NCBI GenBank assembly: GCA_028279445.1
Contig: JANQNT010000023.1
Coordinates: 186,001 to 250,000, forward strand
Length of the DNA: 64,000 nt
Source of the DNA: Tepidamorphaceae bacterium
GTDB taxonomy: Bacteria; Pseudomonadota; Alphaproteobacteria; Rhizobiales; Tepidamorphaceae
Reading direction: 5' to 3'
The notes beneath the pieces are model-generated. The model saw only the letters and a list, made by a program, of their open reading frames with translations. It had not been told where the DNA came from and did not search any database. The position numbers and the translations under genes are program-made. The stretch's first letter is position 1. Each line of letters begins with the position of its first letter. Of this stretch, positions 1-64,000 are shown piece after piece.

Positions 1-118
1 TCTTGAGCGCACTCGCGTCGCGCCATTGCGACAGGGAGAAGCGATAGCGCCGGCCGTCCTCGGCGCGCAATACGCCGGCTCCGGAAGTCTCGTCCACCCA
101 TAGAATTGTGCCGCGCAT
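1..118 (-). CDS. N-terminal fragment of a small beta-domain (OB/cold-shock-like) protein, cut by window edge
   Basis: Reading the minus strand from an ATG at 118 gives 39 residues beginning MRGTILWVDE and continuing with no stop to base 1. The pattern (short start, a VD..SGAGVL turn, a RYRFSLSQWRD strand) resembles the small nucleic-acid-binding-like beta domain at the N-terminus of some alphaproteobacterial membrane proteins. The family link is from memory and only the first 39 residues are visible, so no function is claimed. It is divergent from the phosphatase gene at 273, with about 150 bp between them. Confidence 0.5.
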   Translation of the reverse strand, partial: MRGTILWVDETSGAGVLRAEDGRRYRFSLSQWRDASALK

Positions 119-272
119 CGCGCCGTTATGCCTGATTTGACTGATTCGCGGGCCGGTCCCCCAACGACGCCGGCCGGTCAAATTCACTCGCCTGCAAACT
201 CATATATGGTGTGAGTCGCTTGTTTGAGTCCGCACGCATCGATCATAGACCAAATCCCGGAAGGATCACCAC

Positions 273-947
273 GTGTCCCGCGCGCGCAACGTGCTTGTCG
301 TGTTCGACCTCGACGGTACGCTCGTCGACACCGCGCCGGACCTGAATGGCGCGCTCAACGCCGCACTCCTTGGCGAAGGCCTGTCGGCCGTCGGCCCGGA
401 TGTGGCGCGCGACGCAATTGGCCATGGCGCGCGGATGATGATCAAGCATGGTCTCGCCGCACAGGGGAGCGACGCTCCCGATGACCTCGTCTCGCGCATG
501 CACGAGCGTTTTCTCGATCATTACCGCGCCAACATCGCGGCTGAAAGCACTCCTTTCCCCGGCGCTGTAGAGGCGTTGTCGCGCTTGGAAGCCCGCGGAG
601 CGCGGCTGGCGGTGTGCACCAACAAGTACGAGGCGCTGGCGCGCGAGCTTCTCGGCGCGCTGGGTCTGGCGCAGCGTTTCGCCGCGATCGCCGGCGGCGA
701 CACCTTCGGCGCCGCCAAGCCCGATCCACGCCACCTCACGCAGACCATCGCGGCAGCCGGTGGCGGGGCGGCGCTGATGGTTGGCGACAGCGAAGCCGAT
801 ATCGGCGCCGCGCGCGCTGCCGGCGTGCCGTGCGTCGCCGTCTCCTTCGGCTATTCCACCGTGCCGGTCGGCGAGCTTGGGGCCGATGCGGTGATCGATC
901 ATTTCGACGCCCTGGAAGAACAGGCCGAGCGGCTGTTGGCGCTTTAG
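273..947 (+). CDS. gph: phosphoglycolate phosphatase (HAD hydrolase)
   Basis: The 224-residue protein is a HAD-superfamily hydrolase that removes the phosphate from 2-phosphoglycolate in the cytosol, salvaging a product of oxidative DNA end repair and of RuBisCO oxygenation. Motif I is FDLDGTLVDT near residue 11 with the nucleophilic Asp, motif II is VCTN, motif III is the Lys of AAKPDP, and motif IV is VGDSEADIGAA. A helical cap lies between motifs I and II. The start is a GTG at 273, preceded by GGAAGGA at a good spacing. Length and motif order fit Gph; other HAD phosphatases of the same subfamily cannot be fully excluded. Confidence 0.88.
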   Translation: MSRARNVLVVFDLDGTLVDTAPDLNGALNAALLGEGLSAVGPDVARDAIGHGARMMIKHGLAAQGSDAPDDLVSRMHERFLDHYRANIAAESTPFPGAVEALSRLEARGARLAVCTNKYEALARELLGALGLAQRFAAIAGGDTFGAAKPDPRHLTQTIAAAGGGAALMVGDSEADIGAARAAGVPCVAVSFGYSTVPVGELGADAVIDHFDALEEQAERLLAL

Positions 948-1067
948 GGTCCGGACCCTAGGCCGTATCCGACAGTCAGGGCTTGCTTGACAGCCGAAAG
1001 GCGGCGTCATTATTACGGCGCACCCTCGACGCGATTACGGCGCGACCCTGCCTTGCGCGAGGATGAC

Positions 1068-1143
1068 GGGCGGTTAGCTCAGTTGGTAGAGCACTGTGTT
1101 CACATCGCAGGGGTCACTGGTTCAAGTCCAGTACCGCCCACCA
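1068..1143 (+). tRNA. tRNA-Val (anticodon CAC)
   Basis: A 76-nt cloverleaf is readable. The acceptor stem GGGCGGT pairs with ACCGCCC, followed by discriminator A and an encoded CCA. The D arm is GCTC/GAGC, the anticodon stem CTGTG/CGCAG contains one T-G pair, and the loop TTCACAT gives anticodon CAC (valine, codon GUG). The T arm contains TTCAAGTCC. No integrase or att repeat is seen beside it. Confidence 0.95.
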
Positions 1144-1659
1144 TTCCTGTCCCACGTCGAGTTTGCCAGAACCTGCCAGCTCCGGCGCGGTGGTTAGAGC
1201 GGCCGATTCGCTCCACTCCGACGCCGAATTCAGGTTTCCCGCCGGCTGACCTTCGAGGTTGCCGTGGCGTGTTTGCCACAGTGTGGCGGGAAAGCACACC
1301 CACCGGCCGATAACGCAATATCGTTTCGCCGCAGCGGTTGATTTCATTAACCCCGATTGTGAAAACTCGACGTGGACGTGTTTCGACATCGCCGAGCCGG
1401 ACTGTAGTTTTCCTGGGCTGGTTGGGGCGTCGCGTTTGAGCGGTGTCGCACGGGATGCGGATGTGGCGCTGCTGGGCGGGCCGCCTCTGCGAAAAGCGGG
1501 TTCGAGCCCAATCGGGCGCAAGACCGCTGCGAGACGGCAGGTCGGGCCGGCGGGCACGAGAAGAGATGCCGCCAAGCCGGTCAAAGGGTTCCAGACCGGA
1601 CGAAACCGGATCAGGGAACTCCGCAAACAAGCAGGTTTCATAGGTTTTCGAGGCTGATA
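1144..1659. other. 516-bp intergenic stretch, no gene recognised
   Basis: Between the tRNA and the L,D-transpeptidase gene no reading frame on either strand looks like a conserved protein. The frames crossing it are open only because of high GC. It presumably carries the promoter and 5' leader of the transpeptidase gene, but no convincing -35/-10 pair was assigned. Confidence 0.5.
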
Positions 1660-2232
1660 ATGAACCGGATTTTCCTCGCCCTAGCGGGCATGTTCGCGGC
1701 GGTGCTGATCGCCATGCCGACGCCGTCCGTGGCGAACTTCGACCCGATGACCGGGCGCAGCTACGAGAGTGGCTATGGCGGCGGCGCGTCGCCGGTGCGC
1801 CGTCAGGTCGTCAACTTCGAGACGAAGTACCGCAAGGGCACCATCATCGTGAAGACCGGCGAGAAGCGCCTCTACCTGGTGCTCGGCGAAGGCAAGGCGA
1901 TGCGTTACGGCATCGGTGTCGGCCGCCCGGGCTTCAAGTGGTACGGCCGCCATCGCATCAGCCGCAAGGCCGAGTGGCCGGGCTGGACCCCGCCCCCGGC
2001 GATGCGCAAGCGTGTCCCGGACCTGCCGGCCTACATGCCCGGCGGTCCGCGCAATCCGCTTGGCGCGCGCGCGCTGTACATCGGCTCCACGCTGTACCGC
2101 ATCCACGGCTCCAACGAGCCCTGGACGATCGGACGCGAGGTCTCTTCCGGCTGCATCCGGATGACCAACAAGGACGTGATCGATCTCTACAACCGGGTGA
2201 GCGTGGGCGCCCGGGTGGTTGTTACCCGCTAA
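1660..2232 (+). CDS. L,D-transpeptidase (YkuD domain), exported
   Basis: This 190-residue protein begins with a signal peptide (hydrophobic residues 4-20, then PSVA). A YkuD domain follows from about residue 58. The catalytic motif is present: H149 in RIHGSN and C165 in SSGCIRM, with the usual spacing. Such enzymes make 3-3 crosslinks in peptidoglycan or attach proteins to it in the periplasm. The start at 1660 is preceded by a GAGG-containing site. A strong hairpin after the stop at 2264-2293 suggests a single-gene unit. Which of the two reactions it performs cannot be read from sequence. Confidence 0.9.
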   Translation: MNRIFLALAGMFAAVLIAMPTPSVANFDPMTGRSYESGYGGGASPVRRQVVNFETKYRKGTIIVKTGEKRLYLVLGEGKAMRYGIGVGRPGFKWYGRHRISRKAEWPGWTPPPAMRKRVPDLPAYMPGGPRNPLGARALYIGSTLYRIHGSNEPWTIGREVSSGCIRMTNKDVIDLYNRVSVGARVVVTR

Positions 2233-2263
2233 GGCCTTCGAGGCATTCAAACTTAGCAGGCGG

Positions 2264-2293
2264 GGCCGGGTCGCTTGGGGGAGCGACCCGGCC
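2264..2293. terminator. hairpin terminator between convergent genes
   Basis: GGCCGGGTCGCT is followed by a 6-nt loop and the perfect complement AGCGACCCGGCC, then TTCGACTTTT. The 12-bp GC-rich stem lies between the convergent transpeptidase and DUF971 genes and probably serves the plus-strand gene, with possible bidirectional use. Confidence 0.8.
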
Positions 2294-2376
2294 TTCGACT
2301 TTTGGGGCCGGTTTTCTTCGGTCAGTACTGACGAGCAAGCCGCTGGCTGATGCGAGGGGGGGGGCTGAACTCCAGC

Positions 2377-2763
2377 CTAATTGGCCGCCCCGCGGCGCAG
2401 GGGCTCGCGGCTTTGCCCCTTCTTCTCCAGTTCGGCGAGATACTCCGCCCACATGTCCTCGCCTTGCGTGCCGAGCTTGGCGAAGTAATCCCAACTGAAA
2501 ATGCCGGTGTTGTGCAGGTCGTCGAAGTGGATACGCACCGCGTAATTGCCGACCGGCTCGACCTTGATGATCCCGACATCGCGCTTGCCCGGCACGATCT
2601 GGCGCTGCGCGGGGCTGTGACCCTGCACTTCCGCGCTCGGGCTCAGCACCCGCAGCATCTCGGCGCTGAACTGGTGCGCGGTGCCGTCGTCAAAGCGGAT
2701 CGTCAGCGTATGCCGGTCCTGGGAGACGCGGATTTCAGTCGGCCAGTGCTTTGCTTCGCCCAT
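2377..2763 (-). CDS. DUF971 domain protein
   Basis: The 128-residue protein has the DUF971 fold (also called gamma-butyrobetaine hydroxylase N-terminal-like): EIRVSQDRHTLTIRFDDG, then a core containing VEPVGNYAVRIHFDD and HNTGIFSWDYF. The start at 2763 (MGEAKHW) is chosen over one 15 codons upstream because the upstream codons read like non-coding sequence and GAGGA precedes this ATG. DUF971 is known fused to Mrp/ApbC-type Fe-S scaffolds (HCF101), so a role near Fe-S assembly is possible. This copy is free-standing, 23 kb from the mrp gene in this window. Confidence 0.8.
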   Translation of the reverse strand: MGEAKHWPTEIRVSQDRHTLTIRFDDGTAHQFSAEMLRVLSPSAEVQGHSPAQRQIVPGKRDVGIIKVEPVGNYAVRIHFDDLHNTGIFSWDYFAKLGTQGEDMWAEYLAELEKKGQSREPLRRGAAN

Positions 2764-2903
2764 GTGTCCTCGTCCCTTCCACGGCCGGACCGTTTTCCTT
2801 GTTGCCATCGGCGCCCATGGACGCTCATCCTAACGGGCAGGTTTCTAGCTAGCAGGTCAGCGGGCATCTTCAAGGCGTTCGCGGCAAACAACGGAGAGCC
2901 GAT

Positions 2904-3218
2904 GTGTCACGCAACGAGCGGCGCGCCATGCGCAAGGCCGGCCAACTGGATACCACCGCGTTCCTGAAGACCGCCGACAAGTTCATCGATGTCGCCAACA
3001 AGGAGAACGAGGCGGTCAAGGCCACCGATCTGCACATGGCGTTCCTGTTCGCGGCCGCCCGCTACAACGCCTATGTCGCCAACGTCATCCTCGAGGTCGA
3101 CGACCACGAGGCTTATGTCGAGCACATGACCGGGCAATACCGGGAGATGCTGCGCCAGCACCTGGCCGACCCCAACCTCTCCGGCGGCAGCCCGTCCGAC
3201 AAGAGCGAGGTGCACTGA
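2904..3218 (+). CDS. DUF3144 family protein
   Basis: The 104-residue soluble, mainly helical protein has the pattern FLKTADKFIDVANKEN, then AFLFAAARYNAYVA and YREMLRQHLADP, which I recognise as DUF3144. It has no signal peptide, membrane segment or metal motif. Function is unknown. The ATG lies in GTGTCACGCAAC context, and a GTG start a few bases upstream is also possible. It converges with the ankyrin gene, 24 bp away. Confidence 0.68.
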   Translation: MSRNERRAMRKAGQLDTTAFLKTADKFIDVANKENEAVKATDLHMAFLFAAARYNAYVANVILEVDDHEAYVEHMTGQYREMLRQHLADPNLSGGSPSDKSEVH

Positions 3219-3242
3219 CCGCCAGTCAGTTTTCCTGCATCG

Positions 3243-4433
3243 CTAGATCTTGCGGCCGAGGCGCCGGGCGATGTCCTCATGACCGGCCTGTTCGGCGGCG
3301 TCGATCGCGTTCCATCCGTCATTCGCGGTCGCGCCTGAATCGGCGCCTGCATCGAGCAGCAGGTCGACGATATCGCCAAAACCGCCGTTGGCAGCCCACA
3401 TCAGCGCCGTGGTGCCATCTTCGGGATTGGCGCGGTTGACATCCGCGCCCGCCTCGATCAGCAGCGTGATGACCGGGGTATCGCCACTGCGGGCCGCGAG
3501 GATCAGCGCGGTCCGCCCGTCAGGTCCTGTCAGGTTGACGGGCGCGCCCGCCTCCACGATCAGCCGCGCCACATCATAGTCGCCGGAACGCACGGCCATG
3601 ATCACGGCGCCGGGTCCGCCGTCCTCGTCGTCTGCGGCCGACGCGCCACGGGAGATCAGCTCGCCCACGAGGCGGGTGTCGCCTGTCTGCGCGGCGGCCG
3701 CCAGCACCGACAGCCCGGCCTTGCTGCGCAGCGCGACGTCGGCGCCAAGATCGAGCAGCAGCCGCACGCGTTCCTCGTGCGCCCTGGTGGCGGCCGCCAG
3801 CAGCGGCGTCTCGCCGGCGGCATCCTGCACGTCGATGCCGGCGCCGGCCCCGATCAGCTCGGCGACGATCTCAAGGGCGGCGTCATCGTAGGGACTGGCG
3901 GCGGCGCGGTGCAGCGCCGTGCGTCCATCGTCATCGCGGCGTTCAACATCGACGCCTGCAGCGATCAGCGGTGCCAGCGTGCCGGAAACGCGGGACTGGG
4001 CGGCGACATGCAGCACTGTGAAGCCCTTGCGGGTCTCGCGTGCATCGAGATCGGCGCCGGCCTCGATGAGCCGTTCGATCAGCACGCGGTTGTTGCGGTA
4101 GGCGGCCTCCATCACCACACGCCAGCCCTCCGGTCCGGGACGGTTGACGTCCGCGCCGCGCGACAGCAGCAGCACGATGGAGTCCTGGTTGCCCTCGGCG
4201 ACGGCGGCAAGCAGCGCGGTGCGGCCGTTGGCCGTGGGCATGTTCGGGTCGACGCCGTTGTCGAGCAGATGCAGCAGGATGTCGATGCGGTCGCGGCTGG
4301 CCGCAGCAACGAGCTTGTCCGCGTCCGTCAATACGCGCTCGCCGGTCGCGGGCTCATCGGCAGACTGCGCCATCGCGGCGGCCGGCATGAGGCTCAGCAG
4401 GCAGGCGATGGCGATACGTGCCGGAGCCCTCAT
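3243..4433 (-). CDS. periplasmic ankyrin-repeat protein of the FDH region
   Basis: This 396-residue protein has an N-terminal signal peptide (MRAPARIAIACLLSLMPAAA, cleavage near AMAQS). About nine to ten ankyrin repeats of roughly 33 residues fill the rest, visible as recurring G.TAL..A...G and LL..GADVN units. It overlaps the DUF3306 gene by four bases (ATGA), so DUF3305-DUF3306-ankyrin is almost certainly one transcript. Ankyrin arrays are protein-binding scaffolds. In the periplasm it could hold FDH subunits or their cytochrome partner, which is inference from location only. Confidence 0.85.
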   Translation of the reverse strand: MRAPARIAIACLLSLMPAAAMAQSADEPATGERVLTDADKLVAAASRDRIDILLHLLDNGVDPNMPTANGRTALLAAVAEGNQDSIVLLLSRGADVNRPGPEGWRVVMEAAYRNNRVLIERLIEAGADLDARETRKGFTVLHVAAQSRVSGTLAPLIAAGVDVERRDDDGRTALHRAAASPYDDAALEIVAELIGAGAGIDVQDAAGETPLLAAATRAHEERVRLLLDLGADVALRSKAGLSVLAAAAQTGDTRLVGELISRGASAADDEDGGPGAVIMAVRSGDYDVARLIVEAGAPVNLTGPDGRTALILAARSGDTPVITLLIEAGADVNRANPEDGTTALMWAANGGFGDIVDLLLDAGADSGATANDGWNAIDAAEQAGHEDIARRLGRKI

Positions 4434-5221
4434 GTGGTCTCGTCGCTGTCGCCGTCGCCGACCGCGAGCGTTTCGTCTTCGGTCGCTGTCGCGTCCGCGT
4501 CTTCCGCAACCGTGCCGGCGTCTTCCTCGGTCACGTCGGGCTCACCGTCCCCGGACGCCCCTTCGTCGGCAGCGTCCCCGGCGATGTCCTCGTTCGCGTC
4601 CTCGTCGGCCAGCTCGACGGCCTCATCGGCCTCGTCCGCGTCTTCGGCCTCGCGCTCCTCGGGCGGCACGTAGCCGCCGCGCTCGTTGATCCGGGCGAAA
4701 TCCTCGTCGGTCTGGAATCCGCGCCCGACCTTCCAGTCGGTGGTGGCAAGATCGGAGATGCCGAACTCCTCGATGATGTTCTCGTAATCGTTGAGACCAT
4801 CCATCTGCGCGAAGACCGGATCGAGCGTCCACAGCTTGCGCATGGCGCGCTGCTGCACGAATTCCGGCACGCCCTTGCGCAGGAACACGGTGAAGTCGCT
4901 GTCGCGCGTCAGGCTGTCGATGTCGATGTCCTCGGTGGGATGGCGCTCGCGCGGTGCGTCATCCGCAATGTCGGCATCGGCGTTATCGGTAACATCGGCT
5001 TTGGTAACATCGGCTTTGGTAACATCGGTATCGGCATCGCCCGCGGGCTCGGTCTCGCCAGCAGCAGACGGCGCCTGGGCTTCGTCCATGGCAAGCGGCG
5101 GCATGGAGGGTCGCTCGGTGGTCGTATCGGCCGGTGCGGCGTCCTTGGGCTGTTCGGGCGGCGGATCGTCGGCCTGCTTGAGCCGCGACCAGCGCGACAG
5201 GAAGTTCTCTCGCCCGCTCAT
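4430..5221 (-). CDS. DUF3306 protein, FDH-associated
   Basis: The 263-residue protein starts MSGRENFLSRWSRLKQ, the hallmark N-terminus of DUF3306. A conserved middle (about residues 100-185: DFTVFLRKGVPE, RKLWTLDPVFAQMDGLNDYE) is flanked by long acidic Ala/Glu/Asp-rich tails that look disordered. Residues around 65-80 contain a tandem KADVT pentapeptide repeat. DUF3306 is known only as a neighbour of formate dehydrogenase genes. It is coupled by 4-bp overlaps to DUF3305 upstream and ankyrin downstream. No catalytic motif is seen. Confidence 0.85.
   Translation of the reverse strand: MSGRENFLSRWSRLKQADDPPPEQPKDAAPADTTTERPSMPPLAMDEAQAPSAAGETEPAGDADTDVTKADVTKADVTDNADADIADDAPRERHPTEDIDIDSLTRDSDFTVFLRKGVPEFVQQRAMRKLWTLDPVFAQMDGLNDYENIIEEFGISDLATTDWKVGRGFQTDEDFARINERGGYVPPEEREAEDADEADEAVELADEDANEDIAGDAADEGASGDGEPDVTEEDAGTVAEDADATATEDETLAVGDGDSDETT
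4988..5028 (-). repeat. 15-bp tandem repeat inside the DUF3306 gene
   Basis: The unit GGTAACATCGGCTTT occurs twice in full (4988-5002, 5003-5017) and then in part from 5018. It encodes repeated KADVT in the disordered acidic segment and keeps frame, so copy number could vary between strains by slippage without breaking the protein. Confidence 0.85.
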
Positions 5222-5826
5222 CTGGCCTCTCCCTCGCCTGTCCCGTCGTCGCCTGGGGGCGTCTGGTGGCGGGCGTCGGGATCAAAGATCGGATCCTTGC
5301 CGAAGCGCTGCTCTTCCATCGCCGGGGGAGCATCGCGCCGGCGCTTTCGGAACTCCACCGGCTTGTAATGCGCCTCGACGAAGTCCTCCACCATCGCCAG
5401 CACGTCTTGCGGCATGGGCACCGGCTCGACGATCGCGCCGTCATCGACGAGATAACCCTCCGCTTCGTAGGGTGCGCAGGTGACCAGCGTCGCCTCGTAG
5501 GGAATGTCGCCGTCGTCCGCCTCGGTCAGCACCACATAGACATGTGGCACGGGCTCGCTGAGATTGACCTTGTAGGCTTCCGCCTCGCTGCGGTGCAGCG
5601 TCAGTTCCAGCACCCGAGCGAGATAGCGCGTCATGCCGTCCTCGGAATGCATGATCCGCCAGGGCTCGCCGACCGGCGCGCCGGCGACCACGGCAACCGG
5701 CATCCAGGTCTCGCTGACCCAGCGATTGGACGACGCACGCCGCTCCACCACCACGCCAAGGCTGATCGACGTTGTGCGCGGCGGTGCGGCGCCCTCTTGC
5801 CCGGTCATGTCACGATCATTCGACAT
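5218..5826 (-). CDS. DUF3305 protein, FDH-associated
   Basis: The 202-residue soluble protein has the DUF3305 pattern: SISLGVVVERRASSNRWV, WMPVAVVAG, LELTLHRSEAEAYKVNL and VPHVYVVLTEADDG. The C-terminal 60 residues are charged and probably flexible. Family members occur beside formate dehydrogenase genes in proteobacteria and have no established function. It is first in the minus-strand unit DUF3305-DUF3306-ankyrin and overlaps DUF3306 by four bases. It is divergent from the ferredoxin gene at 6020; the shared promoter region carries the 14-bp motif at 5901. Confidence 0.86.
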   Translation of the reverse strand: MSNDRDMTGQEGAAPPRTTSISLGVVVERRASSNRWVSETWMPVAVVAGAPVGEPWRIMHSEDGMTRYLARVLELTLHRSEAEAYKVNLSEPVPHVYVVLTEADDGDIPYEATLVTCAPYEAEGYLVDDGAIVEPVPMPQDVLAMVEDFVEAHYKPVEFRKRRRDAPPAMEEQRFGKDPIFDPDARHQTPPGDDGTGEGEAR

Positions 5827-5900
5827 TGGAGTTTTGTGTACGGAAACGACGGTCCAAACGCCAGATCGTCTTGCTTGTCGCGGACCATGCTCTATTCTTC

Positions 5901-5914
5901 ATTAGAACAATTAT
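5901..5914. promoter_or_regulatory. 14-bp motif in the divergent DUF3305 / ferredoxin promoter region
   Basis: ATTAGAACAATTAT lies in the 193-bp gap between divergent genes (5827-6019), in an AT-rich patch. Its exact reverse complement occurs at 20530-20543 in the other FDH divergent region. An identical 14-mer at just these two places in GC-rich DNA suggests the operator of a shared regulator. The binding protein is unknown. Confidence 0.55.
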
Positions 5915-6019
5915 AGCAACGGGCGGCGCGCCGGGAAGTCCCGGTGCGGCGGTGTTGGTTATTTGGTCTGCGCGGTGTGAACTGAACAGGCATGCCTGGC
6001 GGCACGGGAGTGAAGCATC

Positions 6020-8098
6020 TTGGGCGAAACGTTGAAGGCAGGCGACCGGAAAGTTCTGCTGTGCAACTGCGAACGCAGCATGGACGTCGACAGCGAGGCG
6101 CTTGCCAAGGCGCTCGGCTGCGAGGCCGGTTCCCTCAGCACGCACCTGTGCCGCAGCGAGATCGACACCTTCGGCCAGGCGATCGGCGACGGCGAGCCGG
6201 TCATGGTTGCCTGTACGCAGGAAGCGCCGCTGTTTCGCGAGTTCGCCGAGGAGGCCGGCGCGCAGGCACCGCTCGATTTCTTCAATATCCGCGAACAGGC
6301 GGGCTGGAGCCAGGCCAAGTCCCGCGCCGACAAGCGCAACGTGACCGCGAAGATGGCGGCGCTGATCGCCGAGGCCGCGGTGCCCCAGCCGCCGGCGATG
6401 CAACGCACCATCGAGTCCGGCGGCGTTTGTCTCGTCTACGGCGCCGGCCAGGCAGCACTTGAGGCGGCCCACAAGCTGTCGGGGCGTCTGTCCACCAGCG
6501 TGTTGCTGACCGATCCGCGCGACATCATTCCGCCGGCAACCGGCGAAGTGCCGATCTACACCGGGCGGATCGCGCGGGCTGTCGGCTCGCTCGGCAGTTT
6601 CGAGATCACGGTCGATGGCTATGCGCCGATGATACCGTCGTCGCGCAGTGAGCCGGAGTTCCTGATGGCGCGCGACGGGGCGACGGCGGAGTGCGACCTG
6701 ATCCTCGATCTGTCCGGCGGCACGCCGATGTTCACCGGCGCCGACAAGCGCGACGGCTATTTCCGCGTCGATCCGGGCAGTCCGGTGGCGCTCGCCGAGG
6801 CGATGTTCGCCATCACCGACTATGTCGGCACCTTCGAGAAGCCGGTCTATATCGACTACAACCCCGATATCTGCGCTCATAGCCGCTCCAGTACCACCGG
6901 CTGCAGCAACTGCCTTGACGTGTGTCCGGCCGGCGCCATCACCTCCGCCGGAGACACGGTGTCCATCGATGCCGGCATCTGCGGCGGTTGCGGCAACTGC
7001 AGCGCGGTGTGCCCGACGGGTGCGGCGAGCTACACCTTCCCGACCCGCGATGCGCTGATCGCCCGGATACAGGCGCTGGTCGGCACTTATCTGACCGCAG
7101 GCGGCAGCGACCCGGTGGTGCTTGTGCATGACCAGACCCATGGCAGCGAGATCATCGCCGCGATGGCGCGCTTTGGTCGAGGTCTGCCAGGCAATGTGTT
7201 GCCACTCGCGGTCTATGCGACCGGGACCGTGGGACACGATATGCTGGCCGCCGCCTTCAGCGCCGGCGCGGCGCGCGTCGTCGTGCTGAGCGACCCGAAG
7301 CGGCCCGACGACTTCGTCGGTCTGGAGCCACAGGCCGAGATTGCCAACGCGGTGCTCGACGGCCTCGGCCTGAACGCGCAGGGACGCATCGAGATCATCG
7401 ACGAGGCCGACCCCGACGCGGTCGAGGCCCGTCTTCACGACGCCACCGTGCCGCCGGCGATCGCGCAGCAGAGCTTCGCGGCTGTTGGTTCCAAGCGCGA
7501 GGTGGCCCGCGCCGCCCTCAATGCGCTGCGCGAAGCCGCGCCTGAGCAACCCGACGTGATCGCGCTGCCCGATCATGCGCCCTACGGCCGGATCGTCATC
7601 GACACCGAGGGCTGCACGCTGTGCCTGGCCTGTGTGTCCGCCTGCCCCGCGGGCGCACTGTTCGACAACCCCGAAAAGCCGCAGGTGCGGCTCCAGGAGC
7701 AGGCCTGCGTGCAGTGCGGGTTGTGCGCGGCGACCTGTCCGGAAAGCGTCATCACGCTGGACTCACGCCTCGACTTCACGCCGGCGGCCTTCGAGCAGTC
7801 GGTACTGGTGGAGGAAGAACCGTTCGAATGCGTGCGCTGCGGCAAGCCGTTCGGATCGCGCAGGGCGGTCGAGCGGGTCTCGGAGCAACTGGCCGGCAAG
7901 CACTGGATGTTCGCCGAGGAGGGTACAGCGGACGTGTTCCGCATGTGCGACGACTGCCGCATCCAGACGATGTCGGAGCGCGGCGACAACCCGTTCCAGC
8001 TCAACGAACGCCCGCGCACGATCACCACCGACGACTACCTCAAGGCGCGCGAAGAGGGCATCAAGGACGACCTGTCGCTTGAGGACTTCCTGAAGTAG
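6020..8098 (+). CDS. multi-cluster 4Fe-4S ferredoxin protein of the FDH locus
   Basis: This 692-residue cytosolic protein has two double ferredoxin modules: about residues 283-335 (CSNCLDVCPAG and CGGCGNCSAVCPTG) and 530-575 (CTLCLACVSACP and CVQCGLCAATCP). A C-terminal pair of CxxC motifs (CVRCGKPF near 603 and CDDCRIQ near 641) resembles a zinc ribbon. The N-terminal 270 residues have scattered Cys (LLCNCERS, HLCRSE, ACTQEAP) and a Rossmann-like stretch VCLVYGAGQAALEAA, recalling heterodisulfide-reductase-type proteins. A homologue sits in many alphaproteobacterial FDH clusters. It probably relays electrons or assists FDH maturation; the exact role is undetermined. Confidence 0.82.
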   Translation: MGETLKAGDRKVLLCNCERSMDVDSEALAKALGCEAGSLSTHLCRSEIDTFGQAIGDGEPVMVACTQEAPLFREFAEEAGAQAPLDFFNIREQAGWSQAKSRADKRNVTAKMAALIAEAAVPQPPAMQRTIESGGVCLVYGAGQAALEAAHKLSGRLSTSVLLTDPRDIIPPATGEVPIYTGRIARAVGSLGSFEITVDGYAPMIPSSRSEPEFLMARDGATAECDLILDLSGGTPMFTGADKRDGYFRVDPGSPVALAEAMFAITDYVGTFEKPVYIDYNPDICAHSRSSTTGCSNCLDVCPAGAITSAGDTVSIDAGICGGCGNCSAVCPTGAASYTFPTRDALIARIQALVGTYLTAGGSDPVVLVHDQTHGSEIIAAMARFGRGLPGNVLPLAVYATGTVGHDMLAAAFSAGAARVVVLSDPKRPDDFVGLEPQAEIANAVLDGLGLNAQGRIEIIDEADPDAVEARLHDATVPPAIAQQSFAAVGSKREVARAALNALREAAPEQPDVIALPDHAPYGRIVIDTEGCTLCLACVSACPAGALFDNPEKPQVRLQEQACVQCGLCAATCPESVITLDSRLDFTPAAFEQSVLVEEEPFECVRCGKPFGSRRAVERVSEQLAGKHWMFAEEGTADVFRMCDDCRIQTMSERGDNPFQLNERPRTITTDDYLKAREEGIKDDLSLEDFLK

Positions 8099-8125
8099 GC
8101 CCTAGGACTTCCTGAAGTAGGCCCT
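8082..8125 (+). repeat. perfect 22-bp tandem duplication across the ferredoxin stop codon
   Basis: The 22-mer beginning AGGACTTCCTGAAGTAGG occupies 8082-8103 and is repeated without change at 8104-8125. The first copy carries the last codons and the TAG. The second lies just after the gene, so the protein is unaltered. A perfect copy implies recent slippage or duplication. Confidence 0.95.
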
Positions 8126-8525
8126 GCTTATTCCGCTCACGGCGAGTTCGCTCGGACAATGTCCGCGCTCACCGCCTCCGCGAGGGCGGCCTGACCGGCC
8201 GGGCACGCAGTCGCGTGCCGGGTGCCCCAAACTCGGTCCGAGCAGGATGATGCCGCGAGGGTGAGGCCCGTCTCAACGATTGGTCCAGTGGACCAATCGT
8301 AGGGCCGAACGCCCGAGGCCCTAGCCGAGGGCCGGCAGGAAAAGTGGGAGCCGGTTTTTGGACAAGCCGAGCGGCCGGCAAAAAATGAAACCGGCGAAGC
8401 CGGCAAGCGCGACGGCGCGCCCGGCCGAAAGGCCGCGCCCGCGCAGGCGTCGATCCCGGACGGCACGGAGTGCCTTGGCACGATGTGCCTGATCCGGGAT
8501 TGACTTGCCGTGAGCGAAATAGAAC
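8126..8525. repeat. intergenic repeat tract A (mosaic element)
   Basis: This roughly 400-bp non-coding tract starts with TATTCCGCTCACGGCGAG and ends with the near inverse TTGCCGTGAGCGAAATAGAA. Inside are a ggcctgaccggccgggca module (8186-8230), a palindrome at 8276-8300 with 11-bp arms and a 3-nt loop, a GTGGGAGCCGGTTTTTGGAC block, and a CCCGGA...TCCGGG hairpin (8456-8500). The same modules return in tracts B to G. No plausible gene is inside. It separates convergent genes, so terminator function is possible. Confidence 0.8.
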
Positions 8526-8532
8526 CCGACGC

Positions 8533-8850
8533 CTATTCCGGCGGAAACTGTTGCTGGCAGAAGGCAATCGCGCGGGCGCGGAAACTGTCGGCCTGGGCTG
8601 CATCGATGACGCCATCGGCGATCATCTTGTCGACGTGGCCGGCGCGCTCGGCGATACAGGCGGCAAGCTCGGGGTTACCCGCCACCTCCGCTTCAGGCGG
8701 CGGGAACAGGTCCTCCCAGTGGAACGCCACGAGAATGGCAATCCCCACCACCAGCACGCAGGCCGCCACCAGCCGCCCTCCGGGACCGTCGATGAAGTGC
8801 TGAGGCTGGGCGCTGGCTTCGATACCGGTCTTGTTCATGTCATCCGCCAT
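8533..8850 (-). CDS. small single-span membrane protein of the FDH cluster
   Basis: The 105-residue protein has one membrane helix (about residues 28-46, LVAACVLVVGIAILVAF) and then a short extracytoplasmic domain with two cysteines (LAACIAER, AFCQQQFPPE). It begins 5 bp after the DUF6352 stop and is the last gene of the long minus-strand FDH block. A second ATG four codons in has a better GGCGGA site. I do not recognise a named family; location and the cysteine pair suggest a small periplasm-facing accessory protein. Confidence 0.65.
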   Translation of the reverse strand: MADDMNKTGIEASAQPQHFIDGPGGRLVAACVLVVGIAILVAFHWEDLFPPPEAEVAGNPELAACIAERAGHVDKMIADGVIDAAQADSFRARAIAFCQQQFPPE

Positions 8851-8855
8851 TGCGT

Positions 8856-9899
8856 TCAGGCCTGCCGCGCCAGGGGCAGGTTGGTGAGAAGGTTCTGCGG
8901 CTTGACGCGCAGGCGCCGGCCGCCGGTCATGGCGACACCGAGATACACCGGCTTGCGCCGCATGCTGTCGCGCACCGCGTTGTGATCGCGGATCTCCATG
9001 CGGAACAGTCCGATGATCTGTTCGAGGGTGTCGCTGGGGATGTTCTCGCCCGTGTAGAGCGCGTTGAGGATGCGGGTGGATTCAGCATCCAGCCCGACAT
9101 GCCATGACCAGCGCTCGTCCTTGATCGACTGCATCGGCTGGATGCGCGTCTCCAGTCCCAGGAAATGCTGCACCCAGCTTTCCATGACGCGGGCGAAGCC
9201 GTCGAGGGCCGGCTGGGTGAAGCGGAAGTCGACAACCGTGTCGAAGCGGTCGGAGCGCTCCCAGTAGATCGCCGCATTGTCCTCGTCGAGAACATCGAGC
9301 GAGACCTGCGGTGTCGTGCTGGTCTCGACCAGTAGCTGGCCTAACCCGCCCATGCCGCCACTGCGGGCGTACATCTCGACGATCTCCGCGTCCGCCAGCA
9401 TGACGCGGCTGTCATCGAGGCTGACGGTCTGCTCGCGGAACAGCAGTTCCGCCGCGCGCAGCCGGATGGGGTCGCCGACCCGGCCGAGGATGTTGCACAG
9501 GATCGCGTGCACCATCTGGTCGACGAAAGCGACGGGAAGCGGCGGCGCATCGGCGCCGGAGAACAGCGCATGATAGGCGGCTTCCAGCGTGCCGTGGCGC
9601 AGCAGGTGATCACGGAAGTCCAGCACCACCCGATAGTTGTCGGCCACGTCGGTATCGGCGAGTGCGGCAAGCTCGGCCGGCGACACGGTGCGGAACGGTT
9701 CGGCCATCATGGCATCGAACAGCGTGTGCTCCGCCTTACAACTCTCGTCGGTGGGGTGAACCTCTGGGCGGGTGTAGTAGGCGCGCAGGAAATCCTCGGT
9801 CACCTCAAGGCGGCCGGAGGCGTCGATGCGCAGGAGCTGGTAGCCGGCGGATCGCCAGAAATCGCGCCCGACCTGCCGTGTCTCGACATCAATCGCCAT
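8856..9899 (-). CDS. DUF6352 family protein
   Basis: The frame is open further upstream, but coding character begins at MAIDVETRQVGRDFW, so the ATG at 9899 (or the one at 9908) is taken, giving 347 residues and an 11-20 bp overlap with DUF6505. Features include YTRPEVHPTDESCKAEHTLFDAM, a helical middle, and VYLGVAMTGGRRLRVKPQNLLTNLPL at the end. No signal peptide, membrane span or metal motif is seen. In Hyphomicrobiales this family sits in the FDH cluster beside DUF6505 and the ligase-like gene. Function is unknown. Confidence 0.75.
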   Translation of the reverse strand: MAIDVETRQVGRDFWRSAGYQLLRIDASGRLEVTEDFLRAYYTRPEVHPTDESCKAEHTLFDAMMAEPFRTVSPAELAALADTDVADNYRVVLDFRDHLLRHGTLEAAYHALFSGADAPPLPVAFVDQMVHAILCNILGRVGDPIRLRAAELLFREQTVSLDDSRVMLADAEIVEMYARSGGMGGLGQLLVETSTTPQVSLDVLDEDNAAIYWERSDRFDTVVDFRFTQPALDGFARVMESWVQHFLGLETRIQPMQSIKDERWSWHVGLDAESTRILNALYTGENIPSDTLEQIIGLFRMEIRDHNAVRDSMRRKPVYLGVAMTGGRRLRVKPQNLLTNLPLARQA

Positions 9900-10371
9900 C
9901 GACCACATCCCAGATACGCGTATGGAGCGGCTTGGAGGGTGGCGTAACGGTTCGGAACTCCTCGCGGATGGCGCCGGTGTTATCGTGCGAGCGGCGCACC
10001 GTGAACACCGTATTGATCGGCGCCTCGGCGACAAGATCAGCGGCGAAGGCAATCTCCTCGCGTGCCGCCGGCAGCGCCGCGTCCATGTCCGGCGCGCCGT
10101 AGCAATCGCAAAAATGCGTGGCCAGCGCATCGGCCAGCCGGTCGTGTTCGTCCGGCTCCACCTCGGCCACGGTGGCGAAGGTGGCGCGGCCGAAGCTCTC
10201 CAGCGACAGGAAGCCGTTGGCGAAAGCCTGCTTGACCTTGCCTGTCACCTCTTCGGGCGCAAGTTCGGCAAACGCGAACGCGCCGGACACCGCCCATTCA
10301 TCGGGGCCCGCGCTGGCCTCGAAGACGTGCTCGTCGGACTGGTCGAAGCGGATGGTGCGCAGCAGTTTCAC
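9889..10371 (-). CDS. DUF6505 family protein
   Basis: The 160-residue protein begins MKLLRTIRFDQSDEHVFE and continues AEPDEWAVSG-like, GFLSLESFGRATFATVAEV, HFCDCYGAP and INTVFTVRRSHDNTGAIREEFRTV. It overlaps the ligase-like gene by four bases upstream and DUF6352 downstream, so the three are translated together. The family is known only from FDH neighbourhoods. No enzymatic motif is apparent. Confidence 0.75.
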   Translation of the reverse strand: MKLLRTIRFDQSDEHVFEASAGPDEWAVSGAFAFAELAPEEVTGKVKQAFANGFLSLESFGRATFATVAEVEPDEHDRLADALATHFCDCYGAPDMDAALPAAREEIAFAADLVAEAPINTVFTVRRSHDNTGAIREEFRTVTPPSKPLHTRIWDVVDGD

Positions 10372-11132
10372 GATGCCGGCTCCGGCAGCAGGTCGGCTTC
10401 ACGTTCCGCGGCCGTCATCGCGTCAAGCGACGTCACGGTGCCGTCCGCCTGCTTGAGGAGCGCGGCGCCGTTGTCGTCCAACCCAATGAAGGTACCGCTC
10501 ACCTGCGAGCCGCCGTGGGTGAAGCTCGCCTCCTTGCGGTAATGGTCGGCACGGAAGACGTAAGCCTCATGCACCGGGCGGAAACCGTCCTCCTCCCAGG
10601 TGTGGAACCAGGTCAGCAGGTGGTGAGCGAAGGATTCGACAAGCTGTGTTGCGGCGATATCGCCGCAGCCTTCCTCGACGAAGCTCGTCTTGTCCGGATT
10701 GAGGCCGGGATCGGGGCTGGCGCCCTCGTCCTGCAGGGTTGCCTTGAGGCCCAGCACGATCCAGTGCGGCGCGCCGATATCATCGTCGTTGTCGGCCACC
10801 GCCATGCGCAGTCCACCGACCCGCGCGCCGTTCAGGTTGAGGGTCATCGGCCAGCCGAAGGTCAGCGCCACCTCCGGCGGGCTGAGGGCGCCGAAGCACT
10901 CAGAGAACGCCACCTGCGCCACAAAGGCCGCCTGGGCCGTCGCGGCTCTTGGCACATCCGGCTCCAGCACCACCGCCACGTCCAGCACATCCGGCGCCAG
11001 CGACCACAGCAGGTCGCCGGCTTCCAGCTTCCCCGCGCGGGCGCCAGCGACAGCGCCGGCGAACACATCGTCGCCGGTCACCACGGCGTGGCCGGTGATC
11101 AGCGGAGGAAACCGGGGTTCGTGCGCATCCAT
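10368..11132 (-). CDS. biotin/lipoate-protein-ligase-fold protein, catalytic residues not conserved
   Basis: The start is placed at MDAHEPRFPPL (11132), giving 254 residues. The order of blocks follows the BirA/LplA fold: DLLWSLAPDVLDVAVVLEP, then FGWPMTLNLNGARVGGLRMA (equivalent to the WPNDLY...KLAGIL region), a central SF..HLLTWF helix, and an SH3-like C-terminal part (GTFIGLDDNGAALLKQADG). Compared with BirA, the GRGR loop is absent and the conserved Lys of KLAGIL aligns with Arg. It may bind a cofactor or protein without acylating it. It lies between DUF6494 and DUF6505 in the FDH block. Confidence 0.72.
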   Translation of the reverse strand: MDAHEPRFPPLITGHAVVTGDDVFAGAVAGARAGKLEAGDLLWSLAPDVLDVAVVLEPDVPRAATAQAAFVAQVAFSECFGALSPPEVALTFGWPMTLNLNGARVGGLRMAVADNDDDIGAPHWIVLGLKATLQDEGASPDPGLNPDKTSFVEEGCGDIAATQLVESFAHHLLTWFHTWEEDGFRPVHEAYVFRADHYRKEASFTHGGSQVSGTFIGLDDNGAALLKQADGTVTSLDAMTAAEREADLLPEPAS

Positions 11133-11159
11133 GAATACTGATGAAGACCGGCCGGCCAC

Positions 11160-11339
11160 CTAGCCGCCGATCGTATCCTCGATAACGTGGTGCAGATCGG
11201 TCCCTTCCGCGGTCAGCACGACCTTGACCTTCAGGGGTGCGTTGCCCTGGCGCAGCAGTGCCTCGATCTCGCGCTGCGAGGTGACACCCACCTGCTTGAG
11301 GAACTTGCGGATGGCCATGTTCATCTTGTCTTCGTCCAT
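11160..11339 (-). CDS. DUF6494 small protein (59 aa)
   Basis: Reading from ATG at 11339 gives 59 residues beginning MDEDKMNMAIRKFLKQVGVT and ending in IEDTIGG with TAG at 11160-11162. The pattern MxMxIRKFLKxVGVTSQREIE matches DUF6494. It is a short helical cytosolic protein between the protease and ligase-like genes. GGAGACGACG precedes the start. Function is unknown. Confidence 0.75.
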   Translation of the reverse strand: MDEDKMNMAIRKFLKQVGVTSQREIEALLRQGNAPLKVKVVLTAEGTDLHHVIEDTIGG

Positions 11340-11399
11340 CGTCGTCTCCGTTTTGTTGTCTCGGGTGTGATCGCGGGCCAGCCCCTGGAGTTCAGGACC

Positions 11400-12353
11400 C
11401 TAGCGCGCGTCGATCGGGATTTCGACTGTCATCGCCTCCCCGTCGCGCAGCACCTCAAGGGGCAACGGCGATCCGGGTTCGGCGAGCGCAAGGGCAGCGC
11501 GCATGTCGGCCGGACCGCGAATCCGCCGGGTGCCGGCCCGAACAATGGTGTCATCGACGCGCAGACCGGCGCGTTCGGCCGCACCGTCCGGCACCAGGCG
11601 CAGGATCGCCGCGCCGCTCTGTCCGGTCTCGCCGCGCGCCGGGGCCGGGCGCAGCGTCATCCCCGCGGCGGCCGGGCGGAACACGCCCTGGGTCAGCAGG
11701 CTTTCGGTCACCCGGCGCGCCAGGCGCGACGACACGGCGAAGTTGACGCCGATATTGGCGTCCGACTGCTTGGTGAAGATCGCCGACAGGAGACCGGCGA
11801 GCTTGCCGTCCGCGGTCACCAGCGCGCCGCCGGACATGCCGGGATTGACGGCCGCATCGGTCTGCACGAAATCCTCCACCGCGTTGAAACCCGCCCCGGA
11901 GCGCCCCATCGCGGAGACCACGCCGCAGGTGATGCTGAGATCGAGCCCGAAGGCGTTGCCGAGGGCACAGACCGGCATGCCGGGCATCGGCTCCTCGTCG
12001 GCCCACTCAAGCGCCGGCATCGGCTCCTCGATGCGCAGCAATGCGATGTCCGTTGCAGGATTGGCCGGCCCCAGCGTGGCGGTCATGACATTGCCCTGCC
12101 AGTCGCGCACCAAGACCTTCTGCGCCTGCCCCAGCACATGGGCTGCGGTGACGATCCACTGGCCATCGCCGATAACGACGCCCGAGCCTTCCGGTTCGGC
12201 TGCATCGGGCGGGCGTCCAGGCCACACCGGCAACACCGAGACGACGGATTCACGGGCCGCCTGCAAGACGCCGGAGGAGACGGATTCCGCAGAAGCGGCG
12301 AGCGGCGACAGCGACAACAGCGCGGCGAGAACCGCCGCACGGACACGGTACAC
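11400..12353 (-). CDS. exported trypsin-like serine protease with PDZ-like C-terminus (S1C)
   Basis: The 317-residue protein has a signal peptide (about residues 1-22, cleaved near ASAES) and a trypsin-fold domain with an intact triad: H72 in TAAHVL, D102 in TDIALLRI and S174 in NPGMSGGAL. A C-terminal PDZ-like domain (about 225-315: AGLRVDDTIVRAGTRRIRG) follows. It belongs to the HtrA/DegP-like S1C group but with only one PDZ. Placed within the FDH block, it could police or process periplasmic FDH components. That role is inference. Confidence 0.85.
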   Translation of the reverse strand: MYRVRAAVLAALLSLSPLAASAESVSSGVLQAARESVVSVLPVWPGRPPDAAEPEGSGVVIGDGQWIVTAAHVLGQAQKVLVRDWQGNVMTATLGPANPATDIALLRIEEPMPALEWADEEPMPGMPVCALGNAFGLDLSITCGVVSAMGRSGAGFNAVEDFVQTDAAVNPGMSGGALVTADGKLAGLLSAIFTKQSDANIGVNFAVSSRLARRVTESLLTQGVFRPAAAGMTLRPAPARGETGQSGAAILRLVPDGAAERAGLRVDDTIVRAGTRRIRGPADMRAALALAEPGSPLPLEVLRDGEAMTVEIPIDAR

Positions 12354-12368
12354 GGGCGTCCCGAACGT

Positions 12369-12497
12369 CTACAGTCGAACCGCGCCGGTCTGCGACTGGA
12401 ACGTCGCCTCCGCGGATTTGTCGAGGCTGGTCAGCACGGCGTAGGCGCCGAAGCCGATGACCACCATGACGACCAAACTTGCTGCAAATGCCTTCAT
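12369..12497 (-). CDS. 42-aa single-span membrane peptide of the FDH cluster
   Basis: A short frame from ATG 12497 to TAG 12369 encodes 42 residues: an N-terminal membrane helix (MKAFAASLVVMVVIGFGAYA), then LTSLDKSAEATFQSQTGAVRL. GCAGGGAGTGAAGGC upstream gives a good ribosome site. It lies 15 bp before the protease gene and about 57 bp after the cytochrome gene. I do not recognise a family. Its size and single helix fit a small subunit of a membrane oxidoreductase, but nothing proves this. Confidence 0.6.
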   Translation of the reverse strand: MKAFAASLVVMVVIGFGAYAVLTSLDKSAEATFQSQTGAVRL

Positions 12498-12554
12498 GCC
12501 TTCACTCCCTGCACGATTATGTCGGTCAGCACCACCGACAGGTCAATACGAGCC

Positions 12555-14021
12555 TCACTGATTGCCTTGCGAGCCGCTGCGGGCTTCATCATCCGCCGGC
12601 TCGGTCGCGCGCTTCAGGAAGGCGACCAGCGCATCGAGATCGGCCGTGCTGCTGATCTTCTGAAGCGGCATCTTCGAGCCCGGCGTCACCACGTCAGGAC
12701 CTTCGGCGAACAGGCGGTGGATCGTCTCCTCGGTCCACACCAGATCGATACCGGTGAGCGCATCGGAATAGCTGTAGCCCGGCTGGGTGCCGGCGCGGCG
12801 GCCGAAAATCCGGTACAGCGTGGGGCCGGCACGGTTGGCGCCGTCCGGCGTCAGCGTGTGGCAAACGCTGCACTTGCGCGCGAACTGACGCTCGCCGGGA
12901 TCCATGTCGGCATCGAGCTGGAAACGGCGGGGAAATTCGCCGAGCGGCGGCTCGAAGTCCTGCCGCGGCGTGATCTGCCAAGCGAAAGCGGCATCGTCCA
13001 GACCGGCCAGAATGGCCGCCGCCGCATCGGGCATCAGTCCAGCGCCCCAGACCGGGCCGTTGGGATTTTCGAAGGTGTGCAGCAGGATCCAGTCGATGGT
13101 GCGGTAGAGGCGCACGGTGCCATCGGCTCCGCCCAGCAGCGCTACCTGCCCGTTGGCCGCGACCGCGCCGGACAGGATCGGGCCCTTGTGGACCGCCAGA
13201 TCGACGACAACCTCGCGTGCCTCGATGTCGATGACGCCGGTGGAGCCGTCCAGCGCGCCGAACAGCAGCGTCTCGCCGTCCGGCAGCGCGCGCAGCACGT
13301 TGACGCCCCAGCCGTGCCGGTGGATCAGCGACGGCTCGCCGTCCAGGTCGACCGGCCAGGCGCGAATGGTGCCGTCATAGGCGGCGGAATACAGCAGTTC
13401 GCCGTCGGCTGAGAAGGCCACGTCGTTGACGTTGCCGCGATGGCCCTCGAGCGCGGCGATCTCGGTCAGGCTCTCCAGGTCGTAGAGGCGCACCTTCTGG
13501 TCCCAGCCGGCGGACGCGGCGAAGCGCCCGTCGGGAGAGACGTCCACCGCCAGCACCTTGGCGCCGGTGCCTTCGAAGCGCGCCAGCAGCGTGCCGTCCG
13601 TCAGGTCCCAGACGGCCACCGTGCCATCATCGCTGCCGGTGACCGCGCGGCGGGCACCCGGCACGAAGGCGGCATCGTTGACGGCCGCGTCATGGCCCTG
13701 CAGATGGGCCAGCTCGCGTGCCTTGCCGCCCTCCAGCGCCCAATGGATGGCGGTGTAGTCGAAGGAGGCGGTCAGCACGAAGCCGCCATCGGGCGAGATG
13801 GTCACCGCGCGTACCGGGCCGCCATGGGCCTCGAGCCGGGCGGGAATGGTGCGGGAGGTCGGATGCACCGGCATGGTGCCGGTCTCGGCGCCAGGCTGCG
13901 GCGAGGTGGTCACGCCCGAACCGTGGGCGGCCAAGGGCACGATCGGCACGCCCACGAGCAGCGCACAGACGATCGACGCGATGTGTCTGACGGCGGCCTG
14001 ACCCATGGCGCGCTGATCCAT
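12555..14021 (-). CDS. WD40 beta-propeller fused to cytochrome c, FDH-associated
   Basis: This exported 488-residue protein has a signal sequence around residues 12-32 (an internal ATG at residue 6 is an alternative start). About seven WD40-type blades span residues 60-350, visible as recurring SPDG.. and DGTVAVWDL units. A C-terminal class I cytochrome c domain has the heme site CSVCH at 384-388 and a Met ligand in SKMPL near 451. It lies directly downstream of FDH gamma. It may accept electrons from the FDH quinone/cytochrome b branch or act as a redox-sensing scaffold in the periplasm. Confidence 0.85.
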   Translation of the reverse strand: MDQRAMGQAAVRHIASIVCALLVGVPIVPLAAHGSGVTTSPQPGAETGTMPVHPTSRTIPARLEAHGGPVRAVTISPDGGFVLTASFDYTAIHWALEGGKARELAHLQGHDAAVNDAAFVPGARRAVTGSDDGTVAVWDLTDGTLLARFEGTGAKVLAVDVSPDGRFAASAGWDQKVRLYDLESLTEIAALEGHRGNVNDVAFSADGELLYSAAYDGTIRAWPVDLDGEPSLIHRHGWGVNVLRALPDGETLLFGALDGSTGVIDIEAREVVVDLAVHKGPILSGAVAANGQVALLGGADGTVRLYRTIDWILLHTFENPNGPVWGAGLMPDAAAAILAGLDDAAFAWQITPRQDFEPPLGEFPRRFQLDADMDPGERQFARKCSVCHTLTPDGANRAGPTLYRIFGRRAGTQPGYSYSDALTGIDLVWTEETIHRLFAEGPDVVTPGSKMPLQKISSTADLDALVAFLKRATEPADDEARSGSQGNQ

Positions 14022-14084
14022 CTTGCGTATTGCGTGGCCGTGGAGCGGGGCAAACAGGCGCCCCGGCCGTGCCCGGGGAAGAGC

Positions 14085-15263
14085 CTACTCCGCCGGCGCC
14101 GGCATCTTGCCGCCGGGCTTGTCGGTGTCGGTGCGGGCTTCCTCGGCCATCACCTCCTCGACCCACAGGCTGTGATGCTCCTTGGCCCAGTTGACGTCAA
14201 CCTCGCCGGAGCCCATGGCGTCGAAGGCACCCTCCATACCGACCGACCCGATGTAGATATGTGCGATCACCACCGCGATCATGAACACCGCGACCATGGT
14301 GTGCCAGGCCTGCGCGAACTGCATTTCCTGGATCGGCGTCAGGTCGGTGGGCAGGTTGAAGCCGAAGTTGTTCAGGAACACGAAGGTCTTGGCGAACATC
14401 GCGTATTCGAACGGGAACATCAGCGCCCAGCCGGACAGCGAGATCGACCCACCTCCGACAATCACCAGCCAGAACAGGATCTTCTGACCGGCATTGAACT
14501 TGCGTGCTGGCGGGTGCGAACCCTTGGTGAACATGCCGCCGCCCTTCGACAGCCAGACCAGATCGGTCTTGTTGGGAATGTTGTTGGCGATCCAGGCGAC
14601 GAAGACGATGCCGATGGCCAGCATGAAAGCGAAAGCCAGATAGTTGTGCAGGTATTTGCCGGCATAGGTGATGGCGCCGAAGATCTCCGGACCGACCACG
14701 GGCAGGATGATGTAGCGGCCGTAGAGGATGTTCAGCCCGGTGAGCGCCAGGACGATGAACGATACCGCCAGCAACCAATGGCCGAAGCGCTCGAAATCGT
14801 TGAACCGGGTGATCGTCTTGCCCGACTTGCCCGCGTCGATCCTGATGCGCCCACGCAGCAGGAAGAACGCCGCCAGCGCGACGATCATGCCGACGATGCC
14901 CCAGACCGAATAGGTCGACAGGGGACCGTTGCGGAAATTGCGCCAGTTCTCGCCATGCGACTGGACCAGGACACCGGCCTGCTTGTCGGGAATCGAGACG
15001 GTTCCCTGCACGCCGCGGCGCACATCGCGCCACTTGTCGGAAATCGGATTGGTGCCCAGCGAATCGCCTGGAACCGCCCCGCCCTCAAGCTCTTCCATCA
15101 GCTCCGGCGACAGGCTCTGCTGGGCCGTCGCGTCATGGGCGAGCGCGACGCAGAAGATCAGGCCAAGTCCCAGTGCCACGGCAGGACCCGCCCGTACCGG
15201 CAGCGCCGCCAGGGCGCGCAGAACCACAATCATCCGTGTTGCCAGTGTTGCCAGTCGAGCCAT
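14085..15263 (-). CDS. fdoI: formate dehydrogenase gamma subunit (cytochrome b556)
   Basis: The 392-residue protein has an N-terminal hydrophobic/signal segment and a roughly 90-residue extracytoplasmic part, then the four-helix cytochrome b core from about residue 125 (FGHWLLAVSFIVLALTGLN; HNYLAFAFMLAIG; HTMVAVFMIAVVIAHIYIG). The histidines in these helices are the expected heme b ligands. It anchors the periplasmic FDH and passes electrons to quinone. GGGAGACGGAAG precedes the start. It is longer than E. coli FdoI (about 210 aa) because of the N-terminal extension, which is normal for the alphaproteobacterial type. Confidence 0.92.
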   Translation of the reverse strand: MARLATLATRMIVVLRALAALPVRAGPAVALGLGLIFCVALAHDATAQQSLSPELMEELEGGAVPGDSLGTNPISDKWRDVRRGVQGTVSIPDKQAGVLVQSHGENWRNFRNGPLSTYSVWGIVGMIVALAAFFLLRGRIRIDAGKSGKTITRFNDFERFGHWLLAVSFIVLALTGLNILYGRYIILPVVGPEIFGAITYAGKYLHNYLAFAFMLAIGIVFVAWIANNIPNKTDLVWLSKGGGMFTKGSHPPARKFNAGQKILFWLVIVGGGSISLSGWALMFPFEYAMFAKTFVFLNNFGFNLPTDLTPIQEMQFAQAWHTMVAVFMIAVVIAHIYIGSVGMEGAFDAMGSGEVDVNWAKEHHSLWVEEVMAEEARTDTDKPGGKMPAPAE

Positions 15264-15348
15264 CTTCCGTCTCCCTCAACGGTTGTGCGCCGCCGTGGCG
15301 CAGCGCAGCGTGATCCCAGCGTGTCGAGCCCCTGGGGCCCGTGTCCCC

Positions 15349-15549
15349 CTAGAAATTCTGGATATCGTGACGACCGCGCAGGTTGCTCATCGCCTCTTCG
15401 CTCAGCGGCTCGTCAACGACACCGCCGTAGACACCTGGCTGAAACGTCAGCGGCCGGTTCTGCTCGCTCTCGCGGCAGGCCGACAGGCCCAGCGCAAGCG
15501 CGCAGGCCAAGCCGGCAACCATCCATCTCGTCGTCATATGCTTGGCCAT
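15349..15549 (-). CDS. 66-aa lipoprotein between FDH beta and gamma
   Basis: The frame from ATG 15549 encodes a signal peptide ending in the lipobox LSAC (Cys25), then a short tail (RESEQNRPLTFQPGVYGG, SEEAMSNLRGRHDIQNF). Upstream is GGGGAACGGAA. It lies 85 bp before the gamma gene. It is probably a small membrane-anchored periplasmic protein made with FDH; I know no function for it. Confidence 0.75.
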   Translation of the reverse strand: MAKHMTTRWMVAGLACALALGLSACRESEQNRPLTFQPGVYGGVVDEPLSEEAMSNLRGRHDIQNF

Positions 15550-15756
15550 TTCCGTTCCCCGAAACCGTCTGCGGGCGTGTCGTCGCTGCCTTTCCCGGAC
15601 CGGCGGCCCGCAGACACGTTCTTTGCCCGACGTTCTTTGCTTGTTTTTAGAATTCGTCCAATTAGAGACTAATCTAGCAGCGCAATTGCATCCGGCAATG
15701 CCTTGCGTGGCGTGAATCTGCGCAAATCCGGATATCTGACGGCGCGCGCCGGCGCC

Positions 15757-15792
15757 CAAAAACAAGCGGGGCGACCAGATGGCCGCCCCGCT
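15757..15792 (-). terminator. rho-independent terminator after FDH beta
   Basis: On the minus strand AGCGGGGCG, a 10-nt loop and CGCCCCGCT form a 9-bp GC stem followed by TTGTTTTT. It starts about 25 bp after the FDH beta stop. It should split the FDH block into an upstream torD-to-beta unit and a downstream lipoprotein/gamma unit, or lower expression of the latter. Confidence 0.85.
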
Positions 15793-15816
15793 CCATGTCA
15801 GGTGCAAACGCGCCTA

Positions 15817-16410
15817 TCAGGACGCGCCGCCCGGATAGGCCTTGCCCCAGCCCCAGGCACCGGAGCCGAACCCGCGGGCGACGACGCGCTCGCGATAGAT
15901 GTCCGACACCACGTCGCCGTCGCCGGCCAGCAGCGCCTTGGTCGAGCACATTTCCGCGCAAAGCGGCAGCGTGCCCTCGGCGAGACGGTTGCGGCCGTAC
16001 TTCTGGAACTCCTCGTCGGAGTGGTTGGCCTCCGGACCGCCGGCGCAGAAGGTGCACTTGTCCATCTTGCCGCGGCTGCCGAAGTTGCCGACCTGCGGGA
16101 ACTGCGGCGCGCCGAAGGGGCACGCGTAGAAGCAGTAGCCGCAGCCGATGCACAGGTCCTTGGAATGCAGGACCACGCCTTCCTCGGTCTCGTAGAAGCA
16201 ATCCACCGGGCAGACGGCCATGCATGGCGCGTCCGAACAGTGCATGCAGGCAACCGAGATGGAGCGCTCGCCCTGCTGGCCGTCATTGATGGTGACGACC
16301 CGACGGCGGTTGATGCCCCAAGGCACTTCGTGCTCGTTCTTGCATGCCGTGACGCAGGCGTTGCATTCGATGCAGCGTTCGGCGTCACAGAGGAACTTCA
16401 TTCTAGCCAT
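15817..16410 (-). CDS. fdh3B: formate dehydrogenase FDH3 beta subunit (four 4Fe-4S clusters)
   Basis: The 197-residue iron-sulfur subunit has four Cys groups: CIECNACVTACKNE near residue 13, CMHCSDAPCMAVCPV near 55, CIGCGYCFYACPFG near 87 and CTFCAGG with CAEMC further on. It wires the Mo active site of alpha to heme b of gamma. There is no signal peptide; by analogy with related enzymes it is carried through Tat with alpha. It begins 18 bp after the alpha stop. At 197 aa it is shorter than E. coli FdnH because there is no C-terminal membrane helix. Confidence 0.93.
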   Translation of the reverse strand: MARMKFLCDAERCIECNACVTACKNEHEVPWGINRRRVVTINDGQQGERSISVACMHCSDAPCMAVCPVDCFYETEEGVVLHSKDLCIGCGYCFYACPFGAPQFPQVGNFGSRGKMDKCTFCAGGPEANHSDEEFQKYGRNRLAEGTLPLCAEMCSTKALLAGDGDVVSDIYRERVVARGFGSGAWGWGKAYPGGAS

Positions 16411-16428
16411 TGTTCAAACTCCTCTCGT

Positions 16429-19344
16429 TCACGCCTTTTCGATCCGACACAGGGTCGCTTTGGTTTCCTGCATCTGCGTCACCGAGTCATACCCGTACGT
16501 CTGAGCCGTATTGGTGGACTCGCCGAGCACATAGGGATCGGCGCCTTCGGGATACTTGCTGCGACGGTCCTCGCCCTGGTACCAGCCGCCATAGTGGAAC
16601 GGCATGAAGGCGACGCCCTTGCCGACCCGCTCGGTGACCATGGCCATGACCTTGACCTTGGCACCTTCCGGACCGTGCACCCAGACCATGTCGCCGTCCT
16701 TGATCCCCAACGAGTTGGAATCGAAGGGATTGATCTCGACGAACATGTCCTGCTGCAGTTCGGCCAGCCACGGGTTGGACCGGGTCTCGTCACCGCCACC
16801 CTCGTACTCGACCAGGCGGCCGGAGGTGAGGATGATCGGATAGTCCTTCGAGAAGTCGTTCTTCTGAATGGACTCGTAGAGAACCGGCAGGCGGTGCATC
16901 CGCTTGTCGGGATAGGTCGGATAGTCGCCGACCAGATCGCGACGCGAGGTGTAGAGCGGCTCGCGGTGCAGCGGCACCGGATCCGGGAAGTTCCACACCA
17001 CGGTGCGGGCCTTGGCGTTGCCGTAGGGCGCGCAGCCATGCTTGATGGCGACGCGCTGGATGCCGCCGGAGAGGTCGACCTTCCAGTTCACCTTGGCCAT
17101 CTTCTCCGGATCGGAGCTGCCGGCGACGCGCTCGATGGCCGCCCGCTCGTCATCGGTGAGATCGCCATCCCAGCCGAACTGCTGGAGCTGGCCGAAGGTG
17201 AACTCCGGATAGCCGTCCTTGATCTCCGAACCGACCGGATAGACGCCCTCGGCGAGCAGGTTGTCGCCGTCGCGCTCGACGCCGAAGCGGGCACGGAAGC
17301 CCATGCCGCCCTCGGCCACCGGCTTGGAGAGGTCATACAGATTCGGCGAACCGGTGTGACCCATTTCCGGGTTGCCCCAGCACGGCCACGGCAGACCGTA
17401 GTACTCGCCGTCGGCGGGACCGCCGTTGGCGCGCAGCGAGGTCTTGTCGAAGGTATGCTGGTTGGCCATGTGCATCTTCAGGCGTTCCGGCGACTGGCCG
17501 GTGTAGCCGATCGTCCACATGCCGCGGTTGATCTCCCGCAGGACATCTTCCAGCACCGGCTCGTCGTTCTCCACCGCGATGTTCTTGAACATCTCGTCGG
17601 CGAAGCCGAACTTGGCGGCAAACTTGTAGATGATCGTCTGGTCGGGCAGCGACTCAAACAGCGGCTCGACCACCTTCTCGCGCCACTGCAGCGAGCGGTT
17701 CGACGCGGTGGCGGACCCGTAGGTTTCGAACTGCGTCGAGGCCGGCAGCAGATAGACGCCGTCGGTGCGGTCGTGCAGCACCGCGGAGACCGTCGGGAAC
17801 GGATCGATGACGACGAGGAGATCGAGCTTCTCCATCGCCTTCTTCATGTCCGGCATACGGGTCTGCGAATTGGGCGCGTGGCCGTTCAGGACCATGGCGC
17901 GGACACTGTCCTTCTGGTCGAGATTGTCGCCCGATTCCAGAACGCCGTCGAACCAGCGGCTGACCGGCATGCCGGCCACGTGCATCATCGACTTGTCCTT
18001 GCCGTCCTTGTCCTTGGTCATGACAAAGCGGTCCTGGAGGTACTTGAAGTCGACCTCCCAGACCCGCGACCAGTGCTTCCATGCACCCGCCGACAGGCCG
18101 TAGTAGCCCGGCAGCGTGTGGCACAGCACGCCAAGGTCGGTGGCACCCTGCACGTTGTCGTGGCCGCGGAAGATGTTGGTTCCGCCACCGCTGGTGCCGA
18201 TGACGCCGAGCGAGAGGCCCAGCGCGCAGTAGGCACGGGTGTTGTTGTTGCCGTTGGTGTGCTGGGTGCCGCCCATGCACCAGATGATGGTGAAGGGGCG
18301 GTTGTTGGCGAGCGTGCGCGCCACCCGACGCAACTGCGAGCCCGGCACGCCGGTGACGCGCTCGGTCTCCTCGGGCGTCCACTTGGCCACCTCGGCCTTG
18401 ATCTGGTCCATGCCCCAGACACGGGTGCGGATGAACTCCTTGTCCTCCCACCCGTTCTCGTAGATGTGCCAGAGAATGCCCCAGATCAGGGCGACGTCCG
18501 AACCGGGACGGAAGCGGACGTACTCGGTGGCGTGCGCGGCAGTACGCGTGAAGCGGGGATCGCAAACGATCAGATGCGCGTTGTTCTGCTCCTTGGCCTT
18601 CATCAGGTGAAGCAACGACACCGGATGCGCCTCGGCGGGGTTGCCGCCAATGAGGAACATCGCACGGGTGTTGTGGATGTCGTTGTAGGAGTTGGTCATC
18701 GCGCCGTAGCCCCAGGTGTTGGCAACGCCGGCGACCGTGGTCGAGTGGCAGATGCGCGCCTGGTGATCGACGTTGTTCGTGCCCCAGAAGGCGGCGAACT
18801 TGCGATACAGGTAGGCCTGTTCGTTGTTGTGCTTGGCCGATCCCAGCCAGTACACCGAATCGGGGCCGGATTCCTCACGAATCTGCAACATCTTGTCGCC
18901 GATCTCGTTGATGGCATCGTCCCAACTGATGCGGGTCCACTTTCCGTCGACCATCTTGGTGGGGTACTTCAGCCGGCGGTCGCCGTGGGCGTGCTCGCGC
19001 ACCGATGCGCCCTTGGCGCAGTGCGCGCCGAGATTGAACGGGCTGTCGTAGCCAGGCTCCTGGCCGACCCAGACACCGCCCTGCACCTCGGCAAGAACCG
19101 TGCAGCCCACCGAACAGTGGGTGCACACCGTCTTCCTGATCTCCACCGCGCCCGATGCGGGACCGGCGGCTTCGGCCTTGCGGACCATCGATCCGCTGAT
19201 CGCAGATGCGGCGGCCAACCCTCCGACGGCCATGCCGGAACGGCGCAGAAATGCGCGCCGGTCGATCGTGGCACCGCCCACGTCGGAGAGGATATGGGCA
19301 AGACGGGCACTCTTCGCCGCGCCTTCCGTTTTCTTCCTCAGCAT
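16429..19344 (-). CDS. fdhA: formate dehydrogenase alpha subunit, Mo-bis-MGD, cysteine form
   Basis: This 971-residue catalytic subunit oxidises formate to CO2. It has a Tat signal (RRAFLRR at residues 29-35), one 4Fe-4S site (C74, C77, C81, C109) and the Mo ligand C199 in ARICHSTTVAG followed by catalytic H200. The ligand is cysteine where E. coli FdnG and FdhF use selenocysteine, so no Sec machinery is needed. The C-terminal third is the molybdopterin-dinucleotide domain. It is transcribed after torD and the small Tat gene. Tat export with heme b gamma indicates a periplasm-facing quinone-reducing enzyme. Confidence 0.96.
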   Translation of the reverse strand: MLRKKTEGAAKSARLAHILSDVGGATIDRRAFLRRSGMAVGGLAAASAISGSMVRKAEAAGPASGAVEIRKTVCTHCSVGCTVLAEVQGGVWVGQEPGYDSPFNLGAHCAKGASVREHAHGDRRLKYPTKMVDGKWTRISWDDAINEIGDKMLQIREESGPDSVYWLGSAKHNNEQAYLYRKFAAFWGTNNVDHQARICHSTTVAGVANTWGYGAMTNSYNDIHNTRAMFLIGGNPAEAHPVSLLHLMKAKEQNNAHLIVCDPRFTRTAAHATEYVRFRPGSDVALIWGILWHIYENGWEDKEFIRTRVWGMDQIKAEVAKWTPEETERVTGVPGSQLRRVARTLANNRPFTIIWCMGGTQHTNGNNNTRAYCALGLSLGVIGTSGGGTNIFRGHDNVQGATDLGVLCHTLPGYYGLSAGAWKHWSRVWEVDFKYLQDRFVMTKDKDGKDKSMMHVAGMPVSRWFDGVLESGDNLDQKDSVRAMVLNGHAPNSQTRMPDMKKAMEKLDLLVVIDPFPTVSAVLHDRTDGVYLLPASTQFETYGSATASNRSLQWREKVVEPLFESLPDQTIIYKFAAKFGFADEMFKNIAVENDEPVLEDVLREINRGMWTIGYTGQSPERLKMHMANQHTFDKTSLRANGGPADGEYYGLPWPCWGNPEMGHTGSPNLYDLSKPVAEGGMGFRARFGVERDGDNLLAEGVYPVGSEIKDGYPEFTFGQLQQFGWDGDLTDDERAAIERVAGSSDPEKMAKVNWKVDLSGGIQRVAIKHGCAPYGNAKARTVVWNFPDPVPLHREPLYTSRRDLVGDYPTYPDKRMHRLPVLYESIQKNDFSKDYPIILTSGRLVEYEGGGDETRSNPWLAELQQDMFVEINPFDSNSLGIKDGDMVWVHGPEGAKVKVMAMVTERVGKGVAFMPFHYGGWYQGEDRRSKYPEGADPYVLGESTNTAQTYGYDSVTQMQETKATLCRIEKA

Positions 19345-19399
19345 TGAGATTCTCCCTAAACCGGTTCGTCAGAGATCGCTGGCCCGAGCGGCCAGCCGA

Positions 19400-19597
19400 T
19401 CAGAACCGTGCGCTGCGATAAAACGTCTTGACCTGCTCGGTCTCGCGATAGCCGGACTCGCTCTTCTTGTCCGACGTGACGGCTTCCGCCGTCTGCGAAC
19501 CCGCCATCAGCGCAGCGCCGCCAGCGACCGACCCGAGACCGGCAAGCTTCAGGAAACTGCGGCGGTCCTTGCGGGCACCTTCATCCTTGGCTGCCAT
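19400..19597 (-). CDS. small Tat-signal protein preceding FDH alpha (FdhX type)
   Basis: Sixty-five residues from ATG 19597: MAAKDEGARKDRRSFLKLAG carries a twin-arginine motif (DRRSFLK), then a hydrophobic stretch ending AEAV, then a short tail with YRETEQVKTFYRSARF. Little remains after cleavage. Such peptides precede FDH alpha in Hyphomicrobiales. It lies 55 bp before alpha and 160 bp after the torD-like gene. It may be a structural micro-subunit or an export helper. GAAGGAGAGAAGAGC gives a strong ribosome site. Confidence 0.85.
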   Translation of the reverse strand: MAAKDEGARKDRRSFLKLAGLGSVAGGAALMAGSQTAEAVTSDKKSESGYRETEQVKTFYRSARF

Positions 19598-19757
19598 GCT
19601 CTTCTCTCCTTCATCTCGGCGTCCACCAGCGTTCAAGGCGCGGGCCAACTCCCGTTTTTCAAACCCCGCGGCAGGACCAGGATCGGTTCCCGCCGCCTGC
19701 GGATACCGCGCCACCTTGAGGTCACGGCATCCCTGCCGCCGGTGAAAGGACCGGCGG

Positions 19758-20393
19758 TTACGCAATTGCGAAGGCTGCCTCCTCCACGTCCACAAATGCC
19801 GCACCGAGTTGCCCGATGGCGGCGTAGAAAACCGATGACTTGGCGGCCTGAAGATCGCGGAAGAAATGCCCGCTCCATGCCGCCACATGCGCCTGGAAGA
19901 AGGCCTTCTGTTCCGCAATCGAGGCCGGCGCGCCGAATCGCCCGGTGATCAGCGCGCACATCACCTCGCACAGGGCGCCGATGTGATCTTCCGGCTCCTT
20001 GACATCCTCGGCACGCTCGATGCCCAGCGCGCCCAAATCGTTGCGCAACTTGGCGAGCGGCTTTTCGTGCAGGAAACCGGTGAGATAATAGGAGCCGTAG
20101 GGCACCAGCTCGCCGCGCCCCAAACCGATGAAAAGATCGTGGTACTCGCGGTCGACCTCGTCGGCGGTGATGCGCTTGCTGACCGATGCAAGCTCCGACA
20201 GCGCAACCCCGACCGGCGTGTCATCGCCCTCGATCAGGCTCAGGTTGGCCAGGTCCTTGGTCGAGGGTGGCCGCGCGAGAAAACGCCCGATCAGGCGATA
20301 GAGATGCGCACGCGCCTGCTCTTCTTCGTCGACAGGCGGAGCACCCGTGCCGGATGCCGCGCTGGTCTGCGCGCTTGTCTGGACGTCGATCAC
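19758..20393 (-). CDS. TorD-family chaperone for the FDH molybdoenzyme
   Basis: The all-helical cytosolic protein (211 aa) binds apo-molybdoenzyme and its Tat signal until the cofactor is loaded. Family features are ARAHLYRLIGRFLARPPS near the start and EYHDLFIGLGRGELVPYGSYYLTGFLHEKP in the middle. I place the start at GTG 20393 (VIDVQTS) because GGAAGGAAA lies at ideal spacing; a GTG 33 bases upstream also opens the frame. It is first gene of the FDH structural unit and divergent from moaA. Confidence 0.88.
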   Translation of the reverse strand: MIDVQTSAQTSAASGTGAPPVDEEEQARAHLYRLIGRFLARPPSTKDLANLSLIEGDDTPVGVALSELASVSKRITADEVDREYHDLFIGLGRGELVPYGSYYLTGFLHEKPLAKLRNDLGALGIERAEDVKEPEDHIGALCEVMCALITGRFGAPASIAEQKAFFQAHVAAWSGHFFRDLQAAKSSVFYAAIGQLGAAFVDVEEAAFAIA

Positions 20394-20426
20394 GATTGGC
20401 GTTTCCTTCCGGCCACGATAGTGCAC

Positions 20427-20813
20427 GCGGCCAAATCGACGTGCAAGCTGAGCCCATCACAACTTGATATTATAATTGCGTGAATTGGATCATAATCAGA
20501 ATAAAATTGCTCTAAATGCCATCCAGACGATAATTGTTCTAATTATTTTCTCCCCAAGAGAAGTTGACTCGAATAATCAGGAATTAAGAAACAAAACAGG
20601 ACTCAATGACGCAACTTTGTTGCTATACTGGCCAATCCCGATGTTCAGACTGGACTCCGGACCTCCAGCAAGCCGGCGACAGGCAGGCAGCCGGGGCGCT
20701 CGACCGACAAGGGAGGCCGACGGGCTTAACTGCCGCGGCATATTGTCGATCGATGTTGCCGGGGCATATTGAGAACTGCTCTAAGGTTGCTAGATTTGTC
20801 GGTGGTGACAGAT
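20427..20813. promoter_or_regulatory. AT-rich divergent control region between FDH operon and moaA
   Basis: About 160 bp (20460-20625) are strikingly AT-rich compared with the genome. They contain three related boxes: TATAATTGCGTGAATT at about 20470, AAAATTGCTCTAAATG at about 20503, and ATAATTGTTCTAATTAT at 20530-20546. The rest (20640-20813) shows no gene. This gap must hold the promoters for both the torD-FDH unit and moaA. Confidence 0.55.
20530..20546. promoter_or_regulatory. palindromic operator candidate (ATAATT-N5-AATTAT)
   Basis: ATAATTGTTCTAATTAT is an inverted repeat with 6-bp arms and a 5-nt centre. Its first 14 bases are the exact reverse complement of 5901-5914 in the other FDH promoter gap. 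Size and symmetry suit a dimeric regulator, for example a LysR type, though the protein is unidentified. Confidence 0.55.
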
Positions 20814-20850
20814 GATATCTGTCTTGCCGGTATGCTGTCGGGTGCAATCC

Positions 20851-20942
20851 GTCGGGTCGATTCGATCTGATCGTCAGGTCAGATCAAAGAGCCCGACACG
20901 GAGCAGCCGGAAAACCGGCGACGCAAGCCGCGCCAGAACGGC
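20851..20942 (+). promoter_or_regulatory. structured moaA leader RNA candidate
   Basis: Just upstream of moaA several stems nest: GTCGGG (20851-20856) with CCCGAC (20892-20897) enclosing a hairpin at 20864-20885 (GATCTGATC/GGTCAGATC), then GCCGG-AAAA-CCGGC at 20906-20919, then GCCG/CGGC at 20927-20942. This is dense for a bacterial leader and recalls regulated moaA leaders. It does not match the Moco or c-di-GMP riboswitch consensus as I remember them. Confidence 0.4.
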
Positions 20943-20981
20943 ACCAGGTGAACGGCATCAGGGGACAACAGGGTCGGCGAT

Positions 20982-22028
20982 ATGGAATTCAGGCAGGACA
21001 TCGTCCGGCGCGACGAGACGGGAACCAACCCGGCGCAGCTCATCGACCCGTTCCAGCGCGCGATCACCTACCTGCGCGTTTCGGTCACCGATCGTTGCGA
21101 CTTCCGTTGCGTCTACTGCATGTCGGAGAACATGACCTTCCTGCCCAAGCGCGATCTGCTGACGCTGGAAGAGCTCGACCGGATGTGTTCGGCCTTTGTC
21201 GAGAAGGGCGTGCGCAAGCTGAGGATCACCGGCGGCGAGCCGCTCGTGCGGCGCAACATCATGTGGCTGTTCGAATCGCTGTCGCGGCATCTCGACAGCG
21301 GCACGCTGGAGGAACTGACGGTCACCACCAACGGTTCGCAGCTCTCGCGCTTCGCCAGCCAGCTCGCCGCCTGCGGCGTCAAGCGCATCAACGTGTCGCT
21401 CGATACGCTCAACCGCGACAAGTTCAAGGCGATCACCCGCTGGGGTGACTTCAACAAGGTCATGCACGGCATCGACGAGGCGCTCGCCGCCGGCCTGCAG
21501 GTGAAGATCAACGCGGTCGCCCTGAAAGGCGTCAACGAGGACGAACTCGACGACATGATCCTGTTCGCGCATGGCCGCGGCATGGACCTGACGCTGATCG
21601 AGACGATGCCGCTCGGCGACATCGATGGCGACCGCACCGACCAGTATCTGCCGCTGAGCATGGTGCGCGCCGACCTGTCGCAGCGCTGGACGCTCAACGA
21701 CATCCCTTACAAGACCGGCGGTCCGGCGCGTTATGTCGAGATTCTGGAGACCGGCGGGCGGCTCGGCTTCATCACGCCGATGACGCACAATTTCTGCGAA
21801 AGCTGCAACCGGGTGCGGCTGACCTGCACCGGCACACTTTATATGTGCCTTGGCCAGGACGATGCGGCCGACCTGCGCGCGCCCTTGCGCGCATCCGAAA
21901 GCAACGACCTGCTCCATGCAGCGATCACGGAAGCCATCTCGCGCAAGCCCAAGGGGCACGACTTCGTCATCGACCGGCGCACCAATCGCCCCAGCGTCAC
22001 CCGGCACATGAGCGTCACGGGTGGGTGA
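20982..22028 (+). CDS. moaA: GTP 3',8-cyclase (first step of molybdopterin synthesis)
   Basis: This radical-SAM enzyme of 348 residues carries C39-x3-C43-x2-C46 (CDFRCVYC) for the SAM cluster, GGEP, and the C-terminal cluster site [11 protein letters not shown]...C that binds GTP. The last residues are Gly-Gly (SVTGG), essential in MoaA. It converts GTP to 3',8-cyclo-GTP in the cytosol, starting the cofactor needed by the FDH alongside. It is divergent from the torD-FDH operon across a shared control region; no moaC is in the window. Repeat tract B begins right at its stop. Confidence 0.95.
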
Positions 22029-22440
22029 GCCCCGTCTCGACGATTGGTCCGATGGATCAATCGTAGGGGCGAACGCGCGAGGCCCTAGCCAAGCGCCGGG
22101 TGAAACGCGGTCCGCGTAGCGGACGAAACGATCCAGTGAATCGTTTCGAGCGTTGAACGCCCGAGGCCCAAGCCAAGGGCCGGATCAGCCCCGTCTCGAT
22201 GATCAGTCCGGTGGGCCATTCTTGCCGGCCGCTCGGCTTGTCCGAAAACCGGTTTCCACTTTTCCTGCCGGCCCTACGATTGGTTCGCTGGACCAATCGT
22301 CGAGACGGGCCTCACCCTCGCGGCATCATCCTGCACCGACTTCGCAGCCGGCACCCAGGCGTGCGACCGCGCGCCCGGCCGATCAGGCCGCCCTCCCGCA
22401 GGCGGTGAGTGAAGCGAACTCGCCGTGAGCGAAATAGAAT
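22029..22440. repeat. intergenic repeat tract B (mosaic, partly inverted copy of A)
   Basis: The tract starts at the moaA stop. It holds three palindromes of identical layout (22040-22064, 22124-22148, 22276-22300), a GTCCGC-gta-GCGGAC hairpin (22110-22124), and a roughly 110-bp inverted near copy of tract A (22225-22335). It ends in GAACTCGCCGTGAGCGAAAT (22422-22434 region), the inverted form of tract A's left end. There is no coding content; the next gene stops at 22518. Confidence 0.78.
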
Positions 22441-22517
22441 CCCCGGCTTTCGCCGAGGTGATGACCTGTGTGAATGGCAGACGTCGCGCGCAAATGCGCA
22501 TGCCTTGGTCAGTAACG

Positions 22518-23435
22518 CTAAAACGCCGGCGCCTCCGCCTGGATCTCGGCGACCACCCAGTCGCGGAAGATACAGATCTTGTCCTTCTCCAGCGCGCCTT
22601 CGGGATAGACCAGCCAGAAGGCGGCGCCGGTGACCGGCAACACCAGATCGAACGGCATGACCAGCCGGCCCATGCGCAGGTCGCGGGTGACGAAGCTGCG
22701 GCGGCCAAGCACCATGCCGGCGCCCTCCATCGCCGCGTCGAGCGCATGGTCGGCATAGTTGAAGCGCAGGCCCCCTTGCGTATCCACGTCCCCGACGCCG
22801 GCGGCGCGCACCCATTCCGGCCAGCCGGGCGCACCCTTGTGGAACTGCATGGAATCGTCGTGCAGCAGCGGCACGCGCGCCAGATCCCTCGGCGAGGCGA
22901 TGGCATGCTCGCTCAGGAAGCCGGGCGCGCAGAGCGGCGTGACCGCCTCCTCGATCAGCCGTTCGGCGATCAGGTTCGGATAGCCGCCGCCGCCGAAACG
23001 CACCGCGATGTCGACCCCGTCGGCGGCCAGATCGCCAAGCGTCAGGCTGGCGGCGATGCGGATATCGAGGCTCGGATTGTCCTCGACGAAGCGGTAGAGC
23101 CTCGGCGCCAGCCATTTCGCCGCAAACGATGGGCCGGAGCCGACGACGAGGCGGTTCGGCGGGGCGACCGGACCGACCTGCGCCATGGCCTGAGCCAGCC
23201 GGTCGAAACCATCGCGCAGGCCGGGCAGGCAGCGCGCGCCGGCGTCGGTCAGCCGGATGGCCCGGTTGAGCCGCTCGAACAACAGCACCCCGAGACGCTC
23301 CTCGAGCTGGCGCACCTGATGCGACAGCGCCGAGGGGGTGACATTGAGCTCCTCGGCCGCCTTCATGAAACTCATATGACGGCCGGTCGCCTCGAAGGCC
23401 CTGAGCCAGATGAGTGGCGGTAAGTCGCGTTTCAT
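22518..23435 (-). CDS. LysR-type regulator (GcvA-like)
   Basis: The start MKRDLPPLIWLRAFEATGRH at 23435 gives 305 residues. The N-terminal winged helix-turn-helix (LNVTPSALSHQVRQLEERLG, about residues 28-48) and the following substrate-binding domain (about 90-300) are typical of the GcvA/AmpR subgroup. It is divergent from the 63-aa gene at 23650, and a perfect 16-bp palindrome lies between them. The effector is unknown. Regulation of itself and the small gene is the simplest reading. Confidence 0.88.
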   Translation of the reverse strand: MKRDLPPLIWLRAFEATGRHMSFMKAAEELNVTPSALSHQVRQLEERLGVLLFERLNRAIRLTDAGARCLPGLRDGFDRLAQAMAQVGPVAPPNRLVVGSGPSFAAKWLAPRLYRFVEDNPSLDIRIAASLTLGDLAADGVDIAVRFGGGGYPNLIAERLIEEAVTPLCAPGFLSEHAIASPRDLARVPLLHDDSMQFHKGAPGWPEWVRAAGVGDVDTQGGLRFNYADHALDAAMEGAGMVLGRRSFVTRDLRMGRLVMPFDLVLPVTGAAFWLVYPEGALEKDKICIFRDWVVAEIQAEAPAF

Positions 23436-23530
23436 GAATTTGCCGATCGTCGATCCATCGGGATTCGCTCGACTTGAGCGCAAACCATGACGAATCCTTG
23501 TGCACTAGCCATGCAATTAACGCATAGCAA

Positions 23531-23546
23531 ATATTCAATTGAATAT
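23531..23546. promoter_or_regulatory. 16-bp perfect palindrome in the LysR intergenic region
   Basis: ATATTCAATTGAATAT is fully self-complementary and sits in an AT-rich gap about 95 bp upstream of the LysR start. It contains T-N11-A, as expected for LysR boxes. It is the likely operator for autoregulation. Confidence 0.6.
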
Positions 23547-23649
23547 AATTCATGTGAGACGTGAAAACAATGCGTTTGTTGCGGCGCAGCAGAAAGCATA
23601 GGTTTGCAGCGTCGGCACGCCCCCCTACGCCGATTGCAAGGAGCCAGAG

Positions 23650-23841
23650 ATGACGAAGCAGCACATCCCCACGGATCCCGTCGAGCTCGATTACGATACC
23701 ATCCAGCGCTATGTGGCCGTCGGCCGCCGCGCCCGTGCGCTGGCGTTCAGCCAGATGGTGCGCAGCCTGTTCCGGCGCGACGACGAGAACGAGAAAACCG
23801 CCTCGAAAGACATGGCCCCCGGTACGCCTGCCCACTGCTGA
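23650..23841 (+). CDS. 63-aa protein resembling the RSP_7527 family
   Basis: The small basic protein MTKQHIPTDPVELDYDTIQR, then YVAVGRRARALAFSQMVRSLF, has an amphipathic helix and a polar tail ending HC. The pattern DP.EL...I...A.RARA is like short alphaproteobacterial proteins of the RSP_7527/DUF1127-related group. AAGGAGCCAGAG gives a clear ribosome site, and a strong terminator follows at 23895, so it is a genuine monocistronic gene. Function is unknown. Confidence 0.65.
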   Translation: MTKQHIPTDPVELDYDTIQRYVAVGRRARALAFSQMVRSLFRRDDENEKTASKDMAPGTPAHC

Positions 23842-23894
23842 TGCACGCCATCGATCGCCTTCCGGCCCTAGGCTGATCAGCCAGGGCTGGAACG

Positions 23895-23938
23895 AAAACG
23901 CCCGCCACCTCCTCCCGGCGGGCGTTTTCTTTTGTCTG
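23895..23938 (+). terminator. strong terminator after the 63-aa gene
   Basis: AAAACGCCCGCC, a 20-nt loop-side segment and GGCGGGCGTTTT form a 12-bp stem with flanking A and T runs, then CTTTTG. It is a textbook rho-independent terminator and could act in both directions. Confidence 0.88.
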
Positions 23939-24341
23939 CGCGTGGCCGGCCGGCCTACCAGGGGTCCAGACTCGATTGGGTCACGCCATTCTGTTTGCGA
24001 CAAGCCGCTCAGATGCAAGCGAAGCGGACGACGGACAGGCCCAAGCCTATTCGAGGAGGCTTCGCACCGCAGATGGACGGCTTGTCGCAAACCCGAAGGG
24101 CGCGGCGGATTTCGCCCCTGGCCCTGGCGGGCGTTCCGGCCTCAAAAGGTCCACCGGACCTTTTGCCGGGCGTGCGCCCGGACCGACCGTCACCGTTAGC
24201 GGCGACTTGAAAACCAGCAAGGTTTCCTACACCCCGCTGCCTTGTCAGGACCAAAATCCGACACGCGCAGAATGGGTAACCTGATTGAGTATGGACCCTA
24301 AGGGCCGGCTTTGGCGTATTGAAGTGCCGGGAGGCACGGAC
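23939..24341. repeat. 400-bp intergenic with inverted repeat and family hairpin
   Basis: No gene is seen. TTTGCGACAAGCCG (23994-24007) has its exact inverse at 24078-24091, giving a 14-bp stem around 70 nt. A hairpin AAAAGGTCC-acc-GGACCTTTT follows at 24144-24164. The segment around it (GGGCGTTCCGGCC) is the inverted form of the GGCCGAACGCCC module of tracts A, B and D, so this is another, more diverged member of the repeat family. Confidence 0.65.
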
Positions 24342-24911
24342 ATGAAACCCTGCCTGACCATCGCGAACGGGCGTTTGCAGCCGGTGTCGGCCGGCGATCT
24401 GGAGTCGCTCGTCACACTGCTGCATGACACGCAGGTGCGCCGGTATCTGTGTGACGACACCGTGCTGCCGCGCGAAACGGTGGCGGGCATGCTGGCAGCA
24501 AGCGATGACCTTGATCCGCAGGGCCTCGGTCTGTGGGCGATCGAGCATACGGGCGATGGCTTTGCCGGTATCGTCGGACTGCAGCCCGCCTCGCAGGACG
24601 CCGGCAGCGTGCCCGAGATGGCCGGCGGCATCGAACCGCTGATCGCGATACACCCGGACCACTGGGGACAGGAGCTGGCCAGTACGGCGCTCGGCGCACT
24701 GATTGCTTATGCGCGTGACGCGCTGAAGCTGTCACGCCTCGTGGCGGCGGTCGACCGGCCGAACACGCGCTCGCACCGGCTGATGCAGCGTTGCGGGTTC
24801 GCGACCATCGGCACGGCGCCGGGACCGGCGGGCGAGCTGGTGGCCTACCAACTGCCTCTGGACGGCGGGCCGGCCGGCACCGCGAAGACACCTGTGGCGC
24901 GATCCGCATGA
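24342..24911 (+). CDS. GNAT family N-acetyltransferase
   Basis: Starting at MKPCLTIANG (GGGAGGCACGGAC upstream), the 189-residue protein follows the GNAT/RimJ-like fold: LVTLLHDTQVRRYL, LWAIEHTGDGFAGIVGL, a motif A region IAIHPDHWGQELASTALGAL and RLVAAVDRPNTRSHRLMQRCG. It would acetylate a small molecule or protein N-terminus using acetyl-CoA; the substrate is unknown. It overlaps the downstream transporter by 4 bp (ATGA), so the two are co-translated. Confidence 0.85.
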   Translation: MKPCLTIANGRLQPVSAGDLESLVTLLHDTQVRRYLCDDTVLPRETVAGMLAASDDLDPQGLGLWAIEHTGDGFAGIVGLQPASQDAGSVPEMAGGIEPLIAIHPDHWGQELASTALGALIAYARDALKLSRLVAAVDRPNTRSHRLMQRCGFATIGTAPGPAGELVAYQLPLDGGPAGTAKTPVARSA

Positions 24912-25786
24912 GCCCCAATACCCGCGGCATTCTTGCCGCACTCGTCGCCATGTTCGCCTTCATCACCAGCGACACGCTGATCAAGCTGGCCAGCGAGAAC
25001 CTGCCGCTTGCCACCATCCTGCTGGTGCGCGGGACGATCGCCTGCGCCGGTATCGCTTTGATCGCGCGGGCCATCGGCCAATGGCGTCCGGGCCTTCCGC
25101 GCGATGCGGCCAGGCCGTTGGGCTGGCGCATCGTCGGAGAACTCGGCGCCACATGGTTCTATCTCTCCGCGCTGCTGGTGTTGCCGATCGCCAACGCCAC
25201 GGCGATCCTGCAGGCGATGCCGCTGGTGCTGACCGTGCTGGCGGCGGCGATCCTCAAGGAGCAGGTCGGCTGGCGGCGCTGGAGCGCCGTCGTCGTCGGC
25301 TTCTTTGGCATGCTGATGGTGGTGCAGCCGGGCATGGCCGGCTTCAACGAGGGGGCGCTGGTCGCCATCGTCGGGCTCGGCTTCATCGCGCTGCGCGACT
25401 TCGCCAGCCGCTACATCCCGGCGAGCCTCAGTTCCATCATGGTCACCTTCTGGAGCATGGCGGCGGTGACGCTGATGGGCGCGGGCATGGTGCTCCTGCA
25501 GGACGCCTGGCGCATGCCGGACGCACGCGAGCTGGCGATCCTGTGCGGTTCGGCGGTGTTCATGACGCTCGGCTTCTACGCCATCACCGATGCCATGCGC
25601 CACGGCGAGCTCTCCGTCGTCGCGCCGTTCCGCTACTCCATCATCGTGTGGGCGTTCATCTACGGCTATCTCGTCTGGGGCGACGTGCCGGACCCGCTGC
25701 GGCTGGCCGGCATCGCGCTGATCATCGCCAGCGGACTGTTCGTGTTCTACCGCGAGCGGGTGCGGGCGAAAAAGCTGGAGGGATAG
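24908..25786 (+). CDS. DMT-superfamily (EamA) transporter
   Basis: This 292-residue inner-membrane protein has ten predicted helices in two EamA repeats, for example ILAALVAMFAFITSDTLIKL at the start and LRLAGIALIIASGLFVFY at the end. It is likely an exporter of a metabolite; the substrate cannot be read. The start overlaps the acetyltransferase stop (ATGA). Pairing a GNAT with an exporter suggests resistance to, or detoxification of, an amine compound, but this is inference. Confidence 0.85.
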   Translation: MSPNTRGILAALVAMFAFITSDTLIKLASENLPLATILLVRGTIACAGIALIARAIGQWRPGLPRDAARPLGWRIVGELGATWFYLSALLVLPIANATAILQAMPLVLTVLAAAILKEQVGWRRWSAVVVGFFGMLMVVQPGMAGFNEGALVAIVGLGFIALRDFASRYIPASLSSIMVTFWSMAAVTLMGAGMVLLQDAWRMPDARELAILCGSAVFMTLGFYAITDAMRHGELSVVAPFRYSIIVWAFIYGYLVWGDVPDPLRLAGIALIIASGLFVFYRERVRAKKLEG

Positions 25787-25792
25787 GCTCCA

Positions 25793-26136
25793 TTTCGCTC
25801 ACGCCGAGCTCACTTCGTTCGCCGCCTCCGCGAGGGCGCGCTTTCGCGCGGACACGCAGTCGCGTGTCTGGGGTCGTTCCTTGCGCTGACGAAGCGTTTG
25901 GCACCCTGGCACGCGGTCGTGCGCCTGGGTGCAGATCGCACCGTCGGTGCAGGATGATGCCGCGAGCCCCGAAAAGTGGGAACCGGTTTTCGGACAAGGC
26001 GAGCGGCTAGCAAAGAATGCCCGCTCCCAGGTTCAATCGTCGAGCCGGGGCTGACCCTGGCGCTCGACTCGGGTCTCGCGCGTTCGATGCTCGAAACGAT
26101 TCGCTGGATCGTTTCGTCCGCTTCGCGGACCACATC
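25793..26136. repeat. intergenic repeat tract C
   Basis: The tract starts CATTTCGCTCACGCCGAGCT like tract A. It then carries the ACGCAGTCGCGTGTCTGGG and CACGCGGTCGTGCGCCTGGG modules, GCAGGATGATGCCGCGAG, GTGGGAACCGGTTTTCGGAC, the 25-nt palindrome at 26092-26116 and GTCCGC-ttc-GCGGAC (26116-26130). It ends at the mrp stop, so it lies between convergent genes. Confidence 0.78.
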
Positions 26137-27396
26137 TCACTCCATCACGATCGCCGGTGCGGCCTTGGTCGTGGGTGCGGTCTCGTCGGACAGCTCGTCC
26201 CAGACCATCTGCGCGATGGACTTGAACACCTCGGCATGAGGGCCGTCGGGATCGGACACCACCGGCGGGCGGCCGGAATCCGATTTTTCCCGAATCTCCA
26301 TGTGTAGGGGCACCTCGCCGAGGAACGGCACGCCGATCTTCTCCGCCTCGTTGCGCGCGCCGCCATAGCCGAAGATGTCGGAGCGCTCGCCGCAGGAAGG
26401 GCACAGGAAGTAGCTCATGTTCTCGATGACGCCGAGGATCGGCACGTCCACCTTGCGGAACATGTTGATGCCCTTACGCGCGTCGATCAGCGCCAGGTCC
26501 TGCGGCGTGGAGACAATCACCGAACCCGACAGCGGCACCTGCTGGGCCATGGTGAGCTGGGCGTCGCCCGTGCCCGGCGGCATATCGACCACCAGCACGT
26601 CGAGATCGCCCCAGGCGACCTCGCGCAGCATCTGGGTGATCGCCGAGATGACCATCGGCCCGCGCCAGATCATCGGCGTTTCCTCGTCCACCAGGAAGCC
26701 CATGGACATGACCTTCAGGCCATAGCCTTCCAGCGGCTTGAGCACGCGCCCATGCACCGGTTCGGGACGCCCGGTGACGCCGAGCAGGCGCGGCTGGGAG
26801 GGACCGTAGATGTCGGCATCCATGACGCCGACCGACAGGCCCAGCGACTGCAGCGCCAGCGCCAGATTGGCGGTCGTCGTCGACTTGCCGACGCCGCCCT
26901 TGCCCGAGGCGACCGCGATGATGTGCTTGACGCCGGGCACGCCGGCGGCCTGCGCCGCGCCGTCGCCGGGCGCTGCCTGCTTGCCGCCCACGGGCGGGGG
27001 TGCTGCCAGATTGGCGCCCTCGGGCGGGCGCTTGCCGCGCTGGCCAACACTTGCGGCGACCGGGCTGTTTCCTCCCGCGGCGCCGTTGCCGCCGCCATTG
27101 GGGGGCGCGGAGGCCCGCGGCGCGGCCGCGCGCGGCGGCGCGCCTCCAGCCATCTCGGCGGTCAGCGTGACAATCGCCTTCTCGACGCCCTCGATCTCGT
27201 TGGCGACGCGCTCGGCGGCCTGGCGCATCGGCTCCAGCTTCTCCGCGTCGCGCGCATCGACGGTGATGGAGAAGAACACCTTGTCGCCGGTCACGACGAT
27301 GTCGGAGAGAATCCCGCTCTCTACCAGATCGCGTTCCATGTCCGGCCCGCGCACGCGCTTGAGCGCCTCGAGCACCGTGTCTTTGGTGATGGTCAT
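26137..27396 (-). CDS. mrp: Mrp/ApbC iron-sulfur cluster carrier ATPase
   Basis: The 419-residue protein has an N-terminal MIP18/DUF59 domain (about 1-95), a Gly/Ala/Pro-rich linker (100-155) and a P-loop NTPase domain with the deviant Walker A GKGGVGKSTTTANL and DMPPGTGDAQLT. The CxxC pair is in YFLCPSCGERSD. It transfers Fe-S clusters to apo-proteins in the cytosol, plausibly including the many clusters of the FDH and ferredoxin proteins nearby. It is flanked on both sides by repeat tracts. Confidence 0.93.
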   Translation of the reverse strand: MTITKDTVLEALKRVRGPDMERDLVESGILSDIVVTGDKVFFSITVDARDAEKLEPMRQAAERVANEIEGVEKAIVTLTAEMAGGAPPRAAAPRASAPPNGGGNGAAGGNSPVAASVGQRGKRPPEGANLAAPPPVGGKQAAPGDGAAQAAGVPGVKHIIAVASGKGGVGKSTTTANLALALQSLGLSVGVMDADIYGPSQPRLLGVTGRPEPVHGRVLKPLEGYGLKVMSMGFLVDEETPMIWRGPMVISAITQMLREVAWGDLDVLVVDMPPGTGDAQLTMAQQVPLSGSVIVSTPQDLALIDARKGINMFRKVDVPILGVIENMSYFLCPSCGERSDIFGYGGARNEAEKIGVPFLGEVPLHMEIREKSDSGRPPVVSDPDGPHAEVFKSIAQMVWDELSDETAPTTKAAPAIVME

Positions 27397-27484
27397 AAGT
27401 GATCAAGTCCCTGCGCGACGCCGCTTGCCCCCGGCACCGCCTGCTTCGTTTCGGGGATAGATATTCGAAAACGAGGTGGGGTCA

Positions 27485-27800
27485 AATGGGGGAGGCCCGT
27501 CTTGGCGGACGGTCCGGTGGACCGGCCGGAGGGCCGAACGCCCGAGGCAATAGCCGAGGGCCGGTTATCCCTTGCGGATATGCGCCACGGCATCGCCCCG
27601 CATCTTAGCGTCACCCCGGACGGCACTTGGTGCCTGATCCGGGGAGCGTTTTTCTCCCTCACGGCGAGTTCGCCCGGACAATGTCCGCGCTCACCGCCTG
27701 CGGGAGCGCGGCCTGACCGGCCGGGCGCACAGTCGTGCGCCTGGCGTTGCCATCCACTCCCCGCGTCACCCCGGACTTGATCCGGGGTCCATAGGGCAGG
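27485..27800. repeat. intergenic repeat tract D
   Basis: The tract has GGAGGCCCGTC, a short hairpin CGGTCC-ggt-GGACCG (27510-27524), GGGCCGAACGCCCGAGGC, a CCCCGGA...TCCGGGG hairpin (27614-27643), CTCACGGCGAGTTCGCCCGG with the GGACAATGTCCGCGCTCACC module, the ggcctgaccggccgggcg module, and the familiar alphaproteobacterial palindrome CACCCCGGACTTGATCCGGG near 27770. The rest up to 27853 shows nothing further. Confidence 0.75.
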
Positions 27801-27853
27801 TCAACTTGGTGTATGGCCGATGGATACCAGGATGGGCTGAACAGCGGGCCACC

Positions 27854-28459
27854 TCACTCCACCACCGGCAGCTCCAGCCCTTCCGGGAATTCCCACGTCT
27901 GCGTAGCGAAGCTCTCGAAACCCTCGGCCTTCACATGCGAGGTCGATTTCACCACTTGGCCTGACTCGCGGTCGATCCAGTAGGTGTTGGCCATGTCATA
28001 CTTGAAGCCGGTCTCGTTGCGCAGGTCGGCGGACATGGTCTCGTAGGTCGTCCCGTCCAGTTCCTCCTCGCCGCAGACCACATTGCTCGCCGTGTCGGCT
28101 TGCGCCTTCACCGAGGCGATGTGCATGGCGCGGGCCTCCTCGGCGTCGAACTCGTGCACCTTGGCCCAGGTCGCGCCCTCATCGGACGATTGCCACATGA
28201 CGCCCTTGTGGGTCAGCACCCAGGGGCTGCCGGCCGGCACGGTCACCTTGGTCATGTTGTGGTCCCAGGCGACGATCTCGAAGATGTTCTCGGTCTTCGG
28301 CTGGCCCTTGATCTCGGTGACGATGTGGGCGCGGCCGTAGTTGCGCTCCAGCGCGCCCACATACATCTCGATGAAACGCTCGCGGCAATCGTCGGCCAGC
28401 GCGGATGACGCGCAGAGCGTCACTACGAGCGCCGCCAGCGCGGATTTGCGGATGGACAA
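27854..28459 (-). CDS. exported protein of unknown function
   Basis: The 201-residue protein has a clear signal peptide (MSIRKSALAALVVTLCASSA, cleavage after ALA). The mature part is beta-rich (FEIVAWDHNMTKVTVPAG, YWIDRESGQVVKSTSHVKAEG) with two cysteines, and resembles secreted proteins that track one ligand or lipid. I do not recognise a named domain. It is divergent from fdhD, with a 135-bp gap. Confidence 0.68.
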   Translation of the reverse strand: MSIRKSALAALVVTLCASSALADDCRERFIEMYVGALERNYGRAHIVTEIKGQPKTENIFEIVAWDHNMTKVTVPAGSPWVLTHKGVMWQSSDEGATWAKVHEFDAEEARAMHIASVKAQADTASNVVCGEEELDGTTYETMSADLRNETGFKYDMANTYWIDRESGQVVKSTSHVKAEGFESFATQTWEFPEGLELPVVE

Positions 28460-28594
28460 GGGCGTTCTCCCGGCTTGATCCGTTCACCGCGACAGCAAAG
28501 CTGTGCGCGGCGGCGGATTGCAACCGAAAACTCGCCTCCCTTCCCCTCACCCCCTGCCCGGTCTATCTGTTGGCGCAGAACAGGAACGCAGGTC

Positions 28595-29542
28595 ATGGCG
28601 GACGAAGCGGTGCGCACGGACAAGCAGAAGAACGCGGCAGAGGTGGCAGGCGCGGCGCGCGAAGCGGATCGCGGCTTCCTCGTCGCGCCCGATCCCGACG
28701 ACCCGAAGCTGTCGGCGCCGGTCACCGGCATCGACCACACCGGCACTGAGGTCGAGACCCGCGTGGTGCAGGAGCGCGCCCTGACGCTGTTCCTCAACGC
28801 GCAGGAGGTGGTCACCATGATGACCATCGGCGACCGGCCGGACCTCTTGGCCGTGGGCTATCTGCTCAACCAGAACATGCTGCGCCGCGACGACGTCATC
28901 ACTGGCATCGACCACGACGAGGACCTCGGCGTCGTCGTGGTGCGCACCGAGCGGGCCACCAACTACGAAGCCAAGATGAAGAAGAAGGTGCGCACGTCGG
29001 GCTGCGCCCAGGGCACCATCTTCGCCGACGTGATGGAGAGCTTCGAGGCAATCACGCTCCCCACGGAGGCGAAGCTCAACACCTCCTGGCTCTACGCGCT
29101 GACCAAGCAGATCAACACCGCGCCGAGCCTCTATCTCGCCGCCGGCGCGATCCACGGCTGCGTGCTGTGCGAAGGCGACCGGCCGCTCGCCTATATGGAA
29201 GACGTCGGACGCCACAACGCCGTCGACAAGATCGCCGGGTGGATGTTCCTCAATGGCGTCACGCCGCAGGACAAGATCTTCTACACCACCGGCCGGCTGA
29301 CCTCGGAGATGGTCATCAAGACGGTGATGATGGGCATCCCGATCCTGATCTCGCGCTCGGGCTTCACCGCCTGGGGCGTCGAACTCGCCAAGCAGGCGGG
29401 GCTGACGCTGATCGGCCGGGCGCGGGGCAAGCGCTTCGTGGCGCTGTCGGGCGCGGAGCGCATCGTGTTCGACGCGGATGCACAGACCGACGCGGACGAA
29501 AACCCAAAGCACCGTCGCAAGGGCGCGCGTGGGGATGAGTAG
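28595..29542 (+). CDS. fdhD: formate dehydrogenase sulfurtransferase/accessory FdhD
   Basis: FdhD carries sulfur from IscS to the Mo-bis-MGD of formate dehydrogenase, without which the enzyme is inactive. The start MADEAVRTDKQ at 28595 gives 315 residues; longer upstream codons look non-coding. Conserved parts include FLNAQEVVTMMTIGDRPDLLAVGYL and YMEDVGRHNAVDKIAGWM. The usual CxxC loop (CGVCG in E. coli) reads GCAQG here, with one Cys, while a CxxC (GCVLCEG) appears about 50 residues later. It is followed by mobA, mobB and moeA on the same strand, separated by repeat tracts. Confidence 0.93.
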   Translation: MADEAVRTDKQKNAAEVAGAAREADRGFLVAPDPDDPKLSAPVTGIDHTGTEVETRVVQERALTLFLNAQEVVTMMTIGDRPDLLAVGYLLNQNMLRRDDVITGIDHDEDLGVVVVRTERATNYEAKMKKKVRTSGCAQGTIFADVMESFEAITLPTEAKLNTSWLYALTKQINTAPSLYLAAGAIHGCVLCEGDRPLAYMEDVGRHNAVDKIAGWMFLNGVTPQDKIFYTTGRLTSEMVIKTVMMGIPILISRSGFTAWGVELAKQAGLTLIGRARGKRFVALSGAERIVFDADAQTDADENPKHRRKGARGDE

Positions 29543-29790
29543 TCTGTTTCGCTCACGCCAGTTCCCCCGGATCAAGCACTTCGTGCTGTCCGGGGTCACG
29601 GCTCCGCGGGGGCGGCCTGACCGGCCGGGCGCACGGTCGTGCGCCTGGGTGCCAAACACTCCGCCGGTGCGGGGAACGAACACAGACACGCGACTGCGTG
29701 TCCGCGCAAAGGCGCGCCCTCGCGGAGGCGGTGAGCGCGGACATTGTCCGGGCGAACTCGCCGTGAGCGAAATAAACAGGCGCCCTGACC
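29543..29790. repeat. intergenic repeat tract E with terminal inverted repeats
   Basis: The left end GTTTCGCTCACGCCAGTTC lies just after the fdhD stop. The right end is CTCGCCGTGAGCGAAATAAAC near 29757-29778. Between them are CCCCGGATCAAGCACTTCGTG, the ggcctgaccggccgggcg module, and, inverted, GCCCTCGCGGAGGCGGTGAG and CGGACATTGTCCGGG. A partial third module runs to the mobA start at 29828. Confidence 0.78.
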
Positions 29791-29827
29791 GGCCGGGGGC
29801 GCAGTCGTGCGCCTGGGTGGCCGACGT

Positions 29828-30466
29828 ATGAGCGGGACTGTACACGATGTTGCCGGCGTCATCCTCGCCGGCGGGCTGTCGCGGCGCATGGGTGGCGGCG
29901 ACAAGCCGCTGCTCGATCTGGCCGGCCGTCCGATGCTGGCGCATGTCATCGACCGGCTGGCTCCCCAGGTCGGTGCGCTGGCGCTCAACGCCAACGGCGA
30001 TCCGGCACGCTTCGCACCTTTCGATCTCCCGGTGATCGCCGATCCGATCGAGGGCTTCGCCGGGCCGCTGGCCGGCGTGCTGGCGGGCCTGCGCTGGGCG
30101 CAATCGAACGCGCCGCAAGCGCGTTACATGGCGACGGCGGCAGGCGACACGCCGTTCTTCCCGGCCGACTTCGTTGCGCGCACCCTTGCGGCAGCCGGCG
30201 ATGCGGACATGATCGTGCTGGCGCGATCCGACGGGCGGGTGCATCCGGTCTTCGGCCTGTGGCCGGTGGCGTTCGCCGACGACCTCGATGCCTTCCTGAC
30301 GCACGGCGAGAGCCGCAAGGTGCTCGCCTGGGTCGACCGGCACGCCAACACAACGACCGAGTTCGCCCCGGCTCGGATCGGTGGGCAGTCGCTCGACCCG
30401 TTCTTCAACGCCAACACGCCGGAGGATCTTGAAACTGCCTCAGGCCTGCTTGCGCAGAGCTCATAG
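29828..30466 (+). CDS. mobA: molybdenum cofactor guanylyltransferase
   Basis: MobA adds GMP from GTP to Mo-molybdopterin, forming the MGD cofactor of FDH. The start MSGTVHDVAG at 29828 gives 212 residues. The nucleotide-binding signature GVILAGGLSRRMGGGDKPLL is near residue 10, and the metal-binding TAAGDTPFFP follows at about 100. The 3' part shows FFNANTPEDLE. It sits between repeat tracts E and F, upstream of mobB-moeA. Confidence 0.93.
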   Translation: MSGTVHDVAGVILAGGLSRRMGGGDKPLLDLAGRPMLAHVIDRLAPQVGALALNANGDPARFAPFDLPVIADPIEGFAGPLAGVLAGLRWAQSNAPQARYMATAAGDTPFFPADFVARTLAAAGDADMIVLARSDGRVHPVFGLWPVAFADDLDAFLTHGESRKVLAWVDRHANTTTEFAPARIGGQSLDPFFNANTPEDLETASGLLAQSS

Positions 30467-30472
30467 CGGCGT

Positions 30473-30671
30473 TTCTATTCCGCTCACGCCAGTGCGCTGT
30501 GCGCACGGCTCCGCGAGGGCGGCCTGACCGGCCGGGCACGCAGTCGCGTGCCTGGGTGCCAAATGCACAGTCGGTGCGTGGAACGAACCCGGCGTCCGAC
30601 CGGACGCCCGCGCGAACAGCGCGCCCTCGCGGAGCCGTGCGCACAGCGCACTGGCGTGAGCGGAATAGAAC
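30473..30671. repeat. intergenic repeat tract F: 48-bp perfect inverted repeat
   Basis: Bases 30473-30520 and 30623-30670 are exact reverse complements (one more inner base pair also fits), beginning TTCTATTCCGCTCACGCCAG and ending CTGGCGTGAGCGGAATAGAA. The central ~100 bp carry the ggcctgaccggccgggca and ACGCAGTCGCGTGCCTGGG modules. As DNA it resembles a small non-autonomous element with terminal inverted repeats. As RNA it would fold into a very stable stem 7 bp after the mobA stop. Confidence 0.88.
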
Positions 30672-30759
30672 AGCGCGGCCCCGGATCACGGTCCTGACGG
30701 ACCTGTCCGGGGTGACGAGGGAGTGTGCTGCAACCGGCCGGGCACGCGGTTGCGTGGAT

Positions 30760-30990
30760 TATATCCCTCACGCCGAGCTCACTTCGTTCGCCGGCTCCGC
30801 GGGGCGCGCTGTTCGCGCGGGCACGCAGTCGCGTGCCTGGGTGCAGATCGCTCTGTCTGTGCAGGATGATGCCGTGAGCCCCGAAACACACGTCGTGTGA
30901 CGTGGGAAGTAAGTTTTCGGACAAGAGGCGCGGAGCGGCGCAGCCGCGACAGGGAAAGCTAACAAGGCGGACGGCGAGCAAATAAGACAC
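30760..30990. repeat. intergenic repeat tract G
   Basis: ATCCCTCACGCCGAGCTCAC opens a copy close to tract C, with CACGCAGTCGCGTGCCTGGG, GCAGGATGATGCCGTGAG and AAGTTTTCGGACAAG. Part of the internal hairpin is replaced by CACACGTCGTGTGACGTGGG. It ends near 30990, about 40 bp before mobB. The 90 bp between F and G (30672-30760) show only a CGGATCACGG...CCGGGGTGACG fragment. Confidence 0.7.
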
Positions 30991-31030
30991 GCTTGCCGCG
31001 CGCGCCAAAATCACCATTATCCCCGCCACC

Positions 31031-31570
31031 ATGACCGACACTCCGCCCGTCTTCGGCGTCACCGGCTGGAAGAACTCCGGCAAGACGACCCTGACCACCC
31101 GTCTGATCAGCGAACTGACCGCGCGGGGCTTGCGCGTCGCGTCCCTGAAACACGCCCATCACGCCTTCGACATCGACACGCCGGGCACGGATTCCTTCCG
31201 CCACCGGGAGGCCGGCGCGCAGGAGACGGCAATCGTCGGCGGGGCGCGCTGGGCGGTCATGCACGAGCTGCGCGGTGCCGATGAGCCCTCCATGGAGGAG
31301 ATACTGGCACGGCTAAGCCCCTGCGATATCGTCATCGTCGAGGGCTACAAGAAGGAAAGCCATCCCAAGATCGAGTGCCGCAGGGCGGACGCACGCCGGC
31401 AGGATGCGCTCAGCGATGGCGACCCGCAGATCGTCGCCGTGGCCAGCGACGCGCCGGCCGAGACGCGGGCGGGCGCCCTGCCGGTCTTCGACATCGACGA
31501 CATCGCGGCGATCGCCGACTTCGTCATGGACCATCGCGGCCTGACGGCTGCCGCCGGAGCCGCGCAATGA
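31031..31570 (+). CDS. mobB: molybdopterin-guanine dinucleotide biosynthesis adaptor protein
   Basis: This 179-residue GTP-binding protein has a Walker A at about residues 9-20 (GVTGWKNSGKTT), followed by LKHAHHAFDIDTPGTDSFRH and a DIVIVEGYKKESHPKIE block, all typical of MobB. It assists MobA in MGD formation. Its stop overlaps the moeA start (ATGA), so the pair are translationally coupled. Confidence 0.93.
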   Translation: MTDTPPVFGVTGWKNSGKTTLTTRLISELTARGLRVASLKHAHHAFDIDTPGTDSFRHREAGAQETAIVGGARWAVMHELRGADEPSMEEILARLSPCDIVIVEGYKKESHPKIECRRADARRQDALSDGDPQIVAVASDAPAETRAGALPVFDIDDIAAIADFVMDHRGLTAAAGAAQ

Positions 31571-32844
31571 GCGCACCGCGCCTCATCGACGACTGCTTCC
31601 TGCACGACAAGGACCGGCTCAAGCACGCGGAGGTGCTGACCCTGCTGCACGAGCGGCTGGCTCACGTCACCGGCGTCGAGGAGGTGGCGCTCGCAGCGGC
31701 GTCGGGCCGTGTTTCGGCGGAAGAACTGCGCGCACCGCGCCAGGTGCCGCTCAACGACAATTCCGCCGTCGACGGCTATGCCTTCGCCCATGCCGATCTC
31801 GGCGAAGACGATACCCTGTTGCCGGTCGCCATGCGCATCGCCGCCGGCCATCCGGCAGACGAACCGCTGGCGGCGGGACACGCGGCGCGCATCTTCACCG
31901 GCGCCGTCATGCCGCAAGGTGCCGAGACGGTGGCCATGCAGGAGGACTGCGAGGCGATCGATATCGATGGCGTGGCGCATGTGCGCCTGCCGGCGGGCCT
32001 CAAGCGCGGCGCCAACTGCCGCAAGGCCGGCGAGGACCTGGAGGCCGGCGCCGTGCTGATCGACGAGGCGCAGGTGCTGCGCCCCCAGGACGTAGCGGCG
32101 GCGGCCTCCATCGGCCGCGCCAGCATCAAGGTGCACGAGCGGTTGCGCGTGGCGCTGTATTCCTCAGGCGATGAACTCGCCGCCTCCGGCAACGAGCCGG
32201 CGGACGGCCAGGTCTTCGACGCCAACCGGCCATTGCTGGCGGCGCTGATGGCGCATCTGCCCGTCGACATCACTGATCTTGGCGTGCTGCGCGACGACGC
32301 ATCCACGGTGCGCGAGGCGCTCGCCTCGGCGGCCGGCACCCATGACGTGATCCTGACCACCGGCGGGGCCAGCCGCGGCGATGAGGACCACCTGGTGGAG
32401 AGCCTCGACGCGCTCGGCAAGCGGCACCTGTGGCAGATCGCCATCAAGCCCGGCCGGCCGATGTGCCTGGGGCAGATCGGCGAGACGGTGGTCTTCGGCC
32501 TGCCCGGCAATCCGGTCGCCGCCTTCGTGTGCTTCCTGCTCTACGTGCGCCCGGCGCTGCTGCAGCTATGCGGGGCGGCATGGCGCGATCCGGTGCGCTT
32601 CTATCTGCCGGCGGGCTTTGAAATCGCCAGGAAGAAGCCGGACCGGCGGGAGTTCCTGCGCGGCATGCTGGTGCCGGGCCCGGACGGGCCGACGGTGGAG
32701 AAGTTCGCCCGTGACGGGTCGGGGCTGATCTCGGGGTTGCGCGCCGCCGACGGGCTGATCGAGCTGCCGGAGGAGGCCACCGGTGTCACCCGCGGCGAGC
32801 CGGTCGCCTTCATCCCGTTCAGCGAGCTGGGGCTGGTCGGCTGA
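31567..32844 (+). CDS. moeA: molybdopterin molybdenumtransferase
   Basis: The 425-residue enzyme inserts molybdate into adenylylated molybdopterin. Conserved MoeA elements are PLNDNSAVDGYAFAHAD near residue 58, RIFTGAVMPQGAETVAMQED near 114, the MoCF-binding LTTGGASRGDEDHL near 265, and KPGRPMCLGQIG with FGLPGNPVAAFV near 295-315. It overlaps mobB by four bases. With moaA, mobA, mobB and fdhD it supplies the FDH cofactor; moaC, moaD and moaE are not in the window. Confidence 0.94.
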   Translation: MSAPRLIDDCFLHDKDRLKHAEVLTLLHERLAHVTGVEEVALAAASGRVSAEELRAPRQVPLNDNSAVDGYAFAHADLGEDDTLLPVAMRIAAGHPADEPLAAGHAARIFTGAVMPQGAETVAMQEDCEAIDIDGVAHVRLPAGLKRGANCRKAGEDLEAGAVLIDEAQVLRPQDVAAAASIGRASIKVHERLRVALYSSGDELAASGNEPADGQVFDANRPLLAALMAHLPVDITDLGVLRDDASTVREALASAAGTHDVILTTGGASRGDEDHLVESLDALGKRHLWQIAIKPGRPMCLGQIGETVVFGLPGNPVAAFVCFLLYVRPALLQLCGAAWRDPVRFYLPAGFEIARKKPDRREFLRGMLVPGPDGPTVEKFARDGSGLISGLRAADGLIELPEEATGVTRGEPVAFIPFSELGLVG

Positions 32845-33081
32845 TCCACTCTTCCAGCCGCTGTTCGCTGCCCATCCCCTCCCCCAACGACACCATTGCA
32901 ATCTGCGCGCGCTTTGTGGGTAAATGTCGCGCAACGCGATGGGTCAACCACCGCCAAGACGACCCGAACAGGGAAAACGGCGGACGAACGTCCAACAAGC
33001 CGTGTAGCGGGTCGAACAGAGGATCGAAGCGGACCGGAAACCAATAACCCCGGCCGCCATGCGACAAACATGGGGAACAGC

Positions 33082-33849
33082 ATGATCAAACGCGTCATTT
33101 TGGCCGCTCTTGTGGTTGCGGCCAGCTTCAGCCTTGCCCAGGCGAAAGAGTGGACGAAGGTGCGCATCGGCACCGAGGGTGCCTACCCGCCGTTCAACTT
33201 CTTCGACACCAACCAGGAACTGCAGGGCTTCGACATCGACATCGCCAAGGCGCTGTGCGCCGAGATGAAGGTGGAGTGCGAGTTCGTCGCCCAGGACTGG
33301 GACGGCATCATTCCCGCGCTGCTCGCCAACAAGTACGACGCCATCATCGCCTCCATGTCGATCACCCCGGAGCGCAAGGAAAAGGTCGATTTCACCAACA
33401 AGTACTACTCGACACCGCCCGGACTGATCGCACCGAAGGACACCGCGCTGACCGAGACCACGCCGGAAGCGCTCGAGGGCAAGACCATCGGCGCCCAGGA
33501 AGCAACAACGCATTCGAGCTTCCTTGAGGATGTCTATGCCGGGTCCAACATCAAGCTCTACGGCACCCAGGACGAAGCCAATCTCGATCTGGTCGCCGGC
33601 AGGCTCGACGCGGTGGCCGCCGACTCCGTCGTGCTCGGCGAGTGGCTGAAGACCGAGGACGGCGCCTGCTGCAAGATGGTCGGCCCCATGGAGAACGATC
33701 CGAAGTACTTCGGCGAGGGCGCCGGGATCGCCATCCGCAAGGGCGAGGACGAGTTGCGCGAGATGTTCAACAAGGCGCTCGCGGCCATCATCGCCAACGG
33801 CACCTATCAGAAGATCAACGACAAGTACTTCGACTTCTCCGTCTATTGA
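33082..33849 (+). CDS. polar amino-acid ABC transporter, periplasmic binding protein
   Basis: The start MIKRVILAALVV at 33082 follows GGGGAAC and gives 255 residues with a signal peptide cleaved after AQA. The mature protein is a cluster 3 solute-binding fold: VRIGTEGAYPPFNFFD, GFDIDIAKALC, YDAIIASMSITPERKEKVDFT and a C-terminal YQKINDKYFDF. The ligand is probably a basic or polar amino acid or opine. It is followed by two permease genes; no ATPase follows, so it must use one encoded elsewhere. Confidence 0.9.
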   Translation: MIKRVILAALVVAASFSLAQAKEWTKVRIGTEGAYPPFNFFDTNQELQGFDIDIAKALCAEMKVECEFVAQDWDGIIPALLANKYDAIIASMSITPERKEKVDFTNKYYSTPPGLIAPKDTALTETTPEALEGKTIGAQEATTHSSFLEDVYAGSNIKLYGTQDEANLDLVAGRLDAVAADSVVLGEWLKTEDGACCKMVGPMENDPKYFGEGAGIAIRKGEDELREMFNKALAAIIANGTYQKINDKYFDFSVY

Positions 33850-33944
33850 TCGCAACCCGGCGATCCTGACATGCCGCGTCCGGCGGGCCGCCGTGCCTGC
33901 CGGGCGCCGCAAGGCCTGACGCCGCACAGGAAAGCGGAAGGGCG

Positions 33945-34652
33945 ATGGGCGAGCTGTTCTCGCTGCTGAGCTACGGGCCCGACGGCTGGGGCGACGAGAT
34001 CGCCCAAGGCGTCTGGCTGACGGTCCGTCTCGCCCTGGCGACGCTGCCCTTCGGGCTGCTTCTCGGACTGCTGATCGCGCTGGCCAAGAACTCCGACGAG
34101 CCGATCCTGCGCGCGGCCGCCAACATCTACACCACCATCTTCCGCGGCCTGCCGGAACTGCTGACGCTGTTCATCGTCTATTTCGGCGGCCAGATCCTGC
34201 TCAGCCGGCTCATCGGCCTGTTCACCGACACTTATGTGGAGGTCAGCGGATTCGTCGCCGGCATGATCGCGCTGGGGCTGGTGTTCTCGGCCTTCGCCAG
34301 CGAGGTGTTCCTCGGCGCGCTGAGGGGCATTCCTCCGGGCCAGTACGAAGCCGGTTCGGCGCTTGGCCTGACGCGGCTGAAGACGCTGCGGCTGATCATC
34401 CTGCCGCAATTGATCCGTCTGGCGCTGCCGGGGCTTTCCAACCTGTGGCTGGTGCTGCTGAAGGACACCGCACTGGTTTCCGTCATCGCGCTCGACGATC
34501 TGCTGCGCAAGACCAACATCGCCGTCGGGGTCACCAAGGAGCCGTTCTTCTTCTATCTGATCGCCTGCCTGATCTATCTGGTGCTGTCGCTGATCTCCTC
34601 CATCGGCATCGGGCGTGCCCGCGCCTGGGCGGAAAAGAGCGAGGTGCGCTGA
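33945..34652 (+). CDS. polar amino-acid ABC transporter permease (HisQ/ArtQ type)
   Basis: The 235-residue inner-membrane permease has about five helices and the HisM/Q family EAA loop EAGSALGLTRLKTLRLIILPQ (about residues 132-152). FRGLPELLTLFIVYFGG is also characteristic. It pairs with the permease 1 bp downstream and the binding protein upstream to make the membrane part of the importer. The start ATG follows GGAAGGGCG. Confidence 0.9.
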   Translation: MGELFSLLSYGPDGWGDEIAQGVWLTVRLALATLPFGLLLGLLIALAKNSDEPILRAAANIYTTIFRGLPELLTLFIVYFGGQILLSRLIGLFTDTYVEVSGFVAGMIALGLVFSAFASEVFLGALRGIPPGQYEAGSALGLTRLKTLRLIILPQLIRLALPGLSNLWLVLLKDTALVSVIALDDLLRKTNIAVGVTKEPFFFYLIACLIYLVLSLISSIGIGRARAWAEKSEVR

Positions 34653-34653
34653 G

Positions 34654-35487
34654 ATGGCGACCCTCGACACCCCCACGGTGGTGCGGCCCGACGTGCGCGC
34701 ACGCCCCTGGACGGTCGCGCGGATCGCCGGCTGGGCTTGGATGGCCGTGTGGATCGCCAGCGCCACCGGCATCTGCTGGATGTTCGTGACCGACTTCGAC
34801 GGCGACTTCTTCGCCCGCTACGCGCCGCGCATGCTGGGCGGGCTGGTGGTGACGCTGCAGCTTGTCGTGTTGTCGGTGATCCTGGGCATGTTCCTGGCCC
34901 TGCCGGTCACCTTCGCGCGCGGCTCGCCCAACAGGCTCATCGGCGGACTTGCCTTCGCTTATGTCTACTTCTTCCGCGGCACGCCGCTGCTTGCCCAGAC
35001 ATTCCTGGTCTATTACGGCGCCGGGCAGTTCCGCGAGCAGCTCGAGATGGTCGGGCTGTGGTGGTTCTTCCGCGAGGCGTTCAACTGCGCGATCTTCACC
35101 TTCGCGCTCAACACCGCCGCCTATCAGGCCGAAATCTTCCGTGGCGCCATCGATGCGGTGCCGCGCGGCCAGACCGAGGGGGGCCATGCGCTCGGCCTGT
35201 CGCGCATGACGATCTTCCGCTACATCGTCGCTCCGCAGGCGATGATCATCGCGCTCAGGCCCTTCGGCAACGAGATCATCCTGATGATCAAGGGATCGGC
35301 GATCGCCTCGGTCATCACCGTGTTCGACCTGATGGGCGAGACGCGCCTCGCCTTCTCGCGGTCCTTCGACTTCCAGGTCTATCTGTGGGCGGCGCTGCTT
35401 TATCTGCTGATGGTGGAGATCCTGCGCCGGGTCTGGGATCGCATCGAAATCCGCCTGACCCGGCACCTGAAGCGCGATCAGGACTGA
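34654..35487 (+). CDS. polar amino-acid ABC transporter permease (HisM/ArtM type)
   Basis: The start MATLDTPTVVRP at 34654 directly follows the previous stop, giving 277 residues. The protein has an N-terminal helix and the permease core with YFFRGTPLLAQTFLVYYGAG and the EAA loop EGGHALGLSRMTIFRYIVAPQ. It is the second permease of the importer. The next gene is a dehydrogenase rather than the expected ATPase. Confidence 0.9.
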   Translation: MATLDTPTVVRPDVRARPWTVARIAGWAWMAVWIASATGICWMFVTDFDGDFFARYAPRMLGGLVVTLQLVVLSVILGMFLALPVTFARGSPNRLIGGLAFAYVYFFRGTPLLAQTFLVYYGAGQFREQLEMVGLWWFFREAFNCAIFTFALNTAAYQAEIFRGAIDAVPRGQTEGGHALGLSRMTIFRYIVAPQAMIIALRPFGNEIILMIKGSAIASVITVFDLMGETRLAFSRSFDFQVYLWAALLYLLMVEILRRVWDRIEIRLTRHLKRDQD

Positions 35488-35574
35488 CTGTACGCTGACA
35501 GCGGGCGCCAAGTGCGCTAGGTCAATCGGCGATCAACTCCGCGGCCCGTGCCGCATCTCCAGACAACGAGGCGT

Positions 35575-36450
35575 ATGACGATGGCGAAGGTCGCATTCAT
35601 CGGACTTGGCGTGATGGGCTACCCCATGGCCGGCCACCTGAAGGCCCGCGGCGGACACGACGTGACCGTCTACAACCGCACTGCCGCGAAAGCGGACAAA
35701 TGGGTCGCCGAACACGGCGGCACGCACGCCGCGACGCCGGCGGAAGCCGCCTCGGGCGCCGATTTCGTGTTCGCCTGCGTCGGCAACGACGACGACCTGC
35801 GCTCGGTGACCACCGGGCTCGGCGGCGCCTTCGAGACGATGGCCAACGGATCGGTGTTCATCGACAACACCACCGCCTCGGCCAGCGTCGCCCGCGAGCT
35901 GCATGGCGTGGCGAGCGAGAAGGGGTTCGGGTTTCTCGACGCGCCGGTGTCCGGCGGACAGGCCGGCGCGGAGAACGGCCAGCTCACGGTGATGGTCGGC
36001 GGCGACGGCGACGCTTACGCGCGGGCCGAGAGCGTGATCGCCTGCTTTGCCCGCTCGGTGCGGCTGATCGGGCCTTCGGGCGCCGGCCAACTGACCAAGA
36101 TGGTCAACCAGATCTGCATCGCTGGCCTGCTGCAGGGCCTGTCGGAAGGTGTCCACTTCGCTGCCAGGGCCGGTCTCGACATTCCGGTCGTCTTCGACGT
36201 GATCTCAAAGGGCGCGGCGCAGTCCTGGCAGATGGAAAACCGCTGGGAGACCATGTCGAAGGGCGAGTTCGACTTCGGCTTCGCGGTGGACTGGATGCGC
36301 AAGGATTTAGGGATTTGCCTTGAGCAGGCACGCGGCTTGGACGCCCATTTGCCAGTGACGGCGCTGGTCGACCAGTTCTATTCCGAAGTGCAGGCCATGG
36401 GCGGCAACCGCTGGGATACGTCGAGCCTGGTCGCCCGGCTTCAGAAATAG
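35575..36450 (+). CDS. beta-hydroxyacid dehydrogenase (3-hydroxyisobutyrate / tartronate-semialdehyde reductase family)
   Basis: This NAD(P)-dependent oxidoreductase of about 291 residues has the Rossmann motif FIGLGVMGYPMAGHL at the N-terminus, the substrate motif DAPVSGGQAGAENG near 120 and the catalytic Lys in GAGQLTKMVNQI near 172. The start ATG 35575 has GAGG upstream; ATG 35581 is an alternative. Substrate specificity in this family is not predictable from motifs. It may act on the compound imported by the upstream transporter. Confidence 0.88.
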   Translation: MTMAKVAFIGLGVMGYPMAGHLKARGGHDVTVYNRTAAKADKWVAEHGGTHAATPAEAASGADFVFACVGNDDDLRSVTTGLGGAFETMANGSVFIDNTTASASVARELHGVASEKGFGFLDAPVSGGQAGAENGQLTVMVGGDGDAYARAESVIACFARSVRLIGPSGAGQLTKMVNQICIAGLLQGLSEGVHFAARAGLDIPVVFDVISKGAAQSWQMENRWETMSKGEFDFGFAVDWMRKDLGICLEQARGLDAHLPVTALVDQFYSEVQAMGGNRWDTSSLVARLQK

Positions 36451-36464
36451 GCTCCGGACCGGCG

Positions 36465-36959
36465 TCACTCCGGCGGCGGCAGGCTGTCTCGTCGTCCACC
36501 GTCGCCGTGACCGCCTGGGCCGCGGCGCGGCGGGCGCATGCGCTGCCAGTCGATCTTCCGGCGCAATTCCACGGGCATCGCCAGGGCAGCCTCCAGCATG
36601 ACGTTCTGGAAGGTGATCAGGCCCTCGGCGGTCGCATCGCGCAGCCCGGCCAGTGCGGTGTCCAACCCGGCGCGGTCGATCGGCTCGGCCTGCAACAGCC
36701 GGGCCACCTCTTCGCGGGCTGTGCGCACGGCGCGGCGGCTGGCACGGATCTCCTCTCGGTTGGCCCGGAAGGCGGCGCGGAAATAGGGTCGCGCCTCGCG
36801 GTGCGTCTCGCGATCCATTGCCTTGTGCGGTCCGCCGCCGTGCCAGCCCCCGCCATGATGGCGCCAGGCCGCCGCCGCGCCCAGCACGAACAGGTTGAGA
36901 CCGACCGAAACGATCAGCAGCGTGGCGATCGCCCAAGCCCATTTGCCGCGAATGGTCAC
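36465..36959 (-). CDS. membrane-anchored periplasmic Spy/CpxP-like (heavy-metal resistance type) protein
   Basis: Translation starts at GTG 36959 (VTIRGKWAWAIATLL), overlapping the previous stop as GTGA. The 164-residue product has an N-terminal membrane helix, a His/Gly-rich stretch (WRHHGGGWHGGG) that could bind metal, and a long charged helical hairpin (FRANREEIRASRRAVRTARE), as in CnrX/Spy-like sensors. It is last in the sigma/anti-sigma operon, so it is likely an envelope-stress or metal sensor or chaperone. Confidence 0.78.
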   Translation of the reverse strand: MTIRGKWAWAIATLLIVSVGLNLFVLGAAAAWRHHGGGWHGGGPHKAMDRETHREARPYFRAAFRANREEIRASRRAVRTAREEVARLLQAEPIDRAGLDTALAGLRDATAEGLITFQNVMLEAALAMPVELRRKIDWQRMRPPRRGPGGHGDGGRRDSLPPPE

Positions 36960-37291
36960 AGCACGTCCTCCAGCACGCTTGTCTCGTCGGCAAGCCCGGT
37001 CAGCGTCGCCAGTTCGCCGGTGAACTGGGTCGATCCGTCGAACACAAGACCGCCGGCGGCAAAACCGCCAATGACGCAAATGCAGGCGAATGCCGCCGCG
37101 CCAAGCGCCAGGCGCGGCCGCAGCAGCGCGCCGGGAAACGCATCGTCGGCGGCCTGTGCGACCCGGGCCATGATCGTCGCGCGCAGATGCGCCGGCGCGG
37201 GTTGTGGCGCAAGCGCCTGCGCCAGCGTTTCCTCGAAGGCCGTCTGACGTGTTGCCGCGTCACGGTCGCGGTGATGCTCAGCCTTCGTCAT
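36956..37291 (-). CDS. putative anti-sigma factor, single membrane span
   Basis: The 111-residue protein has a cytoplasmic helical N-terminal half (TAFEETLAQALAPQPAPAHLRATIMARVAQAADD), one membrane helix (about 64-86, LALGAAAFACICVIGGFAAGG) and a short outer tail. It overlaps the ECF sigma gene by 14 bp and the downstream sensor by 4 bp. Size, topology and position fit an anti-sigma factor; it lacks a zinc-binding HxxxCxxC motif. The assignment rests mainly on context. Confidence 0.65.
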   Translation of the reverse strand: MTKAEHHRDRDAATRQTAFEETLAQALAPQPAPAHLRATIMARVAQAADDAFPGALLRPRLALGAAAFACICVIGGFAAGGLVFDGSTQFTGELATLTGLADETSVLEDVL

Positions 37292-38033
37292 CGAACGTCT
37301 CCTTCAAGGTCCTGCGGGCGCGAAACAGCGCCTGTTCCACCGCTCCGGTCGAGATGTCGAGAATGGTCGCGATCTCGGCATTGGAATGGCCCGACGTGAG
37401 CGACAATACAAGGGCGGCGCGCTGGCGTTCCGGCAGCCTGGCGATGGCACCGTTGAGCCGACGCAGCGCCTGGCGGTCGGCGGTCTGCTGCTCCGGGCCG
37501 GGTGTTTCGTCGGCCGGCTCCAGCGTGTCGCCGAATGGCAGCCAGGCCCGCAGTTTGCGCCGCCGTGCCTGATCGATGCACAGATTGACGGCGATGCGGT
37601 GCAGCCAGGTTGTCGGCGCGGCGGCACCGGGACGCCAGCCCGACGCGCCGCGCCAGACCCGCAGGAACGCCTCCTGGGCAATGTCCTCGGCGTCCGCCGC
37701 GCGGCCCGTGAAGCGCAGTGCAATGGCGTGGACCCGGTCCAGATGACGCTGCATGAACACGCCGAAGGCGCGCTCGTCTCCAGTGCCGATCGCCGCCAGC
37801 AAATCGGCGTCGGGGGTTTCGGCCAGGCTGCCGAAAACCGCCTCGGCACCTGCCCCGCTGCTGGCTGGCTGGTCGTCTTCTGCCACCGCCGTCATTCCGA
37901 ATGTCGCTGCGCCGCGATCCGTTTGCCTGAGCGCGATCATGACCGAGTCGGCCAGCGCGGCAAGCTGCTGGCACGCAAAATCCGGACCGGCGAGGAACGC
38001 CGGTCCGGTTTGCGCAAGTGTAACAGCGGTCAT
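37278..38033 (-). CDS. ECF-type RNA polymerase sigma factor
   Basis: The 251-residue protein has sigma region 2 (ERAFGVFMQRHLDRVHAIALRFTGRAADAEDIAQEAFLRVW) and region 4 (LPERQRAALVLSLTSGHSNAEIATILDISTGAVEQALFRARRTLK). The N-terminus before about residue 78 is longer than usual for ECF factors, but the upstream ATG has an excellent AGGAGG at 10-nt spacing. An ATG at 37895 would give a normal-length protein. It heads an operon with anti-sigma and Spy-like genes, so it probably responds to envelope or metal stress. Confidence 0.87.
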   Translation of the reverse strand: MTAVTLAQTGPAFLAGPDFACQQLAALADSVMIALRQTDRGAATFGMTAVAEDDQPASSGAGAEAVFGSLAETPDADLLAAIGTGDERAFGVFMQRHLDRVHAIALRFTGRAADAEDIAQEAFLRVWRGASGWRPGAAAPTTWLHRIAVNLCIDQARRRKLRAWLPFGDTLEPADETPGPEQQTADRQALRRLNGAIARLPERQRAALVLSLTSGHSNAEIATILDISTGAVEQALFRARRTLKETFDDEG

Positions 38034-38101
38034 GACCCCGTGGCCTCCTGGAGCACTTTCAGCGGAACCTCAGATTCCCGAAGGACCCCTGTCTTCTCTT
38101 C

Positions 38102-38150
38102 GAGCATGTTCTTGTCCGAAAACCGGTTCCCACTTTTCGGGAACATGCTC
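38102..38150. repeat. dispersed Hyphomicrobiales-type palindrome / terminator
   Basis: GAGCATGTTC (38102-38111) pairs with GAACATGCTC (38141-38150), and inside CCGAAAA pairs with TTTTCGG around CCGGTTCCCAC. The core TTGTCCGAAAACCGGTT also occurs in tracts A, B and C. It directly follows the EF-hand gene stop on the minus strand and likely ends that transcript. Confidence 0.8.
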
Positions 38151-38779
38151 TAACCATCGCGATCCGAATCGCGGCCACCGCGGAAGCCGCGACGATCGCG
38201 CATCTGCTGCTTCATCGCTTCAACTTCCTCGCGGCTGATGTCGCCGTCGTCATTCGCATCGAGACGCTCCAGGCGCGGATGCGGTATGGCGGCGAATTCC
38301 GCCGCGCTGATGCTGCCGTTGTTGTCGGCGTCGGCTTCGACGAAGCCACCCACCCGACTGATCCCGCGCGAGGCCCGCATGTCGCGGCGCGCCTGGCGCG
38401 CGGCGTCCTGCATGTCCGCGATTTCCTGCAACGTCACTTCGCCGTTGCCGTCACGGTCGATCCGCTTGAAGCGTTCGGCCTGAACCGCGACAATCTCTTC
38501 AGCCGAGATGACGCCGTCATCGTTGGTATCGGCGCGCTCGAACATGCGGTCGACCATGCGCTCGGCGCGCGGGCCGAAACCGCGACCCATGTGATGCTTG
38601 GACTTGCCATGCCAGCCGCCGCGCATGTCGTCGGCAACGGCAAAACCAAGCGGCACCAGGATGAGTGCTGCCGCAGCAACACCCAGGGTCAGTGTCATGG
38701 GGCGGAAAAGACGGCTTTTCCGCGGCTTGTCGTCTTCAGCAGGCGTGGTTTCGTTCGATGCGTTGTTGTCGATCGTCAT
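38150..38779 (-). CDS. exported/anchored EF-hand calcium-binding protein
   Basis: The 209-residue protein has an N-terminal cytoplasmic tail, a membrane helix (about 27-50, MTLTLGVAAAALILVPLGFAVA) and four EF-hand loops: DTNDDGVISAEE, DRDGNGEVTLQE, DADNNGSISAAE and DANDDGDISREE, each with the acidic residues and central Gly needed for Ca2+. A His/Lys-rich segment (GGWHGKSKHHMGRG) follows the helix. It lies upstream of the ECF sigma gene on the same strand, separated by a palindrome. It is probably a periplasmic Ca2+ or metal sensor. Confidence 0.88.
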   Translation of the reverse strand: MTIDNNASNETTPAEDDKPRKSRLFRPMTLTLGVAAAALILVPLGFAVADDMRGGWHGKSKHHMGRGFGPRAERMVDRMFERADTNDDGVISAEEIVAVQAERFKRIDRDGNGEVTLQEIADMQDAARQARRDMRASRGISRVGGFVEADADNNGSISAAEFAAIPHPRLERLDANDDGDISREEVEAMKQQMRDRRGFRGGRDSDRDG

Positions 38780-38887
38780 GGGGGAAGCATCCTCGGTTCG
38801 GGGTGACTATCCAGGCCGGCATCGCGCCGCCTTCACACCCTCAAACGTCCAGAGCCGCGTTTCCTTACGCGGGTTCCCCCGATTTCA

Positions 38888-39697
38888 TCATTTTCCCCGG
38901 AAAACAGGCGCCCGCTTGGCGGCGAAGGCCGCAATCCCCTCGGCAAAATCGTCGAGCCGCCCGCATTCGGCCTGCAATTCCGCCTCAAGCTGCAGTTGTG
39001 CGCCAAGATCATTGTCCCATGCCTTGCGCGTGGCGTGCTTGATATGGGCGTAGGTCGCGGTCGGCCCGGCGGCGAGACGGGCTGCGAAATCGTGCGCATC
39101 CGCGGCGAAGGTGGCATCGGGATAAACCGCCCAGACCATGCCCCAGTCACGCGCGGTCATCGCATCGATTTCCTCGCCGGTCATCATCATGGCGAGAGCA
39201 CGCTGACGCCCGACAAGCCGAGGCAGCACCCAGGTGCCACCGGAATCAGGCACCAGCGCGATCCTGCAGAAGGCCTTCACGAAGCTGGCGCTTTCGGCTG
39301 CCAGAACGATGTCGCAGATAAGCGCGAGACTGGCCCCAGCGCCGGCGGCGATACCGTTGACGGCAGCAACGGTTGGCACCGGCAGCTCATCGAGGCGCGC
39401 GGTCAATGGATTGAATTTTTCCACCACCAACGTCGCCAGATCCGGGCGGCCGTCGGGCCCCGACGCTATTTTTTCGGTCAGGTCCTGTCCGGAACAAAAT
39501 CCACGGCCCATCCCCGTCAGCAGCAGGCAGCGCACGGTGCTGTCTGCTTCCAGCACATCAAGGGCCGCATTCAGGTCGCGATGCACCTCAGCGGTGATCG
39601 CGTTGAGCGAGTCAGGCCGGTTGAGCGCAATCGTCGCGACCCCTTTTGCAAAGCGGCATTGCAGCGTTTCCAACTCGCCGATATCCGCAAATGCCAT
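38888..39697 (-). CDS. enoyl-CoA hydratase/isomerase family protein (PaaG-like)
   Basis: The 269-residue crotonase-fold enzyme has the oxyanion-hole strands GMGRGFCSGQDL near 62 and AAVNGIAAGAGASLALICD near 112. A catalytic Asp in VPDSGGTWVLPRL fits the PaaG subgroup (phenylacetate pathway ring-epoxide isomerase). No other paa genes are in the window, so a general fatty-acid or aromatic CoA isomerase role is equally possible. Confidence 0.85.
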   Translation of the reverse strand: MAFADIGELETLQCRFAKGVATIALNRPDSLNAITAEVHRDLNAALDVLEADSTVRCLLLTGMGRGFCSGQDLTEKIASGPDGRPDLATLVVEKFNPLTARLDELPVPTVAAVNGIAAGAGASLALICDIVLAAESASFVKAFCRIALVPDSGGTWVLPRLVGRQRALAMMMTGEEIDAMTARDWGMVWAVYPDATFAADAHDFAARLAAGPTATYAHIKHATRKAWDNDLGAQLQLEAELQAECGRLDDFAEGIAAFAAKRAPVFRGK

Positions 39698-39867
39698 TGC
39701 CCGTTCCTTTGCCTACCCCTGATTGACGTAGCGCCATCCTACATGCTCGCTGAAGAATACCCTAAAGCGTTGCTGGATTTGGCATCCGCATCGAAAGGTT
39801 CTCTCAATCAGTTGCGCTTATGGTTGCACGCTCCCGTACCGTCTCACTGCCAATCTGGGGACCGTGA

Positions 39868-40794
39868 ATGGCGCTGAATACACCCATTGAAGCGCTCCTG
39901 CAGCTTGCCAACGAAGATTCAAGCGAGAAGCGCCGCGAACTGTTGCGCGCCGTGACCGATCTATTCATGTCGACCGAGACGGTCAACGAAGAACAGTCCC
40001 AGTTGTTCGACGATGTCATGACCCGGGTTGCCGACGATGCCGGCACCGAGGGCCGGCGCGAACTTTCGAGCCGTATCGCCCCGGTCGGCCATGCCCCGCG
40101 CGGCATCATCAACAAGTTGGCGCGCGACGACGAAATCGACGTTGCGGCTCCGGTGCTCACCGAGTCCCCGGTGCTCTCCGACGACGATCTGGTGCAGATC
40201 ACGGAGACCAAGAGCCAGGACCATCTGGCCGCGGTCAGCGAGCGCAAGGAGATCGCCACGCGTGTCACCGATGTGCTGATCGAACACGGCAACTCCAAGG
40301 TGCTGCGCAACGTGTCCGGCAACACCGGCGCAATGCTGTCGGATACCGGCGCGCGAACGCTGAGCGCCAAAGCCGACGACGACAACACCATCCAGCGCAA
40401 CCTGTTCCGCCGCGACGACCTGCCGCCGGAGGTCGCGCTCGAGGTTCAGGCGCGTGGCGACGTCCCGGAGGAGGAGACCGGCGATCCGAACCCGAACACA
40501 CCGCAAGGCTGGATGATCCCGACCATTGTCCAGGAGTTCTCCAAGCTCTCCGGGCTGGAACCGGACCGGGTCGAGAAGATGATCCTCGAGGAACGTCTCG
40601 ATATCGTGGTCATCATCTGCAAGTCGCTGGAGCTGACCGGGCCGGAGTTCGAAAAGGTGCTGCGCCAGCGCACGCTGCACACCGGACCGCAGGAATACGA
40701 TCTCAACTCGCTGATGTTGCAGTACAATACGCTGCCGCCGCACGCCGCGCAGCGCATGGCGCGTTTCCTCAAGGTGCGTCAGACGGTCGGCTGA
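39868..40794 (+). CDS. DUF2336 domain protein
   Basis: The 308-residue cytosolic helical protein has an N-terminal repeat-like region (IEALLQLANEDSSEKRRELLRAVTDLF), a middle with IATRVTDVLIEHGNSKVLRNVSGNTGA, and a C-terminal RTLHTGPQEYDLNSLMLQYNTLP part. This matches the alphaproteobacterial DUF2336 pattern of HEAT-like helices. Function is unknown; some relatives lie near cell-envelope regulators. It is divergent from the crotonase gene. Confidence 0.82.
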   Translation: MALNTPIEALLQLANEDSSEKRRELLRAVTDLFMSTETVNEEQSQLFDDVMTRVADDAGTEGRRELSSRIAPVGHAPRGIINKLARDDEIDVAAPVLTESPVLSDDDLVQITETKSQDHLAAVSERKEIATRVTDVLIEHGNSKVLRNVSGNTGAMLSDTGARTLSAKADDDNTIQRNLFRRDDLPPEVALEVQARGDVPEEETGDPNPNTPQGWMIPTIVQEFSKLSGLEPDRVEKMILEERLDIVVIICKSLELTGPEFEKVLRQRTLHTGPQEYDLNSLMLQYNTLPPHAAQRMARFLKVRQTVG

Positions 40795-40806
40795 GCCGGC
40801 GGCCGC

Positions 40807-41442
40807 TCAGATCAGCGCGGCGACCTTCGCCCGCAGCACCGGCAGCAGTTCTTCGGCAAACCACGGGTTCTTGTTCAGCCAGGCGTTGTTGCGCCAGGAG
40901 GGGTGCGGCAGCGGCAGCCTGAGCGGGCCATCCGCGGCCATTGCAACGAACTCCCGCCAACGCGCAACCGTCTGCCGCAAGGTCTCGCCGCGCGGCACGT
41001 CAAGATGGTAGTCGCGGGCATAGGCCCCAATGACCAGCAACAACTCGATCTGCGGCATGGCGGCGAAGATGCGGTCGTGCCAGGTGGCGCGGCATTCGCG
41101 GCGCGGTGGCTTGTCGCCCCCCTTGCTGTCGAGACCGGGAAAGCAGAAGCCCATGGGCACGATGGCCAGCCGGCCGGGGTCGTAGAACTGGCTCTCGTCG
41201 ATGCCCATCCAGGCGCGCAACCGGTCGCCCGAGGGATCGGTGAAGGGCTTTCCCGATGCGTGCACGCGGGTGCCGGGCGCCTGGCCCGCAATACATATGC
41301 GTGCCGTCTGCGAGAGCACGGCGACAGGGCGCGGGTCATGCGGCAGCGGCGACGGTGCATGGGCGCACAGATCGCAGGCGGAAATCTCGGCGCCAAGTGC
41401 CTGAAAGTCCCCCGCTCCCGGCGGGTGAACGGTGATGCTCAT
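40807..41442 (-). CDS. uracil-DNA glycosylase family protein
   Basis: The start MSITVHPPGAGDF is preferred (211 aa); a TTG 33 bases upstream also opens the frame. UDG-fold motifs are GQAPGTRVHASGKPFTDPSGDRLRAW near 52 and LPLPHPSWRNNAWL near the end. CDLCAH near the N-terminus is a lone pair, not the four-Cys set of 4Fe-4S UDGs. It may remove uracil or a related lesion from DNA, or be a non-canonical family member. It converges with the DUF2336 gene. Confidence 0.8.
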   Translation of the reverse strand: MSITVHPPGAGDFQALGAEISACDLCAHAPSPLPHDPRPVAVLSQTARICIAGQAPGTRVHASGKPFTDPSGDRLRAWMGIDESQFYDPGRLAIVPMGFCFPGLDSKGGDKPPRRECRATWHDRIFAAMPQIELLLVIGAYARDYHLDVPRGETLRQTVARWREFVAMAADGPLRLPLPHPSWRNNAWLNKNPWFAEELLPVLRAKVAALI

Positions 41443-41484
41443 CGAATTGGTCGGCGATCCCTCATACCCGACCAACTCTAACGC

Positions 41485-42141
41485 CTAAACCCGTTCGGCC
41501 ACCAGATGCCAGTGCCATTCACCGGCATCTTCGGGATCAACATCTCGTAATTCGCGCGCCTCGAAGCCGTCGAACAGGGCGATGAGTTCGGCGGCGTTGC
41601 AGAAGAAGTGCGGATGCTGCTTGTCGCCGCTGCCGTCCGGCTGGACGAAGGTGTTCGGCGAAATCTCGATGCCGCGGCCGTAGTCGTGGCGACGCTTCGA
41701 CAGCATGGTCCCCTGATACGTGCCGCCGGGCTTCAACACCCGCGCGATCTCGGCGATTGCCTTGGCGACCACCTCGCCATCGCCGTGATAGATGACGTTC
41801 CAGGACAGCACATAGTCAAAACTTGCGTCCGCGAAGGGCAGATCGGTCATGCGGCCTGGCATGGTCTCGATGGCCAGATCGCGGGTGCGGGCGTTTGCGG
41901 CGACTTCCGCCAGTCCGGACTCGCTGGCGTCGAGCGCGGTGGTCTCAAACCCGAGCGCGGCCAGCGCCAATGCGTGCCGGCCCACGCCGCAACCAAGGTC
42001 CAGCGCCGTCCGAGCGCCCTGGAGGCGCAGCCGTGTCGCGCAGTGCAGCACGTCATCGATCGGCGTTCCCCACTCCTCGGACTCTTCCCTGGATCGCCAT
42101 GTCTGGTCCCACGCCTCGTGGGCTGTGTCGGTTGCGGTCAT
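41485..42141 (-). CDS. class I SAM-dependent methyltransferase
   Basis: The start MTATDTAHEAWD at 42141 is supported by GGGAG 9 bases upstream, giving 218 residues. Motif I is LDLGCGVGRHALALAALG, followed by TALDASESGLAEVA, FDYVLSWNVIYH and ARVLKPGGTYQGTM. The substrate is unknown. It is divergent from the phnD gene and lies 42 bp after the glycosylase start in the same direction. Confidence 0.88.
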   Translation of the reverse strand: MTATDTAHEAWDQTWRSREESEEWGTPIDDVLHCATRLRLQGARTALDLGCGVGRHALALAALGFETTALDASESGLAEVAANARTRDLAIETMPGRMTDLPFADASFDYVLSWNVIYHGDGEVVAKAIAEIARVLKPGGTYQGTMLSKRRHDYGRGIEISPNTFVQPDGSGDKQHPHFFCNAAELIALFDGFEARELRDVDPEDAGEWHWHLVAERV

Positions 42142-42316
42142 CTTCGCGGCTCCCTGTTCCGGCCATTCCATTTTGACCGCTGCGATAACCCGAATGCTTG
42201 TCACACAGATGACACCGCCCGGTCACAGTCGTGAATCGTCGCGGCGCTATGAGCTTCAACTCCGAGAGCTTGCAGCTCTGACACGGGCAACAATCGAATC
42301 CATCAGGAGGCTCATC

Positions 42317-43186
42317 ATGTTCCGCTCACTGATCGCCGGCGCGGCGCTGTCGCTGGCAACCGCCATGACCCCGTTCGCCGCACAGGCCGCCGACGTCACT
42401 CTCGCCGTCACCGACGTTGAGGGTCTTGAACAGTTGCAGCAGGAGTTCGGCGCCGTCGAGAAGGCGCTCGAAGCCGCCACCGGGCTCGATGTGGCACTGT
42501 TCCCCGTCAGTTCACGCACGGCGGCCGTGGAGGCGATGAACTCCGGCCAGGTCAACTTCGTGCTGACCGGACCGGCGGAGTACGTCGTGATGAAGGAGTT
42601 GACCGACGCGCAGATCGTCGTCGCCTGGCAGCGCCCCGATTACTTCGCCCAGATCGTCACGCTGGCCGACAGTCCGATCCAGTCCGCCGCCGACCTGAAG
42701 GGCAAGATCGTCTCCTTCGGTTCGGTCGGCTCGACCTCGCAGCAACTCGGGCCGGCACAGGCGCTGGCCGATCTCGGCCTGACGTACGGCGTCGACTACG
42801 ACGCGCAGATCATCAAGCGCAACGTCGCCATCGAGGCCCTGATCCGTGGCGACATCGCGGCGATCGGCATGAACTTCGGTCACCTGCGCCGGGCGCGCGA
42901 GGCCTATCCGGATGTCGCCTTCAAGGTGATCGCGCGCGGGCCGGACCTGCCCAACGACATCCTTGTCGCCGCGGCCAATGTCGACGAGGGCGTGCTCGAC
43001 AAGATGCGTGACGCGTTCGTCGAGGATGGCAAGGCCATCATGGCGGCGGTGCTGGAAGGCGAGGACAACCAGAAATACGCCGGCGGTTTCTTCCTGAGCA
43101 AGGTCGAGGACAGCGACTATGACTACGTCCGCTCGATGTACCGCACCATCGGCGTCGACCGCTTCGACAGCTTCGTCGGCAACTGA
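42317..43186 (+). CDS. phnD: phosphonate/phosphite-type ABC transporter binding protein
   Basis: AGGAGG lies ideally before ATG 42317. The 289-residue protein has a signal peptide (cleaved near AAQAAD) and a PhnD-like fold: LEQLQQEFGAVEKALEAATG, SGQVNFVLTGPAEYVV, VSFGSVGSTSQQLGP and RNVAIEALIRGDIAAIGMN. It binds phosphonate, phosphite or phosphate in the periplasm. It is followed by phnC and phnE. No C-P lyase or phosphite dehydrogenase gene is nearby, so the ligand cannot be fixed. Confidence 0.9.
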   Translation: MFRSLIAGAALSLATAMTPFAAQAADVTLAVTDVEGLEQLQQEFGAVEKALEAATGLDVALFPVSSRTAAVEAMNSGQVNFVLTGPAEYVVMKELTDAQIVVAWQRPDYFAQIVTLADSPIQSAADLKGKIVSFGSVGSTSQQLGPAQALADLGLTYGVDYDAQIIKRNVAIEALIRGDIAAIGMNFGHLRRAREAYPDVAFKVIARGPDLPNDILVAAANVDEGVLDKMRDAFVEDGKAIMAAVLEGEDNQKYAGGFFLSKVEDSDYDYVRSMYRTIGVDRFDSFVGN

Positions 43187-43239
43187 GCGACACCGGATCA
43201 CGCCGGGGCGAGAGCAATCGCCCCGGCCTCCGTTTCTCC

Positions 43240-44001
43240 ATGCTGTCGCCCCCCGATCCACTGATTGCCGTCAAGGGCCTCGCCAAGACCTATCCCGGCG
43301 GCCCACCGGTGCTGCGTGATGTGTCGCTCAGCATCCGGGATGGCGAAAGCGTGGCGCTGATCGGCGCCAACGGGTCGGGCAAGTCGACGCTGCTGAAGTG
43401 CCTCGTCGGCCTGCACGATATCTCCGGCGGCAGCGTTGCCGCACTCGGCGAGCGCTTCCAGACACGGCCCGGCGCGACGCAGCGGCGCGCCATCCGCCGG
43501 CAGACCGGGTTCGTGTTCCAGCATCATGGCCTGGTGCGGCGGTTGTCGGCGCTCTCCAACGTGGTGCACGGCTTCCTGGGGCAGCCGGGAAGCTGGCGGG
43601 CGTTCTGCCAGTCGCTGGCGCCGCAATCCTGGCGGGAGGCGGCGCAGGAGACGCTCGGGGCGGTCAATCTCGCGCACAAGGCCGAGGCGCGGGTCGACGC
43701 GCTGTCGGGCGGTCAGGCGCAGCGCGTCGCGATTGCCCGCGCGCTGGTGGGCAAACCGCGGTTGCTGATCGCAGATGAACCAACCGCCAGCCTCGATCCG
43801 GCTGCCGGGCATGACGTCATGGGCCTGTTCTGCGAGCTGGCCCGCAACGAGAACATCACGCTGATCTTCACCTCGCACGACATGGATCACGCGCAACGCT
43901 ACGGCGAACGCATCGTGGCGCTGAAGGACGGCGGCATCCACTTTGACAAGCCAAGCGGCGAGGTGCGCGACGGCGACCTGGCAGGCGTCTTCGATGGCTG
44001 A
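43240..44001 (+). CDS. phnC: phosphonate-type ABC transporter ATPase
   Basis: The 253-residue ABC ATPase has Walker A GANGSGKSTLL near residue 40, signature LSGGQAQRVAIARAL, Walker B LLIADEPTASLDP and the switch His in TSHDMDHA. The RRLSALSNVVHGFLG segment is PhnC-like. It powers the phnDCE importer. It overlaps phnE by 8 bp. Confidence 0.92.
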   Translation: MLSPPDPLIAVKGLAKTYPGGPPVLRDVSLSIRDGESVALIGANGSGKSTLLKCLVGLHDISGGSVAALGERFQTRPGATQRRAIRRQTGFVFQHHGLVRRLSALSNVVHGFLGQPGSWRAFCQSLAPQSWREAAQETLGAVNLAHKAEARVDALSGGQAQRVAIARALVGKPRLLIADEPTASLDPAAGHDVMGLFCELARNENITLIFTSHDMDHAQRYGERIVALKDGGIHFDKPSGEVRDGDLAGVFDG

Positions 44002-44806
44002 CACCACCGCTCCCCGCCCGGCGCGTCCGGTATCGCGATTTGAATCCGTGTCGGCGATGCGCTTCGCGCTGCTGGTGGGCGTCGGCGCCTTCGTCATCGC
44101 GGCGATCACCGATGTCAGCCCCTCGCCGCAGCGCGTGGCCGAAGGGATGCCGCGAATACTCAGCCTGCTCGACCGCATGCTGCCGCCGGAGACCGACCCC
44201 GCCTTCCTGCAGCGCATGGGCTGGCGGCTGGTGGAAACCATGCAGATCGCGGTTGCCGGGACGGCGATCGGGGTGCTGCTCAGTTTGCCGATCGCATGGA
44301 TCTCGGCACGCGGCGTGACGCCCGCGCCGGCGCTTTCCTATGTGGCAAAGGGGCTGGTGTCGCTGTTCCGCACCGTTCCCGATCTCGTCTGGGCGCTGAT
44401 CTTCGTGGTCTCGGTGGGACTGGGCGCGGTGGCCGGCACGATGACCATCATCGTCGACACGATCGGCTTTTGCGGTCGCTTCTTCGCCGAGGCGATGGAA
44501 GATGCCGACACCCAGCCGCAGGAAGCGCTCGCCGCGACCGGCGCCTCGCGCTTCAACATCCTGTGCGCGGCGGTGATCCCTGACGCCATGCCCTCGCTGA
44601 TCAACACCACGCTGTTCGCGCTGGAAATGGCGGTGCGGTCCTCCGTCGTGCTGGGTCTGGTCGGCGCCGGCGGCATCGGGCAGGAACTGAAATCCGCCTT
44701 CGACCTGTTCCAGTACCAGAAGGCCTCGGCGATCATCCTGGCCGTCTTCGTCATCGTGCTGGCCATGGAATGGCTCACCGACCGGCTGCGCAAGCAGGTG
44801 TCCTGA
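43994..44806 (+). CDS. phnE: phosphonate-type ABC transporter permease
   Basis: The start MADTTAPRPARP at 43994, inside the end of phnC, gives 270 residues. About six helices and the PhnE EAA-type loop (AMEDADTQPQEALAATGASRFNIL) are visible. It completes a binding protein-ATPase-permease importer with a single permease gene. It converges with the nuclease gene, 16 bp away. Confidence 0.91.
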   Translation: MADTTAPRPARPVSRFESVSAMRFALLVGVGAFVIAAITDVSPSPQRVAEGMPRILSLLDRMLPPETDPAFLQRMGWRLVETMQIAVAGTAIGVLLSLPIAWISARGVTPAPALSYVAKGLVSLFRTVPDLVWALIFVVSVGLGAVAGTMTIIVDTIGFCGRFFAEAMEDADTQPQEALAATGASRFNILCAAVIPDAMPSLINTTLFALEMAVRSSVVLGLVGAGGIGQELKSAFDLFQYQKASAIILAVFVIVLAMEWLTDRLRKQVS

Positions 44807-44822
44807 CCGTTCGCCGCGCCTT

Positions 44823-45359
44823 TCACCAAGGCCACAGCCACTGCCCGATCCAGCCGAACACGCCACGCCCGGCGCGATGCTCGGCCGGCCGGTCGAAGCG
44901 GCTCTTCCAGATACCCTTCTTCTGGCGGGCGGCACGCGCCTCCTCCAGTTCGTAGTCGCCGAAGGCAACCGCCCAGCCTTGCGCCACCAGCGTCTCGTTG
45001 AGCGCCACACCGCCCGCACGGCAGCGGGCAAGCGCGCGGCCGAAGCGGTCATGTCCCTCAACCTCGCAGGCGACGTCCCTGCCCCCGGTCATCCCGCGCA
45101 ACGCGTCGCGTGCGGCACGACCGCAGTTCCAGGCTTCGCCGTTGAGCTGACAGGTCTGGTCGAGTTCCGGGGCGTCGATGCCCACCAGACGCACTTCGTG
45201 GCCGGCGACGCGCAGCGAATCCCCGTCGATAACCCGCGCCGTGCCGGCGATATCCGATGGCACGTCGCGCGGCACGAGCTGCACGACGACGACCAGAACG
45301 GCAATCACCGCCAGTCCGGTCAGGATGTTGCTGATCCGCGCGATAAATCGCGCCTTCAT
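44823..45359 (-). CDS. membrane-anchored thermonuclease-like (SNase) protein
   Basis: The 178-residue protein has an N-terminal membrane helix (about 12-30) and a staphylococcal-nuclease fold: ARVIDGDSLRVAGHEVRLVGIDAPELDQTC, then DRFGRALARCRAGG and LVAQGWAVAFGDY. The acidic and Arg positions of the nuclease active site (D in DGDSL, R in VRLVGIDAPE, R in DRFGR) are present. It probably degrades nucleic acid in the periplasm. It is divergent from the histidine kinase gene. Confidence 0.87.
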   Translation of the reverse strand: MKARFIARISNILTGLAVIAVLVVVVQLVPRDVPSDIAGTARVIDGDSLRVAGHEVRLVGIDAPELDQTCQLNGEAWNCGRAARDALRGMTGGRDVACEVEGHDRFGRALARCRAGGVALNETLVAQGWAVAFGDYELEEARAARQKKGIWKSRFDRPAEHRAGRGVFGWIGQWLWPW

Positions 45360-45460
45360 GGCGGTTCTCCCGGCCTGCTGATGCAGGATGTTGTTAACCG
45401 ATCGTCAGCCATTATGGCGAGGTCGCGCCCTCATCCCCCCACGGATGGGGCGCGAATGTC

Positions 45461-47014
45461 ATGTCGCAGTCAGTCCCGGTTCAGTTGATGCGTGCCGCTG
45501 CTCAGCCCAGGTTGCCAGAATTCGCGCTCGGCGAAATGAGCCGCCGGAACACGCGCGTGATGAACAACTTCCGCACGCAGCTCGCCTCCAAGACCGGCAT
45601 CCTGCCTGCTTTCGACCGGGAACTGCTGTCCTCCTACGTCAAGAACCAGCTCTCTGTCGCGCCACTGGCAATGCTGCTGGCCATGGTGCTTGCGGCCGGA
45701 GCGACGACATTCTCCACCGCCGAGGACACCGGCTACTGGCTGTTCGCCACCATGATGGCGACGGCCATCTCGATCGTCATGCTGCGGCGTTTCGAGCGCG
45801 GTGATCCCGAGGACGAAAAACTGCCGGTGTGGCGACGGCAGTTCGTCGTGGTGGAGTTCTTCACCAGCGTGTTCTGGGCGTCGATCGTGTTCCTGCCGGT
45901 GATGGAATCGTCGCCGGTCGCGACGGTGTTTCCGCTGGCCGTCGGCCTGGTGCTGCTGGCCATGCGCACGGTGGTCGCCGGCCATTTGCCCGCCGCCATG
46001 ATCGCCGGAACGCTGCCGATTACCCTGGCGGTGCTGATGCGCTACTGGCAGATCGGCGGACCGACCGCGCCGGTGATGGGCGGTATCGCCATCGGCGCGC
46101 AAATCCTGTTTTCGATGATGGCCCATCAGTTGTACCGCGCCGTCATCCAGATGCACGGTTTCCGCGCCGAGAAGGACGCGATCTTCGGCGAACTGGAACA
46201 GGCCAAGGCGATTTCCGACGAAGCGCGCCGGCGCGCCGAACAGAACGACCGCGCCAAATCGCGCTTTCTGGCCACCATGAGCCACGAGCTGCGCACCCCG
46301 CTCAACGCGATCCTCGGCTTCTCCGAGGTGCTCAAGGACGAGGTGATGGGCAAGCACGAGGTGCCGGTCTACAAGGAATACGCCAATGACATCCACAAGT
46401 CCGGATCGCACCTGCTCAACCTGATCAACGAAATCCTCGACCTGTCGCGCATCGAGGCCGGCCGTCACGAATTGCAGGAGGAGGCCATCCTGCTGCCGGC
46501 GCTGGTGGAGGATTGCGTGCACCTGCTGAAGCTGCGCGCCAAAGAAAAGGGCATGACGATCGCCGAGCACTACGAGCCGACGCTGCACCGGCTGCGCGCG
46601 GACGAGCGCTCAGTGCGGCAGATCACGCTGAACCTGATCAACAACGCCATCAAGTTCACCCCGACGGGCGGGACCATCGATGTGTCGGTCGGCTGGACGG
46701 CGGGCGGCGGCCAGTACATCTGCGTGCGCGACGATGGTCCGGGTATCCCGGAAGAGGAAATCCCGACCATCCTGCAGGCGTTCGGACGCGGCAGCGCGGC
46801 TCACCAGGCGGCGGAAGAAGGCTCCGGCCTTGGCCTGCCCATCGTCGTCGGGCTGGTCGAGCGCCACGGCGGCAAGTTCTCCATCAAGAGCCGGCTGCGC
46901 GAAGGCACCACGGTCATCGCGACCTTTCCGCCGGAGCGGGTGATGCAGCCGATGCCGGCGATCAACGGGCGCGGCGGGACGGCCGAACCCAACGAACTGC
47001 GCAAGACCGCCTGA
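45461..47014 (+). CDS. membrane sensor histidine kinase (PdhS/DivJ/PleC-like)
   Basis: The 517-residue protein has about six membrane helices (residues 65-225), a coiled-coil linker (EKDAIFGELEQAKAISDEARRR), a HisKA domain with phospho-acceptor H275 in MSHELRTPLNAILGFSE, and an HATPase domain with NLINNAIKFTPTGG, DDGPGIPEEE and GSGLGLPIVVGLVERHGG. The HisKA sequence is close to alphaproteobacterial DivJ/PleC/PdhS cell-cycle kinases. No response regulator is adjacent. Internal ATGs at residues 26 and 34 are possible starts. Confidence 0.88.
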   Translation: MSQSVPVQLMRAAAQPRLPEFALGEMSRRNTRVMNNFRTQLASKTGILPAFDRELLSSYVKNQLSVAPLAMLLAMVLAAGATTFSTAEDTGYWLFATMMATAISIVMLRRFERGDPEDEKLPVWRRQFVVVEFFTSVFWASIVFLPVMESSPVATVFPLAVGLVLLAMRTVVAGHLPAAMIAGTLPITLAVLMRYWQIGGPTAPVMGGIAIGAQILFSMMAHQLYRAVIQMHGFRAEKDAIFGELEQAKAISDEARRRAEQNDRAKSRFLATMSHELRTPLNAILGFSEVLKDEVMGKHEVPVYKEYANDIHKSGSHLLNLINEILDLSRIEAGRHELQEEAILLPALVEDCVHLLKLRAKEKGMTIAEHYEPTLHRLRADERSVRQITLNLINNAIKFTPTGGTIDVSVGWTAGGGQYICVRDDGPGIPEEEIPTILQAFGRGSAAHQAAEEGSGLGLPIVVGLVERHGGKFSIKSRLREGTTVIATFPPERVMQPMPAINGRGGTAEPNELRKTA

Positions 47015-47035
47015 GGATTATCGCGGACGGTCGCT

Positions 47036-48055
47036 TCAGGTCTCCTGTGGCCCGCTAACGCCGGCCGTGTCGAAGGTCGCCATGCCGGCATGGGTCGCCA
47101 CCGCAGCCTTGACGACGCCGGCGGCGAGCGCCGCACCCGATCCCTCGCCAAGGCGCATCCGCATATCCAGCAGCGGTTCCATCCCCATCGCCTCGGCCAG
47201 CCGCGCGTGGCCGGGTTCGCTCGACAGGTGTCCGAGCAGGCAATGGTCGACCGCACGCGGCTCCATGCGGTGCAGCACGCCGGCGGCCGCGGTTACCGGG
47301 AAGCCGTCGAGAATCACCGGCACGCGCTGGAAGCGCGCCGCCAGGATCGAGCCCACACAACCGGCGAATTCCCGCCCGCCAAGCCGCCGCAACGCTTCCA
47401 GCGGATCGTCGAGGTGCCCCGCATGGGTCTTCAGCGCGGCCTCGACCGCCGCGCGCTTGCGTTGCAACCCGTCACCGTCCACGCCGGTGCCCGGGCCGAT
47501 CCAGTCGGCGGCCTCGCCGCCGAACAGGCCAGCCGAGAGGGCCGCCGCGACGGTGGTGTTGGCGATGCCCATCTCGCCGAGGCACAGCAGATCGGTGCCG
47601 CCGGCAACCGCTTCCATGCCGTAGGCGATGGTGGCAGCGCAGTCCTTCTCCTCCAGCGCGGCCTCCGCCGCGATATCGCCGGTCGGCATGTCGAGCGCCA
47701 GATCGAACACCTTCAGGCCGATATCCTGGGCGGCGCAGATCTGGTTGATCGCAGCACCACCGGCCGCAAACGTCTCCACCATCTGCCGGTTCACCGAGGC
47801 CGGATAGGCCGACACGCCGCGTTCCGCGACGCCGTGGCTGCCGGCGAAGATGGCGACCAGCGGACGGGTCACCTGCGGCGGCGCCTTGCCCTGCCAGCGC
47901 GCCATCCAGGCAGCGATCTCCTCAAGGCGCCCCAGCGCTCCGGGCGGCTTGACCAGCACCGCCTCGCGGGCGCGCGTCGCCGCCTCGGCTTCGCCGTCGG
48001 GGCCGGGAAGCTGCGCAATGAGTGCGCGGATATCGTCGAACGGCTGGCCAGGCAT
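47036..48055 (-). CDS. cobT: nicotinate-nucleotide-dimethylbenzimidazole phosphoribosyltransferase
   Basis: The 339-residue enzyme (start MPGQPFDDIRAL at 48055; longer starts look non-coding) makes alpha-ribazole phosphate for the lower ligand of B12. Family elements: PPGALGRLEEIAAWMARWQG, FAGSHGVAERGVSAYPASVN, GEMGIANTTVAAALSAGL, and the catalytic Glu region RMRLGEGSGAALA near the end. Its partner cobS lies in the opposite direction 1.4 kb away, separated by an AT-rich lipoprotein gene. Confidence 0.93.
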   Translation of the reverse strand: MPGQPFDDIRALIAQLPGPDGEAEAATRAREAVLVKPPGALGRLEEIAAWMARWQGKAPPQVTRPLVAIFAGSHGVAERGVSAYPASVNRQMVETFAAGGAAINQICAAQDIGLKVFDLALDMPTGDIAAEAALEEKDCAATIAYGMEAVAGGTDLLCLGEMGIANTTVAAALSAGLFGGEAADWIGPGTGVDGDGLQRKRAAVEAALKTHAGHLDDPLEALRRLGGREFAGCVGSILAARFQRVPVILDGFPVTAAAGVLHRMEPRAVDHCLLGHLSSEPGHARLAEAMGMEPLLDMRMRLGEGSGAALAAGVVKAAVATHAGMATFDTAGVSGPQET

Positions 48056-48185
48056 ATGCGTCTCGGGGGAACTCGACTGTGATGACGGCGGGGAACTTCC
48101 GAACACCATTGTCATGACGGCCATGGGTCGCCGTCGACAAGGTTCAGCACCCTAGGCGCAACTGGCTACCTCGTCACGGTGTTGT

Positions 48186-49169
48186 TCACCCGTCAACGCA
48201 CTTCAGTACGTCCTTGACCGCGCTATCGGTCGGAGCCGGGTTGCCGGGGCTGGCGCCAGCGTCCGTCAGCTCCTTGCGCCTTTGCAGATAGACCAGCCTC
48301 TCCTGATAATTGCCGAATGCCAGGCCAATCGCGTTGCCCGGAACAGCAAGGACCCTCTCGATCGCATCCAATGGAAACTGCGATAAACCCAGAAGTTCAC
48401 TGTCCTTGCTTACCGTTACACCTGTGAGAACTCCATTTGTGAAATCAAGCTTCGTTATTCTTGTGTTGAAAAATGCTTTCCTGACTCGAATGTAACCCGT
48501 GTCTCTTACACTGATCACATCCGTCCCCGTGAAACTATGTACGATATCTCTGGATTTTCCCCCAACAATGCTTGCATTAAAGTTGCTTTTTGTGCCAAAG
48601 CAAATCGCATCCTTCGGACATAGAATGTATTCTTCACCCAATTCGACCGCATCAACTACATCAATCTGATACCCACATGAACTGATACGTCTATTGAAAT
48701 TCCGTATTTCAGTTCTGTCATATGGATCCATCCAAGGCGATTGAATCACTCCGGTACATTTTCCTTGTCGAAAACCAAATAAATTTACATCTCCTTTTTC
48801 ATCTCGCAATCCTGCCGCCACCAATTCTATCACATTGAGCGCGATATCAGCAGTTCTATCCTGAGATCCAAAATGAACCTTCTTTAAAAGTCCACTCTCC
48901 GATCGCGAAATACAAAGCGATTCATCCGCGAACCAATTTTCCTTATAAGACAGATACCTTGGCCTCGATCTATCTGGAACTTCGACGGTTTTAACGGATG
49001 AAGATGTCAAATTATCGAAATTTACATGATACCTTACAAGTGTTTTTGGCAAGAAATACGGAACGCCCTCCGATGTATCCAAATTAGAATACAATGCGGA
49101 ACAGGATGACATAAATAACACTGAAACTAATGAAACAAACGATGTTACATAAATTTTCCCCCTCAACAT
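48186..49169 (-). CDS. AT-rich lipoprotein gene, unknown function, probably acquired
   Basis: The start MLRGKIYVTSF at 49169 follows GGGAGAAAG and gives 327 residues. A signal peptide with lipobox (VLFMSSC, Cys about 23) precedes a beta-rich domain containing several Cys (LCISRSES, GKCTGVIQ, ISSCGYQI, ILCPKDAICFG, KCVDG). Codon use is strongly AT-biased, with runs of AAA, TTT, AGA and ATA unlike every neighbour, while the last ~50 codons are closer to the genome average. I recognise no family. It sits between the divergent cobT and cobS genes. Confidence 0.75.
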   Translation of the reverse strand: MLRGKIYVTSFVSLVSVLFMSSCSALYSNLDTSEGVPYFLPKTLVRYHVNFDNLTSSSVKTVEVPDRSRPRYLSYKENWFADESLCISRSESGLLKKVHFGSQDRTADIALNVIELVAAGLRDEKGDVNLFGFRQGKCTGVIQSPWMDPYDRTEIRNFNRRISSCGYQIDVVDAVELGEEYILCPKDAICFGTKSNFNASIVGGKSRDIVHSFTGTDVISVRDTGYIRVRKAFFNTRITKLDFTNGVLTGVTVSKDSELLGLSQFPLDAIERVLAVPGNAIGLAFGNYQERLVYLQRRKELTDAGASPGNPAPTDSAVKDVLKCVDG

Positions 49170-49460
49170 TACTTTCTCCCTCTGCATTTTATATAAATTG
49201 TATTTTTAATTAGAATATATTCTGACAAACACACAAAATTTGTCAACCAAATCTAGTTGACCAAATCGGTTTGCATACAACATGGCTCGTTTTGTAAACA
49301 ACTCCCGGATTACATGCGATGAATCAAGAACGATGACATTCATTGAACGGCTGGCTGGATTGGAGCATCAACAGGTCCGGGGATCGCACGCGGCGCAGGA
49401 GAGGGGCTTGCGCCGTCACGCGGCTGGCGTATATCGCGGCTGATATCAATGCAAAGGCGT
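49170..49460. promoter_or_regulatory. AT-rich gap with two palindromes upstream of the lipoprotein gene
   Basis: AGAATATATTCT (49212-49223) is a perfect 12-bp palindrome. GTCAAC...GTTGAC (49242-49261, 8-nt centre) is an inverted repeat within TTTGTCAACC...GTTGACCAAA. Both lie upstream of the acquired lipoprotein gene and the divergent cobS, and are candidate operators. Base composition returns to GC-rich near 49330. No B12 riboswitch box is recognised. Confidence 0.45.
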
Positions 49461-50291
49461 ATGAGCCAGCCCTTGTCCGACCACGATGCGATCAACACGG
49501 TCTCTGCCTGGAAGCGCCGCCGCGCGGAACTTGCCGCCGCGCTGACCTTCTACACGCGATTGCCGCCGATCGGCCTGGGCAAGGCCGGCCACGGCTCGCC
49601 GGACTTCGACCGCATCTCCTGGGTGGTTCCGGTGATCGGCGCGATCGTCGGCGCCATCGGCGGCCTCGTGCTGTGGCTTGCCGTCCAGCTCGGTCTGAAC
49701 CCGCTGCCGGCCGCGCTGCTGGCGGTCGCCGCAATGGTCATGGCCACCGGCGCCTTCCACGAGGACGGGCTGGCCGACACCGCCGACAGCCTTGGCGGAT
49801 ACACGCGCGAAAAGCGCCTCGAGATCATGCGCGACAGCCGCATCGGCACCTTCGGCGCCTGCGCGTTGATCCTGGCGATCGGTCTCCGGGCGGCGTTGAT
49901 CGCCGCTCTGATACGCGAAACCGGGATGGCCGGGGCGGCCCTGATCCTGATCGCGGCGGAAGCGGTCTCGCGGGCGGGTGCGCTGTTGCTGGCCGCCATG
50001 CTGCCACCGGCACGCAGCGATGGCGCGGGCTCCGCCTTCGCAGCCCGCCAGGGCGCGCCCGCCACGCTCAATCAGGCGCTGTTGATCGCGGCATTGATCG
50101 CCTTCCTCACGGCGGCGAGCGCAGCAGGCGTGATGCCGACGGTCCTCGCGCTGATCGCCAGCGGACTGGCGGTCGTCGCCATGGCCGCCTTCGCCCGGCG
50201 CAACTTCGGCGGACAGACGGGTGATGTCGCCGGCGCCACGCAACAAATCGCGATGCTGAGTTTCCTTGTCGCCGTCGCGATGCTGCACTAG
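49461..50291 (+). CDS. cobS: adenosylcobinamide-GDP ribazoletransferase
   Basis: This 276-residue inner-membrane enzyme joins adenosylcobinamide-GDP and alpha-ribazole to make B12 (phosphate). It shows TFYTRLPPIG near the start, the metal-binding motif AFHEDGLADTADSLGG near 95, REKRLEIMRDSRIGTFG and several hydrophobic helices. ATG 49461 has AAAGG close upstream; ATG 49449 is the alternative. It is followed by DUF1289 and an aspartic protease gene in the same direction. Confidence 0.93.
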   Translation: MSQPLSDHDAINTVSAWKRRRAELAAALTFYTRLPPIGLGKAGHGSPDFDRISWVVPVIGAIVGAIGGLVLWLAVQLGLNPLPAALLAVAAMVMATGAFHEDGLADTADSLGGYTREKRLEIMRDSRIGTFGACALILAIGLRAALIAALIRETGMAGAALILIAAEAVSRAGALLLAAMLPPARSDGAGSAFAARQGAPATLNQALLIAALIAFLTAASAAGVMPTVLALIASGLAVVAMAAFARRNFGGQTGDVAGATQQIAMLSFLVAVAMLH

Positions 50292-50347
50292 GTGCGTTGC
50301 GGTCATGTTCGATTGACGCAGAACCCAACTCGCCCGGAGCAACCGCC

Positions 50348-50578
50348 ATGAGCGCCGATATCGGCCGCGCCTTCCCTGATCCCGCACGGGCGGAGGTCAT
50401 CGAGTCGCCGTGCATCGGCGTGTGCGCCATGGACTGGGACCACGACATCTGCACCGGATGCGGGCGCACGCTGGAGGAGATCGGCGACTGGGCGGTGATG
50501 TCGGCCGACGAGCGCCGCGAGATCATGGCCGAACTTCCCGAGCGCCTGAGCGAGCGCCCCGGCGGGCGCAACGCTTGA
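50348..50578 (+). CDS. DUF1289 small cysteine-rich protein
   Basis: The 76-residue protein has the DUF1289 signature: SPCIGVCAMDWDHDICTGCGRTLEEI, with four Cys that could bind zinc or iron, then GDWAVMSADERREIMAELPERL. GGAGCAACCGCC precedes ATG 50348. Family members are common in proteobacteria and have no firm function. It lies 56 bp after cobS. Confidence 0.87.
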   Translation: MSADIGRAFPDPARAEVIESPCIGVCAMDWDHDICTGCGRTLEEIGDWAVMSADERREIMAELPERLSERPGGRNA

Positions 50579-50600
50579 GCGATACACCGGACCCCGACCC

Positions 50601-51284
50601 ATGCGACCCAGCCTGATCATCGGCCTGACGGTCCTCGTCGTTGGCGCGCTGGTGCTGATCTGGCAGCACGATTCCGGCCTCGTCGGCGGCATCGACAACG
50701 ACCGCTTCGCCTCACTCGTGGCCATGGTGGCACTGCTCATCCTGCTCGGCGGCGCGGCGTTCAGCGGACGGCTGCGCGAGGACATGCGCAACATCCTGAT
50801 CTGGCTCGTCTTCGCCGGTGTTCTGGTCGCCGGCTATGCCTATCGCGACGTTCTGTTGCCGGTCGCCTCGCGGGTGACGGGCGAACTCGTGCCGGCACAG
50901 CCGATGGTGACGCAGGACGGCATCGCGCTCAGACGCGATGCATCGGGCCATTTCCGCGCCCGCGCCCGGGTCAACGGCGAGGGCCTCGACATGCTGATCG
51001 ATACCGGCGCCAGCCGCGTCTCGTTGAGCTTCGATGATGCCCGCGCGGTCGGCATCGACATCGACACGCTCGACTTCGTCGCGCCGGTCTCGACGGCCAA
51101 TGGCGAGGTCTTCATGGCCGCGACCCGGTTGCGACTGGTGGAGATCGGCCCCATCGCCGTCAATGACGTTCGCGCCTTCGTCGCGCCGCGCGGTGCGCTG
51201 TCGACCAGCGTGATCGGCGAGAGCTTCCTGTCGCGGCTGCCCGGCTACACCGTGCGTGGCGACACCTTGACGCTAAACCCGTAA
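50601..51284 (+). CDS. TIGR02281-type membrane aspartic protease
   Basis: The 227-residue protein has three N-terminal membrane helices (about 5-20, 38-55, 66-82) and a retropepsin-like domain with catalytic D134 in LIDTGASRVSLS, followed by FVAPVSTANGEV and SVIGESFLSRLPGY. It probably works as a dimer in the periplasm. A close relative is encoded at 52306. Its stop is 17 bp from the convergent DUF5765 gene. Confidence 0.86.
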   Translation: MRPSLIIGLTVLVVGALVLIWQHDSGLVGGIDNDRFASLVAMVALLILLGGAAFSGRLREDMRNILIWLVFAGVLVAGYAYRDVLLPVASRVTGELVPAQPMVTQDGIALRRDASGHFRARARVNGEGLDMLIDTGASRVSLSFDDARAVGIDIDTLDFVAPVSTANGEVFMAATRLRLVEIGPIAVNDVRAFVAPRGALSTSVIGESFLSRLPGYTVRGDTLTLNP

Positions 51285-51301
51285 CAACGCCTGAAACGGC
51301 G

Positions 51302-52066
51302 CTACTCCGCAGGTCCGGGCGCGGGGCGCGGGTCCCTGGTGCGCAGGATCCAGCTCCAGGTCGGCCAGCTCCTGACATGCATGTGCTCGCGGATCGGCGT
51401 CTTCACCACCACCATCAGGATGGCGATCGACAGCAGGCACCAGACCGCCGGCACCTCGTTGGGATTGTCCGTCGTCAGCCGCGCCAGCACCGGACCGAAG
51501 GTGATGTGGAACAGGTTCAGCCGCCAGGAGCCGTAGAGCAGCGGGAAGATGAAGACCGCAAACATGTAAGTCAGGAAGCCGTGCGCGAACAGCCAGTTCT
51601 GCGAGATCACGCCGATGTTGTTGAGGGGAATCTCCCAGGCGATGTGCCAGTTGCCGGACACCGAGCACAATTCCGGTCCGCACAGGGTGCGCCCGAGCAC
51701 GCACAGGCCGGACCAGTCGAACGGATAGACCTGCAGCAGCATGAACATGGCGGAGCCGCCCGACACCGCCCAGGCCCACGGCATGACGCGCACGCGCACC
51801 TCTTGCGGCACGAAATAAAGGGCGATCATGTTGGCGAAGAATGGCTGGAAACAGATGTGCAGATAGCCAAGCATGGTGGCGATCTGGTTCGCAGGCAGGC
51901 CGCACTGGTCGATCACCGAGTAGGTGTAGCCCTGCAGCAGTTCCATCAGCGAGAAATAGCCGAGCGGCAGATAGAGAAGCGGGCTTTCCTTCTTCCAGGC
52001 GACATAGGCCGTGGTTGCCATGCCGGCGGCCGCCAGGGCCAGGGATGCCTCACCGCTCCAACACAT
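51302..52066 (-). CDS. DUF5765 multi-span membrane protein
   Basis: The 254-residue protein begins MCWSGEASLALAAAGMATTA, typical of the DUF5765 group, and has about seven helices (for example YLPLGYFSLMELLQGYTY, FMLLQVYPFDWSG, FLTYMFAVFIFPLLYG). Several conserved Cys, His and Trp (LGYLHICFQPFF) could contact a ligand. Function is unknown. It lies between the two aspartic protease genes on the other strand. Confidence 0.78.
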   Translation of the reverse strand: MCWSGEASLALAAAGMATTAYVAWKKESPLLYLPLGYFSLMELLQGYTYSVIDQCGLPANQIATMLGYLHICFQPFFANMIALYFVPQEVRVRVMPWAWAVSGGSAMFMLLQVYPFDWSGLCVLGRTLCGPELCSVSGNWHIAWEIPLNNIGVISQNWLFAHGFLTYMFAVFIFPLLYGSWRLNLFHITFGPVLARLTTDNPNEVPAVWCLLSIAILMVVVKTPIREHMHVRSWPTWSWILRTRDPRPAPGPAE

Positions 52067-52305
52067 GAGCTCCGCCTGCAGTTTCCCGCCTTGACCGAGT
52101 CACGCCCAGCCTGCGCGAGCTTAGGCATGGCTCAGCCCAAGCGCAAATCCGTAGCCTGCCTGATCCACCGGCCGCATGGCTAACGCTCTGCTAACCGTGC
52201 TGATCGCAACGTGCCGGCGCGCCGCGCGTGATCTTAACGTTTCGCTGCGAGCATCGCGGGCGACTTCGTACTTCGACCCGATCCGTGCAACCGGGGTTCA
52301 GAACC

Positions 52306-52854
52306 ATGCTGCGACTTGCGGCAAGTGTTGTATTCATCGCCGTGGCGACCGTTATTGCGGTACCTATGCTGGATAGGTCGGCCAACGGTGTCACATCGCC
52401 GCCCGCGCAGCCGATCCATGCGCAAAGGCCGACGGCGTCACCCCCGCAGCAGGCCGAACAGCGCAAGGCGAAGCCCGCCGGCCGCCGCTCCATCGCGCTG
52501 AAGGCGGACCGCTCCGGACATTTCAGCGTCGAAACCGTGATCAACGGCCGCCGGTTGCCGATGATCGCCGATACCGGTGCCACCTCCGTCGTGCTCACCG
52601 CGGAAGACGCGCGCCGCATCGGCATCCGCCCCAAGGAACGTGATTTCACCGTGCGTATGCGCACCGCCAATGGCGAGACGACCGCCGCGCCGGTGGTGCT
52701 CGATGAAATCCGCGTCGGCGCCATCCGCGTGCGTAACGTGCATGCACTGGTGGCCCGGCCGGATGCGCTCCACGTGAACCTGCTCGGCATGAGCTTCATC
52801 GGCGAATTGAAGCGCTTCGAGATGCGCGGCGGCGAACTGATCCTGGTGCAGTAG
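52306..52854 (+). CDS. second TIGR02281-type aspartic protease (signal-anchored)
   Basis: The start MLRLAASVVFIAV at 52306 gives 182 residues. One N-terminal helix and a Pro/Gln-rich linker precede the retropepsin-like domain with catalytic D89 in IADTGATSVVL, then RMRTANGETTAAPVV and LHVNLLGMSFIGEL. The domain is clearly related to the protein at 50601 but has a single anchor instead of three helices. The pair probably arose by duplication. Confidence 0.84.
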   Translation: MLRLAASVVFIAVATVIAVPMLDRSANGVTSPPAQPIHAQRPTASPPQQAEQRKAKPAGRRSIALKADRSGHFSVETVINGRRLPMIADTGATSVVLTAEDARRIGIRPKERDFTVRMRTANGETTAAPVVLDEIRVGAIRVRNVHALVARPDALHVNLLGMSFIGELKRFEMRGGELILVQ

Positions 52855-52987
52855 GCAGGCGCCGCGAACCCGCGACCGCTTTCCATTTCCCGCCGGATGG
52901 GCTAGCTGCGCAGGCAGCAATCCTGTCACCTGGCACACTATCTCACTTGGCACACAGCAGTTCGTGAGCCGTACGGACCGTTCAGCG

Positions 52988-54490
52988 ATGATCTTTCCCA
53001 AGCCGCACGCCGACCTTAAGCCCAACACGGCCGACTATGAGCGGCTGCCGCTGGTCAAGCCGACGGGCTTTCGCGAATACGACGCGCGCTGGCTGTTCGG
53101 CAAAGAACTCAACCTGATGGGCGCCCAGGCGCTTGGGCTTGGGCTCGGCACGCTGCTGGGCGAGCTCGGCAAACCGCGCGAGATCGTCGTGGCGCACGAC
53201 TACCGCAGCTATTCGGCCTCCATCAAACTGGCGATGACCAGCGGGTTGCTGGCGACCGGCTGTACCGTGCACGACCTCGGCCTGGCGGTGACGCCGATGG
53301 CCTATTACGCCCAGTTCGCGCTCGACGTGCCTGCCGTTGCCATGGTCACCGCCTCGCACAACGACAACGGCTGGACCGGCGTCAAGATGGGTGCCGAGGC
53401 GCCGCTCACCTTCGGGCTCGACGAGATTGGCCGGCTGAAGGAGATCGTGCTCGACGCCACCTTCGACCCGCAACCCGGCGGCGACCTGCACATCGTGCCG
53501 GAGTTCGGCGAGCGCTACATCGCCGACCTGATCGAGGGCCGCGAACTCAAACGTGCGATCCGCGTTGTGTGCGCCTGCGGCAACGGCACTGCGGCGGCCT
53601 TCGCGCCGGAAGCGCTGCGCCGGCTTGGAGCCGACGTGGTCGAGCTCGACTGCGAACTCGACCATTCCTTCCCGCGCTACAATCCCAACCCGGAAGACAT
53701 GGAGATGCTGCACGCGCTGGGCGCGGCGGTGACCGAGCATGGCGCAGACGTCGGTCTCGGTTTCGACGGCGACGGCGACCGCTGCGGCATCGTCGACAAC
53801 GAGGGCAAGGAAATCTTCGCCGACAAGGTCGGCGTGATGATCGCCCGCGATCTGTCCGCCCGGCACAAGGACGCGGTGTTTGTCGCCGACGTGAAGTCGA
53901 CCGGTCTGTTCATGACCGACCCGATCCTGATCGATCAGGGCGCCAGGACCGAATACTGGATGACCGGGCACAGCCACATGAAGCGCCGCGTCGCCGAAAT
54001 CGGCGCGCTGGCGGGTTTCGAGAAGTCCGGCCACTACTTCTTCAATGCGCCGCTCGGGCGCGGTTACGACGACGGACTGGTCTCCGCGCTCGCCGTGCTG
54101 GAGATGCTCGACCACAACCCCGACCGCACCATGGCCGACCTGAAGCGCGCCCTGCCGCGGACCTGGTCGTCGCCGACCATGTCGCCGTTCTGCCCCGACG
54201 AGATCAAGTACGAAGTCGTGGCGCGCGCCGTTGCGCATTTCTCGAAGGTGCACAGCGGCGGCGGAACGCTGGCCGGCCAGGCCGTGCGCGACGTGATCAC
54301 CGTCAACGGCATCCGCGTGGTGCTGGAGGACGGCACCTGGGGGCTGGTGCGCGCCTCCTCCAACAAGCCGGAGCTGGTGGTGGTGGTGGAAAGCCCGACC
54401 TCGGAAGCGGCGATGCGGGCGATCTTCGCGGAGATCGACGGCTTTCTCGGCCAACAGCCGGAAGTCGGCGAGTATAACCAGAAGATCTGA
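52988..54490 (+). CDS. phosphomannomutase/phosphoglucomutase
   Basis: The 500-residue alpha-D-phosphohexomutase interconverts hexose 6- and 1-phosphates for cell-envelope sugars. The phosphoserine loop is TASHNDNGW (S123), the metal loop GFDGDGDRCG (D260-D264), the sugar loop GFEKSGHYFF and the phosphate loop RASSNKPELV. ATG 52988 (MIFPKPHAD) is preferred to an upstream GTG. The overall pattern is closest to AlgC/ManB-type dual-specificity enzymes. The stop lies 10 bp from the convergent dusA stop. Confidence 0.92.
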   Translation: MIFPKPHADLKPNTADYERLPLVKPTGFREYDARWLFGKELNLMGAQALGLGLGTLLGELGKPREIVVAHDYRSYSASIKLAMTSGLLATGCTVHDLGLAVTPMAYYAQFALDVPAVAMVTASHNDNGWTGVKMGAEAPLTFGLDEIGRLKEIVLDATFDPQPGGDLHIVPEFGERYIADLIEGRELKRAIRVVCACGNGTAAAFAPEALRRLGADVVELDCELDHSFPRYNPNPEDMEMLHALGAAVTEHGADVGLGFDGDGDRCGIVDNEGKEIFADKVGVMIARDLSARHKDAVFVADVKSTGLFMTDPILIDQGARTEYWMTGHSHMKRRVAEIGALAGFEKSGHYFFNAPLGRGYDDGLVSALAVLEMLDHNPDRTMADLKRALPRTWSSPTMSPFCPDEIKYEVVARAVAHFSKVHSGGGTLAGQAVRDVITVNGIRVVLEDGTWGLVRASSNKPELVVVVESPTSEAAMRAIFAEIDGFLGQQPEVGEYNQKI

Positions 54491-54499
54491 AGATTGACG

Positions 54500-55492
54500 T
54501 TATGCCGCGACGCGGCCGTGGCGCGTCACCTGCTCCAACGCCGCGAGGATAACCTCGACGCCTGCGCCTTCCTTCAACGAGTCGACGGTGAGGATGCGCC
54601 GCCAGGCACGCGCACCCGGCACCCCCTGGAACAGGCCGATCATGTGCCGGGCGATGCGGTTCAGCCGCTCGCCGCCGGCAAGCTGCGCCTCCACATAAGG
54701 CAGCATGGCCAGCACCGCGTCCTCGCGGCTTGCGACGGGATTTGGAGCGCCGAAGACGCACCAATCCACATCCGCCAGCAGCCAGGGATTCTGGTAGGCG
54801 GCGCGGCCGAGCATCACGCCATCCACATGCGCAAGATGCTCTTGCGCCCGATCGAGATCGGTGATGCCGCCATTGATCACGATGGGCACGTCCGGATGCG
54901 CCTGCTTGAGACGGTACACCCGCGCATAGTCGAGCGGCGGGACATCCCGGTTCTGGCGCGGGCTCAGGCCCTGCAGCCAGGCTTTGCGGGCATGCACAAT
55001 GAGGGCGTTCGAGCCGGCGCCGATCACCGCATCGGCGAAGGCGGCGAGCGCCTGCTCGCTGTCCTGATCGTCGATGCCGATGCGGCACTTGACCGTAACG
55101 GGAACATCGACCGCCCGTTTCATCGCCCCGACGCATTCGGCAACCAGTTCCGGTTCGGCCATCAGGCAGGCGCCGAAGCGGCCGGACTGCACCCGATCGG
55201 ACGGACAGCCGCAGTTCAGGTTGATTTCGTCATAGCCGACCGCAGCCCCGACGGCCGCCGCCTCGGCGAGCCTTGCCGGATCGCTGCCGCCAAGCTGCAA
55301 GGCGACAGGATGCTCGCACGCATCGAAACCGATCAGCCGTGCGCGCTCGCCATGGATCACCGCATCGGCGGTGACCATCTCGGTATAGAGCGTCGCATGA
55401 CGCGTCAGCACGCGATGGAACGCCCGGCAGTGCCGGTCGGTCCAGTCCATCATGGGCGCAACTGAAAATCTAAACCCTTGATTATATTGCAT
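54500..55492 (-). CDS. dusA: tRNA-dihydrouridine(20/20a) synthase, 5' end probably replaced
   Basis: This 330-residue FMN enzyme reduces U20/U20a of tRNA. It shows FSVAPMMDWTDRHCR at the start, INLNCGCPSDRVQSGRFGACLM with the catalytic Cys, and NALIVHARKAWLQGLSP. The first 11 codons (CAA TAT AAT CAA ... AGA TTT TCA GTT) are AT-rich, while everything after GCGCCCATGATGGAC is GC-rich. The change point coincides with the repeated core CCATCATGGG. This fits a gene whose 5' end was supplied by an element integrated into dusA. Confidence 0.93.
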   Translation of the reverse strand: MQYNQGFRFSVAPMMDWTDRHCRAFHRVLTRHATLYTEMVTADAVIHGERARLIGFDACEHPVALQLGGSDPARLAEAAAVGAAVGYDEINLNCGCPSDRVQSGRFGACLMAEPELVAECVGAMKRAVDVPVTVKCRIGIDDQDSEQALAAFADAVIGAGSNALIVHARKAWLQGLSPRQNRDVPPLDYARVYRLKQAHPDVPIVINGGITDLDRAQEHLAHVDGVMLGRAAYQNPWLLADVDWCVFGAPNPVASREDAVLAMLPYVEAQLAGGERLNRIARHMIGLFQGVPGARAWRRILTVDSLKEGAGVEVILAALEQVTRHGRVAA

Positions 55493-55512
55493 TATACCTG
55501 GACCATCATGGG
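55447..55512. other. candidate att site: repeated CCATCATGGG at dusA
   Basis: CCATCATGGG occurs inside the dusA PMMD codons (55447-55456) and again at 55503-55512, just upstream of the dusA start. The flanks also agree in part (tcCAgt/ggacca). Known DusA-type integrases recombine at the 5' end of dusA, so these look like an attachment junction and a nearby remnant copy. Confidence 0.6.
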
Positions 55513-55621
55513 ACCAACCGTGAGTGCGTGCACGCGCTTATAGCCTCAATTGCACAGGTTTGGACCCGTTTTGATCTCTCTGTGCACACCGGCCGCACGC
55601 GTCGAGAAGGAGTGCACACGC

Positions 55622-55726
55622 ATGGCAAGCCTGACAAGACTCGGTTCCGGGACCTGGCGTGTGCAAGTACGGCGGAAAGGACACTACCTCGCCGATACCT
55701 TCCGTCGCCGCAAGGATGCCGATTGA
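55622..55726 (+). pseudogene. truncated tyrosine-recombinase (DusA-type integrase) N-terminus
   Basis: After GAAGGAG, ATG 55622 opens a 34-codon frame: MASLTRLGSGTWRVQVRRKG, then HYLADTFRRRKDAD, then TGA at 55724. This is the N-terminal arm-DNA-binding segment of a phage/island integrase. Intact relatives continue for over 300 residues with the catalytic R-H-R-Y set, which is absent. The sequence after 55726 belongs to the dctM 3' end. It points away from dusA, as DusA integrases do. Confidence 0.75.
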
Positions 55727-55759
55727 CATTAAATCCTTGGCCGGCATCGTTGCACTCGC

Positions 55760-57067
55760 TCAACGCATCAAGCTGGGCAGCCACAATGACAATGCCGGGA
55801 ACGCTACGATCAAACCTAGGGCGACCACATCCATCGCGATGAACCACAGCACGCCGCGAAAGACATCCTGGAGCCGCACCAGGTTTCCGAGCGCACCCTT
55901 GATGACATAGACGTTCAATCCCACTGGCGGCGTGATCAGCCCGATTTCGAGAAGCTTCACCACGACGATGCCAAACCAGACAAGGTCCATCCCCGCCTCG
56001 CGAACCACCGGCAAGACGATGGGCAGCGTCAGCAGCATCAATCCTATGGAATCGACGAACATGCCGAGGACGACGTAGAGCACGGCGATCAGCAAAATGA
56101 TCATGAGATCGCTGGTGCCCCAAGCGATGAAGCTGTCGGCGAGAAATCCCGGCACGCCTGACAACGCCATGAAGCGGGTCAGCAACACCGTGCCGATCAC
56201 AACGATGAAGATGCCGGCCGTCCCACTCAGTGTTTGCAGGAATGCGGTCTTCAGAACATCGCGCGTCAATCGTCCGTTCACCGCCGCGATCACGAGCGCA
56301 AGAAACGCCCCAACCGCTCCGGCCTCGGTTGGCGTGAACACGCCCATGAAGATGCCAGCCAGAACGCCAGATATGAGCACAGGCAGCGGCCATATCTCCC
56401 GGAGTGCGCTCAACATTTCGGCTGAGGTAGGATGATCATCGACGGGTGGCGCCAGTTTCGGATTGACCGTCGCCCGACCGACGATCATCGCCATGTAGAT
56501 TAGCGCCGAGAGGATGCCTGGAATGATGCCGGCTATGAAAAGCTGGCCAATTGATACTTCTGCAAAGTAGCCGAAAAGGACAAGCAGAATACTCGGCGGA
56601 ATAAGCGAACCGAGGGTACCCGATGCTGCAACGACACCGCTGGCAAGGCCTGGATCGTACTTGTATCGAAGCATCTCTGGTGTTGCGATACGGGCCATGG
56701 CGGAGGCGGTCGCAACGCTTGATCCCGAAGCCGCCGCGAACATGGCGCAGGCCGCAACGCCAGCAACACCTAGGCCGCCGGGGAGGCGGGACAGAAACAG
56801 CCGCATCGCACGGAACAATCCGGTCGTCAGCCCTGCCGCAGAGGCCACATAGCCCATCAGAAGGAACATCGGTGCCGCGGTCAGGTTCCAGTCGCCGACA
56901 AAGTTGAAGGGCACGGCGGTGACGATCCCCCAAGCCGCCTTGAGGTTCAGGATCATTCCGATGCCAATAAAGGACACCAATCCCAACGCCGCACCGATCG
57001 GCATCCGCAACGCCATGAGGAAAAGGGCGATGCCAAGCCCCGTAAAACCAATCGCAAGATTGCTCAT
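55760..57067 (-). CDS. dctM: TRAP transporter large permease
   Basis: The 435-residue protein has about twelve helices and the DctM pattern (RMPIGAALGLVSFIGIGM, FVGDWNLTAAPMFLLMGY, ASGSSVATASAMARI, VDSIGLMLLTLPIVLPV). It moves an organic acid with Na+ or H+ in a tripartite ATP-independent periplasmic system. Its start overlaps the dctQ stop by four bases. It is the last gene of the island operon, ending 34 bp from the integrase remnant. Confidence 0.93.
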   Translation of the reverse strand: MSNLAIGFTGLGIALFLMALRMPIGAALGLVSFIGIGMILNLKAAWGIVTAVPFNFVGDWNLTAAPMFLLMGYVASAAGLTTGLFRAMRLFLSRLPGGLGVAGVAACAMFAAASGSSVATASAMARIATPEMLRYKYDPGLASGVVAASGTLGSLIPPSILLVLFGYFAEVSIGQLFIAGIIPGILSALIYMAMIVGRATVNPKLAPPVDDHPTSAEMLSALREIWPLPVLISGVLAGIFMGVFTPTEAGAVGAFLALVIAAVNGRLTRDVLKTAFLQTLSGTAGIFIVVIGTVLLTRFMALSGVPGFLADSFIAWGTSDLMIILLIAVLYVVLGMFVDSIGLMLLTLPIVLPVVREAGMDLVWFGIVVVKLLEIGLITPPVGLNVYVIKGALGNLVRLQDVFRGVLWFIAMDVVALGLIVAFPALSLWLPSLMR

Positions 57068-57627
57068 GACTTAGCCGGCTCGACCGGCTCTGAGGCGATG
57101 TCGGGCGCCGCCGGCGTCGGATCGAAACCGTCGCCCTCAACGAATGACCGCAGCGCATGCAGAACGCTTACTGCACAGATCGCCGCGAACCCGATCGGAA
57201 GAAACCAACGGCTGGGCCAGATGGGGACGAAGTTTGTGCCCATCATGACCTCGCCAATCTGTGTGGCTTTCACCGCATCGAGAAAGGTCTGGTAGGCAAG
57301 AAGCGCAAAGAAGACCGCGGATATGACGGATCCCATAGCATAGATGATGCGTCGGAGTGTTTTCGGCATCATCATCACGAACAGATCGACGCTGATGTGC
57401 TCATGGCGCAGTTCGACAAACGCCAGGGGCAGGAACACCACAGCGACCATGTAGTAGAACGATACAATCTCAAGGTTGCCTTGGATCGGGCGGTTGAGGA
57501 CGAATTTCAAAACGACGTCGACAACGATCTGGGCCATCATCAAAAACAGACAAATGGCTGCGACGACCGCCAAGACGCATGAAACGTATTCAATTATCCT
57601 TCGAAGTAACGTCATGAGAATACACAC
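57064..57627 (-). CDS. dctQ: TRAP transporter small permease
   Basis: The 187-residue protein has four helices, typical of DctQ (YVSCVLAVVAAICLFLMMAQI, FYYMVAVVFLPLAFVELRHEHISVDLF, WFLPIGFAAICAVSVLHAL). It acts with DctM in the inner membrane. It lies between dctP (102 bp upstream) and dctM (4-bp overlap). Confidence 0.91.
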   Translation of the reverse strand: MCILMTLLRRIIEYVSCVLAVVAAICLFLMMAQIVVDVVLKFVLNRPIQGNLEIVSFYYMVAVVFLPLAFVELRHEHISVDLFVMMMPKTLRRIIYAMGSVISAVFFALLAYQTFLDAVKATQIGEVMMGTNFVPIWPSRWFLPIGFAAICAVSVLHALRSFVEGDGFDPTPAAPDIASEPVEPAKS

Positions 57628-57729
57628 TCAAACCCGAGAGTTTGGCACAGGTTCTGGTCGCGCCATTCCCTCTGTTCCGTCCGGGCGCCGTGTGCCCGGC
57701 ACAAGCGCACCGGACACACGGAAGACGGT

Positions 57730-58878
57730 TCAGTTCACGCCATAAGTGGCGACATCGATTTTGCTGTACAGCTCTCGCTTTAGTACATCGACCAGTGCCG
57801 ACTCATCGGTTCGGTCGATGCCGTCAAGCAGACGTTCCCATTTCGCGACGGTCTCTTCGAACCGGCTGACGAGGGCATCGGCACCGTCGATGTCGAACTT
57901 ATCCGTCCCGAGTTCGACCGCAGACTGTCTCGCCACCGACCGGAAATCCGTGATCGATTTGCTAAGCTCATCGGATGGCTGATGAATGATCACATCGTGT
58001 GCAGGGGCCTCTGCCAACACCTCTGCACCGGCCTCGTCGTAGCGGATCTGCGTGCGCACGATAGCCGTCGCCATGGTGTCCAGCATGATCCGGCGCTCGT
58101 CTTCCGACAATGTGCCCCAGAAATCGCGATTTATGCCGTATAGATAGCCCGCATAATAGAGGCCGAGATTCACGACAGTCGCGTGTTTGGCGACATCCCA
58201 CAGAGAGCTGCCCTTCAGCTGTTCCATTGTGTTTGCGGCACAGTCCAGCTGACCCTTTTCGAGGCCGCTATACATTTCACTTGATGGGACATTGACCGGA
58301 ACCGCACCGACGCTGGTTGCCCATTCCGACATGATTGCGCCGAGCGTCCGAATCCTCTTGCCGCGAATGCTGTTGAGATCGGTCACGGCTTCGGTGCAAA
58401 ACAGACGATAGGGAATCGTCGAATATCCCCCACCGTAGACGATGTTCTGGGATCGCCACATCTCCAACATTTCAGCATCGTTCATGTTGAAATCAGTCAT
58501 TGCGAATGCAGCAACGAATGGGTCGGTGAACGCAATACCAAGCTGCGCGACGACATTGTCTCTTGGAATGTCTGCCGGCGTGTAGGTGCCGGCATGGTAG
58601 GCAACGTGCGCCACGCCATCACGCACCCCACTGAGGTGCGCTGCCGGTGGCAAGAGAACTGGCCCTGTAAAGACATTCGCCTTCAGGGCGCCGTTCGACG
58701 CCGCCTCAAGGTCTTTGGCCCAATTGATGTAAGCATGGCTGACGAGTGCGGTCGTATCAGGTAGCCAATTGCTGGCGTTGAACTCTCTTGTATCTGCCGC
58801 CGCCTGGCCCGCCCACATGATGCCGGCCAGACACGTCACGGCAGCTGAACGGAACGTTGGCTTTCGCGTGTGTTTCAT
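57730..58878 (-). CDS. dctP: TRAP transporter periplasmic solute-binding protein
   Basis: The start MKHTRKPTFRSAAV at 58878 follows GGGAGAGCAAC and gives 382 residues with a signal peptide (cleaved near AAADTRE). The DctP fold is visible: YINWAKDLEAASNGALKANVFTGPVLLPP, LNSIRGKRIRTLGAIMSEW, VPVNVPSSEMYSGLEKGQLDCAANTME. It captures the carboxylate substrate of the island pathway; the ligand is unknown. It is preceded by the amidohydrolase gene with a 136-bp gap. Confidence 0.9.
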   Translation of the reverse strand: MKHTRKPTFRSAAVTCLAGIMWAGQAAADTREFNASNWLPDTTALVSHAYINWAKDLEAASNGALKANVFTGPVLLPPAAHLSGVRDGVAHVAYHAGTYTPADIPRDNVVAQLGIAFTDPFVAAFAMTDFNMNDAEMLEMWRSQNIVYGGGYSTIPYRLFCTEAVTDLNSIRGKRIRTLGAIMSEWATSVGAVPVNVPSSEMYSGLEKGQLDCAANTMEQLKGSSLWDVAKHATVVNLGLYYAGYLYGINRDFWGTLSEDERRIMLDTMATAIVRTQIRYDEAGAEVLAEAPAHDVIIHQPSDELSKSITDFRSVARQSAVELGTDKFDIDGADALVSRFEETVAKWERLLDGIDRTDESALVDVLKRELYSKIDVATYGVN

Positions 58879-59014
58879 AGTTGCTCTCCCTTTCAGGCAA
58901 AAAGTTCCCCTTATCCAGAATCGCAGTGCGACCCCGAATTCCTCTCGATGTTCGATTTCTTTTTCTTGTGCCGTCCGCAACAACGGCGTTTAGCCAGCTA
59001 CAATCGTGTTGAGG

Positions 59015-60265
59015 TCAGGTCTCCAGTTCATCCTTGAAAAGCTGACCACCCTTGATGATCGCAGGCATATGACGGCCCTGGCCCGTCAGCAGTTTGAGAT
59101 CGTCCAGTGGATTTCCATCGACGACAATCAGATCGGCATGCGCGCCGGGCGCGATGCACCCAATCTCTCCCTCCATTCTGATGACCTTTGCGGCATCCAG
59201 TGTTGCCGACCGAATAACGTCATGCGGCGCCAGCGCTTCGGCGCGCAGAAGAAATTCTTCCGATTGATGGCAGTGCAGTTCGCCAAGCAGGTCCGAGCCG
59301 TAGCCCATGGTGACACCTGCATTCTTCAGGGTTTCAAGGGATGCAGGGCCGTTGAGACGAACGTCGTCAATCTTTGCAACGGAGTCCGGTGGCAACCCGA
59401 GAGCAGCACCTTCTTTCTTGAGGCTTTCGAAAATGATGAGCGTCGGAACGGCAACACAGTCTTGCTCAGCGATCAGCTCAGCGGCTTCCTGATTGACCAG
59501 GTTTGCGTGCTCAACGCATTTCACACCGCATTCAACCGCTCGGATGATCGATTCGGCGGTGTAGAGATGGCCTGCCACATAGGTGCCAGCCATCTCTGCC
59601 TCTTCGACGGCTGCCGTGATTTCCTCTCGAGAGAATCCAAAGTAGTGAACGGGGTCCGTCGGCGAGGAGACACCGCCATTGGCCATCAGCTTGACGAACT
59701 GCGCACCGCCTTTGATTTCTTCCCGGATGGCAAGGCGGAGATTGTCGACACCGTCGACAACGCGCCCCAACGCGCCGAGTTTGTGCTTCAGCCATTCGGA
59801 AGGACGGCCGTCGTAGCGGCCACGAAAGTCCGAGTGCCCACCGGTCTGCGAGAGTCCTTTGCCACAGATCACAAGCCGTGGCCCGATGGCTTCGCCGCGC
59901 TCGATAGCCTGCTGCAAACCAAAGTCGGCCCCGCCCAGATCACGCACGGTTGTGAAGCCGCGCATCAGCATGCCATGCATGATCTTCAGCGCTCTTATTG
60001 TTACCAAAGAGTCTGGCAGAAGAGCGTTGTTCCCAAGCGCTAACGTTGTCGCGATCACGTGCGTGTGGCAGTCGATCAAACCTGGCATCAGGGTCTTACC
60101 CGCCAGGTCCAGGACGCGCGCATTGCCTGACTTCAGCGGCGTGTCGGCGACTTCTTCGATCCGGCTCTCCCGAACCAGAATGTGCATGTCTTCAACCGGC
60201 TCAGTAGACGCCCCATCAACGATCGCTGCGTTTTTGATGATGAGTACGTTTTCTGCGGTCGTCAT
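59015..60265 (-). CDS. prolidase-like metal-dependent amidohydrolase
   Basis: The 416-residue amidohydrolase-superfamily enzyme has the binuclear metal ligands: HxH in PGLIDCHTHV, a carboxylated Lys candidate in FVKLMANGGVS, His in VAGHLYTAE, His in CVEHANLVN and Asp in MGYGSDLLGELH. This set and order match the imidazolonepropionase-like branch that includes Xaa-Pro and Xaa-Arg carboxypeptidases. The start overlaps the FAD oxidase stop by four bases. No signal peptide is seen, so it hydrolyses an imported amide or dipeptide in the cytosol. The exact substrate is unknown. Confidence 0.87.
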   Translation of the reverse strand: MTTAENVLIIKNAAIVDGASTEPVEDMHILVRESRIEEVADTPLKSGNARVLDLAGKTLMPGLIDCHTHVIATTLALGNNALLPDSLVTIRALKIMHGMLMRGFTTVRDLGGADFGLQQAIERGEAIGPRLVICGKGLSQTGGHSDFRGRYDGRPSEWLKHKLGALGRVVDGVDNLRLAIREEIKGGAQFVKLMANGGVSSPTDPVHYFGFSREEITAAVEEAEMAGTYVAGHLYTAESIIRAVECGVKCVEHANLVNQEAAELIAEQDCVAVPTLIIFESLKKEGAALGLPPDSVAKIDDVRLNGPASLETLKNAGVTMGYGSDLLGELHCHQSEEFLLRAEALAPHDVIRSATLDAAKVIRMEGEIGCIAPGAHADLIVVDGNPLDDLKLLTGQGRHMPAIIKGGQLFKDELET

Positions 60266-61746
60266 CGGGCTACCGCCTCCAACTGGGTTGGCTGTCCCAG
60301 CCGATCGGCGCTTCCGAACAAGACGCCGGGGTTGAACATGTTGTCTGGGTCAAAAAGGCCCTTAACCGCACGTAATGCCTGATACCGGGGCGGCGCCGTG
60401 AGACGCGCCAACTCTCCAGTGAGTTTGCGGCCGATGCCATGTTCGGCGCTAAACGAGCCACCATGCGCACTTGCGATATCGTGCACCATGGTCTGGACTG
60501 CCTCTTCCACCGCGGCAGCACTGTCGGCGAGACGCGTCCACTCGTCTTGTTCGAACATCACGATGTAATGGATGTTGCCGTCGCCGAGATGGCAGGTCAC
60601 CACGGACGTCGCGTTGGGAAAACGCGATGCGATCTGCGCATCGCAGTCTGCGATGAAGGCTGGGATGGCGGAGACGCGGACCGAGATGTCATGCGTCAGC
60701 CCGTGACCACCCAGCTTGTTGGCTTCGGAGACTGAGTGGCGAACGTGCCAAAAGTCCGCAGCCTGGTGGGCCGACTGCGCAACGACTGCATCTGATGCGA
60801 CCCCCTCTTCGATGAGAGCCATCAATGCCAATTCGAGCCGCTGTTGCAGTGGCTCGTCGGCATTCGCCGCACCAAGTTCAATCAAGACCGACCAAACTGG
60901 CGTTTCTGCGAAAGGCTGACGCACGCGCGGAATATGTCGGAGGACCAGGTCTACCTGGCTGCGGGATAGAAACTCGCAAGCCACCAGGGTCGTATCGAAT
61001 TGGCCACGAAGGCACTCCAGCAGAGCCAGCGCCTGCGATGGAGACGGAACCGCGGCCCAGGCATGGGCATCAGACTTCAAAGCCGGGTGGAGCTTCAGGG
61101 ATGCGCCCGTCACGATCCCCAGCGTCCCCTCAGCTCCGATGAAAAGATGCTTCAGATCGTAGCCGGTGTTGTCTTTGCGAAGCGGCTCAAGATCGTTGAG
61201 GATCTCGCCGCTCGGCAGCACGACCTCCAGACCGAAGATCAAGTCACGCATGACCCCATAGCGGAGCGCGGCAGTGCCGCCCGCGTTGGTTGAAACCAAT
61301 CCGCCAATCTGTGCCGTACCTTCGCTACCGAGCCTCAGAGGAAAGCACCGGTCGATGCTATCGGCAGCGTCTTGGATTTGCGCCAACACAACGCCTGAAT
61401 CGACGATGATTGCGTTGTCCGCTTTGTCTATCTGGCGAATGCGGTTCATGCGCTGCAGGGACATAACGATGCCTAGCCCCTCGCCTTCAGGTACCGCCCC
61501 ATAGCAGAGGCCAGTGTTTCCGCCCTGCAGGAATATCGGTCTGCCGGCGTCTCGCGCGGCATTCACGATGGCAACGACATCGACGGTCGAAGATGGCGAC
61601 ACAACGCATTCGGCTCTACCGTGCCGTCGCCCGCGCCAGTCACTGAGATACGGCGCCATGTCTGCGGGTTCCGTGAGCACCGACTGCTCATTCAGGACAC
61701 CTTGCAACTGAGCAACGAACGCGCCTGTTTCGTGAGAGTGTGTCAT
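60262..61746 (-). CDS. FAD-binding oxidase (GlcD / D-2-hydroxyacid dehydrogenase family)
   Basis: The 494-residue flavoprotein has an FAD_binding_4 domain (about 35-220: PIFLQGGNTGLCYGAVPEGEG, LGSEGTAQIGGLVSTNAGG, YDLKHLFIGAEGTLGIVTGASLKL) and a C-terminal FAD-oxidase domain with CHLGDGNIHY and FSAEHGIGRKL. This matches D-lactate, D-2-hydroxyglutarate and glycolate dehydrogenase families. It overlaps its neighbours on both sides by four bases. It probably oxidises a 2-hydroxyacid or D-amino-acid-like intermediate of the island pathway. Confidence 0.9.
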   Translation of the reverse strand: MTHSHETGAFVAQLQGVLNEQSVLTEPADMAPYLSDWRGRRHGRAECVVSPSSTVDVVAIVNAARDAGRPIFLQGGNTGLCYGAVPEGEGLGIVMSLQRMNRIRQIDKADNAIIVDSGVVLAQIQDAADSIDRCFPLRLGSEGTAQIGGLVSTNAGGTAALRYGVMRDLIFGLEVVLPSGEILNDLEPLRKDNTGYDLKHLFIGAEGTLGIVTGASLKLHPALKSDAHAWAAVPSPSQALALLECLRGQFDTTLVACEFLSRSQVDLVLRHIPRVRQPFAETPVWSVLIELGAANADEPLQQRLELALMALIEEGVASDAVVAQSAHQAADFWHVRHSVSEANKLGGHGLTHDISVRVSAIPAFIADCDAQIASRFPNATSVVTCHLGDGNIHYIVMFEQDEWTRLADSAAAVEEAVQTMVHDIASAHGGSFSAEHGIGRKLTGELARLTAPPRYQALRAVKGLFDPDNMFNPGVLFGSADRLGQPTQLEAVAR

Positions 61747-62648
61747 GCCGACACGAGCCCCCGATCGACCCGGTCCAATGCGTCACGCAAGGCATCTCGG
61801 ACCGCTTCCTGCGGCGGCAGTAGCGGCAGCCGCGGCGCCCCGCATGGTTGCCCCGCAATCTCCATCAAATGCCGGAAGGGGCCTGGATTGGTTTCAGCAA
61901 AGACGGCACGCAGAAGCGGATCCAGAGATTTCTGTGCCGCCAGGGCCTTTCTCAGCCGTCCATTGCGAGCATCCTCGTAGATTTCGATCCAACGCTCGGG
62001 CATCAAGTTGGCAGTGGTCAAAACGCCGCCGCGCGCGCCAATCGCGACATGGGTCGCAAAGAGCGGCTCTTCGCCACTGAGCACGGAGATCTTGTCTCCC
62101 GCAGCAGCGACAACCCGGATGAACTGCGGCACGTCATAGCTTGAGTACTTCATGCCAATGATCGTCCCGTCATCGGCAAGCGCGCCGACGGTCTCGGCCT
62201 CAAGCGCGACGTTTGTGCGGCCCGGAATCTCATAGAGAAGAATGGGTGCGTCGACGGTTGATCGAAGCCGCCGGAAATAGGCTGCCACGCCCTCCTGCGT
62301 GCCCGTCGCATAGTAGGGCGTGATCACCATCAGGGCATCCGCGCCGGCATGCGCAAAGTCCTGGGCAGCCTGGCGAGCATCTTCGAAGCCTGTGGCCAAC
62401 ACTCCGGGGATGACGGGGCACCGATCGGCAGCTTCGTCAACGACCGTTTCGACGACTTGTGCCCGCTCGGCTTGGGACAACGCGGCGTATTCCCCCGTGC
62501 CACCAATGGGCACCAGGCCATGCACACCGGAACCGAGGAGTCTTTTCACGAGCTTCCGCAAAGCCAGAAAGTCGATGCGCCCGCTTGAATCGAATGGCGT
62601 CACGAGCGCGGGAAAGATGCCTTCAATACGATCAGAAGCCAAAGCCAT
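61743..62648 (-). CDS. DapA-family lyase/deaminase
   Basis: The 301-residue TIM-barrel enzyme has the Schiff-base Lys K167 in GMKYSS, Tyr139 in LLYEIPGRTN and the GGTGEYAAL loop (usual DapA GTTGE). Members include dihydrodipicolinate synthase, N-acetylneuraminate lyase and pyrroline-4-hydroxy-2-carboxylate deaminase of hydroxyproline breakdown. A catabolic operon makes lysine synthesis unlikely. It follows the GntR gene by 8 bp and overlaps the FAD oxidase by four bases. Confidence 0.88.
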   Translation of the reverse strand: MALASDRIEGIFPALVTPFDSSGRIDFLALRKLVKRLLGSGVHGLVPIGGTGEYAALSQAERAQVVETVVDEAADRCPVIPGVLATGFEDARQAAQDFAHAGADALMVITPYYATGTQEGVAAYFRRLRSTVDAPILLYEIPGRTNVALEAETVGALADDGTIIGMKYSSYDVPQFIRVVAAAGDKISVLSGEEPLFATHVAIGARGGVLTTANLMPERWIEIYEDARNGRLRKALAAQKSLDPLLRAVFAETNPGPFRHLMEIAGQPCGAPRLPLLPPQEAVRDALRDALDRVDRGLVSA

Positions 62649-62656
62649 GACAGGAC

Positions 62657-63448
62657 CTACCCAGATGTCTGGTTCTGGGCATATCCGGCCAGCGCACCAG
62701 CGGCACCCTCGTGGTCAGGCAGCGGGGCTGACACCGACGACAACAGGTTCTCTTCATTGAATTCCCGGAGGCGCTTCACCAGGATCACGTGGAGTTCCGA
62801 GGCAGCGGCTTCGGCGCCATTGGGATCCTGCTCGACGATGCAATCGACGAGATTGCCAAATGCCGAGAACAACGCTTCGAGGTATTCTTGGACGGTTTGC
62901 CCGTCGCGAGGAGAGTAGGCGAAGGGCAAGCGCATCATGCGCAACCCAACCGTCAGCAGCTTCGAGAAGGCTTCGGTCACATAGCTATTGTGGCCCGCCG
63001 TCGCAATCTGCTGGTACAGCTGCATTTCAAGGTCCGCCACCTGCCCGCTCAGGGCGTCCGTTCCGACCTTCTCACCTCGGCCAACGCGCACAAACTCGTC
63101 GTAAGCGGATTTGATCTTTGGGATTTCATCGTCCCACCGCCGTAGGGCTGCCAAGCGGCACGCGGCACGTCGGTTGAGGTCCATGGCCTCCATGAAACGC
63201 GGCAGATCGGGAAGGATCAGGGCTGTCACGCGTGCGCCGCGCTTGGGCCCAAACTGAATAAGCCCATCGGACACGAGGCGGATTAGCGCCTCGCGTACAG
63301 GTGTCCGCGAGGTTCCATAACGTTCTGCCAGGGCGCTTTCGTCGATGTCTTCGCCGGGCCTGATGGCCAGCCGAAGGATGTCCGATCTCAAGCGCTCATA
63401 CACGCCGCCGGATGGTTGCTTTGACTGTCTTGGCACGACCGATCTCAT
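62657..63448 (-). CDS. GntR-family regulator with FCD ligand domain
   Basis: The 263-residue protein has an N-terminal winged helix (VYERLRSDILRLAIRPGEDIDESALAERYGTSRTPVREALIRLVSDGLI, about 16-65) and an all-helical FCD effector domain (about 88-230). It heads the island operon on the minus strand and is divergent from the P5C dehydrogenase gene, 115 bp away. It most likely represses both until an acid or amino-acid inducer binds. Confidence 0.9.
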   Translation of the reverse strand: MRSVVPRQSKQPSGGVYERLRSDILRLAIRPGEDIDESALAERYGTSRTPVREALIRLVSDGLIQFGPKRGARVTALILPDLPRFMEAMDLNRRAACRLAALRRWDDEIPKIKSAYDEFVRVGRGEKVGTDALSGQVADLEMQLYQQIATAGHNSYVTEAFSKLLTVGLRMMRLPFAYSPRDGQTVQEYLEALFSAFGNLVDCIVEQDPNGAEAAASELHVILVKRLREFNEENLLSSVSAPLPDHEGAAGALAGYAQNQTSG

Positions 63449-63563
63449 TTCGTATGAATCTGGTGTTGTATTTTGTATACTCTCCGAATACTAAACAGCA
63501 TCATTACGGTATGGCAAGTGGAATTCTTGTCCCGTGCAACCAAAATCGCTGCAGGAAGCCAAT
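63449..63563. promoter_or_regulatory. divergent gntR / P5C dehydrogenase promoter region
   Basis: The AT-rich gap contains TTGTATTTTGTATAC (63466-63480) with the palindrome GTATAC, plus CGTATG and CGAATAC nearby. FadR/GntR-class regulators often bind GTATAC-like sites. It probably holds both promoters. No experimental class was matched. Confidence 0.4.
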
Positions 63564-64000
63564 ATGCTGAGCAACGCGCCTGAGGCCGCCATTGCGCGCC
63601 CATACACGCCCGAAAACGAGCCCGTCTTCGACTATGCGCCTGGCTCGCAAGAACGGGCATCGCTTAAGAGCGCCCTCGCCGACACGGCCAGGGACCGCAT
63701 CGCGATTCCTTTGCGGATCGGCGGACGGGCGGTTGAGACAGGCAGGACGGCGCAAGCCGTCATGCCGCATGACCATCGCCATGTTCTTGCCCACGCCCAT
63801 CTTGCAGGCGTTGCCGAAACAGACGCCGCTATCACCGCTGCGCTCGATGCGGCGCATGACTGGTCGCGGGCGAGTTGGACGGACCGCGCGTCGGTGTTTT
63901 TGAAGGCGGCCGACCTGTTATCGGGTCCCTGGCGCAGCCGGCTCAACGCGGCGACCATGCTCGGTCAGTCGAAGACCGCGCATCAGGCCGAGATCGATTC
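63564..64000 (+). CDS. pruA: L-glutamate gamma-semialdehyde (P5C) dehydrogenase, 3' end outside window
   Basis: From ATG 63564 (GCAGGAAGCC upstream) 145 residues run to the window edge: MLSNAPEAAIARPYTPENEP, then FDYAPGSQERASLKSALAD, IPLRIGGRAVETGRTAQAVM, PHDHRHVLAHAHLAG, WTDRASVFLKAADLLSGPWR and NAATMLGQSKTAHQAEID. This N-terminal pattern is that of group 1 P5C dehydrogenase, which oxidises glutamate semialdehyde to glutamate in proline breakdown. The catalytic Cys and NAD domain lie beyond the window. Confidence 0.82.
   Translation, partial: MLSNAPEAAIARPYTPENEPVFDYAPGSQERASLKSALADTARDRIAIPLRIGGRAVETGRTAQAVMPHDHRHVLAHAHLAGVAETDAAITAALDAAHDWSRASWTDRASVFLKAADLLSGPWRSRLNAATMLGQSKTAHQAEID

Follow-up and report, generated by a model that had tools for sequence, protein, structure and literature searches.

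A hairpin-rich interspersed repeat at gene 3′ ends in a Tepidamorphaceae genome and its tRNA-linked half-units in related bacteria

Among described bacterial repeats, REPINs and BIMEs come closest to the palindrome considered here, being likewise inverted pairs of hairpin units that are mosaic, present in many intergenic copies, and found both as singlets and as pairs (PMC3116915, PMC2817692). Br-REP1 and Br-REP2 of Bradyrhizobium are comparable as alphaproteobacterial multi-palindrome repeats that reside in convergent 3′ UTRs and differ in abundance among relatives (PMC5082802), as are the RIME, ABC and Sm repeats of Sinorhizobium meliloti (named in PMC2573895), which are rhizobial intergenic mosaic palindromes of unknown function. 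The CGTC-tagged REPs are also alphaproteobacterial, paired and without a dedicated transposase; their stems are 8-9 bp long, one end bears the CGTC tag, and the tail is CCA-like (PMC3733652). Finally, ERIC, Correia and similar palindromic MITE-like repeats share with the present element the form of a 100-200 bp palindrome between genes (family context in PMC2267715).

The element at positions 30473-30670 of the window, the 64,000-nt stretch of DNA that was analyzed, is a variant of the REP/BIME/REPIN kind, without RAYT and without the tags. It differs from REPINs and BIMEs in being built of a 78-nt half-unit composed of an arm, a stem and two hairpins, in the lack of a RAYT in its genome, and in its link to tRNA 3′ ends. 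Neither a GTAG nor a CGTC tag is present at the element ends, of which 98 were aligned and read TTTATTYCGCTCACG, and the published core of Br-REP1, CCGGAATCTCGAGATTCCGG, is unlike the sequence blocks found here when the two are compared by eye (PMC5082802). The initial annotation of this DNA named no family with such ends, and no matching family came from Rfam, from the searched open-access papers or from 300 kb of S. meliloti pSymB. At gathering score, tRNAs were all that Rfam returned for the window and for eight tRNA-linked loci. The pSymB segment, which has repeat families of its own (not tied to the published names), gave a best match to the half-unit model at E = 0.37, and the open-access papers, a limited library by which novelty is not proven, described no tRNA-linked repeats of this kind.

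Three further resemblances were noted. MIR8670, which is labeled a microRNA, matched the element of a relative (locus L136, 1507-1650) with 41 bits against a gathering score of 150 and with little sequence agreement; this is probably a generic match to a long hairpin and was set aside. A weak match to the Brucella sRNA BASRCI408 (27 bits; gathering score 398) adjoins an element in another locus (L132, 17-51 and 74-108). Hairpins such as CTCATTCCCGCGAAGGCGGGAATCCA, which resemble CGTC-type REPs, lie beside half-units in three loci of genome G023 (L213, L215, L221).

The focal palindrome, element F, had been described as bounded by exact inverted arms of 48 bp, and it bears out this description, since the terminal 49 nt at both ends are exact reverse complements. 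A longer pair of arms, of 83 nt each, is 83% complementary, with 32 nt between them. Folding is far beyond chance: the predicted + strand RNA fold reaches -171.4 kcal/mol, compared with -93.9 ± 4.8 for dinucleotide shuffles (z = -16), and the DNA fold has a z of -14.5. The sequence TTCGCTCACG occurs five times in the window, where 0.44 occurrences are expected, and TTYCGCTCACG is found at 115 places in the genome compared with one for the reversed control. Element F is an inverted pair of half-units with a multi-hairpin crown. The left half-unit (30478-30554, + strand; 75.9 bits with the covariance model R2) comprises, in order, the end TTCCGCTCACG, an arm hairpin, the segment CTCCGCGAGGGC, hairpin h1 and hairpin h2 with its AGTC loop. 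The right half-unit (30589-30665, - strand; 66.4 bits) is inverted, so that h4 (loop GACC) and h5 precede the stem, arm and end. The central spacer region between them (h3, 30555-30588) is less conserved than the flanking hairpins in alignment A1.

Across copies, the 78-nt half-unit consists of a T-rich CGCTCACG end, an arm hairpin, CTCCGCGGGGGC, and two hairpins, the last with an RGTC loop. Full copies likewise run from the end through an arm segment, the segment between arm and h1, h1, h2, a variable center, h4 and h5 to a mirrored stem, arm and end. Where both arms could be read, in 22 copies, an arm resembles its partner no more than it resembles the arms of other copies (permutation p = 0.55), and the pair is identical in just two copies, the focal one among them. 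Because the two sides of a copy carry their alleles independently, the perfect 49-nt arm of element F represents the coincidence of one allele on both sides, and the perfect inverted repeat, which is not the defining feature, was abandoned as the unit on the basis of this test. The mosaic interiors that were suspected at the same time are real, in that both arms and core hairpins are present as alleles. Hairpins h2 and h4 fall into discrete alleles whose stems are compensated, and each of the four combinations of the main alleles is represented among the copies, a pattern that, judged from sequence, points to exchange between copies.

The structure of the half-unit also shows covariation. Compensatory changes are found in 12 of 15 stem pairs (20 half-units from 11 genomes). 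The covariation score is 0.425, compared with 0.145 ± 0.021 for shuffled and at most 0.091 for slid alignments, and 84% of cells can pair (68% when shuffled, below 40% in slid controls); these figures lean in favor of the structure, as two elements contribute both halves and the structure was drawn on one row, and the margin is large. The h2 loop reads RGTC in 19 of 23 half-units, with one register shift allowed, and the stems vary at every position.

Ten units are recognized in the window by R2. The earlier observation that tracts A and E have two ends and tracts B, C, D and G only one is readily accommodated by the half-unit model: two inverted units stand close together in E and in F and far apart in A, and a single unit is present in each of B, C, D and G. 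Tract A (8131-8519) comprises half-units at 8131-8221 (+) and 8402-8519 (-). Tract B is a half-unit on the - strand (22356-22434; R2, 70.8 bits), tract C (25793-25952) combines a half-unit at 25793-25870 (+) with a core match at 25826-25952 (-), and tract D is a + strand half-unit recognized by R2 (27653-27743). Element E (29547-29772; 133.1 bits with R1, and also matched by R2) lies between fdhD and mobA, with half-units at 29547-29647 (+) and 29683-29772 (-) whose arms carry longer nested hairpins. What appear to be extra hairpins resembling h1 and h2 follow on the + strand (29779-29822) and stop 6 nt ahead of the mobA start codon (region 29779-29828). Element E would thus form the 5′ leader of mobA, with a possible influence on its translation. 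The single half-unit of tract G, in the gap between mobA and mobB (30762-30839, +; R2, 64.3 bits), passes into another kind of repeat (GATGATGCCGTGAGCCCCGAAA...). Many elements are adjoined by, or have one half replaced with, a second palindromic repeat that carries CCGAAAACCGGTTCCCACTTTTCGGG and GCCTCACGGCATCATCC (loci such as L003, L010 and L028; 30866-30915 in the window), and a variant of it stands alone at the orthologous mobA-mobB gap of the closest relative, G001 (L227).

The genome to which the window belongs (G000, a draft of 33 contigs, 99.6% complete) contains at least 96 loci of the element, 38 nearly full length and 58 partial, with sharp, repeated ends in unrelated flanks. This genome-wide count is a minimum; copies were searched for with BLAST and then with a covariance model of the 126-nt core, and the hits in 386 kb around matches were merged into loci. 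The aligned ends have a sharp edge at position -5, where the information drops to 0.2 from about 1 bit. The closest copy to element F matches it at 91% over part of its length; the copies are diverged, and so any activity may be old.

According to our own rough gene calls, 51 of the gaps with elements are convergent, 34 tandem and 2 divergent. Convergent and divergent gaps are nearly equal in number along any chromosome, and the distribution is what avoidance of promoter regions would produce. A Fisher test of convergent-gap enrichment is inflated because the analyzed pieces had been fetched for their elements, and the convergent and divergent counts are relied upon instead. The initial annotation placed all tracts directly after stop codons. 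Genome-wide this holds in part: 51 of 140 sides facing a gene 3′ end lie within 20 nt of the stop, and the median distance is 58.5 nt. Insertion into terminator T-tracts was considered and rejected, as strong hairpins stand beside 9.9% of ends, a weak excess over the controls (2-3% when shifted, 5% when shuffled).

Comparison of orthologous gaps argues that the copies are insertions. Of 59 named relatives, 54 have a mobA-mobB gap no longer than 61 nt; here it is 564 nt. The fdhD-mobA gap, 285 nt here, is usually short in named relatives or replaced by an overlap. In G001, fdhD and mobA overlap and mobA-mobB is 80 nt. At another copy, between ybaB and recR, a gap of 369 nt here compares with 20 nt in G001 and with 10-37 nt in 12 further genomes; five more have longer gaps. 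The fdhD/mobA, mobA/mobB and ybaB/recR sites are therefore empty in G001 and most other relatives, all of them from other genera, and the copies at these sites arose in this lineage. No element was found at the mobA loci of the named relatives with the full-length G000 profile, which is narrow, so that diverged units may escape it. The infC-rpmI site was dropped as uninformative, since the gaps of relatives are also long there (140-240 nt or more).

Conceivably, the palindromes could instead be conserved, non-mobile cis-acting RNA or DNA signals at gene 3′ ends, such as bidirectional terminators, stabilizers of mRNA 3′ ends or attenuators, kept by selection. Such a role would fit the strong bias toward convergent gaps and gene 3′ ends and the very stable folding, and stem-loop repeats in the convergent 3′ UTRs of Bradyrhizobium offer a precedent (PMC5082802). 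It is nevertheless unlikely given the sites that are empty in relatives, the random strand of tandem full-length copies relative to transcription (7 against, 6 with), the TTTATT...AATAAA ends, which leave no U-tract past the stem, and the weakness of the hairpin excess beside the ends. We consider it probable that 30473-30670, in which two half-units stand head to head around a short center, belongs to a hairpin-rich interspersed repeat that is non-autonomous and inserts at gene 3′ ends, preferentially those of tRNA genes.

The preference for tRNA ends is most apparent when relatives are included. Half-units of identical layout with other stem letters occur in several families, and R2 matches half-units in 74 of 199 genomes of the order and, elsewhere in the class, in 15 of about 188, with 23-25 candidates scored per genome, so that copy numbers saturate. 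Single units are the commoner form in relatives. Tandem arrays of half-units with a period of about 93-121 bp were also seen (L330, L343, L345, L317, L357). In a plasmid collection there was one match of 28 nt, in Roseibium, together with weak partial matches to a unit from a relative.

In 16 of 60 loci, picked by R2 score, irrespective of tRNAs, after the link had been noticed in other loci, the unit starts 1-6 nt past the CCA end of a tRNA gene on the same strand, when about 0.15 such cases would be expected under independence. Loci read earlier add six further distinct cases. In G000, 4 of 51 tRNAs (Gly, Arg, Ala and Leu) are directly followed by an element (about 0.006 expected). The tRNA-linked units, with those of G000 included, involve about twelve tRNA specificities, and in one locus four tandem units stand directly behind a tRNA-Leu gene (L330). 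This frequent position at tRNA 3′ ends suggests a small mobile element that inserts at gene ends. About 30 nt past the half-unit, some units repeat the 3′ end of the cognate tRNA over 8-13 nt, CCA included. The longest cognate match averages 6.69 nt; with permuted partners the mean is 5.49 ± 0.23, and none of 10000 permutations reaches the observed value. Copies of at least 8 nt are found in 9 of 32 tRNA-linked units, where 3.0 are expected; one of the nine (L371) is at another position. Duplication of the tRNA end at the units is thus likely, though not general, several tRNA-linked units being without a cognate copy and the copy being clear in about a third only. A T-arm-like piece (GTTCGA..TTTCTCC) between half-unit and tRNA-end copy recurs by eye in several genomes.

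These positions past CCA on the same strand, the cognate copy found downstream in part of the units, and the tandem arrays would also be compatible with remnants of integration at tRNA 3′ ends, namely att-like repeats that small islands left behind on site-specific recombination and that were later copied elsewhere. This origin seems improbable, as apparently one element is found at about twelve tRNA specificities, and it leaves the inverted pairs at protein genes unexplained.

ERIC, Correia and similar repeats insert at TA; the pairs here show no such duplication. Among full-length pairs, duplications of 2-12 nt give no signal over permuted flanks, and a TA or longer target-site duplication at pairs was accordingly rejected. 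An excess of duplications at single units away from tRNAs is driven by tandem units and tRNA-like flanks and was not used. It is thus highly doubtful that the element is a classical DDE-type MITE whose terminal inverted repeat is the end consensus given above and which was mobilized by an insertion sequence since lost from the genome. The sharp inverted ends recall such a MITE, and TA stands at both ends in 16 of 35 copies; yet about 14.5 are expected from the marginals of the end consensus alone, terminal inverted repeats are confined to full-length pairs and absent from single units, and no longer duplication was seen. Among the matches listed, covering 100 of the 115 end-motif places in this draft of 33 contigs, there was neither an autonomous relative with a long inverted end pair nor an element with these ends that carries a transposase gene.

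Least probable of all is a REPIN or BIME mobilized in trans by a RAYT (Y1 HUH) transposase, such as the initial annotation had proposed to look for, because, although inverted pairs of hairpin units, singlets as their leftovers, intergenic dispersal and the missing duplication at pairs would all agree with it, the 99.6% complete genome has no PF01797 (Y1_Tnp) match, which rejects a RAYT encoded there, Y1 genes occur in about 4 of the 15 relatives that have the element and in about 10 of the 46 that do not, and the half-unit exceeds a REP in size and has no GTAG or CGTC tag (compared with PMC3733652).

The initial view of a mobile unit of MITE-like or REP-like kind is upheld in part: it is supported by copy number, sharp ends, mosaic interiors and empty sites, and finds no backing in target duplication at full-length copies or in a Y1/RAYT gene. 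For the interspersed repeat favored here, copies would have moved by insertion at gene 3′ ends, tRNA genes being the preferred landing site, and the second tRNA-end copy of 8-13 nt would be a target-site duplication or an att-like repeat. The folded strand would be recognized by some enzyme that is not a Y1/RAYT transposase of this genome. Inverted pairs would derive from single units and could then have been amplified and recombined with each other in this lineage, and any effect on host mRNA, such as 3′-end protection or attenuation, would be secondary. A broader proposal is tentative and, on balance, doubtful: that these repeats belong to a widespread alphaproteobacterial class of non-autonomous elements of about 110 nt, which insert just 3′ of the CCA end of many tRNA genes, duplicate the tRNA end, are the source of the inverted pairs scattered over protein-gene 3′ ends, and are moved by a fold-reading enzyme not yet described.

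This element bears on how REP-like repeats spread without RAYT. The repeat superfamily is recognizable in over a third of the sampled genomes of the order and is often anchored at tRNA 3′ ends, and its defined target site and structure model together provide a means to look for the mobilizing enzyme. If unrecognized, such repeats complicate the annotation of small RNAs, 3′ UTRs and tRNA neighborhoods in these bacteria.
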